A stretch of 64,000 bases of DNA from Klebsiella aerogenes (GTDB taxonomy: Bacteria > Pseudomonadota > Gammaproteobacteria > Enterobacterales > Enterobacteriaceae). Made by a program: the position numbers and the translations under genes. The stretch is taken from contig CP119076.1 of assembly GCA_029027985.1 (NCBI GenBank), positions 1,674,001 to 1,738,000 on the forward strand, read 5' to 3'. The notes beneath the pieces were generated by a model that saw only the letters and a list, made by a program, of their open reading frames with translations, had not been told where the DNA came from and ran no database searches. Positions 1 through 64,000 of the stretch are shown here, in pieces; within the stretch, counting starts at the first letter, position 1; every line of letters starts with the position of its first letter.

Positions 1-1967
1 AGCTCAACGCCCGGCACGCTGGCGACCGATTTCTGCAGACGGCCGATCACCGCCTGCACGCGATCGTCACGTTCGCTCAGCGGTTTAAGGTTGATCTGCA
101 GACGCGCGCTGTTCAGCGCCGGGTTGGTGCCGTCAACGCCAACGAAGGAGGTCAGGCTTTCTACCGCCGGATCTTTAAGAATCAGCTCGGATACCTGCTG
201 TTGGCGCTGCGCCATGCTGGCGAACGACGCCGACTGCGGCGCCTGTAAGGTACCCTGAATAATGCCGTTATCCTGGATCGGGAAGAAGCCTTTTGGAATA
301 AAGACCCACAGGAGAATCGACAGCGCGAGGGTGCTTAATGCCACGCTCAGCGTCAGCCACGGGTGGTTCAACACCCGACTTAGCCAGCGGCCGTAAACGG
401 CGATCACGCGCTCGAAGAAACGTTCACTGGCTTGTGAAAAGCGGTTTTGTTTACGCAGCGATTCGTGGCTAAGCATACGCGCGCACATCATTGGCGTCAG
501 CGTCAGCGAAACCACCGCCGAGATGAGTATCGCCACCGCCAGGGTAATCGCAAATTCGCGGAACAGACGGCCGACGATGTCGCCCATGAACAGCAACGGG
601 ATCAGCACCGCAATCAGCGAGAATGTTAACGAAATAATGGTAAAGCCGATTTCACCCGCGCCCTTCAGTGCGGCGGCGAGCGGTTTTTCCCCTTTTTCGA
701 TATAACGGGAAATGTTTTCGATCACCACAATGGCGTCATCGACGACAAAACCGGTGGCGATAGTCAGCGCCATTAGCGTCAGGTTGTTAATCGAAAAACC
801 AAGGAACACCATGACGGCAAAAGTGCCGACCAGCGACAGCGGCACGGCGACGCCGGGAATAATCGTTGCCGGAACGTTACGCAGGAACAGATAGATAATC
901 ATCACCACCAGCGCGATGGCGAGCATCAGTTCGAACTGGGTATCGCTCACTGAGGCGCGAATATTGGTCGTGCGATCCGACAAGACCTGCACCTTAACCG
1001 ATTTAGGTAGGCTTTCCGTGAGTTGTGGCAGCATCTGGCGGATGCTGTCGGCAGTGGCAATGATATTCGCGCCTGGCTGGCGTTGCACGTTCATGACGAT
1101 CGCCCGCTGCTTGTTGGCCCATGCCCCAAGCCAGCTGTTCTCTGCGCCCTGTTCGATAGTGGCGACATCGCCGAGGCGAATTGGCGCACCGTTTTGATAG
1201 GCGATAATCAGGCGGCGGTAATCTTCCGCCGACTGCATTTGATCGTTGGCGGAAAGCGTGACCGCGCGAGCTGGGCCGTCGAGGCTGCCTTTCGCCGAAT
1301 TCACGTTAGCATTGGTTATGGCGGTACGAATGGTTTCACTGGTTAACCCCAGCGCGGCGATGGCCTGGGCGTTGAGCTTGACTCGTACCGCAGGGCGCTG
1401 ACCACCTGCCAGCGTGACCAACCCGACGCCGGAGACCTGGGAGATTTTCTGCGCCACGCGGGTTTCGACCATATCCTCAACCTGAGTCATGGGGATCGCG
1501 CTGGAGGTGACGGACAGGGTCATAATCGGCGGATCGGCCGGGTTCACTTTGCTGTACACCGGCGGGTTAGGTAAATCTGATGGCAGAAGGTTAGTTGCGG
1601 CGTTAATCGCCGCCTGCACTTCCTGCTCGGCGACATCCAGCGATAGCTCGAGTTGAAACTGCAGAGTAATGACCGACGCGCCGCCTGAACTTTGCGATGA
1701 CATCTGTTTGAGCCCCGACATCTGGCCAAACTGACGCTCAAGCGGCGCGGTAATGGAAGACGTCACTACATCCGGGCTGGCGCCGGGATAGAGTGTGACC
1801 ACCTGAATGGTGGGGTAGTCGACTTCCGGCAGCGCGGAGACCGGCAGGAAACGATAGCCGATGATCCCTGCCAGAAGGATAGCGATCATCAGCAGCGTGG
1901 TCGCCACCGGGCGCATAATGAACAGTCGGGAAGGGCCGCCCGTGCTGCTTGGGGGTAACACCTGCAT
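1..1967 (-). CDS. mdtB: MdtB, RND multidrug efflux transporter subunit (partial, C-terminus outside window)
   Basis: Inner-membrane RND pump subunit; with MdtC and the adaptor MdtA it forms a drug/proton antiporter that works with the outer-membrane channel TolC. The minus-strand reading opens with [20 protein letters not shown] and is open to the window edge, giving about 655 of the family's roughly 1040 residues. Visible parts are the first transmembrane helix, the porter domain, and the TM2-TM6 block around [20 protein letters not shown], which carries the acidic pair VVDDAIV used in proton relay in RND pumps. The ATG overlaps the mdtA stop by one base (TGATG), so the two are translationally coupled in an mdtABC operon. 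In E. coli this operon is activated by BaeR; I did not identify a BaeR site. Confidence 0.95.
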
Positions 1968-3211
1968 CAGGAACGCGCTCCGTTTTTACCGCTCTGGTGT
2001 GCGGCGGGTTGTTCCTGCGTGGCGCGATGGGCGTCGACAACTTCGACTTTGGCCCCTTCCGTCAGGCGGTCGATACCATCAGTCACGACGCGATCCCCCG
2101 CCGACAATCCGGCATTAATCACCACTTTCTGACTGTCCTGAATACCTGGCGTCACCGTGTGTTTACTGACTTTATTCTCGCTATTCAGGACCCACACGAA
2201 GTGGCCTTCATTGCCCATCTGTAATGCGGCGGTAGGGATAACCACGGCATTCTGCTCGGTATCCACTAACATTCTGGCGTTAACGAACTGGTTCGGGAAC
2301 AGCGCATCATCAAGGTTATTAAAGCGCGCTTTAAGCTTGATAGTGCCAGTCGTGGTATCAATTTGGTTATCCAGGCTCAACAGGGAACCTGCGCTGATTT
2401 TCTGTTTATTGGTACGGTCCCAGGCTTCAACGGACAGCGCCTTACCTGCCTTCTGCGCCTGTACCACCGTGGCGATGTCGTTTTCCGGCAGGGTAAACAC
2501 TAAATCGATAGGATGAGTCTGCGTCAGGACAACGATACCGGTCGTGTCGCCGCTGGAAATTTGGTTGCCAATATCGACTTGCTTTAACCCTACTCGGCCG
2601 TCAATAGGTGCGGTAATGCGTGTCCAGTCCAATTGAAGCTGGGCGCTGGCGACGGCGGCTTCGTCGGCTTTAACCGTACCGGCGGACTCCACGACCAGGG
2701 ATTGTTGCGTATCCAACTCCTGACGGGAGATCAGATTCGTTTTGACCAATTGTTGATAGCGGGCGAGATCGCGGCGCGCGTTGGCGAGAGTGGCGTTATC
2801 TTTGGCTAACTGCCCCTGTGCCTGGGCAAGGGCGACCTTAAATTGGCTGGGATCAATTTGTGCTAACAAATCGCCTGCTTTTACCTGCTGGCCTTCCTGG
2901 AAATGAATACTCAGCAACTGGCCATCGACCCGGCTGCGTACGGTAACGGTATTCGCTGCGGTGACGGTACCCAGACCCGTGAGATAGCGGGGGACCGATT
3001 CGCTGGTGGCGGTTGCTGCCTGAACCGGAGCCAGCGTTGCGCCGAAACGCCCATGGCGTCCGCCGCCCGTCGCTTTCGCCCCTTGTTGGCCGACATTTGG
3101 CGCCCCCGGAACCGGCGCTGCTTCGCGCTGGTGCCAAAACCAATAGGCGGCGCCTGCCGCGATAACCACCACCAGAGCCATTCCCCAACGACGTTTGTTA
3201 TTGTCTTTCAT
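1967..3211 (-). CDS. mdtA: MdtA, periplasmic adaptor (membrane fusion protein) of the MdtABC-TolC pump
   Basis: Links the MdtB/MdtC inner-membrane pump to TolC. The protein has 414 residues, as in E. coli. It starts [20 protein letters not shown], a basic N-terminus followed by one membrane-spanning segment (about residues 9-27). A low-complexity Gly/Arg/Ala stretch follows, then the split lipoyl (biotinyl-like) domain ([20 protein letters not shown] and [17 protein letters not shown]), a helical hairpin rich in Gln/Ala between the two halves, and beta-barrel and membrane-proximal domains to the C-terminus. First gene of the mdtABC operon, transcribed towards the left window edge. The roughly 415 bp upstream hold the Ibs/Sib locus rather than a long regulatory region. 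Confidence 0.96.
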
Positions 3212-3414
3212 TATGTTGCTATCTCAATCTGAAGCTTTCGCTAAATGATACTAGTTTAGTAACGGAACGCCCTTTAAAAATGGAGGAATTATGAAAAGAA
3301 GGTATGGAAACGTCTGAATCAGCGGGCTTTCACGAGGATGTTCGCAAAGCAGAACGCCGAAAAGATGAGTATCGGGTGGGGCATGGTAACGTCGGCTTGA
3401 TTTAGCGGAGGCTA

Positions 3415-3564
3415 AATACAGGAAAGCCCCTCCTGAGGAAGGGGCCTTAAATAAGGAAAGGGTTATGATGAATTTGCTCATCATACTGATAGTGCTGTTA
3501 CTGATAAGTTTCCCGACTTACTAACAGTGTATCAGGGGGAGGAGAAATCCTCCCTTACCCTTCA
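3415..3564 (-). ncRNA. Sib family antisense RNA (antitoxin of the Ibs peptide)
   Basis: The minus strand reads from a GGGTAAGGGAGGA start through the exact complement of the ibs frame to a GC-rich hairpin (CCCCTTCCTCAGGAGGGG) followed by CTTTCCT, which would be the RNA's 3' end near 3415-3420. A good sigma70 promoter stands just upstream (separate entry). Length about 145 nt, as for E. coli Sib RNAs, which bind ibs mRNA and block translation and promote its decay. Exact ends are estimates. Confidence 0.8.
3465..3524 (+). CDS. Ibs-type small hydrophobic toxin peptide (type I toxin-antitoxin)
   Basis: A 19-codon reading frame encodes MMNLLIILIVLLLISFPTY. This is the hallmark of the Ibs toxins of E. 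coli (about 18-19 residues, MM start, leucine/isoleucine core, ISF-x-x-Y end), which insert in the inner membrane and depolarise it when overproduced. It is preceded by a purine-rich ribosome site (AAGGAAAGGG) ending 2 bases before a first ATG and 5 before the second. The whole frame lies inside the antisense Sib RNA described separately. In E. coli, Ibs/Sib pairs also sit near mdtA. Family assignment is from recognised sequence; toxicity here is inferred. Confidence 0.85.
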   Translation: MMNLLIILIVLLLISFPTY

Positions 3565-3570
3565 TCCTGC

Positions 3571-3599
3571 AAATTAGAGCGAAAAAGCGGCAATGTCAA
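3571..3599 (-). promoter_or_regulatory. Sigma70 promoter of the Sib antisense RNA
   Basis: On the minus strand a perfect -35 TTGACA (3599-3594) and a -10 TAATTT (3576-3571) are separated by 17 bp. Transcription would begin near 3564, directly before the conserved 5' end of the Sib RNA. Confidence 0.75.
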
Positions 3600-3626
3600 C
3601 TTAGGTTACCGAATGACGCTCGCGTT

Positions 3627-4979
3627 TCAGGCGAAAACAACCTGCGCCCAGCGAGCCAGCCCGGCGGTAACAGAGCCAAAATCATCACCGCCCGCGATCG
3701 GAATGCCTGGCAGATGCGCGGCCAGCGCTTTCTTAATCAGCGGCGAGCGGGCGCTACCGCCGGTTAAATAGATGATATCCGGGGTTTCATTACTGCTTTC
3801 CAGCGCCAGTTTTACCTGCTCCATAATGCGGGACAGCGGCTGATTGAGCGCCTCCTCCAGACCTTGCTGGCTGATAGCAGTAGCCAGTTCATCGCTAATA
3901 AACGGCAGCTCTGCGTTGAAGCTCGCCTGTGCGGAAAGGGCGATTTTGCTCTCTTCCGCGCTGCGCACCAGGCGATAACTCAGGCGTTGGCGCCAGACTT
4001 TAAGCAGCAGTGCGACTTTGTCGGCATCGCGGGCGTCGCGTAGCAGGTCATTGAGCATGCGGCCGTTGGTGGCGCTGTAGAAATCGGTCTGCGCCGGAAC
4101 GTCGTTAATCGCCACCGCATTCCACCATGGCAGCACCGGCAGCGCGATGCCTTTTTCCGTTTCACCACCCATGCCGAGCAACGGCATCAGGCATTTGAAG
4201 GCCAGGGTGATATCCAGATCGTTACCGCCGATACGACAGCCGCTATGGCCCAGCAGGCTTTGTTGACGATCGGCTTTCTGCCGCCACTGCGGACCCATCA
4301 GCAGCAGCGAGCAGTCGGTCGTACCGCCGCCGATATCGACGACCAGTACGCGTTTTTCGTCGCTGAGCGTGGCTTCAAAATCGAGCCCTGCCGCGACGGG
4401 TTCAAACTGGAAAACAACATCCTGGAACCCCGCGCGCCGGGCTGCGCGTTCCAGAATACCTTGCGCCTGGGCGTTAGCGTCATCGCCGCCGAGCCCCTGG
4501 AAGTTAATCGGACGGCCAATGACTGCCTGATTAATCTCTTCGGTTAGCTGCGTTTGCGCCTGCTGTTTAATATGCAGCATCATGGCGCAGACCAGATCTT
4601 CAAACAATGCGACTTGCTGCGGTTTCAGGCCATTGGCGCCAAGAAACGACTTTGGCGACTTAACGAAGTAGACCTCTTCAGGGTCGTCTACGTATTGATG
4701 CAGCGAGGCGAGGCCAAACTGGACGCTATTGCTCAGGACGTCGATATCTTCATCGCGGTTATAATTAAGGGCGCGACGCAGCAGGGCCTGGTTCTCCGCC
4801 CCATCGGCGGGGACATTATGATGACGATACAGCCATTCGCTAACCGCTTCGCGTGTCGGCGCGCAGAGCATTGACGGTAGCAGCGGGCTGCCGTTCTCCA
4901 GCGTTAAAAGCTGTGGACTGTCGTCCTGCATGACGGCAACCGAACAGTTAGCGGTACCATAGTCAAAACCAATAAACAT
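3627..4979 (-). CDS. yegD: YegD, Hsp70/actin-fold chaperone-like protein
   Basis: A DnaK-related protein of the actin/Hsp70 ATPase fold, of unknown cellular role. I start it at the ATG giving MFIGFDYGTANCSVAVMQDD, 450 residues, the E. coli length; a longer in-frame start 30 codons upstream adds a sequence unlike the family. Seen: phosphate-1 motif FDYGTANCSVAV (about residues 4-15), phosphate-2 motif VLVVDIGGGTTDCSLLL in the middle, and the adenosine motif IIYLTGGSARSPLIKKAL near the C-terminus. It lacks the C-terminal substrate-binding and lid domains of true DnaK. It is divergent from alkA, with about 135 bp between the two starts. Confidence 0.93.
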   Translation of the reverse strand: MFIGFDYGTANCSVAVMQDDSPQLLTLENGSPLLPSMLCAPTREAVSEWLYRHHNVPADGAENQALLRRALNYNRDEDIDVLSNSVQFGLASLHQYVDDPEEVYFVKSPKSFLGANGLKPQQVALFEDLVCAMMLHIKQQAQTQLTEEINQAVIGRPINFQGLGGDDANAQAQGILERAARRAGFQDVVFQFEPVAAGLDFEATLSDEKRVLVVDIGGGTTDCSLLLMGPQWRQKADRQQSLLGHSGCRIGGNDLDITLAFKCLMPLLGMGGETEKGIALPVLPWWNAVAINDVPAQTDFYSATNGRMLNDLLRDARDADKVALLLKVWRQRLSYRLVRSAEESKIALSAQASFNAELPFISDELATAISQQGLEEALNQPLSRIMEQVKLALESSNETPDIIYLTGGSARSPLIKKALAAHLPGIPIAGGDDFGSVTAGLARWAQVVFA

Positions 4980-5114
4980 GACCTGAAAATCCCCATGCCA
5001 GTGAAGAAGGGGGGCGACTTTAGCGGATTGCCGCCATGCCGACAACTGGAATTTAAAAGCAAGGCGCATCTGATGTAGAGCATCTATGCTTGCAGCGATT
5101 AATAAGGAGAACGC

Positions 5115-5963
5115 ATGACATTGTTACCCTGGCAACCGCCCTATGACTGGCAATGGATGTTCGGATTTCTCAGCGCCCGTGCGGTGGCGGGAATTGAAAC
5201 CTTCCAGCAAAATGAATACACCCGCAGTTTTTCTCTGAAGGGGCATTGTGGATTGATCACCGTTAAACCGGACGATGGGGCGCAGGGACTGCAGGTGACG
5301 CTCTCTCCCGGACTGTTGCCGGTCGAAACCGAGTGCCTGGCGCGCGTGGCGCAGCTGTTTGATCTAGCCTGCGACCCACAGCAAGTTACCCAGACATTAG
5401 GCGAACTGGCGCTACCGCGGCCAGGGCTGAGGCTACCGGGCGCGCTGGATGCTTTTGAACAGGCGGTGCGTGCGGTTCTGGGGCAACTGGTGAGCGTGGC
5501 GATGGCGGCGAAGCTGACGGCGAAGGTGGCGGCCGCTTACGGCGAACCGTTGACGGAAGCGCCGGGTTATGTTGTTTTCCCTGAGCCGCAACGGCTGGCG
5601 CAGGCTGAGCCGCTGGCGCTGAAAGCACTGGGTATGCCACTTCGCCGCGCTGAGGCACTGATTCATTTGGGGAAGGCGGCATTGAGCGGCGAGCTGCCGC
5701 TGGCGGCGCCCGCTGATATCGCGGCCGGGATGAAGCAACTGCAGAGTCTACCCGGGATCGGCCGCTGGACGGCAAATTACTACGCGCTGCGTGGCTGGCA
5801 GGCGAAAGATATTTTCTTGCCGGATGACTACCTGATTAAGCAGCGCTTTCCCGGCATGACGCCGGCACGCATCGCTCGTTATGCCAGCCGCTGGCAGCCG
5901 TGGCGTTCTTATGCTTTATTGCATATCTGGTATACCGATGGCTGGACGCCGGAAGAGGAATGA
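5115..5963 (+). CDS. alkA: AlkA, 3-methyladenine DNA glycosylase II
   Basis: Base-excision repair enzyme that removes alkylated purines and O2-alkyl pyrimidines from DNA. Length 282, the same as E. coli AlkA. An N-terminal TBP-like beta domain (about residues 1-110) precedes the helix-hairpin-helix glycosylase domain: hairpin LQSLPGIGRWTANYYALRGW, and the catalytic aspartate in FLPDDYLIKQRFPG at residue 238. Ribosome site AAGGAG 7 bases upstream of the ATG. In E. coli alkA is part of the Ada adaptive response; I did not find a convincing Ada site in the short upstream region. Confidence 0.96.
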   Translation: MTLLPWQPPYDWQWMFGFLSARAVAGIETFQQNEYTRSFSLKGHCGLITVKPDDGAQGLQVTLSPGLLPVETECLARVAQLFDLACDPQQVTQTLGELALPRPGLRLPGALDAFEQAVRAVLGQLVSVAMAAKLTAKVAAAYGEPLTEAPGYVVFPEPQRLAQAEPLALKALGMPLRRAEALIHLGKAALSGELPLAAPADIAAGMKQLQSLPGIGRWTANYYALRGWQAKDIFLPDDYLIKQRFPGMTPARIARYASRWQPWRSYALLHIWYTDGWTPEEE

Positions 5964-6077
5964 GCGTACAGGGCGCATATCACTGGTATCGCCGCCCTGA
6001 AATCCCTATAATTGCCGCGTTTGACGGTCAACCGTCACCCTCCATATACATCCAGGTTAATCAGGTCGCAAAAATTT

Positions 6078-6719
6078 ATGACTGATACGTCTCATCAGTG
6101 CGTCATTGTAGGCATCGCCGGCGCATCGGCTTCGGGCAAAAGTCTTATCGCCAGCACTCTTTATCGCGAATTGCGTGAACAAGTTGGCGATGAACATATT
6201 GGCGTTATTCCGGAAGACAGTTATTACAAAGATCAAAGCCATCTGTCGATGGAAGAGCGCGTAAAAACGAACTATGACCATCCCAGTTCGATGGATCATA
6301 GCTTACTGTTCCAGCATTTGCAGATGCTAAAAAGCGGTCAACCGATTGAATTACCGGTTTATAGCTATGTAGAACATACGCGTATGCCGGAAACCATTCA
6401 TATCAAACCGAAAAAAGTGATTATTCTTGAAGGGATCCTGCTTCTGACGGATGCCCGGTTGCGTAATGAATTAAACTTTTCTATTTTCGTCGATACGCCG
6501 CTCGATATCTGCCTGATGCGCCGTATCAAGCGTGATGTTAATGAGCGCGGCCGCTCAATGGACTCCGTTATGGCGCAGTATCAGAAGACGGTGCGCCCGA
6601 TGTTCCTGCAGTTTATCGAACCTTCCAAGCAGTATGCCGACATCATCGTGCCGCGCGGCGGTAAAAACCGTATCGCCATTGATATTCTGAAGGCCAAAAT
6701 CAGTCAGTTCTTTGAATAA
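6078..6719 (+). CDS. udk: Uridine/cytidine kinase
   Basis: Phosphorylates uridine and cytidine to UMP and CMP with ATP or GTP in pyrimidine salvage; cytoplasmic. The start chosen gives [20 protein letters not shown], 213 residues, matching E. coli; the frame extends 22 codons further upstream but that part has no family similarity. P-loop [11 protein letters not shown] near the N-terminus, the nucleoside-site region [20 protein letters not shown], and the lid segment [18 protein letters not shown] are all intact. Followed by dcd after 90 bp, as in E. coli. Confidence 0.96.
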
Positions 6720-6809
6720 CACGTACTTATTGTGTAACGTGCAAAGAGAATCCCAATTGCCCTTATCCCCGGAAGGCGTAAGGGCTCGATGCCTTAAAGG
6801 AGAAAGCTC

Positions 6810-7391
6810 ATGCGTCTGTGTGACCGAGATATAGAAGCCTGGTTGGATGAAGGGCGCCTGGCAATCAGCCCGCGCCCGCCGGTCGAGCGGATTAACGGCG
6901 CGACGGTTGACGTTCGCCTGGGGAATAAATTCCGCACCTTCCGCGGCCATACGGCGCCTTTTATCGACCTGAGCGGTCCTAAGGCGGAAGTCAGTGCGGC
7001 GCTGGATCGCGTGATGAGTGAAGAAATAGTGCTGCCGGAAGGTGAAGCTTTCTTCCTGCATCCCGGCGAACTGGCGTTGGCGGTAACCTATGAATCCGTT
7101 ACTCTGCCTGCCGATCTCGTCGGTTGGCTGGATGGTCGTTCATCGTTGGCCCGTCTTGGCCTGATGGTGCATGTGACCGCCCACCGTATCGATCCGGGTT
7201 GGTCCGGTTGCATCGTGCTGGAGTTCTATAATTCCGGTAAGCTGCCGCTGGCGCTGCGTCCGGGAATGCCTATCGGCGCACTGAGCTTTGAACCGCTCTC
7301 CGGCCCGGCAGCACGGCCGTATAACCGCCGCGAAGACGCTAAATATCGCGATCAGCAGGGCGCGGTAGCGAGTCGAATCGACAAGGACTGA
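6810..7391 (+). CDS. dcd: dCTP deaminase
   Basis: Deaminates dCTP to dUTP, the main source of dUMP for thymidylate synthesis in enterobacteria. Length 193 residues as in E. coli. Visible motifs of the trimeric dUTPase-like fold: [20 protein letters not shown] (catalytic region with Ser/Arg and the Glu-containing strand that follows, [20 protein letters not shown]). Ribosome site AAAGGAGAAAG ends 5 bases before the ATG. Lies between udk and asmA, probably co-transcribed with asmA 27 bp downstream. Confidence 0.97.
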
Positions 7392-7418
7392 TAAAGCAAG
7401 CGGCTGACTGAGGATGCC

Positions 7419-9266
7419 ATGAGACGAATTCTAACCACGCTGATGATCTTGTTGACCGTAATTGTCGCCGGGCTCGTTGCGCTGGTGTTGCTGGTCAACC
7501 CTAATGACTTCCGTAACTATATGGTGCAGGAAGTGGCGGAACGTAGCGGTTATCAACTCAAACTTGATGGTCCGCTGCGTTGGCACGTTTGGCCGCAGTT
7601 GAGCATTCTCTCCGGCCGTATGGCGCTCACGGCTCCCGGGGCTTCCGAACCGGTGGTACGCGCTGATAACATGCGGCTGGATGTTGCGTTGATACCGTTA
7701 ATCTCGCATCAGCTGCAGGTTAAACAGGTGATGCTGAAAGGCGCGGTGATCCAGCTTACCTCGAAAACTGAAGCCGTTCGCGACCAGAACGCGCCGGTTG
7801 TTCCGCATGACAATACCTTGCCGCAGGCGCCGCAAGATCGCGGCTGGTCTTACGATGTTCGTAAGCTGCAGGTCGCCGATAGCGTGTTGTTCTTCCAACA
7901 TGAAAACGGCGAACAGGTCACCGTACGCGATATTCGCCTGCAGATGGAACAGGATGACAACCATCTGGCGACCGTTGATTTCTCCGGCAGAGTTAATCGC
8001 GATCAGCGCGATTTAGCGCTGTCATTCACCGCGCAGGTGCAGGGCGGGGATTATCCCCATTCTCTGAAAGCCGATATATCGCAACTCAACTGGCAGGTGC
8101 GCGGCGCCGAATTGCCGCCGGATGGTCTGAATGGCCAGGCCAGCCTGCAGGCAAACTGGATTGAAGATGAGAAGAAGCTCACTTTCAACAACCTTAATCT
8201 CACTGCCAATGACAGCACGATAGCCGGTAACGGTAGCGTTGTGCTGGGCGACAAGCCCGATTGGATGCTCAATCTACATGCTGCTACGCTGAATCTGGAT
8301 AGTTTGCTTGCTCAAAGCGTGGCGGTCAGAGAAGGTCATGTCGGCCAGCGTGGGCAAAGCCAGCCGAGGCAGCTGCGTCCAGTGATCGCCGATAATGATA
8401 TCCAACAGGATTATCATAGTCTGCTCGGTTTTAACGGGCAGCTAGCGCTGACGGCGGATCAGGTTCAGTGGCGCGGCATGCAGTTTGGTCAGGTGAAGGG
8501 CGATATCAGTAATCAGCAAGGACTGCTGACGGTGAAACAGCTGCAGGGAAGTCTCGATGGCGGCCAGCTTTCGTTACCTGGCGTGCTGGATGTGCGGGGT
8601 GATAGCTCGCACGCGGCGTTCCAGCCAAAACTGGATAACGTAGAAATCGGCACGATTCTGAAAGCGTTTAACTACCCAATCAACTTGACGGGAAAATTAT
8701 CGCTTACCGGCGATTTCTCCGGCGCCCATATTGATGCGGATGAGTTTCGTCGCAACTGGCAAGGGCAGGCGCAGTTACAGATGAAGGATACGCGTACCGA
8801 AGGGCTCAACTTCCAGCAGCTTGTGCAGCAGGCGGTGGCGCGGAGCACCAATGTGCAGGCCCAGGATAATTTCGATAATGCGACTCAGCTGGATTCGTTA
8901 AGCAGCGATTTGACGTTGAATAATGGTCTGATAACGCTAAATAGCCTGCAAGGGCAATCGGCAGTGATGGCTCTCACCGGCGAGGGCCGCCTTAATCTGC
9001 AGGCCGAAGATTGCGATATGCGCTTTAATGTGCGTGTATTAGGCGGTTGGAAAGGCGAAAGTAAGCTGATTGACCGACTCAAACAGACGGCAATCCCGCT
9101 GCGTATCTACGGTAAGTGGCAGGCGCTCAGCTACAGCCTGCAGGTCGATCAGATCCTGCGTAAGCAGCTGCAGGATGAAGTCAGACAGCGTCTGAACGAC
9201 TGGGCGGAGCGTAACAGCAATAGCCAGAACGGCAAAGATGTGAAGAAGCTGCTCGATAAGCTGTGA
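7419..9266 (+). CDS. asmA: AsmA family envelope assembly protein
   Basis: Inner-membrane-anchored periplasmic protein of the AsmA/TamB-like bridge family, implicated in phospholipid transport to, and assembly of, the outer membrane. Length 615 residues (E. coli 617). One N-terminal transmembrane segment (MRRILTTLMILLTVIVAGLV, about residues 1-27), followed by the conserved AsmA N-terminal chorein-like domain (LVNPNDFRNYMVQEVAERSG) and a long repetitive beta-rich periplasmic body ending in an AsmA C-terminal domain (WQGQAQLQMKDTRTEGLNFQ). Its end faces the end of yegH, and a hairpin terminator lies between them. Confidence 0.94.
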   Translation: MRRILTTLMILLTVIVAGLVALVLLVNPNDFRNYMVQEVAERSGYQLKLDGPLRWHVWPQLSILSGRMALTAPGASEPVVRADNMRLDVALIPLISHQLQVKQVMLKGAVIQLTSKTEAVRDQNAPVVPHDNTLPQAPQDRGWSYDVRKLQVADSVLFFQHENGEQVTVRDIRLQMEQDDNHLATVDFSGRVNRDQRDLALSFTAQVQGGDYPHSLKADISQLNWQVRGAELPPDGLNGQASLQANWIEDEKKLTFNNLNLTANDSTIAGNGSVVLGDKPDWMLNLHAATLNLDSLLAQSVAVREGHVGQRGQSQPRQLRPVIADNDIQQDYHSLLGFNGQLALTADQVQWRGMQFGQVKGDISNQQGLLTVKQLQGSLDGGQLSLPGVLDVRGDSSHAAFQPKLDNVEIGTILKAFNYPINLTGKLSLTGDFSGAHIDADEFRRNWQGQAQLQMKDTRTEGLNFQQLVQQAVARSTNVQAQDNFDNATQLDSLSSDLTLNNGLITLNSLQGQSAVMALTGEGRLNLQAEDCDMRFNVRVLGGWKGESKLIDRLKQTAIPLRIYGKWQALSYSLQVDQILRKQLQDEVRQRLNDWAERNSNSQNGKDVKKLLDKL

Positions 9267-9268
9267 TT

Positions 9269-9310
9269 ATCAGGCCGTCGCGAGGGATCACGGCGGCCTG
9301 ATTGCTTTGT
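9269..9310. terminator. Hairpin between convergent asmA and yegH
   Basis: ATCAGGCCG (9269-9277) pairs with CGGCCTGAT (9294-9302), with a G/C-rich loop, followed by TGCTTTGTCT. It sits immediately after the asmA stop; the T run is weak, so efficiency is uncertain. Confidence 0.6.
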
Positions 9311-9332
9311 CTGTTATTGATACGCTACATAC

Positions 9333-10919
9333 TCACACTTCATAATCCAATCCATCTTCGGGTTCGACGGGGGGAATAATCAGTACTTTCTGTACCCGGT
9401 GGCTTTCCACTTCCAGCGTCCGTAGGGTGTAGCCCCCAATCTCCACTTCTTCGCCGGCGCGCGGAATATGCTGCAGATTCTCCATCAGCAATCCAGCGAT
9501 AGTATGGTATTCGCGCTTATCATCCAGCGGGAGGGGGACATACTGCACCAGATCTTCCAGTGGCATGTGCCCGTTAGCCGTCCAGCTGCCGTCGGCATTT
9601 TTGTGAATATCGTGGCGGGCATCAATCTCTTCAACTTCATTGGGCAGGTTCCCGGCGATGGTTTCCATGACATCGCTTATGGTCACGATCCCTTCGACGG
9701 AGCCGAACTCGTCCACGACAAAGGCGAAGTGAGTTCGCGCCTGGCGGAACTGATCCAGCGCCGGCAGCAGCTGCAGGGTTTCCGGGAAGATAAGCGGTTG
9801 GCGTAGAAGCACGTGCAGATCGAGAGGGTCATTACGCAGCGACTGCTGCAGGAGGTCAATGACGTGAACGACCCCCAGCAGATCTTCATTATCTTTACCG
9901 CCAGTGACGACGATGCGGGTGTGCTGGTTTTTCTCCAGGAGCGCACGGACTTCCTCTTCCGGTGCGCTTAAATCAATATGCTCGATATCGTGACGCGAGG
10001 TCATAATACTGCTGACGGAGCGCTGATTTAAATTCAGCACGCGCTCGATCATCAGACGTTCTTGCGGGTTAAATAGCGGACTGTCGCCATGGTCAGCAAC
10101 CATGGCTGCCGTCTCGTTATCGAGTTCGGTGTTTTCCTTCTGGCCGCTGAGCAAATTCATTACCGCTTCTGTTGTCCGTTGTCGCAAGGTTAAATTGGCG
10201 GAGAGGAAGCGACGGCGGTTGAAGATGGCCAACTGATTGAACGATTCGATCATGACCGAGAAGCCGATAGCGGCGTACAGATAGCCTTTAGGAATAGGGA
10301 AGCCAAAACCTTCGGCAATCAGGCTAAAACCAATCATCAGCAGGAAGCTAAGGCAGAGGATAACAATCGTTGGATGGCTGTTAACAAAGCGAGTAAGCGC
10401 CTTGCTGGCCATCAACATCAGCGCGATGGCAATAATCACTGCGGCCATCATCACTGCCAGATGATCGACCATTCCGACGGCGGTGATTACGGAGTCCAGA
10501 GAAAAAATGGCGTCCAGGACGACAATTTGCGCCACTACGCCCCAGAATTTCGCTCCTTTTCGCTGGGTAGGATTATTACTATCTTTCCCTTCCAACCGTT
10601 CATTGAGCTCCACCGTTGCTTTAAACAACAAGAACAACCCGCCGAACAGCATAATCAAATCCCGAGCGCTGAAGCTAAGATCGTGCCAGGTGAAAAGGGG
10701 TTTAGTCAGAGTGACCAGCCAGGAAATTGATGCCAGTAACAGTAGGCGCATCACCATCGCCAGTAGCAGGCCAGTCACGCGTGCGCGATCGCGCTGGGCG
10801 GGGGGAAGTTTTTCGGCGAGGATCGCAATAAATACCAGGTTATCTATCCCCAGCACTAGCTCAATCACCACCAGTGTAATGAGACCTGCCCAGATAGAGG
10901 GATCGGCAATCCATTCCAT
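9333..10919 (-). CDS. yegH: YegH, TerC-fold membrane protein with CBS and CorC/HlyC domains
   Basis: Inner-membrane protein of unknown substrate, probably an ion transporter. Length 528 residues (E. coli 527). The first 240 residues are a TerC domain with about seven membrane helices; it holds the acidic motifs [12 protein letters not shown] and [17 protein letters not shown] typical of TerC metal/ion carriers. Two CBS domains follow ([20 protein letters not shown] and [18 protein letters not shown]), then a CorC/HlyC-type C-terminal domain ([20 protein letters not shown]). Convergent with asmA. In E. coli it borders the colanic acid genes; here it borders galF. Confidence 0.93.
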
Positions 10920-11713
10920 AGTCAGTCAGAACCTTGAACACATAATCGTACCATCTAACGATCATGGATAAGCGCCTGGTAAATTGCAACGCTTTCTGGT
11001 GGTGACGCCTAACCTGGAACCAGAAACACCGTTAGCGATGGCAAAATTTTATTAAGGATGATTTGGAATTAATTATAAACCCATGCAATTACTGTGTGGA
11101 ACGAGTAAGTATAGGAAAGGGCTATTAACGACTGGCAAGGTCAAAATATTCCCGTATTTGCCGTAAAAGGACTGTATGTGAGAATTTTCCTACTGAATTC
11201 CGTAGCTTGTCAGAGAGCGAGTTTAAGAAGACCCTTAGGATAGTCCATTGTTACAGGGATGCAGTCGCATCATCTCCCGCCAGCAGGGCGTTTGCTGACA
11301 ATAATGTAGACCGTTTGCTGCTTGCCCGGACACACTGGTATTTTGCGTTGGATTTGACATTATCTGAAACGGTTTGTTCCTGGGGATTATTAAGAATAAC
11401 GGCACTAAATCGATCAATTAACATCCATAACCAGGCAGGCTGATAACTATTTTTCTGTTTAATAACAATGCATTATGTGTATCTTTTGTAAAAACAGACA
11501 GTGAGTTTTCTTACCAGGAAAAAGGCATGAGAAATTTCTTAAAGCGACCTGTCAGCTAACATTTTTTAAGTGTATTCTTGGACGAATAGAGTAATTTAGG
11601 ATTTTGTTTAAAGTCGTACGGGTTACGGTGCTGTAGCATCGGTAACAAATGTCAGTGACAGCGACAATATGACAAAACTTCGGAAGTTTATAACCATATA
11701 GGTGGATGAAATA
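10920..11713. other. Long intergenic region upstream of galF (divergent promoter region)
   Basis: About 790 bp between the divergent starts of yegH and galF with no credible gene. It becomes AT-rich towards galF. It must hold the yegH promoter and the galF/capsule upstream promoter and probably sites for capsule regulators, but I could not point to a convincing -10/-35 pair or RcsAB box. The region around 11376-11396 holds TTAAGAATAA, only half of an RcsAB-like palindrome. The galF ribosome site is AGGTGG (11700-11705). Confidence 0.6.
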
Positions 11714-12604
11714 ATGGTGAGTTTGAAAGCAATTATTCCGGTCGCAGGGTTAGGGATGCATATGTTGCCTGCAACCAAAGCGATACCGAAGGAGATGCTG
11801 CCGATCGTCGATAAGCCGATGGTTCAGTATATCGTTGATGAGATTGTCGCTGCCGGAATCAAAGAAATTGTGCTGGTCACCCATTCATCCAAAAATGCCG
11901 TAGAAAACCATTTCGATACTTCCTACGAGTTGGAGGCGCTGTTGGAGCAACGCGTTAAGCGCCAGCTGTTAGCCGAAGTTCAGGCCATCTGCCCGCCAGG
12001 TGTAACGATCATGAATGTTCGTCAAGGGCAGCAGTTAGGTTTGGGCCACTCAATACTGTGCGCCCGCCCGGCCGTTGGCGATAACCCATTCGTGGTGGTC
12101 TTGCCAGACATTATTCTCGATGGCGCAACCGCGGATCCTTTGCGCTATAACCTGGCGGCAATGGTGGCTCGTTTCAATGAAACCGGGCGCAGCCAGGTAC
12201 TGGCCAAACGTATGCCGGGCGATCTCTCCGAATACTCCGTCATTCAAACTAAAGATGGACTAAAGGTCGAAGGTGAGATTGGCCGCATCGTCGAGTTTAT
12301 TGAAAAACCAGATGAACCGCAGACCCTGGACTCCGACCTGATGGCGGTCGGACGCTATGTGCTATCTGCCGATATCTGGGATGAACTTGAGCGTACCGAG
12401 CCAGGGGCGTGGGGTCGTATCCAGCTAACCGACGCGATTGCTGAATTGGCTAAGAAACAGTCTGTTGACGCGATGCTGATGACCGGCGAAAGCTATGACT
12501 GTGGTAAGAAAATGGGCTATATGCAGGCATTTGTGAGCTATGGTCTGCGTAACCATAAAGAAGGAACCAAATTCCGCGAGAGCATTAAAAAGCTGCTGGC
12601 GTGA
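11714..12604 (+). CDS. galF: GalF, UTP-glucose-1-phosphate uridylyltransferase-like protein
   Basis: Paralogue of GalU that marks the left end of enterobacterial capsule and O-antigen loci; it has weak pyrophosphorylase activity and is thought to modulate GalU and so UDP-glucose supply. Start set at ATG 11714 ([20 protein letters not shown]), 8 bases after AGGTGG; a GTG four codons upstream is less likely. Length 296. The nucleotide loop reads [17 protein letters not shown] where GalU has [17 protein letters not shown]: the catalytic-loop arginine is replaced by histidine, the GalF signature. The remaining sugar-nucleotide motifs ([22 protein letters not shown]) are intact. Confidence 0.96.
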
Positions 12605-13059
12605 AATGGGGTCTGATGTGAGCTAACGGAGTCATCGCTGGCGTGCAGTTGATATTACGATACTGAGTGCCGCGCCAGCGATATAAGATCTAACTGAAAT
12701 GAAACCGGGGCTTTTCTTAATTTGGTTTTTTGATGGAAATAAAGGATTTTCATCTCAGCTGAATTTTATCTCCACATATTGAATTGCTGACTCAACGGTA
12801 CTTGTTTCGAATACATCAGACCATTTGGTCGGATGAGTCAGAATAAATCTTAATTGATAATCGCTTAGTGCGAGGTTTCTTAAAGAAACAAGCGTAGCAC
12901 CTGTTATAGGTGCGAAATAAAACTTGACTGAGATCATGTTTACCCATTAAACAACGGTGATGTATGCATAAAAACGTGATGTTAATGGATGAATATGCCC
13001 ATAGGGAAGCCATGGATAAGAGGTGGGGAAGAGATGTGTCGTCAGAGGATGAACAGTAA
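12605..13059. repeat. galF-cpsACP spacer with a 10-bp inverted repeat
   Basis: 455 bp without a gene. ATCGCTGGCG (12634-12643) and CGCCAGCGAT (12673-12682) form a perfect 10-bp inverted repeat with a 29-base loop, just after galF; there is no T run, so it is at best a weak terminator or an mRNA 3' structure. The remaining sequence is AT-rich and probably carries the cpsACP promoter. Confidence 0.5.
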
Positions 13060-13689
13060 ATGAACTGGCAATTTGTCTCTTTTTTCGGCGATAGTACCGT
13101 TCTTCTGCCAAGCGCAGCGGTATTGTTTACGGTGTTGCTGCTGTGCAAAGCTTCCCGGGCGCTGGCCTGGCAATGGGCGCTGCTCTATGGCATCACTGGC
13201 GCTATCGTTTGTATTTCCAAACTGGCGTTTATGGGCTGGGGAATTGGCATACGTGAACTTGATTTCACCGGTTTTAGCGGGCATACCGCGCTTTCCACCG
13301 CATTCTGGCCAATACTCCTCTGGCTGCTGAGTTCCCGAATGTCGCTTTGGGTTCGTTATGCCGCTGTATTTTTAGGCTATATCCTTGCTGGCTTTGTCGG
13401 CTATTCACGCTTAATGATTCATGCGCACTCGGTATCTGAAGTGGTTAGCGGGTTCATGCTGGGCGCTTGTGGCGGATTAATTTTTCTGCTGTTACAGTGG
13501 CGTGCGCCGACGTCGCGTAATGCACAGCTTTCATGGATGGGCGCTTTAAGTGTGGTGATCATTCCACTAATTCTGCTAAACATCGGGGTTAAGGCGCCAA
13601 CGCAATCGCTGTTAGGTGAAGTTGCCACTATGATTGGTCCGCTTGATAAGCCGTTTACCAGGGCCGATTTGCATAAGCATATCTATTAA
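13060..13689 (+). CDS. cpsACP: CpsACP, PAP2-family membrane acid phosphatase of the capsule locus
   Basis: Second gene of Klebsiella capsule loci (orf2), a phosphatidic acid phosphatase type 2-like enzyme. Its substrate is not established; by family it could recycle undecaprenyl pyrophosphate or act on another lipid phosphate. Length 209. About five membrane helices. PAP2 motif 2 is GFSGHTALSTAF (about residues 70-81) and motif 3 is GYSRLMIHAHSVSEVVSG, with the SR..H core intact but Glu where many members have Asp. Motif 1 (K-x6-RP) is not obvious. Between galF and the long leader of wzi; not clearly in the wzi operon. Confidence 0.88.
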   Translation: MNWQFVSFFGDSTVLLPSAAVLFTVLLLCKASRALAWQWALLYGITGAIVCISKLAFMGWGIGIRELDFTGFSGHTALSTAFWPILLWLLSSRMSLWVRYAAVFLGYILAGFVGYSRLMIHAHSVSEVVSGFMLGACGGLIFLLLQWRAPTSRNAQLSWMGALSVVIIPLILLNIGVKAPTQSLLGEVATMIGPLDKPFTRADLHKHIY

Positions 13690-14668
13690 TCATACTAATC
13701 CCCGGGTGCGAGGCGATTCGCCACATCACTGGGGCAGTATGATAAATAATTTTCCGCAGATAATTAAGGGGTTTTCGGATGGTGATATTTCATATTGCTG
13801 AAACATAATCATGTTAACAGAACATCAGAATGTTGAGACCTGCAGGATATTGCTTGTGAGATTGTTCTGAGAAGTGCTTAGGGTATTTCTTGTAAGATTG
13901 TTCTTAAATAAAAAGATTGTAATGGCAATCAGAGATTATCAATCTGGTGCTTATAAACGTGCTGGGTAATGATGACTATCAGATTTTGTAGTTGACTATT
14001 AATGGATGATTTTTCTCACTGGAATAATGATTTATTTTAAATCCTTTTAAATCAATGCATTACAGTCATTTTGTGGTGGGTGCTGGAGTTCGCAGAACTC
14101 TTTGACTGAGCCCGTTAAATAATCTTATTTTATGGTTAGGGCTTTGTTGATTAAATGAGAAATATCATTTTACAAGGTTGAATTCGTTAAATTTACTCTC
14201 CCATTTGAGTGCGGAATCTCGTAAACTTGGAGCGGTAAAAATAATAGCTTTGGTTAGATTGTCAACAGTAGTGTTTGGAAAAAATTGCTGGGTAAGGGGT
14301 ACAGTACGTTGGTAGCTGTTAAGCCAAGGGCGGTAGCGTATCTTGACGCTGTGCTGATCCGGTGTTTTGAATACCCTCGTGTTTCACTCATCGTATGGTA
14401 AGTCCAGTTGCTCCGGGCTACCGATCATGTGCGTTTCACTTAGTGCATGAAAGTAGCCTTGGCAACCAATATCGCTTACATTATGTAATGTATTAAGTTC
14501 ACATCCGCCTGCAGCAAACCGCTCGTACTTTGAGGATGTTGTCCGTCGCGGCAATGGAGCGCTGTTGTAAAACGTATCGGCTTGTCGAACTCATAAGCTC
14601 CTGAATTCTTAAAATCCCCATTGCCGTACCCACTTGGTGGGAAGGGACTCGTAAATGGAACTTGAATA
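13690..14668 (+). promoter_or_regulatory. Long promoter/leader region of the capsule operon
   Basis: About 980 bp with no credible gene, strongly AT-rich in its first 600 bp (13700-14280), as expected of a silenced, H-NS-type promoter region. It contains the JUMPstart/ops element (separate entry), followed by about 330 bp of untranslated leader before wzi. The promoter should lie upstream of 14300; I could not pick out one convincing -10/-35 pair. Confidence 0.7.
14302..14340 (+). promoter_or_regulatory. JUMPstart element with ops core (RfaH recruitment site)
   Basis: 39 bp matching the JUMPstart consensus of polysaccharide operons (GGTAGCTGTTAAGCCAAGGG at 14311-14330) and ending in the ops core GGCGGTAGCGT (14329-14339). 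RNA polymerase pauses at ops and recruits RfaH, which suppresses termination over long operons. Its place ahead of wzi makes the capsule operon an RfaH target. Confidence 0.95.
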
Positions 14669-16102
14669 ATGATGAAAATTGCGCGTATTGCACTTGCACT
14701 GGGTCTGGTTGTATCCATTAGCTCACCGGTTTATGCGGCAGGGTTGGTGCAAAATGATAATGAACTTCGCAACGATCTGGCATGGTTGTCCGATCGTGGT
14801 GTCATCCATCTCAGTCTTTCCACCTGGCCGCTAAGCCAGGAAGAGATAACCCGGGCCTTAAAGAAGGCAAAACCATCATACTCTTCTGAACAAGTTGTCC
14901 TGGCGCGTATTAACCAGCGTCTGTCTAATTTGAAGGCTGACTTTCGCGTTAGCGGCTACACGTCGACTGACCAACCAGGAACGCCGCAAGGGTTTGGCCA
15001 AACCCAGGCTGCGGATAACTCACTTTCTCTGGCGTTCAATAACAGCGGTGAATGGTGGGATGTTCATCTGCAAGGGAATGTTGAGGGCGGCGAACGCATC
15101 AGCAACGGTTCTCGTTTCAATGCCAACGGCGCTTATGGTGCGGTAAAATTCTGGAACCAGTGGCTCTCTTTTGGCCAGGTGCCGCAGTGGTGGGGACCTG
15201 GCTACGAAGGCAGCCTGATCCGTGGTGATGCCATGCGACCAATGACTGGTTTCCTGATGCAGCGTGCCGAGCAGGCCGCTCCGGAAACCTGGTGGCTACG
15301 CTGGGTCGGTCCATGGCAATACCAAATCTCCGCCAGTCAGATGAACCAATATACCGCGGTACCACATGCCAAAATCATCGGTGGCCGTTTAACCTTCTCG
15401 CCGTTCCAATCACTTGAGCTCGGCGCTTCGCGCATTATGCAGTGGGGCGGGGAAGGGCGACCACAATCGTTTAGTAGTTTCTGGGATGGTATGACGGGTA
15501 AGGATAATACCGGCACGGATAATGAACCAGGTAACCAGCTTGCTGGCTTTGACTTCAAATTTAAGTTAGAACCGACATTGGGTTGGCCAGTAAGTTTCTA
15601 TGGTCAGATGATTGGTGAGGATGAAGCTGGCTACCTGCCTTCTGCTAACACGTTCCTTGGGGGGGTGGAAGGCCATCATGGCTGGGGTAAAGATGCAGTT
15701 AACTGGTATGTTGAAGCCCATGATACGCGATCCAATATGAGTCGTACAAATTATATTTACACTCACCATATCTATAAAGATGGATATTACCAACAGGGTT
15801 ATCCTCTTGGTGACGCAATGGGGGGGGATGGTCAATTAGTGGCTGGTAAAGTTGAGTTGGTGACTGAGGACAATCAACGCTGGAGCGCGCGTTTGGCATA
15901 TGCGAAAGTAAACCCAGAAAATCAATCCATTAATAAAGCGTTTCCACATTCCGATACATTAAAAGGTGTGCAATTGGGTTGGAGTGGAGATGTATACAAA
16001 TCAGTTAGATTAAATACTAACCTTTGGTACACCGATGCCGATAGTAGTGATAGCGATGATATTGGTGCCAGTGCCGGGATAGAGATACCGTTTAGTTTGT
16101 GA
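14669..16102 (+). CDS. wzi: Wzi, outer-membrane lectin that anchors capsule
   Basis: Beta-barrel outer-membrane protein that binds group 1 capsule to the cell surface; its gene is the basis of wzi capsule typing in Klebsiella. Length 477. A cleavable signal peptide ends at PVYA-AG (residue 23). Two ATG codons adjoin; the first gives MMKIARIALALG, in line with the known MIKIARIALALG start. The long stretch FNANGAYGAVKFWNQWLSFG and the C-terminal GASAGIEIPFSL barrel end are typical. It differs from the K. pneumoniae Wzi I remember at scattered positions, so it is a distinct allele. First gene of the RfaH-controlled operon. Confidence 0.97.
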   Translation: MMKIARIALALGLVVSISSPVYAAGLVQNDNELRNDLAWLSDRGVIHLSLSTWPLSQEEITRALKKAKPSYSSEQVVLARINQRLSNLKADFRVSGYTSTDQPGTPQGFGQTQAADNSLSLAFNNSGEWWDVHLQGNVEGGERISNGSRFNANGAYGAVKFWNQWLSFGQVPQWWGPGYEGSLIRGDAMRPMTGFLMQRAEQAAPETWWLRWVGPWQYQISASQMNQYTAVPHAKIIGGRLTFSPFQSLELGASRIMQWGGEGRPQSFSSFWDGMTGKDNTGTDNEPGNQLAGFDFKFKLEPTLGWPVSFYGQMIGEDEAGYLPSANTFLGGVEGHHGWGKDAVNWYVEAHDTRSNMSRTNYIYTHHIYKDGYYQQGYPLGDAMGGDGQLVAGKVELVTEDNQRWSARLAYAKVNPENQSINKAFPHSDTLKGVQLGWSGDVYKSVRLNTNLWYTDADSSDSDDIGASAGIEIPFSL

Positions 16103-16204
16103 CTAAGTTATACAATAAGAACCGTATAGGGTTGGAAAACTAACCGTAAAAGTGATGGTTCTGAATTGTAACTTAGGGGTTGGCTAACTTTAGTTTATTG
16201 ATGA

Positions 16205-17347
<1,143 letters not shown>

Positions 17348-17352
17348 TAGAA

Positions 17353-17787
17353 ATGTTTGACAGGATTCTTATTGTATGTACTGGGAATATTTGTCGTTCC
17401 CCAATAGGGGAGCGCTTTCTAAAGGATTTGTTACCCAATAAAAAAATTGACTCGGCGGGTACTGCTGCATTGGTTAATCATGCTGCAGATCCCAGTGCAG
17501 TGAAAGTTGCTGCGCAACATGGCATCTCTTTAGAGGGGCATAGTGGACAGCAGTTTACTTCCTCTTTGGGGCGGCAATATGATTTGATTTTAGTAATGGA
17601 AAAATATCATTTAGAACAAATTGGTCGGATTGCTCCAGAGGCGAGAGGTAAAATAATGCTTTTTGGACATTGGATAGATCAACGGGAAATTCCGGATCCC
17701 TACAAAAAAAGCGAAGAAGCCTTCCTGTCTGTCTATCGATTAATTGAGCAGGCCGGAAAGCATTGGGCTAAAAAACTAAGCGCATAA
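17353..17787 (+). CDS. wzb: Wzb, low-molecular-weight protein tyrosine phosphatase
   Basis: Cytoplasmic phosphatase that removes phosphate from the tyrosine-rich tail of Wzc; cycling between phosphorylated and unphosphorylated Wzc is required for high-molecular-weight capsule. Length 144 from ATG 17353 (MFDRILIVCTGNICRSPIGE). The P-loop is CTGNICRS with nucleophile Cys9 and Arg15; the general acid is the aspartate of IPDPYKK at residue 115. An upstream GTG would overlap wza but is less likely. Confidence 0.97.
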   Translation: MFDRILIVCTGNICRSPIGERFLKDLLPNKKIDSAGTAALVNHAADPSAVKVAAQHGISLEGHSGQQFTSSLGRQYDLILVMEKYHLEQIGRIAPEARGKIMLFGHWIDQREIPDPYKKSEEAFLSVYRLIEQAGKHWAKKLSA

Positions 17788-17803
17788 AATCAGGAATTAG
17801 GTC

Positions 17804-19972
17804 ATGTCATCAGCAACTAACAAAACGAATGTAAACGATGCGAGTGAAATAGATTTATCTAGATTAGTTGGAGAGTTAATCGATCATCGAAAGTTAATTA
17901 TTTCGGTAACTTCATTATTTACATTATTAGCAATTGTTTATGCACTTTTTGCGACCCCAATATATCAAGCCGATGCTCTCGTTCAGGTTGAACAGAAGCA
18001 AGCTAATGCTATACTAAGTAATTTAAGTCAAATGCTTCCTGACAGCCAACCCCAATCTGCTCCAGAAATTGCATTATTACAATCTCGAATGATTCTAGGT
18101 AAAACTGTCGACGATTTAAACTTACAAACTGAAATTCAGCAAAATTATTTCCCTTTAATTGGGCGTGGCATAGCACGGATTACTGGTAAAGAAAGTGGAG
18201 AGGTTTCAATCTCACATTTATATATGCCTCTATCTGAGAATAGTGATCAGCCATCAGAGTTGACGCTAAAGTTTTTAGGGGGGAATAGATACTTACTATC
18301 AGGTGATGATTTTAGTATTAATGGAAGAGTAGGTGAATTAATAGATGGCAAAGGCATCTCAATAAAAATTGATAAAATAAATGCCGAAATTGGTACTGAA
18401 TTCACAATTAACTATGTTTCTAGACTGCAAGCAATAACTGAGTTGCAGAAATATCTTAATGTCACTGATCAAGGAAAAGATACAGGTATTTTAAATGTTT
18501 CACTGGTTGGTGATGATGCTTCATTAATTAAAAAAATTGTAGATAGTATTACTAATAATTATTTGGCTCAAAATATTGCAAGGCAAGCAGCACAAGATGC
18601 AAAAAGTTTAGAGTTTTTAGGTAATCAACTACCCAAAGTTCGAAACGAACTTGATTTGGCTGAGGATAAACTGAATGCATACCGTAAACAAAATGACTCC
18701 GTGGATTTATCCCTAGAAGCAAAATCAGTTCTTGATCAAATTGTTAATGTGGACAATCAGTTAAATGAATTGACGTTTAGAGAGTCTGAAATATCACAGC
18801 TTTATACTAAAGAACACCCGACATATAAAGCATTAATGGAGAAGAGAAAAACATTACAAGATGAGAAATCTAAACTAAATAAACGCGTTTCAGCAATGCC
18901 GGAAACACAGCAAGATATACTTCGATTGAGCCGAGATGTTGAGTCTGGGCGTGCAGTATATATGCAATTACTCAATCGTCAGCAAGAGTTAAATATTGCA
19001 AAATCAAGTGCTATAGGTAACGTACGCATTATTGATGAAGCTGTAACTCAGCCAAAACCCGTCAGACCTAATAAAATACTGGTAGTGTTAATCGGTATGA
19101 TCCTCGGGGGGATTATATCTGTTGGCTTGGTTCTGGTTCGGGTGTTCTTACGCCGAGGGATTGAAACACCAGAGCAATTAGAAGAGTTAGGCATTAATGT
19201 CTATGCAAGCATACCTGTTTCAGAAGAATATGCTAAGAAAGTAGATAAAACTCGAGGTTGGCGTAATAACAAGCCTGAGCAAAAAAATGTTTTCTTGGCA
19301 TTGGATAACCCTGCCGATTTAGCTATAGAAGCAATTAGAGGGCTTAGGACTAGTCTTCATTTTGCAATGATGGAAGCTAGGAATAATGTACTGATGATTT
19401 CTGGGGCAAGCCCGAACGCAGGAAAAACTTTTGTTAGCTCTAACTTAGCAGCAGTTATTTCACAAACAGGCAAGAAAGTACTCTATATTGATGTGGACAT
19501 GCGTAAAGGGTACACACATAAGTTATTCAACGTGAATAATGATAATGGACTTTCAGATATATTATCTGGAAAAATCGAGCTATCGAAAGCTATAAAGAGA
19601 ATAGACTCAGTTGGTTTTGACTTTATATCAAGAGGAATGGTGCCCCCGAATCCTGCTGAGTTGCTGATGCACCGCCATTTCGGAGAGCTAATTAATTGGG
19701 CTAGTTCGCATTATGATATCGTTGTTCTGGACACCCCTCCAATTTTGGCGGTGACAGATGCGGCAATAATAGGTAACTATGCTGGCACCACACTGTTGAT
19801 CGCACGATTTGAACAGAATACAGCCAAAGAAATTGAAATTAGCGTTAAGAGATTTGAGCACAGCGGTGTCGGTGTGAAAGGTTGTATACTCAATGGCGTT
19901 GTGAAGAAAGCAAGTAGCTATTATTCATATGGATATAGTAGCTACGGGTATTCATATACAGATAAAAAATAG
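17804..19972 (+). CDS. wzc: Wzc, polysaccharide co-polymerase and BY-kinase
   Basis: Inner-membrane autokinase that controls capsule chain length and export with Wza. Length 722. A Wzz-type N-terminal domain carries a first membrane helix (LIISVTSLFTLLAIVYALFA, about residues 31-50), followed by a long periplasmic helical region and a second helix (ILVVLIGMILGGIISVGLVL, about 425-444). The cytoplasmic kinase domain has Walker A SGASPNAGKTF (533-543), Walker A' VLYIDVDMRKGY and Walker B DIVVLDTPPIL. The tail ASSYYSYGYSSYGYSYTDKK is the cluster of tyrosines that is phosphorylated. All functional parts are intact. Followed by a terminator that separates export from serotype genes. Confidence 0.97.
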   Translation: MSSATNKTNVNDASEIDLSRLVGELIDHRKLIISVTSLFTLLAIVYALFATPIYQADALVQVEQKQANAILSNLSQMLPDSQPQSAPEIALLQSRMILGKTVDDLNLQTEIQQNYFPLIGRGIARITGKESGEVSISHLYMPLSENSDQPSELTLKFLGGNRYLLSGDDFSINGRVGELIDGKGISIKIDKINAEIGTEFTINYVSRLQAITELQKYLNVTDQGKDTGILNVSLVGDDASLIKKIVDSITNNYLAQNIARQAAQDAKSLEFLGNQLPKVRNELDLAEDKLNAYRKQNDSVDLSLEAKSVLDQIVNVDNQLNELTFRESEISQLYTKEHPTYKALMEKRKTLQDEKSKLNKRVSAMPETQQDILRLSRDVESGRAVYMQLLNRQQELNIAKSSAIGNVRIIDEAVTQPKPVRPNKILVVLIGMILGGIISVGLVLVRVFLRRGIETPEQLEELGINVYASIPVSEEYAKKVDKTRGWRNNKPEQKNVFLALDNPADLAIEAIRGLRTSLHFAMMEARNNVLMISGASPNAGKTFVSSNLAAVISQTGKKVLYIDVDMRKGYTHKLFNVNNDNGLSDILSGKIELSKAIKRIDSVGFDFISRGMVPPNPAELLMHRHFGELINWASSHYDIVVLDTPPILAVTDAAIIGNYAGTTLLIARFEQNTAKEIEISVKRFEHSGVGVKGCILNGVVKKASSYYSYGYSSYGYSYTDKK

Positions 19973-19982
19973 TTATTAATAT

Positions 19983-20019
19983 ATCAGGTAGTTCTGTGAC
20001 GAATTACCTGATTTTTTTA
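19983..20019 (+). terminator. Intrinsic terminator after wzc
   Basis: ATCAGGTAGTTC (19983-19994) pairs with GAATTACCTGAT (20001-20012), one G-U pair included, followed by seven T. A stem-loop in this position is known from group 1 capsule loci (E. coli K30): partial termination keeps downstream genes lower, and RfaH allows read-through. Confidence 0.88.
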
Positions 20020-20143
20020 GTAGATGTTTTTAATTCTCATAAACTCATAAAAATTGCCATAAGGTAAATAAAAGGAAAATGAATGATAATTAATTATATT
20101 ACAAGAATGGGTGTGGGAAAAAAATATAATAGGAATTAAGAAA

Positions 20144-21352
20144 ATGGCTTTTATACTTTTTTCGATGTTCATTGTATTCTCGGCCATGGTATTGATCGGA
20201 TCACCAAATAAATCTTTTTTTATATTTCTTTTGATCATTTCCATTATACCTACAGGAAACTCCTATGCCGATTTCATATCACTACAAGGGGTGTATTATT
20301 TTGACTTTTATCTGATCGGGTTGTTTTTCCTTTTACTGAAAAGCATGAGTTGTTCTAATGGAAAAAATATTACTATTCCGTACTCGACCATTTTTGGAGT
20401 TTTTACTTACCTATGTGTTATACTAGTATCAATCATCGCTGATAATATTTTAGATAAATATCTTTTAAAAGATATTCGACCAATTATAATGATTTTTACA
20501 GCTATGTATTTCTCTGGGTTAGTACTGAGGATAGATAGCTATAATAAAAATACGATCTTGAAAATTCTATTTATAATGTTTATGTTTAGCATTATTCATC
20601 TGATATTACCGAAGCTTGGAGTATCAGTGTATAAAGATGAATATTATGAAGATAATTCCTATAGATATCTTGATGCATCAACTTATGTTGCAGCAATATA
20701 CATTATCAATTATTTTACTAGCAACATGAAGAATGAATGTGGAAAATGGGCTAGATTATGTTTCTATGCAGCAATTATCTGTGTTCTTGTCGGTAACTCC
20801 CGCTTTATGCTTTTGGCGATTTTCGCAAGTGTTATATTTGTTAGTTTTAAAGATGTAAAGAAAGCGATTATATACTCCCTATCTGCCGTTCTTATTGCTG
20901 GCCTGTTTTTAGGGGTAAGCGTTTATGTTGGTGCCGATAGGGTAGTTAGTGGATTTTCAGGTGATGTTTTGCTCTTCCAGATTACTAATAGATTCTCACC
21001 TGCGTTAAGTTTAATAGATGAAATGTCGTGGTATAACTATATTTTCGGATTTGGTGCTGGAACATATTTTGATATTCCATGGTTTGCATATCGTGGCCTT
21101 GAAACCCAAAATATTTCCGTTGATAGCTTATATTTAACAATGTATGTTAAATATGGGGTGTTTGGGTTTATGTTCATTGCCTTGTTTACAAAGGTTGCAG
21201 TTAATGGTCTTGAAAGAACGGTAAAAAAGGCTGTTATAATATTTTGTTTAATAATGTATTTTGTGTCAGCAATACCTTATCACCCTTATTCCTTAGGAAT
21301 TATTGTTGGGGGAGCAGTTATGATATTACTTAATAGAAAACAAGTTGTATAA
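20144..21352 (+). CDS. wzy: Predicted capsule repeat-unit polymerase (Wzy)
   Basis: Highly hydrophobic 402-residue protein with about ten predicted membrane helices and a larger loop in the C-terminal half (FSGDVLLFQITNRFSPALSL and GFGAGTYFDIPWFAYRGLET), the pattern of O-antigen/capsule polymerases that join repeat units in the periplasm. I see no strong family motif, as usual for Wzy; the call rests on topology, size and place directly before wzx. Start ATG 20144 has AGGA nine bases upstream; a GTG 11 codons earlier is less likely. Very AT-rich, typical of transferred serotype-specific genes. Confidence 0.8.
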   Translation: MAFILFSMFIVFSAMVLIGSPNKSFFIFLLIISIIPTGNSYADFISLQGVYYFDFYLIGLFFLLLKSMSCSNGKNITIPYSTIFGVFTYLCVILVSIIADNILDKYLLKDIRPIIMIFTAMYFSGLVLRIDSYNKNTILKILFIMFMFSIIHLILPKLGVSVYKDEYYEDNSYRYLDASTYVAAIYIINYFTSNMKNECGKWARLCFYAAIICVLVGNSRFMLLAIFASVIFVSFKDVKKAIIYSLSAVLIAGLFLGVSVYVGADRVVSGFSGDVLLFQITNRFSPALSLIDEMSWYNYIFGFGAGTYFDIPWFAYRGLETQNISVDSLYLTMYVKYGVFGFMFIALFTKVAVNGLERTVKKAVIIFCLIMYFVSAIPYHPYSLGIIVGGAVMILLNRKQVV

Positions 21353-21357
21353 GGTAT

Positions 21358-22800
21358 ATGCGTATGCAAAATAGTTCAATTTTATCAAGGTTGCTGAAAG
21401 ACTCAACCTGGAGCATGATTTCAACCTTTGCTAATAAGGTTTCATTTGTTATTGTCGGAATTATTGTTGCCAGAACTCTAGGGGCCGAAAAATTTGCGAT
21501 ATTTGCGATAATACAAAGTGTAGTAGTGATGCTGGCAAATGTCTTCTCCCAATCGATAACAACAGCTACTTCTAAACATATAGCTGAATATATCGAATTT
21601 GATAAGAATAAAGTAGGTGCGGGAACAGTAATAACATTAATTTTTTCTATATTATTTGCATCCGCTGTTTATTTTTTTGCTAGTTGTTTTCCTAATGAAT
21701 TTTCTGTATATCTGCTGTTCCATGAGGACTATTTGATATTCGTTGGCAGTACAGCTTATATTATTGTGCTTACGATCGGGTTGGGTTGGATTCAAGGTGT
21801 TTTTTCCGGTTTTAGAAGCTTTAAATTAAATGCAGCTGTTAATTTACTTTATGCAGGTATATCAATATTATTAGCATATATATTGACATCTAAATATGAT
21901 ATTGGTGGGGCATTTTATAGTGTTATTATTAGTCAGTCTGTAACTCTCATTATAAGTGCTTTTTTAATATTTATTTTGTTCAAAAAAAATAATGTAAAAT
22001 TTATTATTAAAGGTTCATGGCGGGAGAGGGGCGTTATTACCCTTGTAGGATTACCAGTTTTCCTAACTGGTATAATTGTTGCCCCTATTACGTGGTATTC
22101 TAATAAGTTGCTATCACTTCTTTCTGACGGGCTTAATCAACTTGCGATTTTTTCTGCATCGATGCAATGGAGTTCTATTTTTACGCAAGTCTCCGTTGTG
22201 TTGGGCGCTGTTTTAATTCCTGTATTGGCAGCAAATAAAAATAAAAATAATGAGTTGCTAGATAGAGTTAATTTTTATTCGAGTTGGCTTTTTACGATAA
22301 TATGTACAGTGCCTCTTATTATATTTGTTGATTTCTTTGTTAAAATTTATGGGAAATTTAACTTAACTTATGATTTTAAAGTTAGTGTGATATTTGTATT
22401 GCTTAGCGCAATTTTGACATCATTTAAGGGCGGTGTTGCTAGGAAAATCATCATATTAAATCTGTCTTGGTTCAGTGTGTTGAGTAACTTGGGGTGGGCA
22501 TTTATATTTGTTGCATTAACTTGGAAAACGAAAAAGTATGGGGCCGTTGGAATCACTGGTGCATTATTTTTTTCGCAATTAATACATTTTATAATTACGA
22601 TGCCTTATTTTTTAAAAAGAAAAATCATTGCAGTATCTTTGGTATTTAATATTCATGTATTAACTTTGGTTTTTGTTCCTATAGCTTCTATATATTTTAG
22701 CTTTAGAATCGAAAACCTTGCTGTTAAAACTACAGCGTGTGTTGTTCTGGTTCTTTTTTCAGTATTCAAATCTATAGATTTGATAAAATTAAGGAAGTAA
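21358..22800 (+). CDS. wzx: Predicted capsule repeat-unit flippase (Wzx), PST/MOP family
   Basis: Moves the Und-PP-linked repeat unit across the inner membrane. Length 480 with about 12-14 membrane helices. The start region LLKDSTWSMISTFANKVSFV and GIIVARTLGAEKFAIFAIIQ is typical of polysaccharide transporters of the MOP superfamily. ATG 21358 is given; ATG 21364, nine bases after AAGG, has the better ribosome-site spacing and would shorten the protein by two residues. Begins 5 bp after wzy and ends 7 bp before the pyruvyl transferase, so one transcript. Confidence 0.88.
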   Translation: MRMQNSSILSRLLKDSTWSMISTFANKVSFVIVGIIVARTLGAEKFAIFAIIQSVVVMLANVFSQSITTATSKHIAEYIEFDKNKVGAGTVITLIFSILFASAVYFFASCFPNEFSVYLLFHEDYLIFVGSTAYIIVLTIGLGWIQGVFSGFRSFKLNAAVNLLYAGISILLAYILTSKYDIGGAFYSVIISQSVTLIISAFLIFILFKKNNVKFIIKGSWRERGVITLVGLPVFLTGIIVAPITWYSNKLLSLLSDGLNQLAIFSASMQWSSIFTQVSVVLGAVLIPVLAANKNKNNELLDRVNFYSSWLFTIICTVPLIIFVDFFVKIYGKFNLTYDFKVSVIFVLLSAILTSFKGGVARKIIILNLSWFSVLSNLGWAFIFVALTWKTKKYGAVGITGALFFSQLIHFIITMPYFLKRKIIAVSLVFNIHVLTLVFVPIASIYFSFRIENLAVKTTACVVLVLFSVFKSIDLIKLRK

Positions 22801-22807
22801 GTCATTC

Positions 22808-23950
22808 ATGAAAAAAAATAAAGTATATATTCGTGGCGCATATGCTCCAGGTAATATTGGTGATGATGTATTGATGCTGAGTGTTATAAATATTGTGAAA
22901 AAAGTAGTGCCAGAAAAACACATTTCAGTAGGGGTTGAACATCCATCGCTAGCCAGGAAATATAATGCAAATATTGACTGGATACATATAAAAAAGCCTA
23001 TATCGGCAGACGTTGTTGTATTTGGTGGAGGCGGACAATTTTTTTCATTCAATCCACCTCCGGGGATAAAATCGAGTTTTATTTCTAAAGTTGTAAAATC
23101 TATTAAAGCCCAAGAAAACTTATTTACTGCGCTAGAACGACTGAAAGTATCCCTATGTGGCGGGTTAGATAAAATTTATATGCCAAGGAAACTTGCTGCA
23201 TTTTGTATTGGCTTGGGACCATTTGATAATCACGGCAAGGGATATCAGCGTGCAGTTGAAATAATAAATAAATGTGACTATATTTCGGTTAGAGATGATA
23301 AAAGTAGAGCTTATTGCAAAATGCTTGGCAATGAATCCGTTTCTGAATTTACTGATCCTACTTTATTATCTGATATTTGGTATCCCAATCAAATTAAAAA
23401 ACCATATTACTCTGATAAAGGATATATCTCGATTGTTTTAAGAGATTGGCCACATGATAAAAATGGACAAGATTTTACTAAGGAATTGATTAAATTTGGT
23501 AATTATTTAATTGATAATGGTGAAAAGGTTCGATTCGTATCAGTGTACAAGGAGCGTGAAGAGGAGTTAATTGCAAACAATAGTAATGTTGACTGGTTGA
23601 TTTGGGACGCAAGAAACTACTCAATAGTTGAATTCATGGATGAATTTGTTGGCAATAGCGAAGTCATTATTAGCTCGCGAGCTCATGGTGTGCTGCTTCC
23701 TGCATCTTTAGGTGTACCAACAATTGCTGTTGCAATTGAGAATAAACTATTGAAAGTTCATGATATGATTTCCGATGGAAATATTATAGTGAAGATACCG
23801 GATCATAAAGCTTTTGATGAGGCATTGGTATGTTTCAGGGAAGAGAAGGAACAGTTAAGAGCCAATTTAGGGAAAGAGATAACTAAAAATCATCAAAAGG
23901 TAAAAGATGCAATTGATGAATTTACAAAATGGCTTAAAGATAACGTTTGA
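22808..23950 (+). CDS. Polysaccharide pyruvyl transferase family protein
   Basis: Likely adds a pyruvate ketal, from phosphoenolpyruvate, to a sugar of the capsule repeat unit. Length 380. Family features: N-terminal IRGAYAPGNIGDDVLMLSVI, the glycine-rich turn VVFGGGGQFFSF, and the C-terminal SSRAHGVLLPASLGVPTIAV with the histidine and arginine conserved in CsaB/WcaK/PssM-type enzymes. The acceptor sugar cannot be read from the sequence. The end overlaps the next gene by 44 bp in another frame. Confidence 0.87.
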   Translation: MKKNKVYIRGAYAPGNIGDDVLMLSVINIVKKVVPEKHISVGVEHPSLARKYNANIDWIHIKKPISADVVVFGGGGQFFSFNPPPGIKSSFISKVVKSIKAQENLFTALERLKVSLCGGLDKIYMPRKLAAFCIGLGPFDNHGKGYQRAVEIINKCDYISVRDDKSRAYCKMLGNESVSEFTDPTLLSDIWYPNQIKKPYYSDKGYISIVLRDWPHDKNGQDFTKELIKFGNYLIDNGEKVRFVSVYKEREEELIANNSNVDWLIWDARNYSIVEFMDEFVGNSEVIISSRAHGVLLPASLGVPTIAVAIENKLLKVHDMISDGNIIVKIPDHKAFDEALVCFREEKEQLRANLGKEITKNHQKVKDAIDEFTKWLKDNV

Positions 23951-24761
23951 TCTTTACGTTATTTATATAATCTTATCTTTGCTAATGCCTAGGAAATCTT
24001 TAGCTGAGGAGTTAAATTTTAAAGACCTAGGTCTTAAGGGAACTTTAAATAAGAATATTCTAAATCATAATGGAGTGCGAAATTATTATATATTTGATGA
24101 AATCGAAGGAGCATTTAGGGTGTATTACCCCGCGGGTTCTTTTGATCCTCAATCGATGAAAAATAAACACCTTCCATATGGAGGCATGAATTTTAAATGG
24201 ACACCATTTTATAATAAGAAGAGGGACTGTGTCATTGTGCAGTATGCTGTTCGCTTTCCAAAATCTTTTGATTTTGTTAAAGGGGGAAAACTACCTGGCC
24301 TATATGGAGGAAATGGAAACACAGGAGGAAAAATACCGAATGGATATGATGGGTTCAGTGTTCGTTTACTTTGGGAAGAGAATGGTATGGGGAGAGTTTA
24401 TGCTTATCTTCCTCAGACAGACAAAAAAAAGAAGTGGGGGGTAGGATTATCTGGCCCGCCGTGGTTTTATACTCGCGGGAAATGGCAAAGTATAACACTT
24501 AAAATCAAGCTCAATACAGTGAATATCCATGATGGGATTGTGAAATTATGGGTTGACAATAGGTTGGTTCTTGATAGGCGTGATATTTTCTTCAGAAGAA
24601 CCCGTGATTTAAAAATCGATGGTGTCCTATTTTCAACTTTTTTTGGTGGCAATAATTCTAGTTTCGCTCCAATGGAACTTCAATATATTGACTTCAAAAA
24701 TATTAAGATATCTGATTGGTTTTCAAAGCAAATGAGATGTGATCATGATGAAACTAATTAA
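23907..24761 (+). CDS. Secreted PL14-like polysaccharide lyase (predicted)
   Basis: 284 residues. The N-terminus carries a hydrophobic segment (FDLYVIYIILSLLMPRKSLA, about residues 14-33), a probable signal peptide, so the enzyme should act in the periplasm or outside. The body resembles polysaccharide lyase family 14 and related alginate/glucuronan lyases (jelly-roll fold): VQYAVRFPKSFDFVKGGKLP, the glycine-rich GLYGGNGNTGGKIPNGYDG, then FSVRLLWEENGMGRVYAYLP, and the strand GKWQSITLKIKLNT. PL14 enzymes cleave beside uronic acids, and this locus can make a glucuronate-containing polymer (ugd). A role in trimming or releasing capsule is inferred. Ribosome site AAAGG six bases before ATG 23907; overlaps the genes on both sides. 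Confidence 0.75.
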   Translation: MQLMNLQNGLKITFDLYVIYIILSLLMPRKSLAEELNFKDLGLKGTLNKNILNHNGVRNYYIFDEIEGAFRVYYPAGSFDPQSMKNKHLPYGGMNFKWTPFYNKKRDCVIVQYAVRFPKSFDFVKGGKLPGLYGGNGNTGGKIPNGYDGFSVRLLWEENGMGRVYAYLPQTDKKKKWGVGLSGPPWFYTRGKWQSITLKIKLNTVNIHDGIVKLWVDNRLVLDRRDIFFRRTRDLKIDGVLFSTFFGGNNSSFAPMELQYIDFKNIKISDWFSKQMRCDHDETN

Positions 24762-25293
24762 GTTGAATGTAAAAAAAATGGTTATAAGTTTTTTTAACTC
24801 TGTTTTGTCACTATCGACATTTTTTAGCATTAGACGATTCGTGCTACGTATCTTATTTAGAGCTACAGTAGGAAATAAGAGTACAGTGCATCGAAGAGTT
24901 AAAATATTTGATATTGGTTGTTTATCAATAGGTAAGCATTCAACAATTAACTACGGTTGCTATCTGGATAATAGAGGTGGCTTGGAAATTGGTGATAATG
25001 TAAATATCTCCCATTGCGTCAAGATTTATACAATGGGTCATGATTTAAATGATCCATTTGCGAACCTTGTAAAAGGAAGAGTACAAATTGGTTCGAATGT
25101 ATGGATTTTCCCTAATGTATTGATAATGCCAGGAGTTACTCTTTCTGAAGGGGCTGTAATATATCCAGGAAGTATAGTAACAAAAAACATTCCTAGCTAT
25201 GAGGTTTGGGGGGGGAGCCCGGCCAGATTTATATGTCATAGAAAGCGTGACATTAAATATGATGCATCTTTTCCTGTTTGGTTTGCCATTTAA
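24745..25293 (+). CDS. Left-handed beta-helix acyltransferase (WcaF/Maa type)
   Basis: Probable O-acetyltransferase for the capsule repeat unit, using acetyl-CoA. About 182 residues from ATG 24745 (a GTG two codons upstream and an ATG one codon downstream are alternatives). Hexapeptide-repeat turns run from about residue 60 to 160 (LSIGKHSTINYGCYLDNRGG, LEIGDNVNISHCVKIYTMGH, VQIGSNVWIFPNVLIMPGVT), with the catalytic histidine probably in MGHDLNDP and the CoA-site GGSPARFI near the end. A basic amphipathic N-terminus (LKLNVKKM) replaces the usual short helix. Overlaps the lyase gene by 17 bp. Confidence 0.87.
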   Translation: MMKLIKLNVKKMVISFFNSVLSLSTFFSIRRFVLRILFRATVGNKSTVHRRVKIFDIGCLSIGKHSTINYGCYLDNRGGLEIGDNVNISHCVKIYTMGHDLNDPFANLVKGRVQIGSNVWIFPNVLIMPGVTLSEGAVIYPGSIVTKNIPSYEVWGGSPARFICHRKRDIKYDASFPVWFAI

Positions 25294-25309
25294 TATTTAA
25301 GAGGTGTCT

Positions 25310-26293
25310 GTGAGATCCGTTATGATTGCATGGGTTGGCTTTCAACGAAGAGCTGATGTTATGAAAGAATTTTGGGGATATAGTGATCATTATATTACTA
25401 CGAGATATAAACATAAGTTTTTAAAACCACTTGATTATCTCATAAAAATAACAAAGACTATATATATATTGGCAAGCGAAAAACCAGATGTAGTATGGAT
25501 GCAATTACCACCTACATTTATGATTTTTGTTGGGATTGCTTACAAGCGCCTAAGAAGACGCAGTGTATTTTTGGTTGGTGACTTCCATAATAGTGCATTA
25601 AGACCAAAGTGGTTTAATTTTCCATTTGTCCGTTCTGCGCTTAATAAAATAGATGCTCTTATTGCCCATAATGAACAGGTTAAAACGGAGTTGATATCTA
25701 AAGGTATTAGTGAAACAAATGTTTTTGTTCTTGAAGATATGCCTTTCTCATATTCAGTTGGGGATATTGAACCTGTAAAAAACACAGTTTTATTTCCTTG
25801 TTCATTTGATGTCGATGAGCCCCTTGATGTCGTTCTTCACGCTGCGAAAAAACTTCCACATATAACTTTTAATATTACTGGAAACCATGACGGAAAAATC
25901 TCTTGCGATGTAATAAATTCAGCTCCCGCTAATGTAGTATTTACTGGATATTTAACTAAAAAAGCCTACGATGATTTATTCTTATCTAGCAGCGTAATTT
26001 TGGGGTTGACTACACGTGATAATGTGCAACTAAGTGTTTCTAATGAAGCTTTAAGTGCTGATAAACCGATGGTTTTATCAGATACTACAACTCTTCGGAA
26101 CTTATTTGGTGATGCTGCGATTTTTGTTGAATCGCTTAATGCTAGATCTATCAGTATGGGTTGCGCTTATGCTGTAGAGCATACCCAGGAATTACATGTT
26201 AAAACTAAGATATTAAAGTCAGAGCGTAAGGATAGATGGAAACATCAGGCTGAGAAAGTAAAAAGCAAGATAACAGATTTTGATACAATGTGA
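25310..26293 (+). CDS. Glycosyltransferase (GT4-like fold) of capsule assembly
   Basis: About 327 residues. GT-B type: N-terminal half with KPDVVWMQLPPTFMIFVGIA and FLVGDFHNSALRPKWFN, C-terminal half with the donor-site region YDDLFLSSSVILGLTTRDNV and NEALSADKPMVLSDTTTLRN, where the E..ADKP stretch is the usual GT4 E-x7-E-like position. Start is uncertain: GTG 25310 sits five bases after AAGAGG, while ATG 25322 gives MIAWVGFQRR. With WcaJ and the Alg14/Alg13-like pair it is one of three visible transferases; if the capsule contains mannose (manC/manB present) this is the candidate mannosyltransferase. That specificity is inference. Confidence 0.8.
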   Translation: MRSVMIAWVGFQRRADVMKEFWGYSDHYITTRYKHKFLKPLDYLIKITKTIYILASEKPDVVWMQLPPTFMIFVGIAYKRLRRRSVFLVGDFHNSALRPKWFNFPFVRSALNKIDALIAHNEQVKTELISKGISETNVFVLEDMPFSYSVGDIEPVKNTVLFPCSFDVDEPLDVVLHAAKKLPHITFNITGNHDGKISCDVINSAPANVVFTGYLTKKAYDDLFLSSSVILGLTTRDNVQLSVSNEALSADKPMVLSDTTTLRNLFGDAAIFVESLNARSISMGCAYAVEHTQELHVKTKILKSERKDRWKHQAEKVKSKITDFDTM

Positions 26294-26305
26294 TGAGGGT
26301 ATAGG

Positions 26306-26752
26306 ATGAGGCGGATTTTATTTGTTAGTTCTGGTGGTGGGCATTGGGTTCAGTTGACGAGAATAATTAAAGAGCTAAAACTGGGAGAACATGAGTTTTA
26401 TATCGCCTCTACTGTTGATGGGATTAATTTTTTAGGGAAAGATGTAAAGAAATTACCTGATTTTAATAAGAGCAAACCACTCAAAACATTGATAGGTAGT
26501 ATTATAATACTTCAGTATATATTTAATATAAGGCCTGCATTAGCCATTTCAACAGGGGCTGCTCCTGGACTTTTATGTTTACTCTTTACCAGGCTATTGG
26601 GAGGAAAAACTATTTGGATTGATAGTATAGCAAACACCGAAAAATTATCTTTGTCTGGGAATATAGCACGAATGTTTAGTAATCAGGTCTTGACACAATG
26701 GGAACATCTTGGTAATGGTGAAAAAGTTAGCTACCATGGGCGGGTCATATAA
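26306..26752 (+). CDS. Alg14-like membrane subunit of a two-component glycosyltransferase
   Basis: 148 residues related to Alg14/PssD/CpsF: opening RRILFVSSGGGHWVQLTRII, a central membrane-associated region (PLKTLIGSIIILQYIFNIRP), STGAAPGLLCLLFTRLLGGK, and the SIANTEKLSLSGNIARMFSN signature. In this family the Alg14-like protein binds the lipid-linked acceptor and recruits the Alg13-like catalytic partner. The two genes overlap by one base (TAATG), so they are made together. The Rhizobium PssD/PssE pair is a beta-1,4-glucuronosyltransferase; the same role here is plausible because ugd is in the locus. Ribosome site GAGGG 7 bases upstream. Confidence 0.88.
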   Translation: MRRILFVSSGGGHWVQLTRIIKELKLGEHEFYIASTVDGINFLGKDVKKLPDFNKSKPLKTLIGSIIILQYIFNIRPALAISTGAAPGLLCLLFTRLLGGKTIWIDSIANTEKLSLSGNIARMFSNQVLTQWEHLGNGEKVSYHGRVI

Positions 26753-27246
26753 TGATTTTTTGCAGTGTAGGCACGCAACTTCCTTTTTCTAGATTATTGG
26801 ATTATTTATATCGCTGGTCTGAATTCATAAACAAACAGCAAGAGAGAATAGTCATACAATCCGGTGATAAGGTTAATGTTAAAAGGCTTGAGAATGTTTC
26901 AGTCATAGACTTTGTCTCTGAGGAGGAATTTTCAAAGTATATTGATGAATGTTCTGTTGTTATTTCTCATGCTGGGATGGGGAATATAATTAGAGCTATT
27001 GAACTAAATAAGCCGATAGTAATTGTTCCTCGACTTAGTTCATTGAATGAGCATAGGAATGATCACCAAACTGATTCTGCGAACCGATTCTCTTCGTTAA
27101 GTAATGTATTTGTGGCAAATGACTTTGATTCCTTTTGTAAAGCCATTGAGTTAGTCGGTGGCTATGGTGACAACAAAAACGAAACTGCTTACCCTGAACG
27201 AGATAAATTAATAAAATATCTTAATTCGCAAATATCCCTTCTATAA
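26752..27246 (+). CDS. Alg13-like catalytic subunit of a two-component glycosyltransferase
   Basis: 164 residues with the C-terminal GT28-type donor domain found in Alg13/PssE/CpsG: MIFCSVGTQLPFSRLLDYLY, ISHAGMGNIIRAIELNKPIV (the sugar-nucleotide binding motif) and PRLSSLNEHRNDHQTDSANR. It cannot bind a lipid acceptor by itself and depends on the Alg14-like protein encoded directly upstream. Donor specificity is not readable; UDP-glucuronate is the guess from family precedents and from ugd. Last serotype-specific gene before wcaJ, with a 244-bp gap after it. Confidence 0.88.
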   Translation: MIFCSVGTQLPFSRLLDYLYRWSEFINKQQERIVIQSGDKVNVKRLENVSVIDFVSEEEFSKYIDECSVVISHAGMGNIIRAIELNKPIVIVPRLSSLNEHRNDHQTDSANRFSSLSNVFVANDFDSFCKAIELVGGYGDNKNETAYPERDKLIKYLNSQISLL

Positions 27247-27296
27247 TAATGCAGGTTTTATTTTTTGATTTTAGTTTTGTAATATACGACAGTTAA

Positions 27297-27321
27297 GTTT
27301 ATCACTTTTTAAGTGATAAAC
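27297..27321. repeat. Perfect hairpin between the Alg13-like gene and wcaJ
   Basis: GTTTATCACTT (27297-27307), a TTT loop and AAGTGATAAAC (27311-27321). No T run follows on the plus strand, so it is more likely an mRNA-stability or attenuation structure than a classical terminator. Confidence 0.55.
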
Positions 27322-27490
27322 GATATTAGTTCCCGTATGCTTATAACTCAATCACACTGAAGCCATTTGTTGACGATAGTAAAAATGCCTAGTTAAACAT
27401 GTGGTTATATTATTGATAGGATTATTGAATTAGGATGTATATATAGATTGGTTTTGGGATTATGCAAGTCTATATCTAAAGGAAATTCTC

Positions 27491-28894
27491 ATGTCTACTT
27501 TTAACCATCGCAATCGTTCAAATGCCAATGCCTCATTGATTTCAATGGCTCAGCGTTTCTCGGATGTGATTATAATATTTGCTGGGTTGTATTTGGTTTG
27601 TATAATTCATTCTATAAAAAATGACTATCATTATATAGTGATGCCATTATTGGCATTGGCTATATTTCAGATGATAGGGGGAATTACTGATTTTTATCGT
27701 TCATGGCGCGGAGTCGCTTTTTCCACTGAATTCATCTTAATTCTTAAAAACTGGTCACTTTGCTCTTTAATTACCTTAGGGCTTTTGTCTTTAGATCCAT
27801 CTACAGAGATGACATTTTATTTTTTTATCCAGTGGTATTTGTTTGTCAGCGTCGGTTTTTTTGCTTGTCGTTTATTTATTCGTTTGCTTGCAGGCATTCT
27901 TCGGAAGCTTGGTTATAATACCAGAAGAGTGGCAGTTGTTGGATCCTTACCCGCAGGGATTAATTTGCTAAAAGGCTTTATTGAGGAACCTTGGCTCGGC
28001 TTTGTTGTCAATGGTATATATGATGATGAACCACGAAACGACATTGATTATGAAAATATTCCATATGCTGGAACCACGGAAGAATTAATTAAAAATGCGC
28101 GGGAGGGGAGGATTGACAGAATTTATATTGCGATGAGCATGAAGGATGAAGTGAAAATTAGAACTATCGTTAGTCAATTAGCTGATACAACGTGTTCGGT
28201 TCTTTTGATTCCTGACATTTTTACCTTTAACATCCTTCAGTCGAGGACTGAGGAAATTAATGGTTTACCAGTTGTGCCACTATTTGACTCGCCTTTGAAT
28301 GGTATTAATATGGTGTTCAAACGGCTTGAGGATATTTTAGTTTCTTCGATTATTCTGCTATTGATTTCGCCAATTCTTTTAATGATCTCATTGGCGGTCA
28401 AGTTCAGTTCTAATGGCCCAGTTATATTTAGACAAATCAGATATGGCATGGATGGCAAACCTATACAGGTTTGGAAATTTCGCTCTATGACTGTAATGGA
28501 AAACGATGATAAGGTCGTTCAGGCTACCAAAGATGATATCCGAGTTACGAAAGTTGGCAAGTTTTTGCGGAGCACCTCTCTCGATGAACTCCCCCAGTTT
28601 TTCAATGTGTTGTTTGGGCAAATGTCTGTTGTAGGACCGAGACCTCATGCAGTTTCTCATAATGAGCAGTACCGTACTCTGATTCAAGGTTATATGCTTC
28701 GACACAAAGTGAAACCTGGCATTACGGGGTTAGCACAAATAAATGGTTGGCGTGGTGAAACTGATACACTTGAAAAGATGGAAAAAAGAATTGAGTTTGA
28801 CTTGCTATACATTCGTGGATGGAGCATTTGGCTCGATCTCAAAATAATTTTTCTAACTATTTTTAAGGGTTTTATAAATAAATCAGCATATTAG
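27491..28894 (+). CDS. wcaJ: WcaJ, undecaprenyl-phosphate glucose-1-phosphate transferase
   Basis: Polyisoprenyl-phosphate hexose-1-phosphate transferase that starts capsule repeat-unit synthesis by loading glucose-1-phosphate on Und-P in the inner membrane. Length 467 (E. coli WcaJ 464). Four N-terminal membrane helices, a central Rossmann-like cytoplasmic domain (RRVAVVGSLPAGINLLKGFI), a membrane re-entrant helix (LEDILVSSIILLLISPILLM, about residues 278-297) and the catalytic C-terminal domain with KFRSMTVME, the LRSTSLDELPQFFNVLFGQM region carrying the DE pair, and VVGPRPHAVSHNEQYR. Glucose rather than galactose is chosen because the sequence is WcaJ-like, not WbaP-like. Confidence 0.95.
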   Translation: MSTFNHRNRSNANASLISMAQRFSDVIIIFAGLYLVCIIHSIKNDYHYIVMPLLALAIFQMIGGITDFYRSWRGVAFSTEFILILKNWSLCSLITLGLLSLDPSTEMTFYFFIQWYLFVSVGFFACRLFIRLLAGILRKLGYNTRRVAVVGSLPAGINLLKGFIEEPWLGFVVNGIYDDEPRNDIDYENIPYAGTTEELIKNAREGRIDRIYIAMSMKDEVKIRTIVSQLADTTCSVLLIPDIFTFNILQSRTEEINGLPVVPLFDSPLNGINMVFKRLEDILVSSIILLLISPILLMISLAVKFSSNGPVIFRQIRYGMDGKPIQVWKFRSMTVMENDDKVVQATKDDIRVTKVGKFLRSTSLDELPQFFNVLFGQMSVVGPRPHAVSHNEQYRTLIQGYMLRHKVKPGITGLAQINGWRGETDTLEKMEKRIEFDLLYIRGWSIWLDLKIIFLTIFKGFINKSAY

Positions 28895-29057
28895 TTTTTG
28901 AATTTATATCCCTCATTGTTCATTTCTAGCTCTATAGGGTTATGTTTCATGTTAGCTAATGAATTTTCGCTATGAGAGCCCTGTGCTTTGAGCTAACATA
29001 ATCATCACATTTAAGCTGTGAATTTGTCGCAGTGACCACACCAGACAGGAGTATGTA

Positions 29058-30464
29058 ATGTCCAAGCAGCAGATCGGGGTTGTCGGTATGGCAGTGATGG
29101 GGCGCAACCTTGCGCTCAACATCGAGAGCCGTGGTTATACTGTCTCCGTTTTCAACCGCTCCCGTGAAAAGACTGAAGAAGTGATTGCCGAGAACCCGGG
29201 TAAGAAGCTGGTCCCACATTATACAGTTCAAGAGTTTGTTGAATCACTCGAAACCCCGCGCCGTATCTTGTTAATGGTGAAAGCAGGGGCAGGCACTGAT
29301 AGTGCCATCAACTCCCTGAAACCATATCTGGACAAGGGTGACATCATCATTGATGGTGGCAATACCTTCTTCCAGGACACCATTCGCCGTAATCGTGAGC
29401 TTTCAGCGGAAGGTTTCAACTTCATCGGTACTGGCGTATCCGGTGGGGAAGAGGGGGCACTGAAAGGTCCTTCAATCATGCCTGGCGGGCAGAAAGAAGC
29501 TTACGAGCTGGTTGCTCCAATTCTTAAGCAGATTGCAGCTGTCGCAGAAGATGGCGAGCCGTGCGTAACCTACATTGGTGCGGATGGGGCTGGTCATTAT
29601 GTCAAAATGGTGCACAACGGTATTGAATATGGAGACATGCAACTAATTGCAGAAGCCTATGCGTTGCTGAAAGGCGGTCTGACATTGTCTAATGAGGAGT
29701 TGGCACAGACTTTTGCCGAATGGAACAAAGGTGAATTAAATAGTTACCTGATTGATATAACCAAAGATATCTTCACCAAGAAGGATGAAGAAGATAAATA
29801 CCTCGTCGACGTGATTCTTGATGAAGCCGCGAACAAAGGCACCGGTAAGTGGACCAGCCAGAGCTCACTAGACCTGGGTGAACCATTATCTCTGATTACC
29901 GAATCCGTATTTGCTCGATATATCTCCTCCCTGAAAGAGCAGCGTGTTGCAGCTTCAAAGATCCTTACCGGGCCGCAAGCGAAGACTGCAGGCGATAAAT
30001 CAGAGTTTATCGAGAAAGTTCGTCGCGCATTGTATCTGGGCAAAATCGTCTCTTACGCGCAGGGTTTCTCACAACTGCGCGCAGCGTCTGATGAATACAA
30101 CTGGGATCTGAACTACGGCGAGATCGCTAAAATTTTCCGTGCAGGGTGTATCATCCGCGCTCAGTTCCTGCAGAAGATCACTGATGCCTATGAGCAAAAT
30201 GCTGACATTGCTAACCTGCTACTAGCTCCTTACTTCAAGCAAATCGCCGATGATTATCAACAAGCGCTTCGCGATGTCGTTGCTTACGCTGTGCAGAATG
30301 GCATTCCGGTTCCGACCTTCTCTGCGGCCATCGCTTACTACGATAGCTATCGTTCTGCAGTTCTGCCTGCAAACCTGATTCAGGCACAGCGTGACTATTT
30401 CGGTGCTCATACTTATAAGCGTACCGATAAAGAAGGTGTATTCCATACCGAGTGGTTAGATTAA
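29058..30464 (+). CDS. gnd: 6-phosphogluconate dehydrogenase, decarboxylating
   Basis: Converts 6-phosphogluconate to ribulose-5-phosphate, making NADPH; pentose phosphate pathway, cytoplasm. Length 468, as in E. coli. NADP-binding motif [20 protein letters not shown] at the N-terminus, substrate/catalytic region [20 protein letters not shown] with Lys and Asn of KMVHN, and [18 protein letters not shown] at the C-terminus. Housekeeping gene placed inside the surface-polysaccharide region, so it is often exchanged with it. Followed by a strong terminator that ends the capsule operon here. Confidence 0.97.
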
Positions 30465-30472
30465 TTCGCTGA

Positions 30473-30508
30473 TAATAACAACCTGACGAGAGTCAGGTTG
30501 TTATTTAA
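30473..30508 (+). terminator. Intrinsic terminator after gnd
   Basis: AATAACAACCTGAC (30473-30486) and GTCAGGTTGTTATT (30491-30504) form a perfect 14-bp stem with a GAGA tetraloop, followed by a short T-rich stretch. It separates gnd from manC-manB. Confidence 0.88.
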
Positions 30509-30683
30509 TTAGATTGTGTAGTATTTAATTAAAATTAATCCTCTTATCGAACGTATTATAACCTGCTATTCCACCTCTATATCAAGTTTTCTTCTTTTAC
30601 GATTTTAGTTGAATTTGTAAAAGAAGAAGTCATCATGTTCCATAACGTCATATTTAATATTTCATTTTATTAAGGATTGTATC

Positions 30684-32099
30684 ATGTTACTTCCTGTGAT
30701 TATGGCTGGTGGTACGGGTAGCCGTCTGTGGCCTATGTCTCGTGAACTCTATCCAAAACAGTTTCTCCGGCTGTACGGACAGAACTCCATGTTGCAGGAA
30801 ACCATTTCCCGCCTCTCCGGACTGGATATTCATGAACCCATGGTTATCTGTAACGAGGAGCACCGTTTTCTGGTGGCCGAACAGCTGCGACAGCTCAATA
30901 AGTTGTCGAAAAATATCATTCTTGAGCCGGTTGGCCGCAATACTGCCCCGGCGATTGCCCTCGCAGCCTTGCAGGCCACGCAGAATGGTGACGACCCACT
31001 GATGCTGGTGCTGGCGGCGGACCATATCATTAATAATCAGCTGGTTTTCCACGACGCTATCCGCGTGGCGGAGCAGTACGCGCAGGCCGGCCACCTGGTG
31101 ACCTTCGGTATCGTGCCGAACACCCCGGAAACCGGCTATGGCTATATCCAGCGCGGCGACGCGCTGGGGCAGGGGGAACACACCCCTTATCAGGTCGCCC
31201 GTTTTGTGGAGAAGCCTGACCTGGAGCGTGCACAGGCCTATCTTGCCTCCGGCGAATATTACTGGAACAGCGGCATGTTTATGTTCCGGGCGAAAAAGTA
31301 TCTCTCCGAGCTGGCAAAATTCCGTCCGGATATTCTGGAAGCCTGTACGGCCGCTGTCCGGGCCGCCGACTGCGGCAGCGACTTTATCAGTATCCCGCAT
31401 GACGTGTTCAGCGTCTGTCCGGATGAGTCCGTTGACTATGCAGTGATGGAAAAGACCGCCGATGCGGTGGTGGTGGGGCTGGATGCGGACTGGAGCGATG
31501 TCGGCTCCTGGTCTGCTCTGTGGGACGTCAGCCCGAAAGATGAGCAGGGCAATGTGATGACCGGGGATGCCTGGGTACACAACAGCCAGAACTGCTATAT
31601 CAACAGTGACGAGAAGCTGGTGGCGGCTATCGGCGTTGAGGACCTGGTGATTGTCAGCACCAAGGATGCAGTGCTGGTAATGAACAAAAACCGTTCCCAG
31701 GACGTGAAAAAGGTCGTGGAGTACCTGAAGACCAACCAGCGCAGCGAATACAAACGCCACCGCGAAATTTACCGGCCATGGGGACGTAGTGATGTTGTGG
31801 TGCAGACTCCACGCTTTAATGTCAACCGCATCACCGTCAAGCCAGGTGGAGCGTTCTCCATGCAGATGCATCACCACCGTGCCGAGCACTGGGTGATCCT
31901 TGCGGGTACGGGGCAGATAACGGTCAACGGTAAGCAGTTCCTGCTCACTGAAAACCAGTCTACGTTTATTCCCATAGGTGCTGAACATTGTCTGGAAAAC
32001 CCTGGACGTATCCCGCTGGAAGTGCTGGAAATTCAATCTGGATCCTATCTGGGCGAAGACGACATTATTCGTATTAAGGACCAGTACGGTCGTTGCTAA
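30684..32099 (+). CDS. manC: Mannose-1-phosphate guanylyltransferase (type II PMI/GMP)
   Basis: Makes GDP-mannose from mannose-1-phosphate and GTP; type II enzymes also have a phosphomannose isomerase domain. Length 471. Pyrophosphorylase motif [20 protein letters not shown] at the N-terminus, FVEKPD in the sugar-binding part, and a C-terminal cupin isomerase domain with [17 protein letters not shown] and [19 protein letters not shown] content is visibly higher than in gnd or the serotype genes. It stands with manB between gnd and ugd, the usual place in Klebsiella loci whose capsule contains mannose or fucose. No gmd or fucose synthetase is present, which argues for mannose. Confidence 0.96.
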
Positions 32100-32121
32100 T
32101 TTGTATTTAAGGATTAAATAG

Positions 32122-33492
32122 ATGGCACAATTAAACTGTTTTAAAGCCTACGATATTCGCGGTGAACTGGGCGAAGAATTAAACGAAGATATCGCCTATC
32201 GCATAGGGCGTGCTTACGGCGAGTTCCTGAAGCCAAAACAGGTTGTGGTGGGCGGCGATGTCCGACTGACCAGCGAGTCCCTGAAGCTGGCTCTGGCGAA
32301 TGGCCTGATGGATGCGGGAACCGACGTGCTGGATATTGGTCTGAGCGGCACTGAAGAAATTTACTTTGCTACCTTCCATCTGGGTGTGGATGGCGGGATA
32401 GAGGTGACGGCGAGCCACAACCCGATGAACTATAACGGGATGAAGCTGGTGCGGGAAAACGCGAAACCCATCAGCGGCGATACCGGGTTGCGCGATATTC
32501 AGCGTCTGGCGGAAGAGAACCAGTTTGCGCCAGTGGACGCATCCCGTCGCGGCACGCTGCGCCAGGTTTCGATTCTTCAGGCGTACGTGGACCACCTGAT
32601 GGGCTACGTGAACCTGGCCAACTTTACCCGTCCGCTGAAGCTGGTGGTTAACTCCGGCAACGGCGCAGCCGGGCATGTGATTGATGAAGTGGAAAAACGT
32701 TTTGCGGCTGCGGGCGTACCGGTGACCTTTGTTAAGGTGCATCACCAGCCGGACGGCAACTTTCCGAACGGTATCCCGAACCCACTGCTGCCGGAGTGCC
32801 GCCAGGACAGCGCGGACGCGGTGCGCGAGCACGGTGCGGATATGGGCATCGCCTTTGATGGTGACTTCGACCGCTGTTTTATGTTTGATAATGATGCGGA
32901 ATTTATTGAAGGGTATTATATCGTTGGACTGCTGGCGGATGCATTCCTGCAGAAGCAGCCAGGTGCAAAAATTATCCATGACCCACGGCTGACGTGGAAC
33001 ACAATGGATATCGTGACCCGCAGCGGTGGAATACCAGTGATGTCAAAGACGGGACATGCGTTCATTAAAGAGCGGATGCGCCAGGAGGACGCGATTTACG
33101 GCGGGGAGATGAGTGCGCATCACTATTTCCGTGATTTCGCCTACTGCGACAGCGGGATGATTCCGTGGCTGCTGGTGGCGGAGCTGCTGTGTGTGAAGAA
33201 CAGCCCGTTGAAGGAGTTGGTAGCGGATCGCCAGGAAGCCTTTCCTGCTTCCGGTGAAATAAACCGTAAGCTTGCGAACGCAGGAGCGGCGATTGCTCGC
33301 GTCCGTGAATGCTTTGAGGCGGATGCCGTTAACGTGGATACCACTGACGGTATCAGTATTGAATACCCAGAGTGGCGTTTTAACCTGCGTAGCTCGAACA
33401 CCGAGCCGGTGGTACGTCTCAACGTGGAGTCAAAAGCAGACAATGCTTTAATGAAGGCCAAAACAGAAGAATTATTAAATCTTCTTAAATAG
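32122..33492 (+). CDS. manB: Phosphomannomutase
   Basis: Interconverts mannose-6-phosphate and mannose-1-phosphate, feeding ManC. Length 456. Phosphohexomutase motifs: [15 protein letters not shown] with the phospho-serine, metal loop [10 protein letters not shown], sugar loop [13 protein letters not shown] and phosphate loop [12 protein letters not shown]. Starts 22 bp after manC in the same direction, hence one transcription unit, and shares its higher GC content. Confidence 0.96.
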
Positions 33493-33507
33493 AACTTATT
33501 CTGCATC

Positions 33508-33558
33508 AGAGCTATAAAGTCTGATATGTAGGGCTGCGCGTCACTTTATGGCTCTTTC
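33508..33558 (+). terminator. Hairpin terminator after manB
   Basis: AGAGCTATAAAGT (33508-33520) pairs with ACTTTATGGCTCT (33543-33555) over 13 bp, including one G-U pair, with a 22-base loop and a short TT-C-TT tail. A moderately likely terminator. Confidence 0.6.
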
Positions 33559-33656
33559 TTGACATCCCATCTTCTCGAGAGTAAAACCGCCACAAGTGTT
33601 GATTACCAGGGTGGCTAATATGCTACCGTCCAGTTAACTGATTAAAGTGTGATCGA

Positions 33657-34823
33657 ATGAAAATTACTATTTCCGGTACAGGCTATGTAGGATTATCAAA
33701 TGGCGTACTGATCGCCCAACACCACGAAGTGGTTGCACTAGATATCGTACCAGCCAAAGTTGATATGCTTAACCAGAAGATCTCCCCGATTGTGGACAAA
33801 GAGATTCAGGAATATCTGGCAGAAAAACCGTTAAACTTCCGTGCCACCACGGATAAACACGACGCGTATCGTAATGCCGACTACGTTATCATTGCTACTC
33901 CGACTGACTACGATCCAAAAACAAACTATTTCAATACCTCCACGGTGGAAGCCGTTATCCGTGATGTCACGGAGATCAATCCGAACGCGGTGATGATCAT
34001 AAAATCGACCATCCCGGTTGGTTTCACCCGTGATATCAAAGAACGTTTAGGGATTGATAATGTTATTTTCTCCCCTGAGTTCTTGCGTGAAGGTCGTGCT
34101 TTGTACGACAATTTGCATCCGTCGCGTATTGTGATCGGTGAGCGTTCAGCACGGGCCGAACGTTTTGCAAATCTGTTAAAAGAAGGTGCGATCAAGCAGG
34201 ATATCCCAACCCTGTTTACCGATTCGACTGAAGCGGAAGCGATCAAACTATTCGCTAATACCTACCTTGCTCTACGCGTTGCGTATTTCAACGAACTGGA
34301 CAGCTATGCTGAAAGCCAGGGACTCAATAGTAAGCAGATCATTGAAGGTGTATGCCTGGATCCGCGTATTGGGAACCACTATAACAACCCATCCTTTGGC
34401 TATGGTGGTTACTGCTTACCAAAAGACACCAAGCAGTTGTTGGCGAACTATGAGTCGGTACCAAACAATATTATTTCTGCTATTGTCGATGCTAACCGAA
34501 CCCGAAAAGATTTTATTGCTGATTCTATTCTGGCTCGTAAACCAAAAGTCGTTGGCGTATATCGTCTGATTATGAAGAGTGGGTCAGATAATTTCCGCGC
34601 TTCCTCCATTCAGGGGATCATGAAAAGAATTAAGGCAAAAGGGATCCCTGTTATTATCTATGAACCAGTGATGAAAGAAGATGAATTCTTCAACTCGCGT
34701 GTGGTTCGGGATCTTGATGCTTTCAAACAAGAAGCTGATGTCATCATCTCTAACCGTATGGCGGAAGAGTTAGACGATGTACAGGATAAAGTCTATACTC
34801 GCGACCTGTTCGGTAATGACTGA
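33657..34823 (+). CDS. ugd: UDP-glucose 6-dehydrogenase
   Basis: Oxidises UDP-glucose to UDP-glucuronate with two NAD, in the cytoplasm. Length 388. Rossmann motif [20 protein letters not shown], hinge and catalytic regions [15 protein letters not shown] and [31 protein letters not shown] (with the nucleophilic cysteine in GGYCLPKD). Supplies UDP-GlcA for the capsule and, through uge, UDP-GalA for the LPS core. It is a conserved right border of Klebsiella capsule loci. Confidence 0.97.
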
Positions 34824-34834
34824 TTAACCTCTCT

Positions 34835-34877
34835 TGATGGTAGTACGCTAAATAGTGCTGTTTAGCGACTACCATCA
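34835..34877. terminator. Long hairpin after ugd (possible terminator)
   Basis: TGATGGTAGT-A-CGCTAAA (34835-34852) pairs with TTTAGCGACTACCATCA (34861-34877), 17 bp with one bulged A and an 8-base loop. Neither strand has a proper T run, so it may act in mRNA stability or weak termination. Confidence 0.5.
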
Positions 34878-35483
34878 AAAATCTGGTGTTCCTCTTTGTA
34901 TCCTCTCCAGCAAACCTACCATTGCCCCTTTAAATAAGCCAATAAATACCTGAGAGTATTGTATGCAGCAGATGCGATATGCTGGTATCAATACCCCCAC
35001 TATCCCGATGTTTGAAAATGTACCTATCTTCTCTTTGTGAAAGTAAGTTTATTTTTTCTTCTGTCTTTTATATAAGAAAAAAGGGAAAAGACGGCAGTAG
35101 CTAAAAGTATGGCAGCGATAACTAAGAAAAATAGATTCTCCATAATTTTTACCAGAGTATGAGTGTTGATATGCTCCATTACGGTAAACATAATGGCTGG
35201 CTATGCTGTGCGGCATTGTCTCTGACAATATACCCTGGTTTTGAGAATAATCCTATATCCAGTTTGCTTATGGGGGTAGCAGTTTAAAATTCTCCGTAGG
35301 AATAGCAGTGAAGCATATTGTATGTGTTCTAAATTAGAATAGAGCAAAAAGACAATGAATAAAGAACCAAAAGAGAATTTAATCGATAGGTATGATTATG
35401 ACGGCCAAATGAATATTATATGGAACATAATAATGTAACAGAACCGCTATCTGGCCAGAACGGTTCTGTCTCCGAAATGACTA
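34878..35483. other. ugd-uge spacer
   Basis: Apart from the 39-residue membrane peptide on the minus strand, no gene is seen in these 600 bp. The sequence is AT-rich and probably contains the end of the uge transcript and of the capsule cluster. Confidence 0.5.
35024..35143 (-). CDS. Putative 39-residue single-pass membrane peptide
   Basis: On the minus strand between ugd and uge an ATG frame encodes a 39-residue peptide opening MENLFFLVIAAILLATAVFS. Residues 4-24 are a clear membrane helix; the rest (SYIKDRRKNKLTFTKRR) is strongly basic, so the C-terminus should face the cytoplasm. The ribosome site is weak (GGT about 9 bases upstream). I recall short hydrophobic peptides annotated simply as small membrane protein near this place in Klebsiella, but I cannot name a function. 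Evidence is composition and topology only; conservation of the frame in related genomes would decide it. Confidence 0.55.
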   Translation of the reverse strand: MENLFFLVIAAILLATAVFSLFSYIKDRRKNKLTFTKRR

Positions 35484-36488
35484 TTAGACGGTATAATACC
35501 CTTTATACCACTCCACGAAGTTTTTTACTCCTTCCTTGACCGTGGTTTGCGGTTTGAAACCAACAAGGTCATACAGCGGCTGTGTTTCAGCGCTGGTCTC
35601 CAGCACATCGCCAGGCTGCATCGGCATCATGTTTTTCTTCGCTTCCATCCCCATAGCCTCTTCCAGCGCAGTAATGTAGTCCATCAATTCGACCGGTGAG
35701 CTGTTACCGATGTTGTACACCCGAAAAGGTGCTGAACTGGTTGCCGGTGAGCCGGTTTCAACAGTCCAATTTGGATCTGCCTGAGGAATTACATTCTGGA
35801 CGCGGACTACGGCCTCTGCAATATCATCAATATAGGTGAAATCGCGTTTCATCTTGCCATAGTTGTATACGTCGATACTTTTCCCTTCCAACATGGCTTT
35901 CGTAAATTTAAATAAGGCCATGTCCGGGCGTCCCCACGGCCCATATACGGTGAAGAATCGCAGCCCGGTGGTTGGGATACCGTAAAGGTGTGCGTAGGTA
36001 TGCGCCATCAACTCATTGGCTTTTTTAGTCGCGGCATACAGCGATACCGGGTGGTCGACAGAATCATCGGTCGAGAACGGCATCTTTCGGTTTAAACCAT
36101 AAACTGAACTGGATGAGGCGTAGACCAAATGCTGCACTTTATGATGGCGGCAGCCTTCCAGAATATTGAGAAAGCCCATCAGGTTCGCGTCGGCATAGGC
36201 ATGTGGGTTTTCCAACGAGTAGCGCACTCCAGCCTGTGCGGCGAGGTGTACGACACGATCAAACTTTTCTGCAGCGAAAAGTTTCGCCATACCTTCGCGA
36301 TCGGCAATATCCAGTTTGACGAAACTGAATAAGGGATAATCCAGAAGGTCCAGCCGAGCTTGCTTAAGGTTAACATCATAGTAGTCATTCATGTTATCGA
36401 TACCGATAACGGTATGACCAGCCTCAAGAAGGCGCTGACTGACATGGAAGCCGACAAAGCCTGCAGCTCCAGTGACCAAAAATTTCAT
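35484..36488 (-). CDS. uge: UDP-glucuronate/galacturonate 4-epimerase
   Basis: Interconverts UDP-glucuronate and UDP-galacturonate; in K. pneumoniae this supplies galacturonate for the LPS core and uge mutants are altered in LPS and capsule. Length 334. Short-chain dehydrogenase/epimerase fold: NAD motif FLVTGAAGFVGFHVSQRLLE, ASSSSVYGLNRKMPFSTDDS, the catalytic YAATKKANEL (Tyr-x3-Lys), and FTVYGPWGRPDMALFKF. Read on the minus strand, convergent with ugd and divergent from the rml operon. Confidence 0.95.
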   Translation of the reverse strand: MKFLVTGAAGFVGFHVSQRLLEAGHTVIGIDNMNDYYDVNLKQARLDLLDYPLFSFVKLDIADREGMAKLFAAEKFDRVVHLAAQAGVRYSLENPHAYADANLMGFLNILEGCRHHKVQHLVYASSSSVYGLNRKMPFSTDDSVDHPVSLYAATKKANELMAHTYAHLYGIPTTGLRFFTVYGPWGRPDMALFKFTKAMLEGKSIDVYNYGKMKRDFTYIDDIAEAVVRVQNVIPQADPNWTVETGSPATSSAPFRVYNIGNSSPVELMDYITALEEAMGMEAKKNMMPMQPGDVLETSAETQPLYDLVGFKPQTTVKEGVKNFVEWYKGYYTV

Positions 36489-37397
36489 TCTTTCCTCCGG
36501 GATTGTTTTTCCCCGTTATACATAACCACCGATTTTACACTGGCTTGGGGTTTGGGTCATCCGCTTTGCTTTTGCCGGGAAAGAGTAACACCGAAGGTGT
36601 ATTTGTCATGGTTTAAAATGGTTATCCAGGCAAATGAAATTTATTATCACTAAGGCTTTTTTGCTTTCAAATTATTGTTTTATTTGTGTATTTTTATGAG
36701 TTAATCGGCTGGTGTGGTTTACAAAAGATAAAAACTATGCCGTCGTTGACCTGCTCCCCGTCGATTAATACATCGTGATATCAGAAGGTATATATTTTGA
36801 GCGTTACAGCGATGAATTGTATATTGGTTTTAATAATTGTTAGCAATCTATCGATTACAAACTCATCGAATCATAACATTATGATTGTATTGGCAAATAT
36901 CATTTTTTGGTTTTTTTGAACAGCATTCCTATCTTATGCATTTTCATTTTTATTCTTGTAGAGCAGGGTTATAATGCGGGCTGCTGGGGAGCAGGAATGC
37001 GACTTTTTCTTGATTCAACACTTTGATATATATGAAAAATGAGTGATAATTCAACTCTATAGACTCAGTGTCTTCCCTACGGGAGTAAGTCATTGCATTA
37101 AATTGGCTAATTGAGAAAGTCCTGATAGTACGAATGGGATGAAAACTGGACAGTAGCGTGGCCCAACCATAATAAAAGTAAACCCCTTGTTTAACCAGTC
37201 ACTGTTTTAGTCGTTGGTTGAGAAGGGGGGAAAGAGGGCACAGATGCTAGCTGTTTGGAACGGTGCTCTGGCACCATCCAGGCATAACAACACAAATTAT
37301 GACGCGCTTTGGTTGCGATAGCCAATGGCGGTAGCGTGCCTTCAATTTATGACGGTGCCGGTAAATGTGTTTAACTAATTGAAAGTTGAGATAAAGT
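36489..37397. promoter_or_regulatory. Divergent promoter region of uge and the O-antigen operon
   Basis: About 910 bp with no credible gene between the divergent uge and rmlB starts. The middle part (36640-36960) is very AT-rich. Close to rmlB it carries a JUMPstart-like element with a perfect ops core (separate entry), leaving about 60 bp of leader. I could not identify a single convincing -10/-35 pair. Confidence 0.7.
37311..37338 (+). promoter_or_regulatory. Second JUMPstart-like element with ops core, ahead of the O-antigen operon
   Basis: GGTTGCGATAGCCAATGGCG (37311-37330) is a variant of the JUMPstart consensus with mismatches and a short gap, but the ops core GGCGGTAGCGTG (37327-37338) is complete. 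It lies 60 bp before rmlB in the direction of transcription. The O locus should therefore be an RfaH target independent of the capsule operon. Confidence 0.85.
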
Positions 37398-38462
37398 ATG
37401 AAGATCCTTGTCACCGGTGGTGCCGGTTTTATTGGCTCAGCCGTTGTTCGTCATATCATTGAAAATACCCAGGATACAGTGCGCGTCATGGATTGTCTGA
37501 CTTATGCCGGCAACCTTGAGTCACTGAGCCCAGTGGCCGGTAATGCGCGTTACTCTTTTTCTCAGACCGATATTACTGATGCCGATGCAGTAGCCGTTCA
37601 GTTCAATGATTTCCAGCCGGATATCGTGATGCACCTTGCAGCGGAGAGCCATGTTGACCGCTCCATTGATGGCCCGGCAGCGTTTATCCAGACTAACCTG
37701 ATTGGGACCTTCACACTGCTGGAAGCCGCCCGTCAGCACTATGTGTCGCTGCCTGATGAGAAAAAACAGAGCTTCCGTTTCCATCACATTTCCACTGATG
37801 AAGTGTATGGCGACCTGCATGGCACGGATGATCTGTTTACCGAAACGACTCCCTACGCGCCAAGCAGTCCGTACTCAGCTTCGAAGGCTGGCAGCGATCA
37901 CCTGGTCCGCGCCTGGAACCGTACCTACGGCCTGCCGGTGGTGGTGACTAACTGCTCTAACAACTATGGCCCGTACCACTTCCCGGAAAAACTGATCCCT
38001 TTGACCATCCTCAACGCTCTGGCGGGTAAACCACTGCCGGTGTACGGCAATGGTGAGCAGATCCGCGACTGGCTGTATGTTGAAGATCATGCTCGCGCGC
38101 TATATAAAGTTGCGACACAAGGGCTGAGCGGTGAAACCTATAACATTGGTGGTCATAACGAGCGTAAAAACATTGATGTTGTGCGTACCATCTGTGCCAT
38201 TCTGGATAAGATCGTGGCGGACAAACCGGGCAACATCAGCCAGTTCGCCGACCTCATCACCTTTGTCACCGACCGCCCAGGACACGACCTACGTTATGCC
38301 ATCGATGCGACGAAAATCCAGCGTGATCTGGGCTGGGTGCCGGAAGAGACCTTTGAAAGCGGGATCGAGAAAACAGTCCACTGGTATCTGAATAATCGCA
38401 CCTGGTGGCAGCGTGTTCTGGATGGTTCTTACGCTGGCGAACGTCTTGGCCTGAATAATTAA
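37398..38462 (+). CDS. rmlB: dTDP-glucose 4,6-dehydratase
   Basis: Second step of dTDP-L-rhamnose synthesis: dTDP-glucose to dTDP-4-keto-6-deoxyglucose. Length 354. NAD motif [29 protein letters not shown], catalytic [15 protein letters not shown] (Tyr-x3-Lys) and [20 protein letters not shown]. First gene of the O-antigen operon, 14 bp ahead of rmlA. Confidence 0.97.
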
Positions 38463-38476
38463 AGAAGGATCTGCAA

Positions 38477-39346
38477 ATGAAAGGTATTGTTCTGGCCGGT
38501 GGTTCCGGTACTCGTCTGTATCCGATTACGCAGGGCGTCTCCAAACAACTGCTGCCGATTTACGATAAGCCAATGATTTTCTACCCAGTATCGGTACTGA
38601 TGCTGGCGGGTATTCGCGATATTCTGGTCATTACCACGCCGGAAGATATGCCAGCATTCCAGCGCCTGCTGGGCGATGGTTCTCAGTTTGGCGTCAATTT
38701 CAGTTATGCCATTCAACCGTCGCCAGATGGTCTGGCGCAGGCCTTTATTATTGGCGAGAAATTTATCGGCAATGATTCCTGCGCACTGGTATTGGGTGAC
38801 AATATCTATTTCGGTCAGAGTTTTGGTAAGAAATTGGAAGCCGCTGCAGCGAAAACATCAGGTGCTACCGTTTTCGGTTATCAGGTGTTGGATCCGGAAC
38901 GTTTCGGCGTGGTGGAGTTTGATGAAAACTACAAGGCGCTGTCGATAGAAGAGAAACCGCTGAAGCCGAAATCCGATTGGGCTGTCACCGGACTCTATTT
39001 CTACGATAACAATGTCGTAGAAATGGCTAAAGAGGTGCGTCCTTCTGCGCGCGGTGAGCTGGAAATCACGACCCTGAACCAAATGTATCTGGCGCGCGGC
39101 GACCTGCAGGTTGAGCTGTTGGGGCGTGGGTTTGCCTGGCTGGATACGGGTACCCATGACAGCCTGATTGAAGCATCACAGTTTATTCATACCATCGAAA
39201 AACGCCAGGGTATGAAAGTGGCCTGTCTGGAAGAAATAGCGTATCGCAATAAATGGTTGTCGGCGGAAGGCGTAGCGGCTCAGGCTGAACGTCTTAAGAA
39301 GACGGAATATGGTGCCTATCTGAAGCGCCTGCTGAATGAAGATTAA
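38477..39346 (+). CDS. rmlA: Glucose-1-phosphate thymidylyltransferase
   Basis: First step of dTDP-L-rhamnose synthesis: glucose-1-phosphate and dTTP to dTDP-glucose. Length 289. Nucleotide loop [37 protein letters not shown], and the substrate region [24 protein letters not shown] segment ([20 protein letters not shown]). Ribosome site AAGAAGGA upstream. Order rmlB-rmlA-rmlD is unusual only in that rmlC stands apart. Confidence 0.97.
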
Positions 39347-39377
39347 TCGTCCTTCCGGCAATGACAGGATACAAATA

Positions 39378-40268
39378 ATGAAGATTTTACTGATTGGCAA
39401 AAATGGTCAGGTGGGCTGGGAGCTACAGCGCGCATTATCCACGTTAGGTGAAGTGGTGGCAGTCGATTATTTCGATAAAGGTCTTTGCGGCGATCTGACG
39501 AATCTGGAAGGGATAGCGGAGACCGTACGTTCGGTAAAACCAGACGTTGTGGTTAATGCTGCTGCTCATACGGCGGTAGATAAGGCGGAAAGTGAACGTG
39601 AACTTTCTGACCTACTGAATGAGAAAGGCGTAGCGGTTCTGGCTAAAGAGTCGGCTAAGCTTGGCGCATTGATGGTCCATTACTCCACTGACTATGTCTT
39701 TGATGGAGAAGGTAACCATTATCGTCGGGAAGATGAGACTACGGGCCCGCTGAATGTTTATGGTGAAACTAAGCGCGCGGGAGAAATTGCGCTGGAGCAG
39801 GCTAATCCCCGCCATTTAATATTCCGTACCAGCTGGGTGTATGCCACCCGCGGCGCCAATTTTGCCAAAACTATGTTGCGTCTGGCGGGTGAGAAAGAAA
39901 CCTTGTCCATTATTAATGATCAGCATGGTGCTCCAACGGGCGCTGAACTGCTGGCAGACTGCACGGCGATTGCTATCCGCGAAGAGATGGGTAATAAGGC
40001 CGTAGCCGGGACTTATCATCTCGTTGCGAGCGGTGAAACCAGTTGGTACGACTACGCGCGTTTTGTGTTTGACGTGGCGAAGGAGCATGGTGCTGAATTA
40101 GTTATCCAGGAAGTGAAGGGTATTCCGACAACTGCTTACCCGACGCCAGCAAAGCGACCACTGAATTCACGTCTGTCGAATGAGAAATTCCAACAGGCGT
40201 TTGGTGTGACGCTCCCGGACTGGCGTCAGGGTGTTGAGCGTGTGGTGACTGAAGTACTGGGTAAGTAA
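39378..40268 (+). CDS. rmlD: dTDP-4-dehydrorhamnose reductase
   Basis: Last step of dTDP-L-rhamnose synthesis, using NADPH or NADH. The start chosen (MKILLIGKNGQVGWELQRAL) gives 296 residues and lies 31 bp after the rmlA stop; a longer frame overlapping rmlA is rejected because its extra 14 residues do not fit the family. GKNGQVGWEL nucleotide loop, HYSTDYVFDGEG, catalytic YGETKRAGE (Tyr-x3-Lys). rmlC is not adjacent but 430 bp away. Confidence 0.96.
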   Translation: MKILLIGKNGQVGWELQRALSTLGEVVAVDYFDKGLCGDLTNLEGIAETVRSVKPDVVVNAAAHTAVDKAESERELSDLLNEKGVAVLAKESAKLGALMVHYSTDYVFDGEGNHYRREDETTGPLNVYGETKRAGEIALEQANPRHLIFRTSWVYATRGANFAKTMLRLAGEKETLSIINDQHGAPTGAELLADCTAIAIREEMGNKAVAGTYHLVASGETSWYDYARFVFDVAKEHGAELVIQEVKGIPTTAYPTPAKRPLNSRLSNEKFQQAFGVTLPDWRQGVERVVTEVLGK

Positions 40269-40697
40269 GCGAATATTATTAATGAGTAAAGCAGACGCTT
40301 CGGAGTAGAGTTTGCTAAGAAAGATCAACCCAAATCATTGAATAGTTGTCTCTAACGGCAGCGTATGCTGTGGACGGTTCCAGGGGATAAACCAAAACTC
40401 TGCGGGGCATAGTATGTTCACCTGCCACCGTTAGAGGATATAGAAACCGTGTGATAAATTTTTAAGATTCTCTGAATCTGAATGGTGGGAATACCATCAC
40501 ACAATGGTTGATAACGTATTATTATAACTATGTAATAGGATTCAGGTATCTGGAAGAAACCATATTTTATTTATCATTTATTTTGACTACCCCATAACAG
40601 AATAATTTCAGACTTGATGTTCAGCCTCTTATGCAACCCTTCAGTATTGTAGGAAATGGTTGGATGCAAGCATTAAAACTTACAAGAGTTAACTCTA
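40269..40697. other. rmlD-rmlC spacer with inverted repeats
   Basis: 429 bp without a credible gene inside an otherwise tight operon. CTCTAACGG (40350-40358) and CCGTTAGAG (40428-40436) form an inverted repeat 69 bases apart, and a short hairpin ATGGT/ACCAT lies near 40482-40497. The part from 40500 on is AT-rich. It may hold an internal promoter for rmlC-wzm-wzt, or mark the junction of two acquired modules. Confidence 0.5.
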
Positions 40698-41249
40698 ATG
40701 AAAGTTATTGATACAGATATTGTTGATGTGAAAATTATTGAGCCGACGGTCTTTGGCGACGAACGGGGATTTTTTATGGAGACCTGGAATCAAACTCGAT
40801 TCGAAGAGTTTGTGACGGGTAAAAAGACTAATTTTGTTCAGGATAATCATTCTAAATCCAAAAAAGGAATCCTTCGAGGACTCCATTTTCAAAGTGAAAA
40901 CACGCAGGGGAAACTTGTGCGTGTGGGGGCAGGGGTTGTATTTGATGTCGCTGTTGACCTTCGCAAGGACTCACCAACTTGTGGGAAGTGGGTTGGCGTT
41001 GAGTTATCCGCTGAAAACAAGCGTCAGTTATGGATCCCTGAAGGATTCGCACATGGCTTTTACGTGTTGTCTGAAAGCGCTGAGTTTATTTATAAATGCA
41101 CTGATTACTACAATCCCAAAGCGGAACATTCAATTATCTGGAACGATTCAGATTTGAATATAACCTGGCCAATTGATGAGGAATATCAATTACTATTGTC
41201 TGATAAAGACATGCAGGGCATATCATTTAAAAAATTTATGGCAATTTGA
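40698..41249 (+). CDS. rmlC: dTDP-4-dehydrorhamnose 3,5-epimerase
   Basis: Third step of dTDP-L-rhamnose synthesis. Length 183, cupin fold: EPTVFGDERGFFMETWNQTR, catalytic QDNHSKSKKGILRGLHFQ (base His and Lys region), VVFDVAVDLRKDSPTCGKWV, and WIPEGFAHGFYVLSESAEFI. More AT-rich than rmlBAD and separated from them by 429 bp, so this copy may have a different history. Its stop is followed after 8 bp by wzm. Confidence 0.95.
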   Translation: MKVIDTDIVDVKIIEPTVFGDERGFFMETWNQTRFEEFVTGKKTNFVQDNHSKSKKGILRGLHFQSENTQGKLVRVGAGVVFDVAVDLRKDSPTCGKWVGVELSAENKRQLWIPEGFAHGFYVLSESAEFIYKCTDYYNPKAEHSIIWNDSDLNITWPIDEEYQLLLSDKDMQGISFKKFMAI

Positions 41250-41257
41250 GGATAGTA

Positions 41258-42034
41258 ATGAAATTCGGTACTCATAATGAGCTTGTGCTACAGATCGCTA
41301 AGCGCAATATCTATTCCAGATATAAGGGATCGACGCTCGGTGTCTTCTGGAGCTTGCTAAATCCACTTTTCCTTCTTGCTGTCTATACTTTGGTATTCGG
41401 ATTTGCATTCAAGACGAAATGGGGCGGTGGTTCACTTGCCAGCTATCCTGTTATCCTGTTCTCTGGTCTGATCTTTCATTTCTTTATTATTGAACTATTA
41501 ATGACAAGCAGCCAGTTAATCAGTGGTAATGCTAACTATGTCAAAAAAGTTGTATTCCCTCTTGAAGTGTTAGTCATTTCAAACTTTCTCGCGCAACTAT
41601 TTAACCTGATGATAGGGGTAATTCTGTTGCTGATTGCTGTAGTGGTTTCGGGCGAAAGTATAGTACGCTCTCTGCTGGCAATGGGCTTGGTTCTACCTCC
41701 GTTTATTATTTTGACACTCGGCTTGTCTTATATTTTTAGTGCTTTGGGAACCTACATAAGAGATATCTCGCACATAGTTAATCTTGCGTCAACAATGTTC
41801 CTGTTCGTCAGTCCTATTCTTTTCCCTCTCAGCGTATTCCCTGAAATTGTTAAAGCTATAGTATATTTGAACCCTATATCTCTGATTGTCATTGACTTTC
41901 GTGCTGTCGCATTCAATATAGAGTCATTCTCATTGCTCAGCTATTTCATCTATTTTGCTGTCGCCGTTGTACTATTTGTTTTTGGACGCTGGATCTTTAA
42001 AAGATTGAGCCGAGGATTCGCTGATGTCGTCTGA
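41258..42034 (+). CDS. wzm: Wzm, O-antigen ABC transporter permease
   Basis: Membrane subunit of the ABC exporter that carries complete O-polysaccharide chains, still attached to Und-PP, across the inner membrane. Start ATG 41258 has GAGG six bases upstream; length 258. Six membrane helices; the family N-terminal stretch NIYSRYKGSTLGVFWSLLNP and the region SALGTYIRDISHIVNLASTM are visible. Overlaps wzt by 11 bp. An ABC route replaces the Wzx/Wzy route used by the capsule genes upstream. Confidence 0.95.
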   Translation: MKFGTHNELVLQIAKRNIYSRYKGSTLGVFWSLLNPLFLLAVYTLVFGFAFKTKWGGGSLASYPVILFSGLIFHFFIIELLMTSSQLISGNANYVKKVVFPLEVLVISNFLAQLFNLMIGVILLLIAVVVSGESIVRSLLAMGLVLPPFIILTLGLSYIFSALGTYIRDISHIVNLASTMFLFVSPILFPLSVFPEIVKAIVYLNPISLIVIDFRAVAFNIESFSLLSYFIYFAVAVVLFVFGRWIFKRLSRGFADVV

Positions 42035-43247
42035 TTATATTGTAAAAATTGAAAATTTAACGAAAGAATTTTATCAATATCGTTCTCCTTTTCATAATGT
42101 CTACAGCTTGCTTAAGAAAATACCCGGAGAAGGGTCGGGTAAGTTTACTGCTGTGCAAAACATCTCTTTCTGTATTAAAAAAGGCGAACGTGTTGGTATC
42201 GTTGGTGCAAATGGTGCGGGTAAGTCCACTATTCTCCAAATGATTGCGGGCACATTACAACCAACACGTGGGTCCATTGAAGTCAAAGGTAAGGTTGCGG
42301 CTTTACTTGAGCTCGGGGCTGGATTTAACCCTGAATTTACTGGCATCGAAAATATTTATCTTTATGCTTCTCTCTTAGGTATTGAGCGGGATGTGACAGA
42401 AAGTCGTATCGACGCAATTTGCGACTTTGCTGAGATTGGGGACTTTATTTATCGTCCGGTTAAAACATACTCCAGTGGGATGTTTGTTCGACTTGCGTTT
42501 TCTGTGGCAATCAATGTTAACCCCGATATCCTGATCGTCGATGAAGCGCTTTCGGTAGGGGATTACCTGTTCCAGACGAAATGCCACCGTGCTTTTGAAC
42601 AGTTCCAGGAGCAGGGCGGAACGGTCTTATTCGTGTCGCATGATTTGACCGCAGTCAGAAATACCTGCGATCGTGCAATTCTTATCGACAAAGGTTGTAT
42701 GCTTTTGGACGATCAACCTGATGTGGTGGTGAACTCCTATCAGGAATTGATGAAAACAAAAGAGATCCAGTGGCTCAAAAGCCAGGTGGCGTTGCGTTCA
42801 GAGTATCGATTCGGGATGGGAGGCGGAAAAATCACGGATGTGATTATCTCGACCGCTGAGACTGAAGATACTACTGATGTCTCTGTGGATCAGTCTATGG
42901 CCATTTCTATTGTGCTGGATCTTGAAATAGCATTTGAGAACCCGGTATTCACTATGACTCTGCGTAATACATCAGGTATTGATGTATGGGGCTTTAATAG
43001 TAGAGTGATTGGCATCGATATACCACCAGGCACCGGAAAACGGAAAATTACTGTGCAGGTTCCAAACCATTTGAGTCCCGGCGCCTATACCGTGAATGCG
43101 GGTCTTATTGATATGTTTGCTGATGGTCAATATCATGAACACGATCATCGCTGGGGCATGAAGTTGTTGAGTATTGTCGGTAAGGTAAAAACAATCGGGT
43201 TTATCAATATGCAGCCGACATTACTTAAACAAGAGGACTTTAATTGA
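42024..43247 (+). CDS. wzt: Wzt, O-antigen ABC transporter ATPase with C-terminal carbohydrate-binding domain
   Basis: ATPase subunit of the O-antigen exporter. Length 407, the long form. ABC domain in the first 250 residues: Walker A GANGAGKST (61-69), signature YSSGM (149-153), Walker B ILIVDEA (169-175) and switch FVSHD. The last 130-150 residues (from about FGMGGGKITDVIISTAETED to the end) form the beta-sandwich that, in exporters of capped O antigens (E. coli O9a, Klebsiella O12 type), binds the modified non-reducing end. Its presence predicts a capped chain and fits the multidomain capping protein encoded next. Stop and next start overlap by one base. Confidence 0.93.
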   Translation: MSSDYIVKIENLTKEFYQYRSPFHNVYSLLKKIPGEGSGKFTAVQNISFCIKKGERVGIVGANGAGKSTILQMIAGTLQPTRGSIEVKGKVAALLELGAGFNPEFTGIENIYLYASLLGIERDVTESRIDAICDFAEIGDFIYRPVKTYSSGMFVRLAFSVAINVNPDILIVDEALSVGDYLFQTKCHRAFEQFQEQGGTVLFVSHDLTAVRNTCDRAILIDKGCMLLDDQPDVVVNSYQELMKTKEIQWLKSQVALRSEYRFGMGGGKITDVIISTAETEDTTDVSVDQSMAISIVLDLEIAFENPVFTMTLRNTSGIDVWGFNSRVIGIDIPPGTGKRKITVQVPNHLSPGAYTVNAGLIDMFADGQYHEHDHRWGMKLLSIVGKVKTIGFINMQPTLLKQEDFN

Positions 43248-45859
43248 TGGCAACTGAGAGACTCTATTTCTCCTCTGATGAGAGCCTTGATATTAAGCAG
43301 AATGCCTATGATGCTGAAAACATCGAAAGGCATGAATCTCGCTATTACTTTGCGGCTAAGCAGTTAACTGCAGATATGTCGGTATTGGATTGCGCATGCG
43401 GTAGTGGCTATGGTAGCGATATTTTAAAAGACTTTTGCCACGATGTTACTGGTGTCGATATTGATCAAAGTGCGGTTGATTTTGCAATATCAAAATACAA
43501 ATCAGATAAACTGAAGTATGTGTGTGGCGATATCCGTGAGATAGCGGATTCTTTGCATAAAGTCGATACCGTCGTTTGCCTCGAAACTCTTGAACATGTT
43601 CCTGACCCTCAGATATTGCTTGATGGTTTCATGAAAGTGCTTAAAGACGATGGCCAGTTTGTGGTGTCTACACCAGTAAGAGAAGTTAGTAGAGAAAACC
43701 CACTCAACAGTTACCATGTTCTTGAATACACGAGTGCCGACCTACGACGTGTCCTGAATCATTATTTTTATCAGGTCGATGTATATCTTCAGGATCAGGA
43801 TAAATTCTATCGTATCGATGACGAGATTTTTTGGGGGTTTGTTGTTGCCGTATGTAAATACCCAAAAAACAGAACTATCGAAGATTTAAGCTTACTGATT
43901 AAAGATAAAGAAACCAAAGTAATGAACAAAACTAAAGAAACATCTTTCATTTCAGAGTCAGCAAGTGTTGCGGAGTCCGTATTGTTTAAACCTTCCTTTA
44001 AAGAGGGGGTTTACAACATTATGGATGGTGTTGAAATTAGAGAGAATGCGGTTATTGAATCTCATGACGGCGGGAAATTGTATGTCGGTGAGAAAACCGT
44101 TATTGGTTATAACTGCTGGTTGAATGCAACTGGCGGAATTAAAATCGGTGCAAATACGCTTATTGGCGCAAATACGATCATTACCTCTTCATCACATCAT
44201 TTTAAGGACCAGATTCCAGTTGTTGAACAGGGCATGTCATTTAAACCCGTAACGATTGGTTCAAATGTCTGGATTGGTAGTAATGTTTCGATTCTGGAAG
44301 GAGTAAATATTGGTGACGGCTGCGTCATTGGGGCAAACAGCGTTATCAAGAATGATGTATTACCTAACTCCATTGTGAAGCCGGTTGACGCAATCGTGAC
44401 GCAGAGTATTGTTCGTAATAGCGTGGTGTTTTATTTACTCCCTTTCACCATTAGGAATGATGCATTAACCTTCCAATGTATTTATGATCGTTATAAAAAG
44501 TTGGCTGAGTCTTTTGTTGATCAAAACTGGGACGTCGCTTTTATTGCAACAAATGAGCTTAAAGATGTTATTTGTGCTGATGGATGGAAGTGCCTTTCGC
44601 CTTCTGATTACAGCCTCTCTTATGATGAAAACGAGTGGTTTGAGCGTTGGAAACGCGTTCTGAATGGCCAGGAGGACTCGCTGCATAGCGCGTTTATAGA
44701 AAAATCACTCGCTGATCTGACTCCACAAATGGTATTTTGCTGGAATTATGATGGTTTGCTGAAATCCTTCTGCCGTGAAAACAATATCACCGCTTTTTTC
44801 AATGAGCTTGGATTGTCACGAGCGCCGAATCCCGTGGTTTATTACAGCGACAGGGAAGGTGTAAATAGTACTAGTGCTTTGAAAAGCTTCTGGAACGAGT
44901 TCGAGAATTTCGAACTATCAGAAAATGAACGTACCATGGCTCGACTGACGTTAGGTAAAGTCAGAAGCAATTACCGTATTAGCGCTGAGCGTAAAGATGA
45001 AATCCGAGCACAGCTTGGTCTTGCTAATAAGAAAACTATCTTAATCGCGTTGCAGGTTGAAGACGACTCCAACATTGTTGCCGGTTCTAAATTTGAATCT
45101 ATGCAGCAGTTTGTCGATGAATGCTTAAGCTATTCACGGGATGATCTTCAGTTTATTATCAAGAAACACCCTGCACAAGGTCAGTGTGCTATTAATGCTG
45201 GGAATATTCCCGTCATTGTCGACCAATATAGCACACCGGAATTGATCGCTCTAACTGATGCTGTTTTCACTATTAATTCTTCACTCGGTTTTGAAGCTTT
45301 AGTCGCGGGCAAAAAAGTATTTACTTTCGGCAATGCACCATATGCAGTAGCAGAATTGATTGTTGATGTGAAAGCAGGTATTCCTGCTGAAGAACTCAAA
45401 GAATTAGCTGGCTATAATGCTGACGATGCTACCTTACTTAAATTTGTTTACCTGACATACCAGCAATATTTCATTAGCGAGAGTAAATTCTTTAATGCAG
45501 AATTCCATATTCGCCGGTTTTTACTGAGCAAATCGACGGATGCTGGTAGTACTGCCTATTTCTTTGATAGTGGATCATACTTTAAGGAGCGTGAAATCCT
45601 GGTTAACCGTTTTCAGAATAAAGTCTTACAGGACGCCATTCTGGGTTATGAAAAATGGATTGAAACGCTCAAAGTTACTGAGAAAAATGCCATGGAAATT
45701 TCTGAATGGGCACAATCTCTGAATTTAAAAGTTCAAGAATATGAAGAGAAGGAAAGACTAGCAGCGGTAACTGCGGTTAGTACTGAATTAACGCAAGAGA
45801 CTAAAAAACAGAATGCCTTACAACGGGTGTTCGGTTTTTTAAAAGGCAATAGGGATTGA
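43247..45859 (+). CDS. Multidomain O-chain terminator: methyltransferase + LbH acyltransferase + KpsC/GT99-like beta-Kdo transferase
   Basis: 870 residues. Domain 1 (about 1-210): class I SAM methyltransferase with motif I VLDCACGSGYGS (46-57), VTGVDIDQSAVDFA and CLETLEHVPDPQ. Domain 2 (about 265-385): left-handed beta-helix acyltransferase, IGYNCWLNATGGIKIGANTL, SSSHHF with a likely catalytic His, VTIGSNVWIGSNVSILEGVN. Domain 3 (about 410-770): resembles the retaining beta-Kdo transferases KpsC and WbbB-GT99; FNELGLSRAP...DREGVNS, the nucleophile-type motif LQVEDDS (602-608), KKHP (639-642) and SSLGFEALVAG (678-688). The last 90 residues are helical and basic, possibly a membrane tether. Directly after wzt, whose C-terminal domain should read the cap. 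Domain 3 and the overall role are inferred from motifs. Confidence 0.75.
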   Translation: MATERLYFSSDESLDIKQNAYDAENIERHESRYYFAAKQLTADMSVLDCACGSGYGSDILKDFCHDVTGVDIDQSAVDFAISKYKSDKLKYVCGDIREIADSLHKVDTVVCLETLEHVPDPQILLDGFMKVLKDDGQFVVSTPVREVSRENPLNSYHVLEYTSADLRRVLNHYFYQVDVYLQDQDKFYRIDDEIFWGFVVAVCKYPKNRTIEDLSLLIKDKETKVMNKTKETSFISESASVAESVLFKPSFKEGVYNIMDGVEIRENAVIESHDGGKLYVGEKTVIGYNCWLNATGGIKIGANTLIGANTIITSSSHHFKDQIPVVEQGMSFKPVTIGSNVWIGSNVSILEGVNIGDGCVIGANSVIKNDVLPNSIVKPVDAIVTQSIVRNSVVFYLLPFTIRNDALTFQCIYDRYKKLAESFVDQNWDVAFIATNELKDVICADGWKCLSPSDYSLSYDENEWFERWKRVLNGQEDSLHSAFIEKSLADLTPQMVFCWNYDGLLKSFCRENNITAFFNELGLSRAPNPVVYYSDREGVNSTSALKSFWNEFENFELSENERTMARLTLGKVRSNYRISAERKDEIRAQLGLANKKTILIALQVEDDSNIVAGSKFESMQQFVDECLSYSRDDLQFIIKKHPAQGQCAINAGNIPVIVDQYSTPELIALTDAVFTINSSLGFEALVAGKKVFTFGNAPYAVAELIVDVKAGIPAEELKELAGYNADDATLLKFVYLTYQQYFISESKFFNAEFHIRRFLLSKSTDAGSTAYFFDSGSYFKEREILVNRFQNKVLQDAILGYEKWIETLKVTEKNAMEISEWAQSLNLKVQEYEEKERLAAVTAVSTELTQETKKQNALQRVFGFLKGNRD

Positions 45860-45865
45860 TTTAAA

Positions 45866-47944
45866 ATGTTAAAAAGTAAAATCAAAAATATAGTGCGACC
45901 GTTTTATTATCAGCTCTCGCCAGCCACACGCGGTAAAGTCAAAAAAACCTATCAACGTGTTCGTGGTATTAATCTGGAATCGCATCCTGTAACAAGTTCT
46001 TTTGCTGGGCATCTTGGTAAAGATAGCGGTGATATCAACGGTGACTTGTCATGTTTACACCAGCTGCATAAGCGAAATGGCGGCTTTGATATCTTGCTTT
46101 TCCCGGTTATTGACTGGGATTTTCGTTTGCAACGGCCACAGCAGTTAGTCAAAGAACTGGCGAAATTGGGCAGCCGTGTCGTCTATTTTTCGACGACATT
46201 TAATGTAAGTACCTCTCCTGGTTTTTCTATTGAAAAAATGCCAGTGGAAAATGTTGTCTTATGTAAATTGAATATCAACAAACATGAAGTCAATATTTAT
46301 AAGGATAAATTGGATCAAGAACAGATCCACTTTCTAATCCATAGCATTTATCTGGTACGACAGGCTTTTGGTTTCGGTTTCACCAATTCAATTATCGACT
46401 TACCATTTTGGCGAGAAGTTGTGGAAGGATTATCTTCTAACAATATAATCTACGACTGTATGGATCACCATGCTGGCTTTGAAAACAACGAGTCCACGAT
46501 GTTGACGGAAGAGGATAAGTTATTCAAATCTTCAGACCTGGTCATCACCACAGCACAACGACTCTCCGAGAGTGTTGCGAAGCATCGCGAAAATATCATT
46601 ATCCGTAACGGTTGCGAGGCAGATTATTTTGCAAAAATTCCTCAGCAGGGTGCTCTGACTAAAACACGCCCAGTCGTAGGGTACTATGGTGCCATTGCGG
46701 AATGGTTTGATCTTGATCTCTTAATTGCAGCAGCAAAAGCCTATCCGCAATATGATTTTGTTATGATTGGCGGCGCAACATGCGATATTACCGCAGCGAA
46801 GAAAATTGATAACATCAAATTTCTCGGCGAAGTGCCCTATGCACAACTGACACCTTACTTGAAGGATTTTGACGTATGTTTGATTCCCTTCAAGCTCATC
46901 GAACTGACGTTGTGTACCAATCCAGTAAAAGTGTATGAATATCTGGCGGCAGGAAAGCCGGTAGTATGTACAGCTATGCCGGAAGTCATCGTGATGGGCG
47001 ATGTCGTCCACGTTGCTGATACAAAAGAGCAATTCATTGCTCAGATTGCTACGGCTATGGCGGAAACGACAGATGAAGATCTGAAAGAAAAACGTAGCCA
47101 GTGGGCAAAAAACCATGACTGGGAAAGTCGCGCACGCCAACTTGGCGATGCTCTTCAAACACTAAACGCGAGTAAGCCTAAAGTCAGCCTGATTGTACTG
47201 ACGTATAACAACCTGGCATTGACGAAAGAGTGCTTGCATAGCATTGAACGAAATACAGAATACGATAATTACGAAGTCATCATTGTAGATAATTTATCTA
47301 CTGATGATACCCGTGATTATCTGCAAAAAAACTATATGGATAAACCAAACTATACGGTTATCCTTAATGATGAAAATATGGGATTCGCAGCAGGGAATAA
47401 CGTTGGCCTCGAACAGGCGACTGGCGATATTCTTATTGTACTCAATAACGATACCTATGTTTCTCCATTCTGGCTTGGTGGCATCGTTAAAGCGTTCAAA
47501 CGTAATCCTGGGCTAGGACTTGTTGGACCGGTGACGAACAATATCGGTAATGAATCTAAAATTAATATTACCTACAACAACTGGTCCGAAATGCATGTTA
47601 GGTCTTTGCAATACATTTCTAACCATGCCAACCAATTGTATCCAATGCGCTGTCTTGCTTTCTTTTGCGCAGCAATACGGCGTGAAGTATATGAAAAAGT
47701 TGGCGGCCTTTCACCCGATTATGGATTAGGCTTTTTTGAGGATGATGACTACTGTAAGCGCGTAGAGCTAGCCGGTTGGGATATGGCGGCAGTAGACGAC
47801 GCTTTTGTGCATCATCATCTTTCTGCAAGTTTTAATAAACTCAAAAATAATCAAAAAGAATTGCTGATGCAAAAGAATCAGGCTGTTTTTGAAAGCAAGT
47901 GGGGGAAATGGAAGCCACATAGCTACAGACCTGGGGTTCACTAA
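45866..47944 (+). CDS. Bifunctional glycosyltransferase (GT4-like + GT2)
   Basis: 692 residues with two transferase modules. N-terminal module (about 70-410) is GT-B: LLFPVIDWDFRLQRPQQLVK, IIIRNGCEADYF, VVGYYGAIAEWFDLDLLIAA, VKVYEYLAAGKPVVCTAMPE. C-terminal module (about 430-690) is GT-A family 2: VSLIVLTYNNLALTKECLHS, IIVDNLSTDDTRDYL, MGFAAGNNVGLEQATGDILI followed by VLNNDT (DxD-like) and LGFFEDDDYCKRVELAG, as in rhamnosyltransferases of the WbbL/RfbF type. Such two-module enzymes usually add the two sugars of a disaccharide repeat in turn; here rhamnose plus a HexNAc would fit. Begins 6 bp after the capping gene. The downstream gene resembles its N-terminal module. Confidence 0.87.
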   Translation: MLKSKIKNIVRPFYYQLSPATRGKVKKTYQRVRGINLESHPVTSSFAGHLGKDSGDINGDLSCLHQLHKRNGGFDILLFPVIDWDFRLQRPQQLVKELAKLGSRVVYFSTTFNVSTSPGFSIEKMPVENVVLCKLNINKHEVNIYKDKLDQEQIHFLIHSIYLVRQAFGFGFTNSIIDLPFWREVVEGLSSNNIIYDCMDHHAGFENNESTMLTEEDKLFKSSDLVITTAQRLSESVAKHRENIIIRNGCEADYFAKIPQQGALTKTRPVVGYYGAIAEWFDLDLLIAAAKAYPQYDFVMIGGATCDITAAKKIDNIKFLGEVPYAQLTPYLKDFDVCLIPFKLIELTLCTNPVKVYEYLAAGKPVVCTAMPEVIVMGDVVHVADTKEQFIAQIATAMAETTDEDLKEKRSQWAKNHDWESRARQLGDALQTLNASKPKVSLIVLTYNNLALTKECLHSIERNTEYDNYEVIIVDNLSTDDTRDYLQKNYMDKPNYTVILNDENMGFAAGNNVGLEQATGDILIVLNNDTYVSPFWLGGIVKAFKRNPGLGLVGPVTNNIGNESKINITYNNWSEMHVRSLQYISNHANQLYPMRCLAFFCAAIRREVYEKVGGLSPDYGLGFFEDDDYCKRVELAGWDMAAVDDAFVHHHLSASFNKLKNNQKELLMQKNQAVFESKWGKWKPHSYRPGVH

Positions 47945-47945
47945 T

Positions 47946-49037
47946 ATGATAGTGGTGTATTTATCCCCGGTTAACTGGGATAGCATTGCGCAGCGTCCAC
48001 ATTTTTTTGCAGATTTTATTGCTGATCATGATGTGGAAAAAGTCATCTGGGTTGACCCTTTGCCTTCCCGCTTTCCGAAGTACTCAGACATTAGAACCAA
48101 AATTGTTGGCGTTGAATCAAAAAGTATTTCGAAGCATGCCAACATTGATTTTATTCGTGTGGGTAATGTTGTTCCTATTGAACCGTTTAACTTACTCTAT
48201 AAGGTGGTGAATTGGGTAACCATACACCGTTTTATTAAGAGATTAAAAAGCATAATTAATGGGCAACAGGCAATATTGGTTGTCGGGAAACCTAGTGTCT
48301 TAGGTCTTGAACTGATTCGCTGTATGGCATTTAATCATATCGTTGCTGATGCAATGGATGATTATCCGCATTTCTTTACTGGTTATGCGGAAAAAAGCGT
48401 CGCGCGTCTCTTCAGGAAACTGCTTGGTAATACCGATATTACAATGTTTTCTTCCGAAGGCTTACTCAATAAGTTCGGTAATAATGCTAGTCGTGCTTAT
48501 CTTGTTAGAAATGCGTGTTCAAAGAGTTTTTATTCTACTATTCAGCGAATAAAAGCTGAACAGCAGGGGAGCACCGATAAGCCTGTTACCTATGGCTATA
48601 TTGGTAGCGTTGCAAAGTGGTTTGATTGGGAGTTTATTACAAAACTTTCTGAATCCAGACCCAATGCCAGGGTGGTTATTGTTGGCCCCCTTTATGTCAG
48701 ACCAGACTATATACCGGATAACGTTGTTATTAAACCGGCAATTGATCACAAAGACGTCCCCGCTCTAATTAATTCATTTACATACGGGTTAATCCCTTTT
48801 CGTATTAATGAATTAACGGAATCCGTCGATCCTGTTAAATACTATGAGTATGTGGCTGCTGGTATCCCTGTTATCACAACCCGATTTGGCGAAATGACGA
48901 GTCGAGTCGATAGCGGACTCGCCGTGACGCTTGAACAGCACTTAGCGGGCGTTGAACCTGTTGTAGAGAAACCCATCTTTTGGGAGGACAGATTCAGCAT
49001 CTTAACGGAAGAACTGTTTGGGATTAAAAGATCGTAA
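47946..49037 (+). CDS. Glycosyltransferase (GT4-like), paralogous to the N-terminal module of the gene upstream
   Basis: 363 residues from ATG 47946, one base after the upstream TAA; a longer frame starting inside the previous gene is less likely. GT-B fold: YLSPVNWDSIAQRPHFFADF, IVADAMDDYPHFFTGYAEKS, YGYIGSVAKWFDWEFITKLS and VKYYEYVAAGIPVITTRFGE. Position by position these match the upstream gene (QRPQQL, DCMDHH, YYGAIAEWFD, VKVYEYLAAGKPVV), so the two probably arose by duplication. Specificity unknown; O-antigen assembly from context. Confidence 0.85.
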   Translation: MIVVYLSPVNWDSIAQRPHFFADFIADHDVEKVIWVDPLPSRFPKYSDIRTKIVGVESKSISKHANIDFIRVGNVVPIEPFNLLYKVVNWVTIHRFIKRLKSIINGQQAILVVGKPSVLGLELIRCMAFNHIVADAMDDYPHFFTGYAEKSVARLFRKLLGNTDITMFSSEGLLNKFGNNASRAYLVRNACSKSFYSTIQRIKAEQQGSTDKPVTYGYIGSVAKWFDWEFITKLSESRPNARVVIVGPLYVRPDYIPDNVVIKPAIDHKDVPALINSFTYGLIPFRINELTESVDPVKYYEYVAAGIPVITTRFGEMTSRVDSGLAVTLEQHLAGVEPVVEKPIFWEDRFSILTEELFGIKRS

Positions 49038-49241
49038 GAGATGTACATTCAGGGAAAGAGGCTAACAAGGTACATTTTCGCTCTAATGAAGACTGTTGGT
49101 GGTGCGGAAAGATGTATCGTGCGTGATGAACCGTAGGTACCTCACACCAGTCCTTGCATGCAGCGGGGCGTAATCTTTCCCCAGGTTACTGCTTTCTTTT
49201 ATGGCAAGGAGATTCAATATGATTAGTTTACGAGAGAAATC

Positions 49242-50378
49242 ATGAGTGCGATTAAAATATTATCTATTTTCGGGACCCGACCTGAAGCAATCAAAATGGC
49301 CCCGGTAGTCGAGTGCCTTAAAGGAGATAGTCGATTCGAAAGTAAGGTATGTGTTACCGCGCAGCATAGAGAGATGCTCGACCAGGTCTTACAGTTATTC
49401 AATATTACTCCCGATTATGACCTCAATATTATGAAGTCAGGTCAGGATCTCACTGACATAACATCTTCTATTCTTTTGGGGCTGCGTTCTGTCCTTCAAG
49501 AGTTTAAGCCTGATTATGTATTGGTTCATGGTGATACCGCTACCACATTATCAGCTACTCTTGCTAGTTATTATCAGCAAATTAAAGTCGGTCATGTTGA
49601 AGCCGGTTTAAGAACCAATGATATTTATTCGCCATGGCCAGAAGAAGGTAACCGAAAACTTACCGGAGCACTGGCTAATTTGCATTTTGCTCCAACTACG
49701 ACTTCCGCTGATAACTTACGTCTGGAGAATGTGCCGCAAGATCGCATCATTATTACTGGCAATACCGTTATCGATGCTCTTCTCATGGTCAAAGATAAAT
49801 TGGCACAAGACTCTGTGCTGGCTAGTGAGTTGAAGGCAAAGTTCGAGTTTATTGATGATAATCGTAAAATTGTATTAATTACCGGACATCGCCGTGAAAG
49901 TTTCGGCGGTGGTTTTGAAAGAATCTGTAATGCGGTTCTCAAGTTAGCTAAAACATTCCCGGATGTAGATTTTGTCTATCCTGTGCACTTAAACCCTAAC
50001 GTGCGCGGTGTGGTTAACTCTGTATTGCGTGGACAGGATAATATTTACCTGATTGAGCCTCTTGATTACCTTCCGTTTGTATTCCTGATGGACGCATCGA
50101 GTATCATCCTGACCGATTCCGGTGGTATCCAGGAGGAAGCGCCATCCCTTGGGAAGCCTGTACTGGTGATGCGTGATACTACTGAGAGACCAGAAGCGGT
50201 AGATGCGGGCACCGTAAAACTTGTCGGTACCGATGAGAAGCGTATATTTGATGCGGTCTCTGCGCTTTTGACAGACCAATCTGCGTATGAAGCAATGAGC
50301 TTTGCACACAATCCATACGGAGATGGCAAAGCATCATCGCGAATCGCTGATGCTATCGCTCACTCTCTTAACGCTTAA
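49242..50378 (+). CDS. wecB: UDP-N-acetylglucosamine 2-epimerase (non-hydrolysing, WecB type)
   Basis: Interconverts UDP-GlcNAc and UDP-ManNAc. Length 378. Family motifs: [89 protein letters not shown] and [20 protein letters not shown] with the catalytic residues. A wecB also belongs to the enterobacterial common antigen cluster elsewhere in these genomes, so this looks like a second, O-locus copy and suggests ManNAc or a product of it in the O chain. The preceding 204 bp hold no gene but contain an 8-bp inverted repeat (49106-49113 with 49173-49180). Confidence 0.93.
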
Positions 50379-50757
50379 CATCAGGAAATGGTGGTTCAGG
50401 TCACTTATTAAGCATTACGTTCAAGTACCTGGCGTCAAATTTCTGGTTATTAACCCCCCTTTATGTACAGCTTGACGATTTGGTACGTACGTGAAGGGGA
50501 GTTTCATTTTTTGCCCTTCTGCAAATATCAACATCTTTAAAATACATAAAATAGTTGGTATAGAATAAATTAATAGTGAAGGTATCTTATTCATACACTT
50601 TGGCTGTGTCTTCGAGTCTCCCTGAACATGATTAACAGTGGCAACCCCTTATCAGGGATTTGCCCTTTCGGACAATCTGGAATTGACCATTAGATAAACT
50701 CGGTACATTATCTGTCATGTTTTATGTTTGTGTTGGAAAAATTTAGTAAGGTGCTAT
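50379..50757. other. wecB to rhamnosyltransferase spacer
   Basis: 379 bp without a credible gene. CCCCTT...AAGGGG around 50455-50500, followed by AGTTTCATTTTTT, could be a loose terminator after the epimerase. The remainder is AT-rich and may contain a promoter for the last O-locus gene. Nothing else recognised. Confidence 0.45.
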
Positions 50758-51573
50758 GTGAATATACTAGCTTCACTTGTTCTTTATAAACATTCTTTTC
50801 AGGAAATTGAGCTCACGCTTAATTCATTATTGAATGAAAAGAGTATCAGTAAACTTGTTATCGTAGATAATGGCTCTTTTTGTCATTGGTTGGATGATTA
50901 TAATCATGATAAAGTCGATGTCATAAAACTGTCTGATAATCAGGGCTTCGGTGCCGGGCATAATAAAGTTTTTGATACTTATAAAAACAAATGTGACTAT
51001 TTTTTAATTTGTAATCCTGATATTTATTATGCGCAGGGTGAAGTCGATAAGCTCTTTCATTTTTGTAAGGAAAGAGCAGTCGATCTTTCTGTGCCAAAGA
51101 TTACTTATCCAAATGGTGCATTGCAATATGCGACAAAACTATTGCCTGCGCCATTTCAGCTTTTTGGTCGACGCTTTCTGTCATCCTTTTTCCCTGATAT
51201 CAATGATGACTATGAACTTCGTCATGCTAATTTTGATGCGGCATTCTACGCACCATCGATGTCAGGATGTTTCATGATGGTGAGCAATAATGCCATTAAG
51301 CAAGTTCGAGGTTTCGATCTTCGATTTTTTATGTATTTAGAAGATGTTGATTTTTCGCGTCGCATTAGCGCGGGGAATTTTAATGTTACTTATTGTCCTG
51401 ATTCGACAGTCGTTCATTTATCACAACGAAAATCATACCACAGCGTTAAGTTTCTTTTTTATCATATGAGTTCAGCGGTTAAATACTTCAACAAATGGGG
51501 TTGGTTTTTTGATAAAGAACGCCGGCAACTTAACAAGCGCTGTCTGTCAGCACTGCCGACAAAGTCAAAATAA
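50758..51573 (+). CDS. GT2 rhamnosyltransferase, WbbL-like
   Basis: Likely transfers L-rhamnose from dTDP-rhamnose to Und-PP-GlcNAc (the WecA product), starting the O chain. About 271 residues from GTG 50758, which has AGTAAGG seven bases upstream; a TTG ten codons earlier would extend it. GT-A family 2: ILASLVLYKHSFQEIELTLN, LVIVDNGSFCHWL, NQGFGAGHNKVFDTYKNKCD then YFLICNPDIYY (DxD position), SGCFMMVSNNAIKQVRGFDL and FMYLEDVDFSRRI. The ICNPDI and YLEDVDFS features are those of WbbL. Last gene before the his operon terminator. Confidence 0.87.
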   Translation: MNILASLVLYKHSFQEIELTLNSLLNEKSISKLVIVDNGSFCHWLDDYNHDKVDVIKLSDNQGFGAGHNKVFDTYKNKCDYFLICNPDIYYAQGEVDKLFHFCKERAVDLSVPKITYPNGALQYATKLLPAPFQLFGRRFLSSFFPDINDDYELRHANFDAAFYAPSMSGCFMMVSNNAIKQVRGFDLRFFMYLEDVDFSRRISAGNFNVTYCPDSTVVHLSQRKSYHSVKFLFYHMSSAVKYFNKWGWFFDKERRQLNKRCLSALPTKSK

Positions 51574-51591
51574 GTATTAATCCGGTATAAT

Positions 51592-51625
51592 AAAAAGGCA
51601 GATTTGGTGATAAATCTGCCTTTTT
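51592..51625. terminator. Bidirectional terminator between the O locus and the his operon
   Basis: AAAAAGGCAGATTT (51592-51605) pairs perfectly with AAATCTGCCTTTTT (51612-51625) across a 6-base loop. Both strands end in a T run, so it serves the O-antigen genes and hisI, whose ends face each other here. Confidence 0.93.
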
Positions 51626-51648
51626 ATGTTTATGAGCAAGCGTAATGA

Positions 51649-52241
51649 TTATTTATGTCTCGCCCTTAAATTCTCTATCACTTCTCCCAGGTTCAACCCC
51701 TGATCCTGCAGTAGCACCAGCAGGTGATACATCAGATCCGATGCCTCATTCTTCAGTTCAAACTGGTCATGTACCGTCGCTGCCAGCGCGGTTTCCACAC
51801 CTTCTTCACCCACTTTCTGCGCAATACGCTTGGTACCGCTGGCATAGAGTTTCGCCGTGTAGGAGCTCTCCGGATCGGCATGTTTACGTTCAGCTAACAG
51901 CTGCTCGAGCTGATAGAGGAACAGCCATTGGTGCCCGGTTTCACCAAAGCAACTGGAGGTGCCTTTGTGGCAGGTTGGGCCAATTGGGTTCACCAGCACC
52001 AGCAGAGTATCGTTATCGCAATCCGGGGTAATGCTGACTACGTTCAGAAAATGGCCGGACGTTTCTCCTTTCGTCCACAGGCGCTGTTTAGTGCGCGAGT
52101 AGAAGGTCACTTTGCCGCTTTGCTCGGTTTTGGCCAACGCTTCCTGATTCATATATCCCAGCATCAGCACTTCGCCTGATTCGGCGTGCTGCACGATCGC
52201 CGGCATCATGCCGTCGGTTTTTTGCCAATCCAGTTGTTCAC

Positions 52242-52248
<7 letters not shown>
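51649..52248 (-). CDS. hisI: HisIE, phosphoribosyl-AMP cyclohydrolase / phosphoribosyl-ATP pyrophosphohydrolase
   Basis: Steps 2 and 3 of histidine synthesis in one fused protein. Length 199 (E. coli 203). N-terminal HisI part: [40 protein letters not shown], and the metal cysteines in [13 protein letters not shown]-terminal HisE part: [20 protein letters not shown] and [20 protein letters not shown]. Overlaps hisF by 7 bp; last gene of the operon. Confidence 0.97.
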
Positions 52249-57753
<5,505 letters not shown>

Positions 57754-57792
57754 AGTCATTCCCCCTGTTTGTCCCGTATCCAAACCGCTGGA

Positions 57793-58692
57793 TTACTCCA
57801 TCATCTTCTCAATCGGCAGCACCAGAATGGAGCTGGCGCCCAGCGCTTTCAGTTTTTCCATGGTTTCCCAGAACAGGGTTTCGCTGCTGACCATATGCAT
57901 GGCCACGCGCTGTTTGTCGCCAGCCAGCGGCAGAATAGTTGGCCGTTCGGCACCCGGAAGCAGCGCCACGACTTCTTCCAGACGTTCGCTCGGCGCGTGC
58001 ATCATGATGTATTTCGATTCGCGGGCCTGGATCACTCCCTGAATACGGGTCAGCAGACGGTCGATCAACTGCTGTTTCACTGCATCCATCTCGCCGTCGC
58101 GTTGGATCAGGCAAGCCTTTGAGCGATAGATAACTTCAACTTCGCGCAGACCGTTGGCTTCGAGGGTCGCACCGGTGGATACCAGGTCGCAGATGGCATC
58201 GGCGAGACCAGCACGCGGAGCGACTTCAACGGAACCGTTCAGCAGACAAGATTTAAAGGAAATACCTTTCTGGTCGAGGTAGCGCTTCAGCAGGTGCGGG
58301 TAGGAGGTGGCGATACGTTTGCCATCCAACGCCGCCGGACCGTTCCAGTTTTCATCAACCGGCGTCGCCAGCGACAGGCGGCAGCCGCCGAAGTCCAGAC
58401 GGCGCAGGGTGAAATAGCGTGGATCCTCGCCCTGAGCACGACGGCTCAGCAGCTCTTCTTCCAGCACGTTTTCGCCAATAATGCCGAGGTCGACAACGCC
58501 GTCCATCACCAGTCCCGGGATATCGTCATCGCGAACGCGCAGGATATCGATCGGCATGTTTTCCGCGAGGGCGATCAGACGTTGGGTGTGCAGATTGACT
58601 TTAATGCCGCAGCGGCTCAGCAATTCGCGTGAATCTTCACTTAAACGACCGGATTTCTGAATAGCTATGCGTAAACGGGTGTTGTCTAACAT
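57793..58692 (-). CDS. hisG: HisG, ATP phosphoribosyltransferase (long form)
   Basis: First, committed and histidine-inhibited step: ATP and PRPP to phosphoribosyl-ATP. Length 299, the long form with its own C-terminal ACT-like regulatory domain ([20 protein letters not shown]). Substrate site near [24 protein letters not shown]-binding loop [18 protein letters not shown]. First structural gene, preceded by the leader and attenuator. Confidence 0.97.
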
Positions 58693-58738
58693 TGTTGTTT
58701 TCCTCTGAATACCTGTCTGAATCTGTCCGAATTAGGTC

Positions 58739-58775
58739 CAAAAAAAAGCCCCCGGAAGTGAATCTTCCGGGGGCT
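58739..58775 (-). terminator. his operon attenuator (terminator hairpin)
   Basis: On the minus strand AGCCCCCGGAAG (58775-58764) and CTTCCGGGGGCT (58758-58747) form a 12-bp GC-rich stem with a 5-base loop, followed by a run of eight T. It lies between hisL and hisG, as in E. coli. Slow translation of the His codons of hisL favours the antiterminator and read-through. Confidence 0.95.
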
Positions 58776-58837
58776 CTCTTTGCGTTCGTGCACCACTGGA
58801 AGATCCAAACGTCTTCCAGCACACATCGCCTGAAAGA

Positions 58838-58888
58838 CTAGTCAGGATGATGGTGATGGTGGTGGTTTTTAAATTGAACGCTGCTCAT
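58838..58888 (-). CDS. hisL: HisL, his operon leader peptide
   Basis: 16-residue frame MSSVQFKNHHHHHHPD with six consecutive histidine codons. The E. coli peptide I recall has seven, so one His is replaced by Asn here. Its translation senses charged histidyl-tRNA and sets the attenuator downstream. Confidence 0.96.
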   Translation of the reverse strand: MSSVQFKNHHHHHHPD

Positions 58889-58926
58889 AAAATTCTCGTT
58901 GAATGACTATGCATTTGATGTCTTTT

Positions 58927-58956
58927 AACCTAAACCACTTGCAGCGCATAAAGCAA
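58927..58956 (-). promoter_or_regulatory. his operon promoter
   Basis: On the minus strand -35 TTGCTT (58956-58951) and -10 TAGGTT (58932-58927) with 18-bp spacing, followed by AAAAGACATC, as in the E. coli his promoter. Transcription starts about 30 bases before hisL. Confidence 0.85.
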
Positions 58957-59063
58957 GCCCTTTTTTCCATCATTAATTCATTTCATATTGGCTGAACAAA
59001 TTGTCAGTTCCCGCAGGCTGGCGTAGCCTAGTATCAGCACAGCGAATGAGTCAGGAGCCAGGT

Positions 59064-59888
59064 ATGAAAAAGGTCGCGATTGTCGGATTAGGGTGGCTGG
59101 GTATGCCGCTTGCGCTGTCATTGAGAGCGCGCGGGTGGCAGGTCACCGGCAGTAAAACGACGCAGGATGGCGTGGAGGCGGCGCGAATGTGCGGTATTGA
59201 AGGTTATCCGCTACGTCTTGAGCCGCAGCTGGTGTGCGATGCCGAAGATCTGGACGCATTGATGAACGTCGATGCGCTGGTTATTACGTTACCTGCGCGA
59301 CGTACCGGCCCCGGGGAAGATTTTTATCTGCAGGCGGTACAGGAGATTGTCGATACCGCTTTGGCCCGCCATATTCCGCGCATTATTTTTACCAGCTCGA
59401 CATCGGTCTATGGCGATACTGAAGGAACGCTAAAAGAGAGTGCGCCGCGACAGCCGCAGACCGCCAGCGGTAGAGTACTGAAAGAACTGGAGGACTGGCT
59501 GCATGCGCTGCCAGGAACGTCGGTGGATATTTTACGCCTCGCCGGGCTGGTGGGGCCCTCGCGCCATCCGGGGCGTTTCTTTGCCGGTAAATCGGCGCCG
59601 GACGGCCAGCATGGTGTAAACCTGGTGCATCTGCAGGATGTGATTGCCGCGATTGAGTTACTGCTTCAGGCCCCGAAGGGCGGACACATCTATAATATAT
59701 GTGCGCCTCAGCATCCGGCGCGCGGCGTCTTTTACCCGCAGATGGCCCGCGAACTTGGGCTGCCGTTGCCGGTATTTGCCGATAACCCGAAAGGCGGGAA
59801 AGGCAAAATTATTGACGGTAACCGGATTTGCTATGAGCTGGGCTTTGAATATCAGTACCCCGATCCGCTGGTGATGCCGATGGAGTAA
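59064..59888 (+). CDS. yeeZ: YeeZ, NAD(P)-dependent epimerase-like protein
   Basis: Extended short-chain dehydrogenase/reductase-like protein of unknown substrate. The start MKKVAIVGLGWLGMPLALSL, with AGGAG eight bases upstream, gives 274 residues, the E. coli length; the frame extends 21 codons upstream without similarity. Rossmann loop VGLGWLGMPLA and FTSSTSVYGDTEG; the usual Tyr-x3-Lys pair is not obvious, so enzymatic activity is uncertain. Divergent from the his promoter; a gap of 37 bp precedes yeeY. Confidence 0.93.
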   Translation: MKKVAIVGLGWLGMPLALSLRARGWQVTGSKTTQDGVEAARMCGIEGYPLRLEPQLVCDAEDLDALMNVDALVITLPARRTGPGEDFYLQAVQEIVDTALARHIPRIIFTSSTSVYGDTEGTLKESAPRQPQTASGRVLKELEDWLHALPGTSVDILRLAGLVGPSRHPGRFFAGKSAPDGQHGVNLVHLQDVIAAIELLLQAPKGGHIYNICAPQHPARGVFYPQMARELGLPLPVFADNPKGGKGKIIDGNRICYELGFEYQYPDPLVMPME

Positions 59889-59925
59889 CCGCCAGCAGGC
59901 GATCGCGTACCGCAAGGGGGGGGCG

Positions 59926-60807
59926 ATGAAACCACTGCTGGATGTCCTCGTTATTCTTGATGCCTTAGAAAAAGAGGGGAGCTTTGCCGCCGCGTCGGCA
60001 AAGCTCTATAAAACTCCCTCGGCGCTGAGTTACACCATTCATAAGCTGGAAAGCGACCTTAATATTCAGCTACTGGACCGCAGCGGTCACCGGGCGCGTT
60101 TTACCCGTACCGGACAGATGCTGCTTGAAAAAGGGCGTGAGGTGCTGCATATCGCCCGCGAGCTGGAACAACAGGCCATCCGGCTGCATCAGGGCTGGGA
60201 AAATACGCTGACCATCAGTATCGATATGACTTTTCCATTTTCACGGTTATCTCCGCTGATTGAACAATTCTATCAACAGCGCAACGTGGCTCGTTTACAG
60301 TTCAAACGTAGCGAGGGTTGGGAAATGCTCGTCGCGGGGGAGGTTGATATGGTGCTGGGGGGGCTATATGAGCCGCCAGCGCTGGCGAACTTCAGCTTCA
60401 GCCAACTCGGCGAACTGGAACAGTGTTTTGTGGTGGCAGCGCAACATCCGTTGGCGCAGGCCAAAGAACCGCTGAGCTGGCGGACGCTGCAGCGACATCG
60501 GGCGGTTATCGGTAGCGGCGGCTGGCCGCACGGCGAGAAACAGGCAAGCCTGGCGGTTTTTGATATGGCCAGCCTGCTGTCGCTGGTATGCGCCGGTTTG
60601 GGCTGGGCTTACCTGCCACGCTATCTGGCGGCACCCAGGTTGGAAGATCGTCAACTGGTGGAAAAACGGATCGCCGCCCCTGCGCCGATACATCGGGCGT
60701 GGATTGGCTGGAATGAAGACGCTTTTGGCCTGGCGGCGCAATGGTGGTTACAAACGGTATTAGCAAATAGTGCTATTCGGCAGATCTATAATACTAAAAT
60801 AGTATGA
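59926..60807 (+). CDS. yeeY: YeeY, LysR-type transcriptional regulator
   Basis: 293 residues. N-terminal winged helix-turn-helix EKEGSFAAASAKLYKTPSAL SYTIHKLESDL, very close to E. coli YeeY; the C-terminal co-inducer domain is more divergent. Target unknown; the neighbouring transporter gene plaP is a possible target by position. Preceded by a GGGGGG run that may serve as ribosome site. A terminator follows. Confidence 0.9.
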   Translation: MKPLLDVLVILDALEKEGSFAAASAKLYKTPSALSYTIHKLESDLNIQLLDRSGHRARFTRTGQMLLEKGREVLHIARELEQQAIRLHQGWENTLTISIDMTFPFSRLSPLIEQFYQQRNVARLQFKRSEGWEMLVAGEVDMVLGGLYEPPALANFSFSQLGELEQCFVVAAQHPLAQAKEPLSWRTLQRHRAVIGSGGWPHGEKQASLAVFDMASLLSLVCAGLGWAYLPRYLAAPRLEDRQLVEKRIAAPAPIHRAWIGWNEDAFGLAAQWWLQTVLANSAIRQIYNTKIV

Positions 60808-60910
60808 ATATTAGTCGGTTAGAATTATTGGCCTATTAATAAACCTTTCAACATCTTGTCATTAGGCCAGAAGTTGTTGCAAAATACGCAGCCTGAAAAC
60901 CAGAGACTAG

Positions 60911-60943
60911 CCGACGCTTTTTTAAAGTGTCGGTTATTTTTTT
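60911..60943 (+). terminator. Intrinsic terminator after yeeY
   Basis: CCGACGCTTT (60911-60920) pairs with AAAGTGTCGG (60924-60933), one G-U included, with a TTT loop and a TTATTTTTTT tail. Confidence 0.85.
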
Positions 60944-61094
60944 GGTCGAAAGACACATCATTCAATACCAAGAGGCCGGGCTTCGTACCGGATAGATATT
61001 TACTAAAAACCGACAGTCGTTGTCGCTGAGGAATAGAAAGAAATGGGGCAATTTTTTGCTTACGCGCTGGCATTCGCCGTAAAAGGGGATAACT

Positions 61095-62453
61095 ATGTCG
61101 CATAACGCTACTCCAAATACCTCTCGCGTGGAATTACGTAAAACGCTTACGTTAGTTCCGGTTGTAATGATGGGCCTTGCCTATATGCAGCCGATGACGC
61201 TGTTCGATACGTTTGGTATCGTCTCTGGATTGACTGATGGTCACGTTGCGACGGCCTACGCCTTTGCGCTGATCGCCATTCTCTTCACGGCATTGAGCTA
61301 CGGTAAACTGGTTCGCCGTTTCCCGTCTGCGGGTTCTGCTTATACCTACGCACAGAAATCCATTAGCCCGGCTGTCGGCTTTATGGTTGGCTGGTCATCG
61401 TTGCTGGACTACCTGTTCATGCCGATGATCAACATTCTGCTGGCGAAAATTTACTTTGAAGCGCTGGTGCCTTCCGTTCCGTCGTGGATCTTCGTTGTCG
61501 CGCTGGTGGGCTTTATGACCATTTCCAACCTGCGCAGTATCAAGGCGGTGGCAAACTTCAATACTCTGATTGTGGTTTTACAGATGGGTATTGTGGCGGT
61601 GATTATTGGCCTGATTATCTACGGCGTTTCGCATGGCGAAGGCGCGGGCACGCTGACCAGTACCCGTCCGTTCTGGTCTGAAGGCGCACACGTGGTGCCG
61701 ATGATTACCGGCGCAACCATCCTGTGCTTCTCATTCCTCGGCTTTGATGGTATCTCTTCCCTGTCTGAAGAAACCAAAGACGCAGAGCGCGTGATTCCGA
61801 AGGCTATCTTTTTGACCGCGCTGATTGGCGGCCTGATCTTTATCGGTGCATCCTACTTCCTGCAGCTGTACTTCCCGGACATCTCACGCTTTAAAGATCC
61901 GGACGCGTCGCAGCCTGAAATTATGCTGTACGTAGCGGGCAAAACCTTCCAGTGGGGCGTGCTGATTTTCTCCAGCGTCACCGTACTGGCATCCGGTATG
62001 GCTGCGCATGCAGGCGTTTCCCGTCTGATGTACGTGATGGGCCGCGACGGCGTATTCCCGACGCGTTTCTTCGGTTATGTTCATCCGAAGTGGCGTACTC
62101 CGGCATGGAACGTTCTGCTGGTTGGCGCGATTGCTCTGCTGGCGATTAAATTTGACCTCGTCACGGCAACGGCGCTGATTAACTTTGGTGCGCTGGTGGC
62201 GTTCACCTTTGTTAACCTGTCGGTGATTTCCCAGTTCTGGATCCGTGAAAAGCGTAACAAGACACTGAAAGACCACTTCAACTATCTGGTTCTGCCGGTT
62301 TGCGGCGCGCTGACCGTGGGCGCACTGTGGGTGAACCTGGAAGAGAGTTCGATGATTCTGGGTCTGATCTGGGGCGGTATTGGCCTGGTTTACCTGGCCT
62401 GCGTGACCAAAAGCTTCCGCAACCCGGTACCACAGTACGAAGACGTTGCTTAA
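61095..62453 (+). CDS. plaP: PlaP (YeeF), APC-family low-affinity putrescine importer
   Basis: Inner-membrane amino acid/polyamine transporter; E. coli PlaP imports putrescine with proton symport. Length 452, the same as E. coli, with near-identical sequence. Twelve membrane helices; [20 protein letters not shown] carries the family's conserved glutamates. Ribosome site AAAAGGGG seven bases upstream. Followed by a strong terminator. Confidence 0.95.
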
Positions 62454-62470
62454 TCACGCGTTGTGATAAG

Positions 62471-62500
62471 AAAAGCCGGAGGGAAACCTTCGGCTTTTTT
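62471..62500 (+). terminator. Intrinsic terminator after plaP
   Basis: AAAAGCCGGAGG and CCTTCGGCTTTT form a 12-bp stem closed by a GAAA tetraloop, with a run of six T at the 3' side. Confidence 0.93.
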
Positions 62501-62604
62501 GCATCTGGCGCTTGTCGATTTTCCCCGGTGGCGGCTGCCGTCTTACCGGGGCTACAGGTTTCTGCGATCTGGTAGCCCGGACAGATACGGCAGAAATGGA
62601 CGGT

Positions 62605-62916
62605 TTACTTCTCCTGCTGCATCACGCTCAGCAGCGTATCCAGCAACCCCGGAAAGCGGGCATCTAAATCGTCGCGGCGCAGCGAGATTAAGTTTTCTCG
62701 TCCCTGCGGGCGCTGCCAGATTACGCCGCTATCGCGCAGTACTCGCCAGTGGTGGGTCATCGTGGATTTGGCGATATCTTCTTTACGCAGCGCGTTACAG
62801 GTCTGCTCGCTACCGTCAGCCAGCGTGCGGATTATCTCCAGTCGCAGAGGATTGCCGAGGGCAAAAAGGACATTTTCAAGGCGGATTTGTTCACGTTCGG
62901 GGTGATTGGCGATCAT
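62605..62916 (-). CDS. ArsR-family winged-helix transcriptional regulator
   Basis: 103 residues. Winged helix: ENVLFALGNPLRLEIIRTLA, DIAKSTMTHHWRVLRDSGVI (recognition helix), wing RPQGRENLISLRRDDLD. It has no cysteine pair in the metal-sensing ELCVC position, so it is not a classical arsenic or cadmium sensor. Divergent from the EF-G-like gene with 238 bp between the two starts; autoregulation or control of that gene is possible. The upstream region is AT-rich with motifs such as GTACAGTTGTAC near 63070-63081, a palindrome that could be an operator. Confidence 0.85.
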   Translation of the reverse strand: MIANHPEREQIRLENVLFALGNPLRLEIIRTLADGSEQTCNALRKEDIAKSTMTHHWRVLRDSGVIWQRPQGRENLISLRRDDLDARFPGLLDTLLSVMQQEK

Positions 62917-63067
62917 AATATTCCTGTGTCGGCGGTTGTGCTGTTCATGCGAACAGCAGCCCGTATCGGCGGCTGGCGGCTAATATACCCAAACTCCTTT
63001 TGTTACGCCACGCGTGCCGTCGCAACCAGACCGATAGTAATGATAGCAAAAATAGTTCGAATATACT

Positions 63068-63083
63068 CGTACAGTTGTACTAA
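63068..63083. promoter_or_regulatory. Palindrome in the arsR / EF-G-like intergenic region (possible operator)
   Basis: GTACAGTTGTAC at about 63070-63081 is a near-perfect inverted repeat between the divergent regulator and EF-G-like genes. Such palindromes are typical ArsR-family operators; the assignment is only positional. Confidence 0.4.
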
Positions 63084-63154
63084 TATGAATGCCGTAAACC
63101 TAACCGCGGCAGATTTAGCCGCTAACTGACAGTCAATACGACTAAGGACGCATC

Positions 63155-64000
63155 ATGCCCCGACCCATCCCCCTCGAACGTTATCGCAACATCGGTATCT
63201 CCGCGCATATCGATGCCGGTAAAACCACCACCACTGAGCGCATTCTGTTTTATACCGGAATGAGCCATAAGCTGGGTGAAGTACACGATGGCGCGGCAAC
63301 CACCGACTGGATGGCGCAGGAGCAGGAGCGCGGGATCACCATTACTTCCGCTGCGGTAAGTTGTTTCTGGCCCGGTATGGACCGCAGTTTTGAGCCGCAC
63401 CGCATCAATATTATCGACACCCCGGGGCACGTAGACTTCACCATCGAAGTGGAACGTTCTATGCGCGTGCTGGATGGCGCGGTGATGGTCTATGATTCGG
63501 TCGGCGGTGTGCAGCCGCAGTCGGAAACCGTCTGGCGTCAGGCTAACAAGTATCACGTACCCCGGCTGGCCTTCGTCAACAAAATGGACCGTCCGGGAGC
63601 CGATTTCTTCCGCGTGGTACAGATGATGATCGACCGCCTGAAGGCCAATCCGGTACCGATTGTGATCCCCATTGGCGCCGAAGAACATTTCACGGGCGTT
63701 GTCGATCTGATTAAGATGCGAGCTATTCTGTGGGATGATGCGACGCAGGGCATGACCTTCAGCTATACGCCAGTACCCGATAACCTAATGGCGATAGCCC
63801 AGCAGTGGCGGGAGAAAATGGTATCGGCCGCGGCGGAAGCCAGCGATGAACTGATGGATAAATATCTCGAAAGCGGTGAATTGAGCGAGGCAGAAATCGT
63901 TGCCGGGCTGCGTAAACGCACGGTCAGCGGTGAGATCCAACCGGTACTCTGCGGCAGCGCCTTTAAAAATAAAGGCGTGCAGCGGATGCTTGATGCGGTC
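63155..64000 (+). CDS. Elongation factor G paralogue (partial, C-terminus outside window)
   Basis: First 282 residues of a translational GTPase, cut by the window end. G1 [10 protein letters not shown] (17-26), switch I region with [21 protein letters not shown]3 [16 protein letters not shown]4 [10 protein letters not shown]. Clearly EF-G-like, but it lies far from the rpsL-rpsG-fusA-tufA operon and its sequence differs from canonical FusA (which begins [20 protein letters not shown]), so it is a second, FusA-like copy. It could be an EF-G2 type or a ribosomal-protection-like factor; the missing C-terminal domains IV-V would tell. Context with an ArsR regulator suggests conditional expression. 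Confidence 0.88.

What the first reader, a model, noticed from the sequence alone, without database searches (positions are those of the whole stretch)
43247..45859. 870-residue fusion of methyltransferase, beta-helix acyltransferase and KpsC/GT99-like Kdo transferase in the O locus
Seen: three separate catalytic signatures in one frame (SAM motif I near 46-57, hexapeptide repeats 265-385, QVEDDS/KKHP/SSLGFEALVAG near 603-688) plus a helical basic tail. Known: WbbB-type GT99 enzymes cap Klebsiella O12/Raoultella chains with beta-Kdo, and WbdD couples modification with chain-length control through a tether. Inference: this protein terminates the O chain with a Kdo that is additionally methylated and/or acylated, or uses the extra modules to offer alternative caps. 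Its place directly after a long-form Wzt fits. I do not recall a described terminator with this three-module order.
Basis: partly seen in the sequence, partly recalled or inferred. Interest (0 to 1): 0.82.

Follow-up and report, generated by a model that had tools for sequence, protein, structure and literature searches.

The report
Three-enzyme O-chain capping protein
One Klebsiella protein joins a methyl-adding part, an acetyl-adding part and a sugar-adding part that very probably caps the growing O-antigen chain with the acid sugar Kdo, which would stop growth and mark the chain for export; it matters because none of the papers found here describes such a combined cap.

The parts
43247..45859 (+). 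870-aa methyltransferase / acyltransferase / beta-Kdo transferase-like protein (P0001)
   Evidence: ORF and translation; Pfam; 34 proteins matched
43247..43921 (+). module 1, residues 1-225: class I SAM-dependent methyltransferase
43940..44410 (+). module 2, residues 232-388: hexapeptide-repeat acyltransferase; H317 aligns with LacA residue 115
   Evidence: PF00132 E 2.7e-13; LacA 1kqa E 1.1e-14 over 274-400; H317 and W342 invariant in 27/27 and 21/21 rows
44420..45574 (+). module 3, residues 392-776: retaining beta-Kdo transferase, GT99-like
44804..44806 (+). E520 codon, equivalent of WbbB general base Glu158
   Evidence: alignment, 43 of 43 LbH-linked rows; role from PMC9587256 passages
45065..45067 (+). 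D607 codon, equivalent of WbbB nucleophile Asp232 in QXXXD
45167..45169 (+). H641 codon, HP motif, equivalent of WbbB His265
45584..45844 (+). residues 780-866: single long predicted helix, candidate coiled-coil stalk and basic end
   Evidence: AlphaFold2 secondary structure; heptad test borderline, p=0.054 or 0.118 by stretch
41246..42034 (+). wzm, ABC-transporter permease
   Evidence: PF01061 E 1.8e-15
42024..43247 (+). wzt, long form with C-terminal carbohydrate-binding domain; stop overlaps the start of P0001
   Evidence: PF00005 and PF14524 Wzt_C 57.5 bits, cut-off 30.4; sequence
45866..47944 (+). 692-aa GT4+GT2 protein, candidate polymerase; homologous to the C-terminal half of fused relatives
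   Evidence: Pfam; 40.7-44.5% identity over 617-675 aa to P0029 and P0036-P0040
47946..49037 (+). glycosyltransferase, 363 aa if started at the first ATG
   Evidence: PF13692; conserved next to the 692-aa gene in L029, L030, L035
49242..50378 (+). non-hydrolysing UDP-GlcNAc 2-epimerase
   Evidence: TIGR00236 514 bits
50728..51573 (+). GT2, homologue (45-47%) of the 276-aa glycosyltransferase before wzm in the two Raoultella WbbB loci (L058, L048)
   Evidence: WbbL as its name is my inference
37398..41249 (+). rmlB, rmlA, rmlD, rmlC: dTDP-L-rhamnose supply
   Evidence: NCBIfam

Best explanation
The protein is the chain terminator of an ABC-transporter-dependent O antigen. Module 3 takes Kdo from CMP-Kdo by the WbbB-type double displacement (D607 nucleophile, H641 acid, E520 base) and places one beta-Kdo on the non-reducing end, probably on rhamnose, which blocks further extension. 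Module 2, an O-acetyltransferase of the LacA type, and module 1, a SAM methyltransferase, acetylate and methylate the cap (Kdo or the sugar under it). The long helix holds the active sites away from the membrane and the polymerase (the 692-aa GT4+GT2 protein encoded next door), so only chains of sufficient length are capped, and the Wzt carbohydrate-binding domain admits capped chains to the exporter. Since hexapeptide acyltransferases work as trimers (general knowledge), the whole terminator is probably trimeric. Shown here: modules, conserved catalytic residues, fold of module 3, gene order, family history. Inferred: reactions, order, acceptor, trimer, ruler.
Against: No enzyme assay and no O-chain structure. 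PF21912 (GT99 N-terminal domain) does not match the window protein, so a changed acceptor or donor is possible; a related family, GT118, moves pseudaminic acid (PMC12887879 Discussion). The window's Wzt carbohydrate-binding domain matches all solved ones only weakly and is not especially close to that of Raoultella (5hno E 0.095, behind 2r5o at 0.015 and four rows at 0.003-0.005; whose proteins these are is recalled). Its divergence relative to the ATPase domain is much the same against the relative with a degraded methyltransferase (41% vs 17% differing) and one with an intact one (15% vs 7%), so it gives no sign of reading the methyl group. Heptad pattern of the tail is borderline to absent (p=0.054 or 0.118). 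The AlphaFold2 model of module 2 alone matched no structure at E<=0.001. Methylation is dispensable: module 1 degraded in P0027 and P0028, absent in 20 rows.
Confidence: 0.62

Rival explanations
1. Kdo terminator whose acyltransferase and methyltransferase act on the chain, not on the cap: module 3 caps, while modules 1 and 2 decorate the last repeat or repeats of the O chain near the growing end.
For: LacA-, WbbJ- and WcaF-like matches of module 2 are sugar O-acetyltransferases of ordinary sugars; nothing found here names Kdo as their acceptor.
Against: Such enzymes are usually separate genes (general knowledge); here the acyltransferase is locked to one branch of the Kdo transferase in 46 of 46 rows from Beta- and Gammaproteobacteria, which fits a shared acceptor at the terminus.
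Confidence: 0.2
2. Alternative caps: the methyltransferase methylates the terminal rhamnose (as the methyl cap of the O5/O8 type) in competition with Kdo transfer, so two chain ends are made.
For: Methyl alone terminates O5/O8 chains (PMC11231755 section 2); the methyltransferase is lineage-specific and can be lost while the rest stays.
Against: One Wzt carbohydrate-binding domain would have to accept both ends; in Yersinia a methyltransferase also sits beside a GT99, which suggests cooperation rather than competition; neither point is decisive.
Confidence: 0.12
3. Module 3 is a GT99-fold enzyme with another donor (for example a non-Kdo ulosonic acid) or an in-chain transferase, and the protein is not a terminator.
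For: PF21912 not matched; long branches (3.27 and 2.5 changes per column) part it from canonical GT99; GT118 and GT140 show that this fold has other donors and in-chain roles (PMC12887879).
Against: All Kdo-contacting residues checked are kept, including the Arg163 and Arg12 equivalents; no NeuB in the genome and the only CTP_transf_3 enzyme is KdsB; layout and locus as for WbbB.
Confidence: 0.1
4. Module 2 (or module 1) is no longer catalytic and serves as a trimerisation scaffold.
For: Hexapeptide proteins form trimers (general knowledge) and could replace a strong coiled coil, which is borderline here; the relatives P0027/P0028 keep a degraded methyltransferase.
Against: H317 and W342 invariant in 27 of 27 and 21 of 21 rows; motif I Asp48 kept in 24 of the 26 aligned rows that have a residue there; module 1 under strong purifying selection.
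Confidence: 0.08

Closest known systems
WbbB of Raoultella terrigena / Klebsiella O12 (GT99 with coiled coil, GT102, GT103), PMC9587256, PMC11231755
   Same: Same fold and the eight catalytic or contact residues checked in the Kdo module; same chromosomal O locus behind rmlBADC, wzm and long wzt; relatives fuse the module to glycosyltransferases as WbbB does.
   Different: Adds methyltransferase and acyltransferase modules; the partner GTs differ and here sit in a separate gene; PF21912 not matched by the window protein; deep sister branch.
WbdD of E. coli O8/O9a and ORF6 of Klebsiella O7 (methyltransferase or methyltransferase-kinase terminators)
   Same: N-terminal methyltransferase, helical region behind the catalytic modules, neighbouring long Wzt.
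   Different: No kinase domain found; has a Kdo transferase and an acyltransferase instead.
KpsC (GT107) of group 2 capsules
   Same: Same retaining beta-Kdo fold; QXXXD and HP motifs.
   Different: KpsC has two GT modules and makes a capsule linker; here one module, and R525 matches WbbB Arg163, where KpsC is reported to use a lysine from elsewhere.
KrkA (GT140) of E. coli K13 capsule, PMC12887879
   Same: Retaining beta-Kdo fold; reported trimer; its polymer bears partial O-acetyl on Kdo C-4.
   Different: In-chain enzyme, different position of the general base, acetyltransferase separate.
LacA/Maa/WbbJ hexapeptide O-acetyltransferases
   Same: Module 2 matches LacA over 274-400, with H317 at LacA residue 115.
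   Different: Here fused between a methyltransferase and a Kdo transferase.
Census of chain-termination chemistry and Wzt carbohydrate-binding modules (reference 23 of PMC11231755; contents recalled, text not seen)
   Same: Defines the class: terminator with coiled coil plus Wzt with carbohydrate-binding module.
   Different: I could not read it, so I cannot say whether this module order is listed there.

Membership tests
GT99 (WbbB-type retaining beta-Kdo transferase) | GT99 fold | tested here: met
GT99 (WbbB-type retaining beta-Kdo transferase) | Catalytic and Kdo-contact residues R12, E158, R163, N179, Q228, D232, S233, H265 | tested here: met
   43 of 43 LbH-linked rows identical, window protein included
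GT99 (WbbB-type retaining beta-Kdo transferase) | Pfam PF21912 Glyco_transf_99 N-terminal domain | tested here: not met
   not among families at E<=0.1 for P0001; below cut-off 27 in P0048 22.5, P0041 17.7, L036 21.7; listed in the precomputed annotation of P0044 and P0047; WbbB itself 189 bits. Hence 'GT99-like', not filed as GT99
GT99 (WbbB-type retaining beta-Kdo transferase) | Transfers beta-Kdo from CMP-Kdo | not testable with these tools
   needs an enzyme assay; KdsB present, NeuB not found
GT107 (KpsC) | Two GT modules in a group 2 capsule pathway | tested here: not met
   one module in P0001; the only PF05159 place in the genome is P0001
Hexapeptide O-acetyltransferase | Hexapeptide repeat profile over cut-off | tested here: met
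   PF00132 49.4 bits and PF14602 47.2 bits, cut-off 27 each; LacA E 1.1e-14
Hexapeptide O-acetyltransferase | Catalytic histidine | tested here: met
   H317 aligned with LacA residue 115, invariant 27/27 and 21/21 rows; role of that histidine in LacA recalled
Hexapeptide O-acetyltransferase | Left-handed beta-helix fold | tested here: inconclusive
   model of residues 228-400 (pLDDT 72.5) matched 0 structures at E<=0.001
Class I SAM methyltransferase | Profile, motif I and fold | tested here: met
Coiled-coil chain terminator with Wzt carbohydrate-binding module | Neighbouring Wzt with C-terminal carbohydrate-binding domain | tested here: met
   PF14524 57.5 bits, cut-off 30.4
Coiled-coil chain terminator with Wzt carbohydrate-binding module | Extended coiled coil next to the catalytic modules | tested here: inconclusive
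   87-residue helix predicted; heptad test p=0.054 (783-836) and 0.118 (783-866) in P0001, 9 and 10 of 26 rows at p<=0.05; fused relatives have linkers of 148-322 residues
Coiled-coil chain terminator with Wzt carbohydrate-binding module | Capping ends elongation and is needed for export | not testable with these tools
   needs gene deletion and LPS analysis
WbdD | Kinase domain beside methyltransferase | tested here: not met
   no kinase family among 17 Pfam matches at E<=0.1, and modules 1-3 with the helix account for nearly all residues; note that the O7 kinase had no annotation and was seen only by modelling (PMC11231755 passages)

The most novel reading that the evidence does not exclude
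A trifunctional, trimeric terminator that builds a composite cap, an O-acetylated and O-methylated beta-Kdo, on the O chain. It is the three-module tip of a so far unnamed family (acyltransferase plus GT99-like enzyme, a candidate new CAZy family) that caps ABC-exported glycans in Enterobacteriaceae, Vibrionaceae, Pseudomonas and Burkholderiales, with the acetyl group an original part of the cap and the methyl group a later serotype-making addition.
Probability: 0.42. Interest if true: 0.72.

Novelty: new variant of a known kind. Interest (0 to 1): 0.6.

Why it matters
Chain ends decide O-antigen length, export and terminal epitopes. A Kdo transferase locked to an acyltransferase across several genera, with an optional methyltransferase, predicts a new cap chemistry, gives a marker for finding such systems, and makes a clean test of what the Wzt carbohydrate-binding domain reads. 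It also shows one capping engine arranged in two ways: beside its presumed polymerase (window) and fused to it (Cupriavidus, Hydrogenophaga).

Tried and rejected
Chimera, frame error or assembly artefact: rejected; 24 three-module homologues and conserved synteny in L029, L030 and L035. KpsC-type capsule role: rejected. Sialic or pseudaminic acid donor: unlikely.

Led nowhere or went against me. First genome-contig scan with P0001 alone: 14 stretches matched, none encoded a relative. E. coli: no match in 5,426 genomes by blastn, which reaches only about 65-70% identity. Plasmids: 0 of 72,556 records with 80% cover in one place, 631 with partial matches. Class-wide genome search (369 genomes, 92 with a match at E<=1e-10; two candidates scored per genome): apart from the window's own genome, only single-module matches. 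Wzt carbohydrate-binding domain: no sign of change linked to loss of the methyltransferase. Amphipathic tail: p<=0.05 in 4 of 26 rows. My simple hexapeptide regex was weak: 10 hexads, 57 of 2000 shuffles as high, only 4 in one phase where shuffles reached 6; the profile evidence is what counts. Model of module 2 alone: 151 matches at E<=10, none at E<=0.001; rank 1 is the N-acyltransferase AntD (E 0.2, prob 0.08) and many others are pectate lyases, tailspikes and the like; I take it as a bad model from a 31-row alignment, not as evidence against the family. The VIA list for the whole model is filled by modules 3 and 1, so the absence of module 2 there means nothing. Promoter-like sites in 40600-49300: 20, 21.6 expected; terminator-like 9, 6.9 expected. 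Standalone methyltransferase relatives: L032-L034 were fetched and L032's ORFs listed, not pursued further. Papers: so far as titles and starts of abstracts show, none of the papers listed describes a protein with these three modules or an O antigen structure for this locus; this is one library, subscription papers are missing, and only six papers were opened.

Selection in the counts: the 31 canonical GT99 rows came from the patterns FCWN[FY]DG and LQVEDDSN, so their conservation of that motif is partly built in; the LbH-linked rows came from protein search, except L036-L038. Of the 38 loci, 35 had an ORF with the GT profile; L035 (same protein as P0018) was left out of the tree, and L039, L070 and L072 gave no such ORF. 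P0002 and P0026 (a fragment) were not in the alignments A1 and A2; P0030-P0035, P0052 and P0053 were not in the tree. The search tool scored only the 7,993 and 7,992 candidates sharing most words.
Full report
1. Observation. The gene at 43247-45859 (+) starts with an ATG that overlaps the stop of wzt and encodes 870 residues. Pfam places Methyltransf_11 at 47-140, Hexapep at 335-369 and Capsule_synth at 568-741, all over their cut-offs. phmmer against PDB finds LacA (1kqa, E 1.1e-14, query 274-400), WbbB-GT99 (5fa0/8cse, 2.5e-7, query 598-712), KpsC (6mgd, 3.8e-6) and several methyltransferases (the table calls 5fa0 a putative N-acetyl glucosaminyl transferase, and names it as WbbB).

3. Donor. 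The genome (5.0 Mb, 2 contigs) has no NeuB-family synthase (0 of 1; the control rang in 9 of 14 genomes) and one CTP_transf_3 enzyme, which is KdsB (TIGR00466, 436 bits, cut-off 155). P0001 is the only PF05159 place. CMP-Kdo is therefore the obvious donor. This is a strong inference, not a demonstration.

4. Family. Of 34 proteins found with the whole sequence, 24 (P0002-P0025) have all three modules at 57-96% identity, with names from Klebsiella aerogenes, Scandinavium, Atlantibacter, Vibrio cholerae and Enterovibrio; P0026 is a fragment that starts inside module 1; P0027 and P0028 (the latter named [Enterobacter] lignolyticus) keep modules 2 and 3 but have a shortened module 1 with damaged motif I and no Pfam methyltransferase match; P0029 lacks module 1; P0030-P0034 match in module 1 only and P0035 in module 3 only. 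A search with residues 388-830 only found 46 proteins: 44 carry module 2 and two (P0052, P0053) do not (profile check). The more distant ones (P0029, P0036-P0051; named ones from Hydrogenophaga, Cupriavidus gilardii, Pseudomonas silesiensis, Motilimonas) lack the methyltransferase and carry glycosyltransferase domains. A tree of 77 GT domains puts all 46 LbH-linked rows on one side of a branch with 100/100 support and all 31 canonical GT99 rows on the other; the 20 LbH+GT rows form one group, and the methyltransferase group needs 2 changes because the two degraded rows lie inside or beside it (rooting is by midpoint and some long branches meet, so only the split is used). So acyltransferase plus Kdo transferase is probably the old unit and the methyltransferase the newer, losable one.

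5. Membership. PF21912 does not match P0001, while it matches R. terrigena WbbB at 189 bits and the Yersinia GT at 98. Among LbH-linked relatives three score 17.7-22.5 bits, under the cut-off of 27, and two (P0044, P0047) bear it in their precomputed annotation. I therefore call domain 3 GT99-like. A profile of the branch finds the PF21912-bearing proteins P0035, P0052 and P0053 at 102, 80 and 64 bits, no reversed sequence and none of five methyltransferase-GT proteins.

6. Modules 1 and 2 look active. H317 (LacA residue 115) and W342 are invariant in 27 of 27 and 21 of 21 rows. Against the G366 gene, dN is 0.031 for module 1, 0.094 for module 2, 0.134 for module 3 and 0.156 for the tail, with synonymous sites saturated (dS not computable or above 2): module 1 is the most constrained. 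Against G084 (degraded module 1; its contig length equals the one given for P0028, [Enterobacter] lignolyticus) dN is 0.658, 0.251, 0.348 and 0.325. The fold model of module 2 alone failed, so its family rests on sequence.

7. Context. The locus reads gnd-manC-manB-ugd-uge(-)-rmlB-rmlA-rmlD-rmlC-wzm-wzt-P0001-GT692-GT363-2-epimerase-GT281-hisIE (gnd, manC, manB, ugd, uge and his names are mine from sequence and position). That the genome is Klebsiella, perhaps K. aerogenes, is my inference from these flanks and from P0002 (96%, named Klebsiella aerogenes). R. terrigena (L058) has uge-rmlBADC-GT276-wzm-wzt-wbbB-hisIE between the same flanks, with GT276 45% identical to the window's GT281. By PMC11231755 (sections 2 and 13, first parts) WbbL adds rhamnose to GlcNAc and WbbB polymerises and caps; the window locus looks like the same plan with other parts. 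The order rml-wzm-wzt-P0001-GT692-GT is kept in L029, L030 and L035; L031 holds a decayed copy. The 692-aa neighbour is 40.7-44.5% identical over 617-675 residues to the C-terminal part of P0029 and P0036-P0040, which fuse it behind LbH-GT through 148-322 residues. A helix motif YE.W[IV]..L..........S.WA..L is shared by the window protein and P0036-P0038 (Cupriavidus type). In Yersinia massiliensis (L040) wzm and wzt are followed by a separate methyltransferase (267 aa) and, overlapping it, a separate GT99 protein (453 aa) whose charged tail looks helical by eye; L043 has a GT99-type ORF followed by a methyltransferase. So methyltransferase and beta-Kdo transferase have probably come together more than once.

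8. Distribution. 4 of 392 genomes sampled in the family, the window's own included; of these, the window's genome and G366 have all three modules intact, G084 has a degraded module 1 and G113 a decayed copy. No match in 5,426 E. coli genomes at DNA level. A rare O-locus type.

9. Mechanism and limits. The best reading is a decorated beta-Kdo terminator working with the 692-aa polymerase, the 87-residue helix as spacer and Wzt as gate. Confidence by step (my estimates): Kdo transferase 0.85, terminator 0.8, acetyl on the cap 0.6, methyl on the cap 0.55, trimer 0.6. Points against are listed with the explanation. Precedents seen in papers: partly acetylated Kdo in the K13 capsule and a trimeric GT140 (PMC12887879 outline with abstract, passages and Discussion); methyl caps and coiled-coil rulers (PMC11231755 outline, passages and first parts of two sections); the QXXXD mechanism in KpsC (PMC10148158 passages); 19 domains with predicted GT99 similarity in E. 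coli capsule loci (PMC13171606 passages); coupling of terminator and Wzt binding module (PMC11127046 passages). No listed paper described this combination, as far as titles and starts of abstracts show.

10. Verdict. Real, well conserved, and a new arrangement of known parts with a testable new cap chemistry. Interest 0.6.

Noticed in passing
L029, L030, L035: After the homologue of the 363-aa GT the relatives carry extra genes, including a GT2-like protein of 318-320 aa and, by Pfam in L029, a PMT_2-like and an Acyl_transf_3 protein (similar-sized ORFs in L030 and L035), as in periplasmic glycosylation sets; the window lacks them, so its O chain is probably simpler.
   Followed up: partly
L031 (G113, 3.46-Mb contig): The same O locus is broken up: the P0001 homologue, the 692-aa gene and others lie in several pieces, as in a genome losing its O antigen.
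   Followed up: no
L040 9836-11981: Yersinia massiliensis has a methyltransferase and a GT99 protein as overlapping separate genes behind wzm and wzt: a candidate second origin of a methylated Kdo cap.
   Followed up: partly
L036, L037, L038: Pseudomonas baetica, P. fluorescens and P. frederiksbergensis carry 1247-1293-aa proteins with acyltransferase and GT99-like module (plus two GT2 stretches by Pfam in L036); in L036 the gene directly follows a wzt-like ORF.
   Followed up: partly
window 24739-25293: A separate 184-aa hexapeptide acyltransferase in the upstream polysaccharide locus, 36% identical over about 100 residues to module 2 of P0001.
   Followed up: no
P0038 (Cupriavidus gilardii): The linker between the Kdo-transferase module and the glycosyltransferase modules contains near-identical repeated segments (TLTTANAE...LR..VAELS.ALERSRAE, by eye), a possible way to change the length of a molecular ruler by repeat number.
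   Followed up: no
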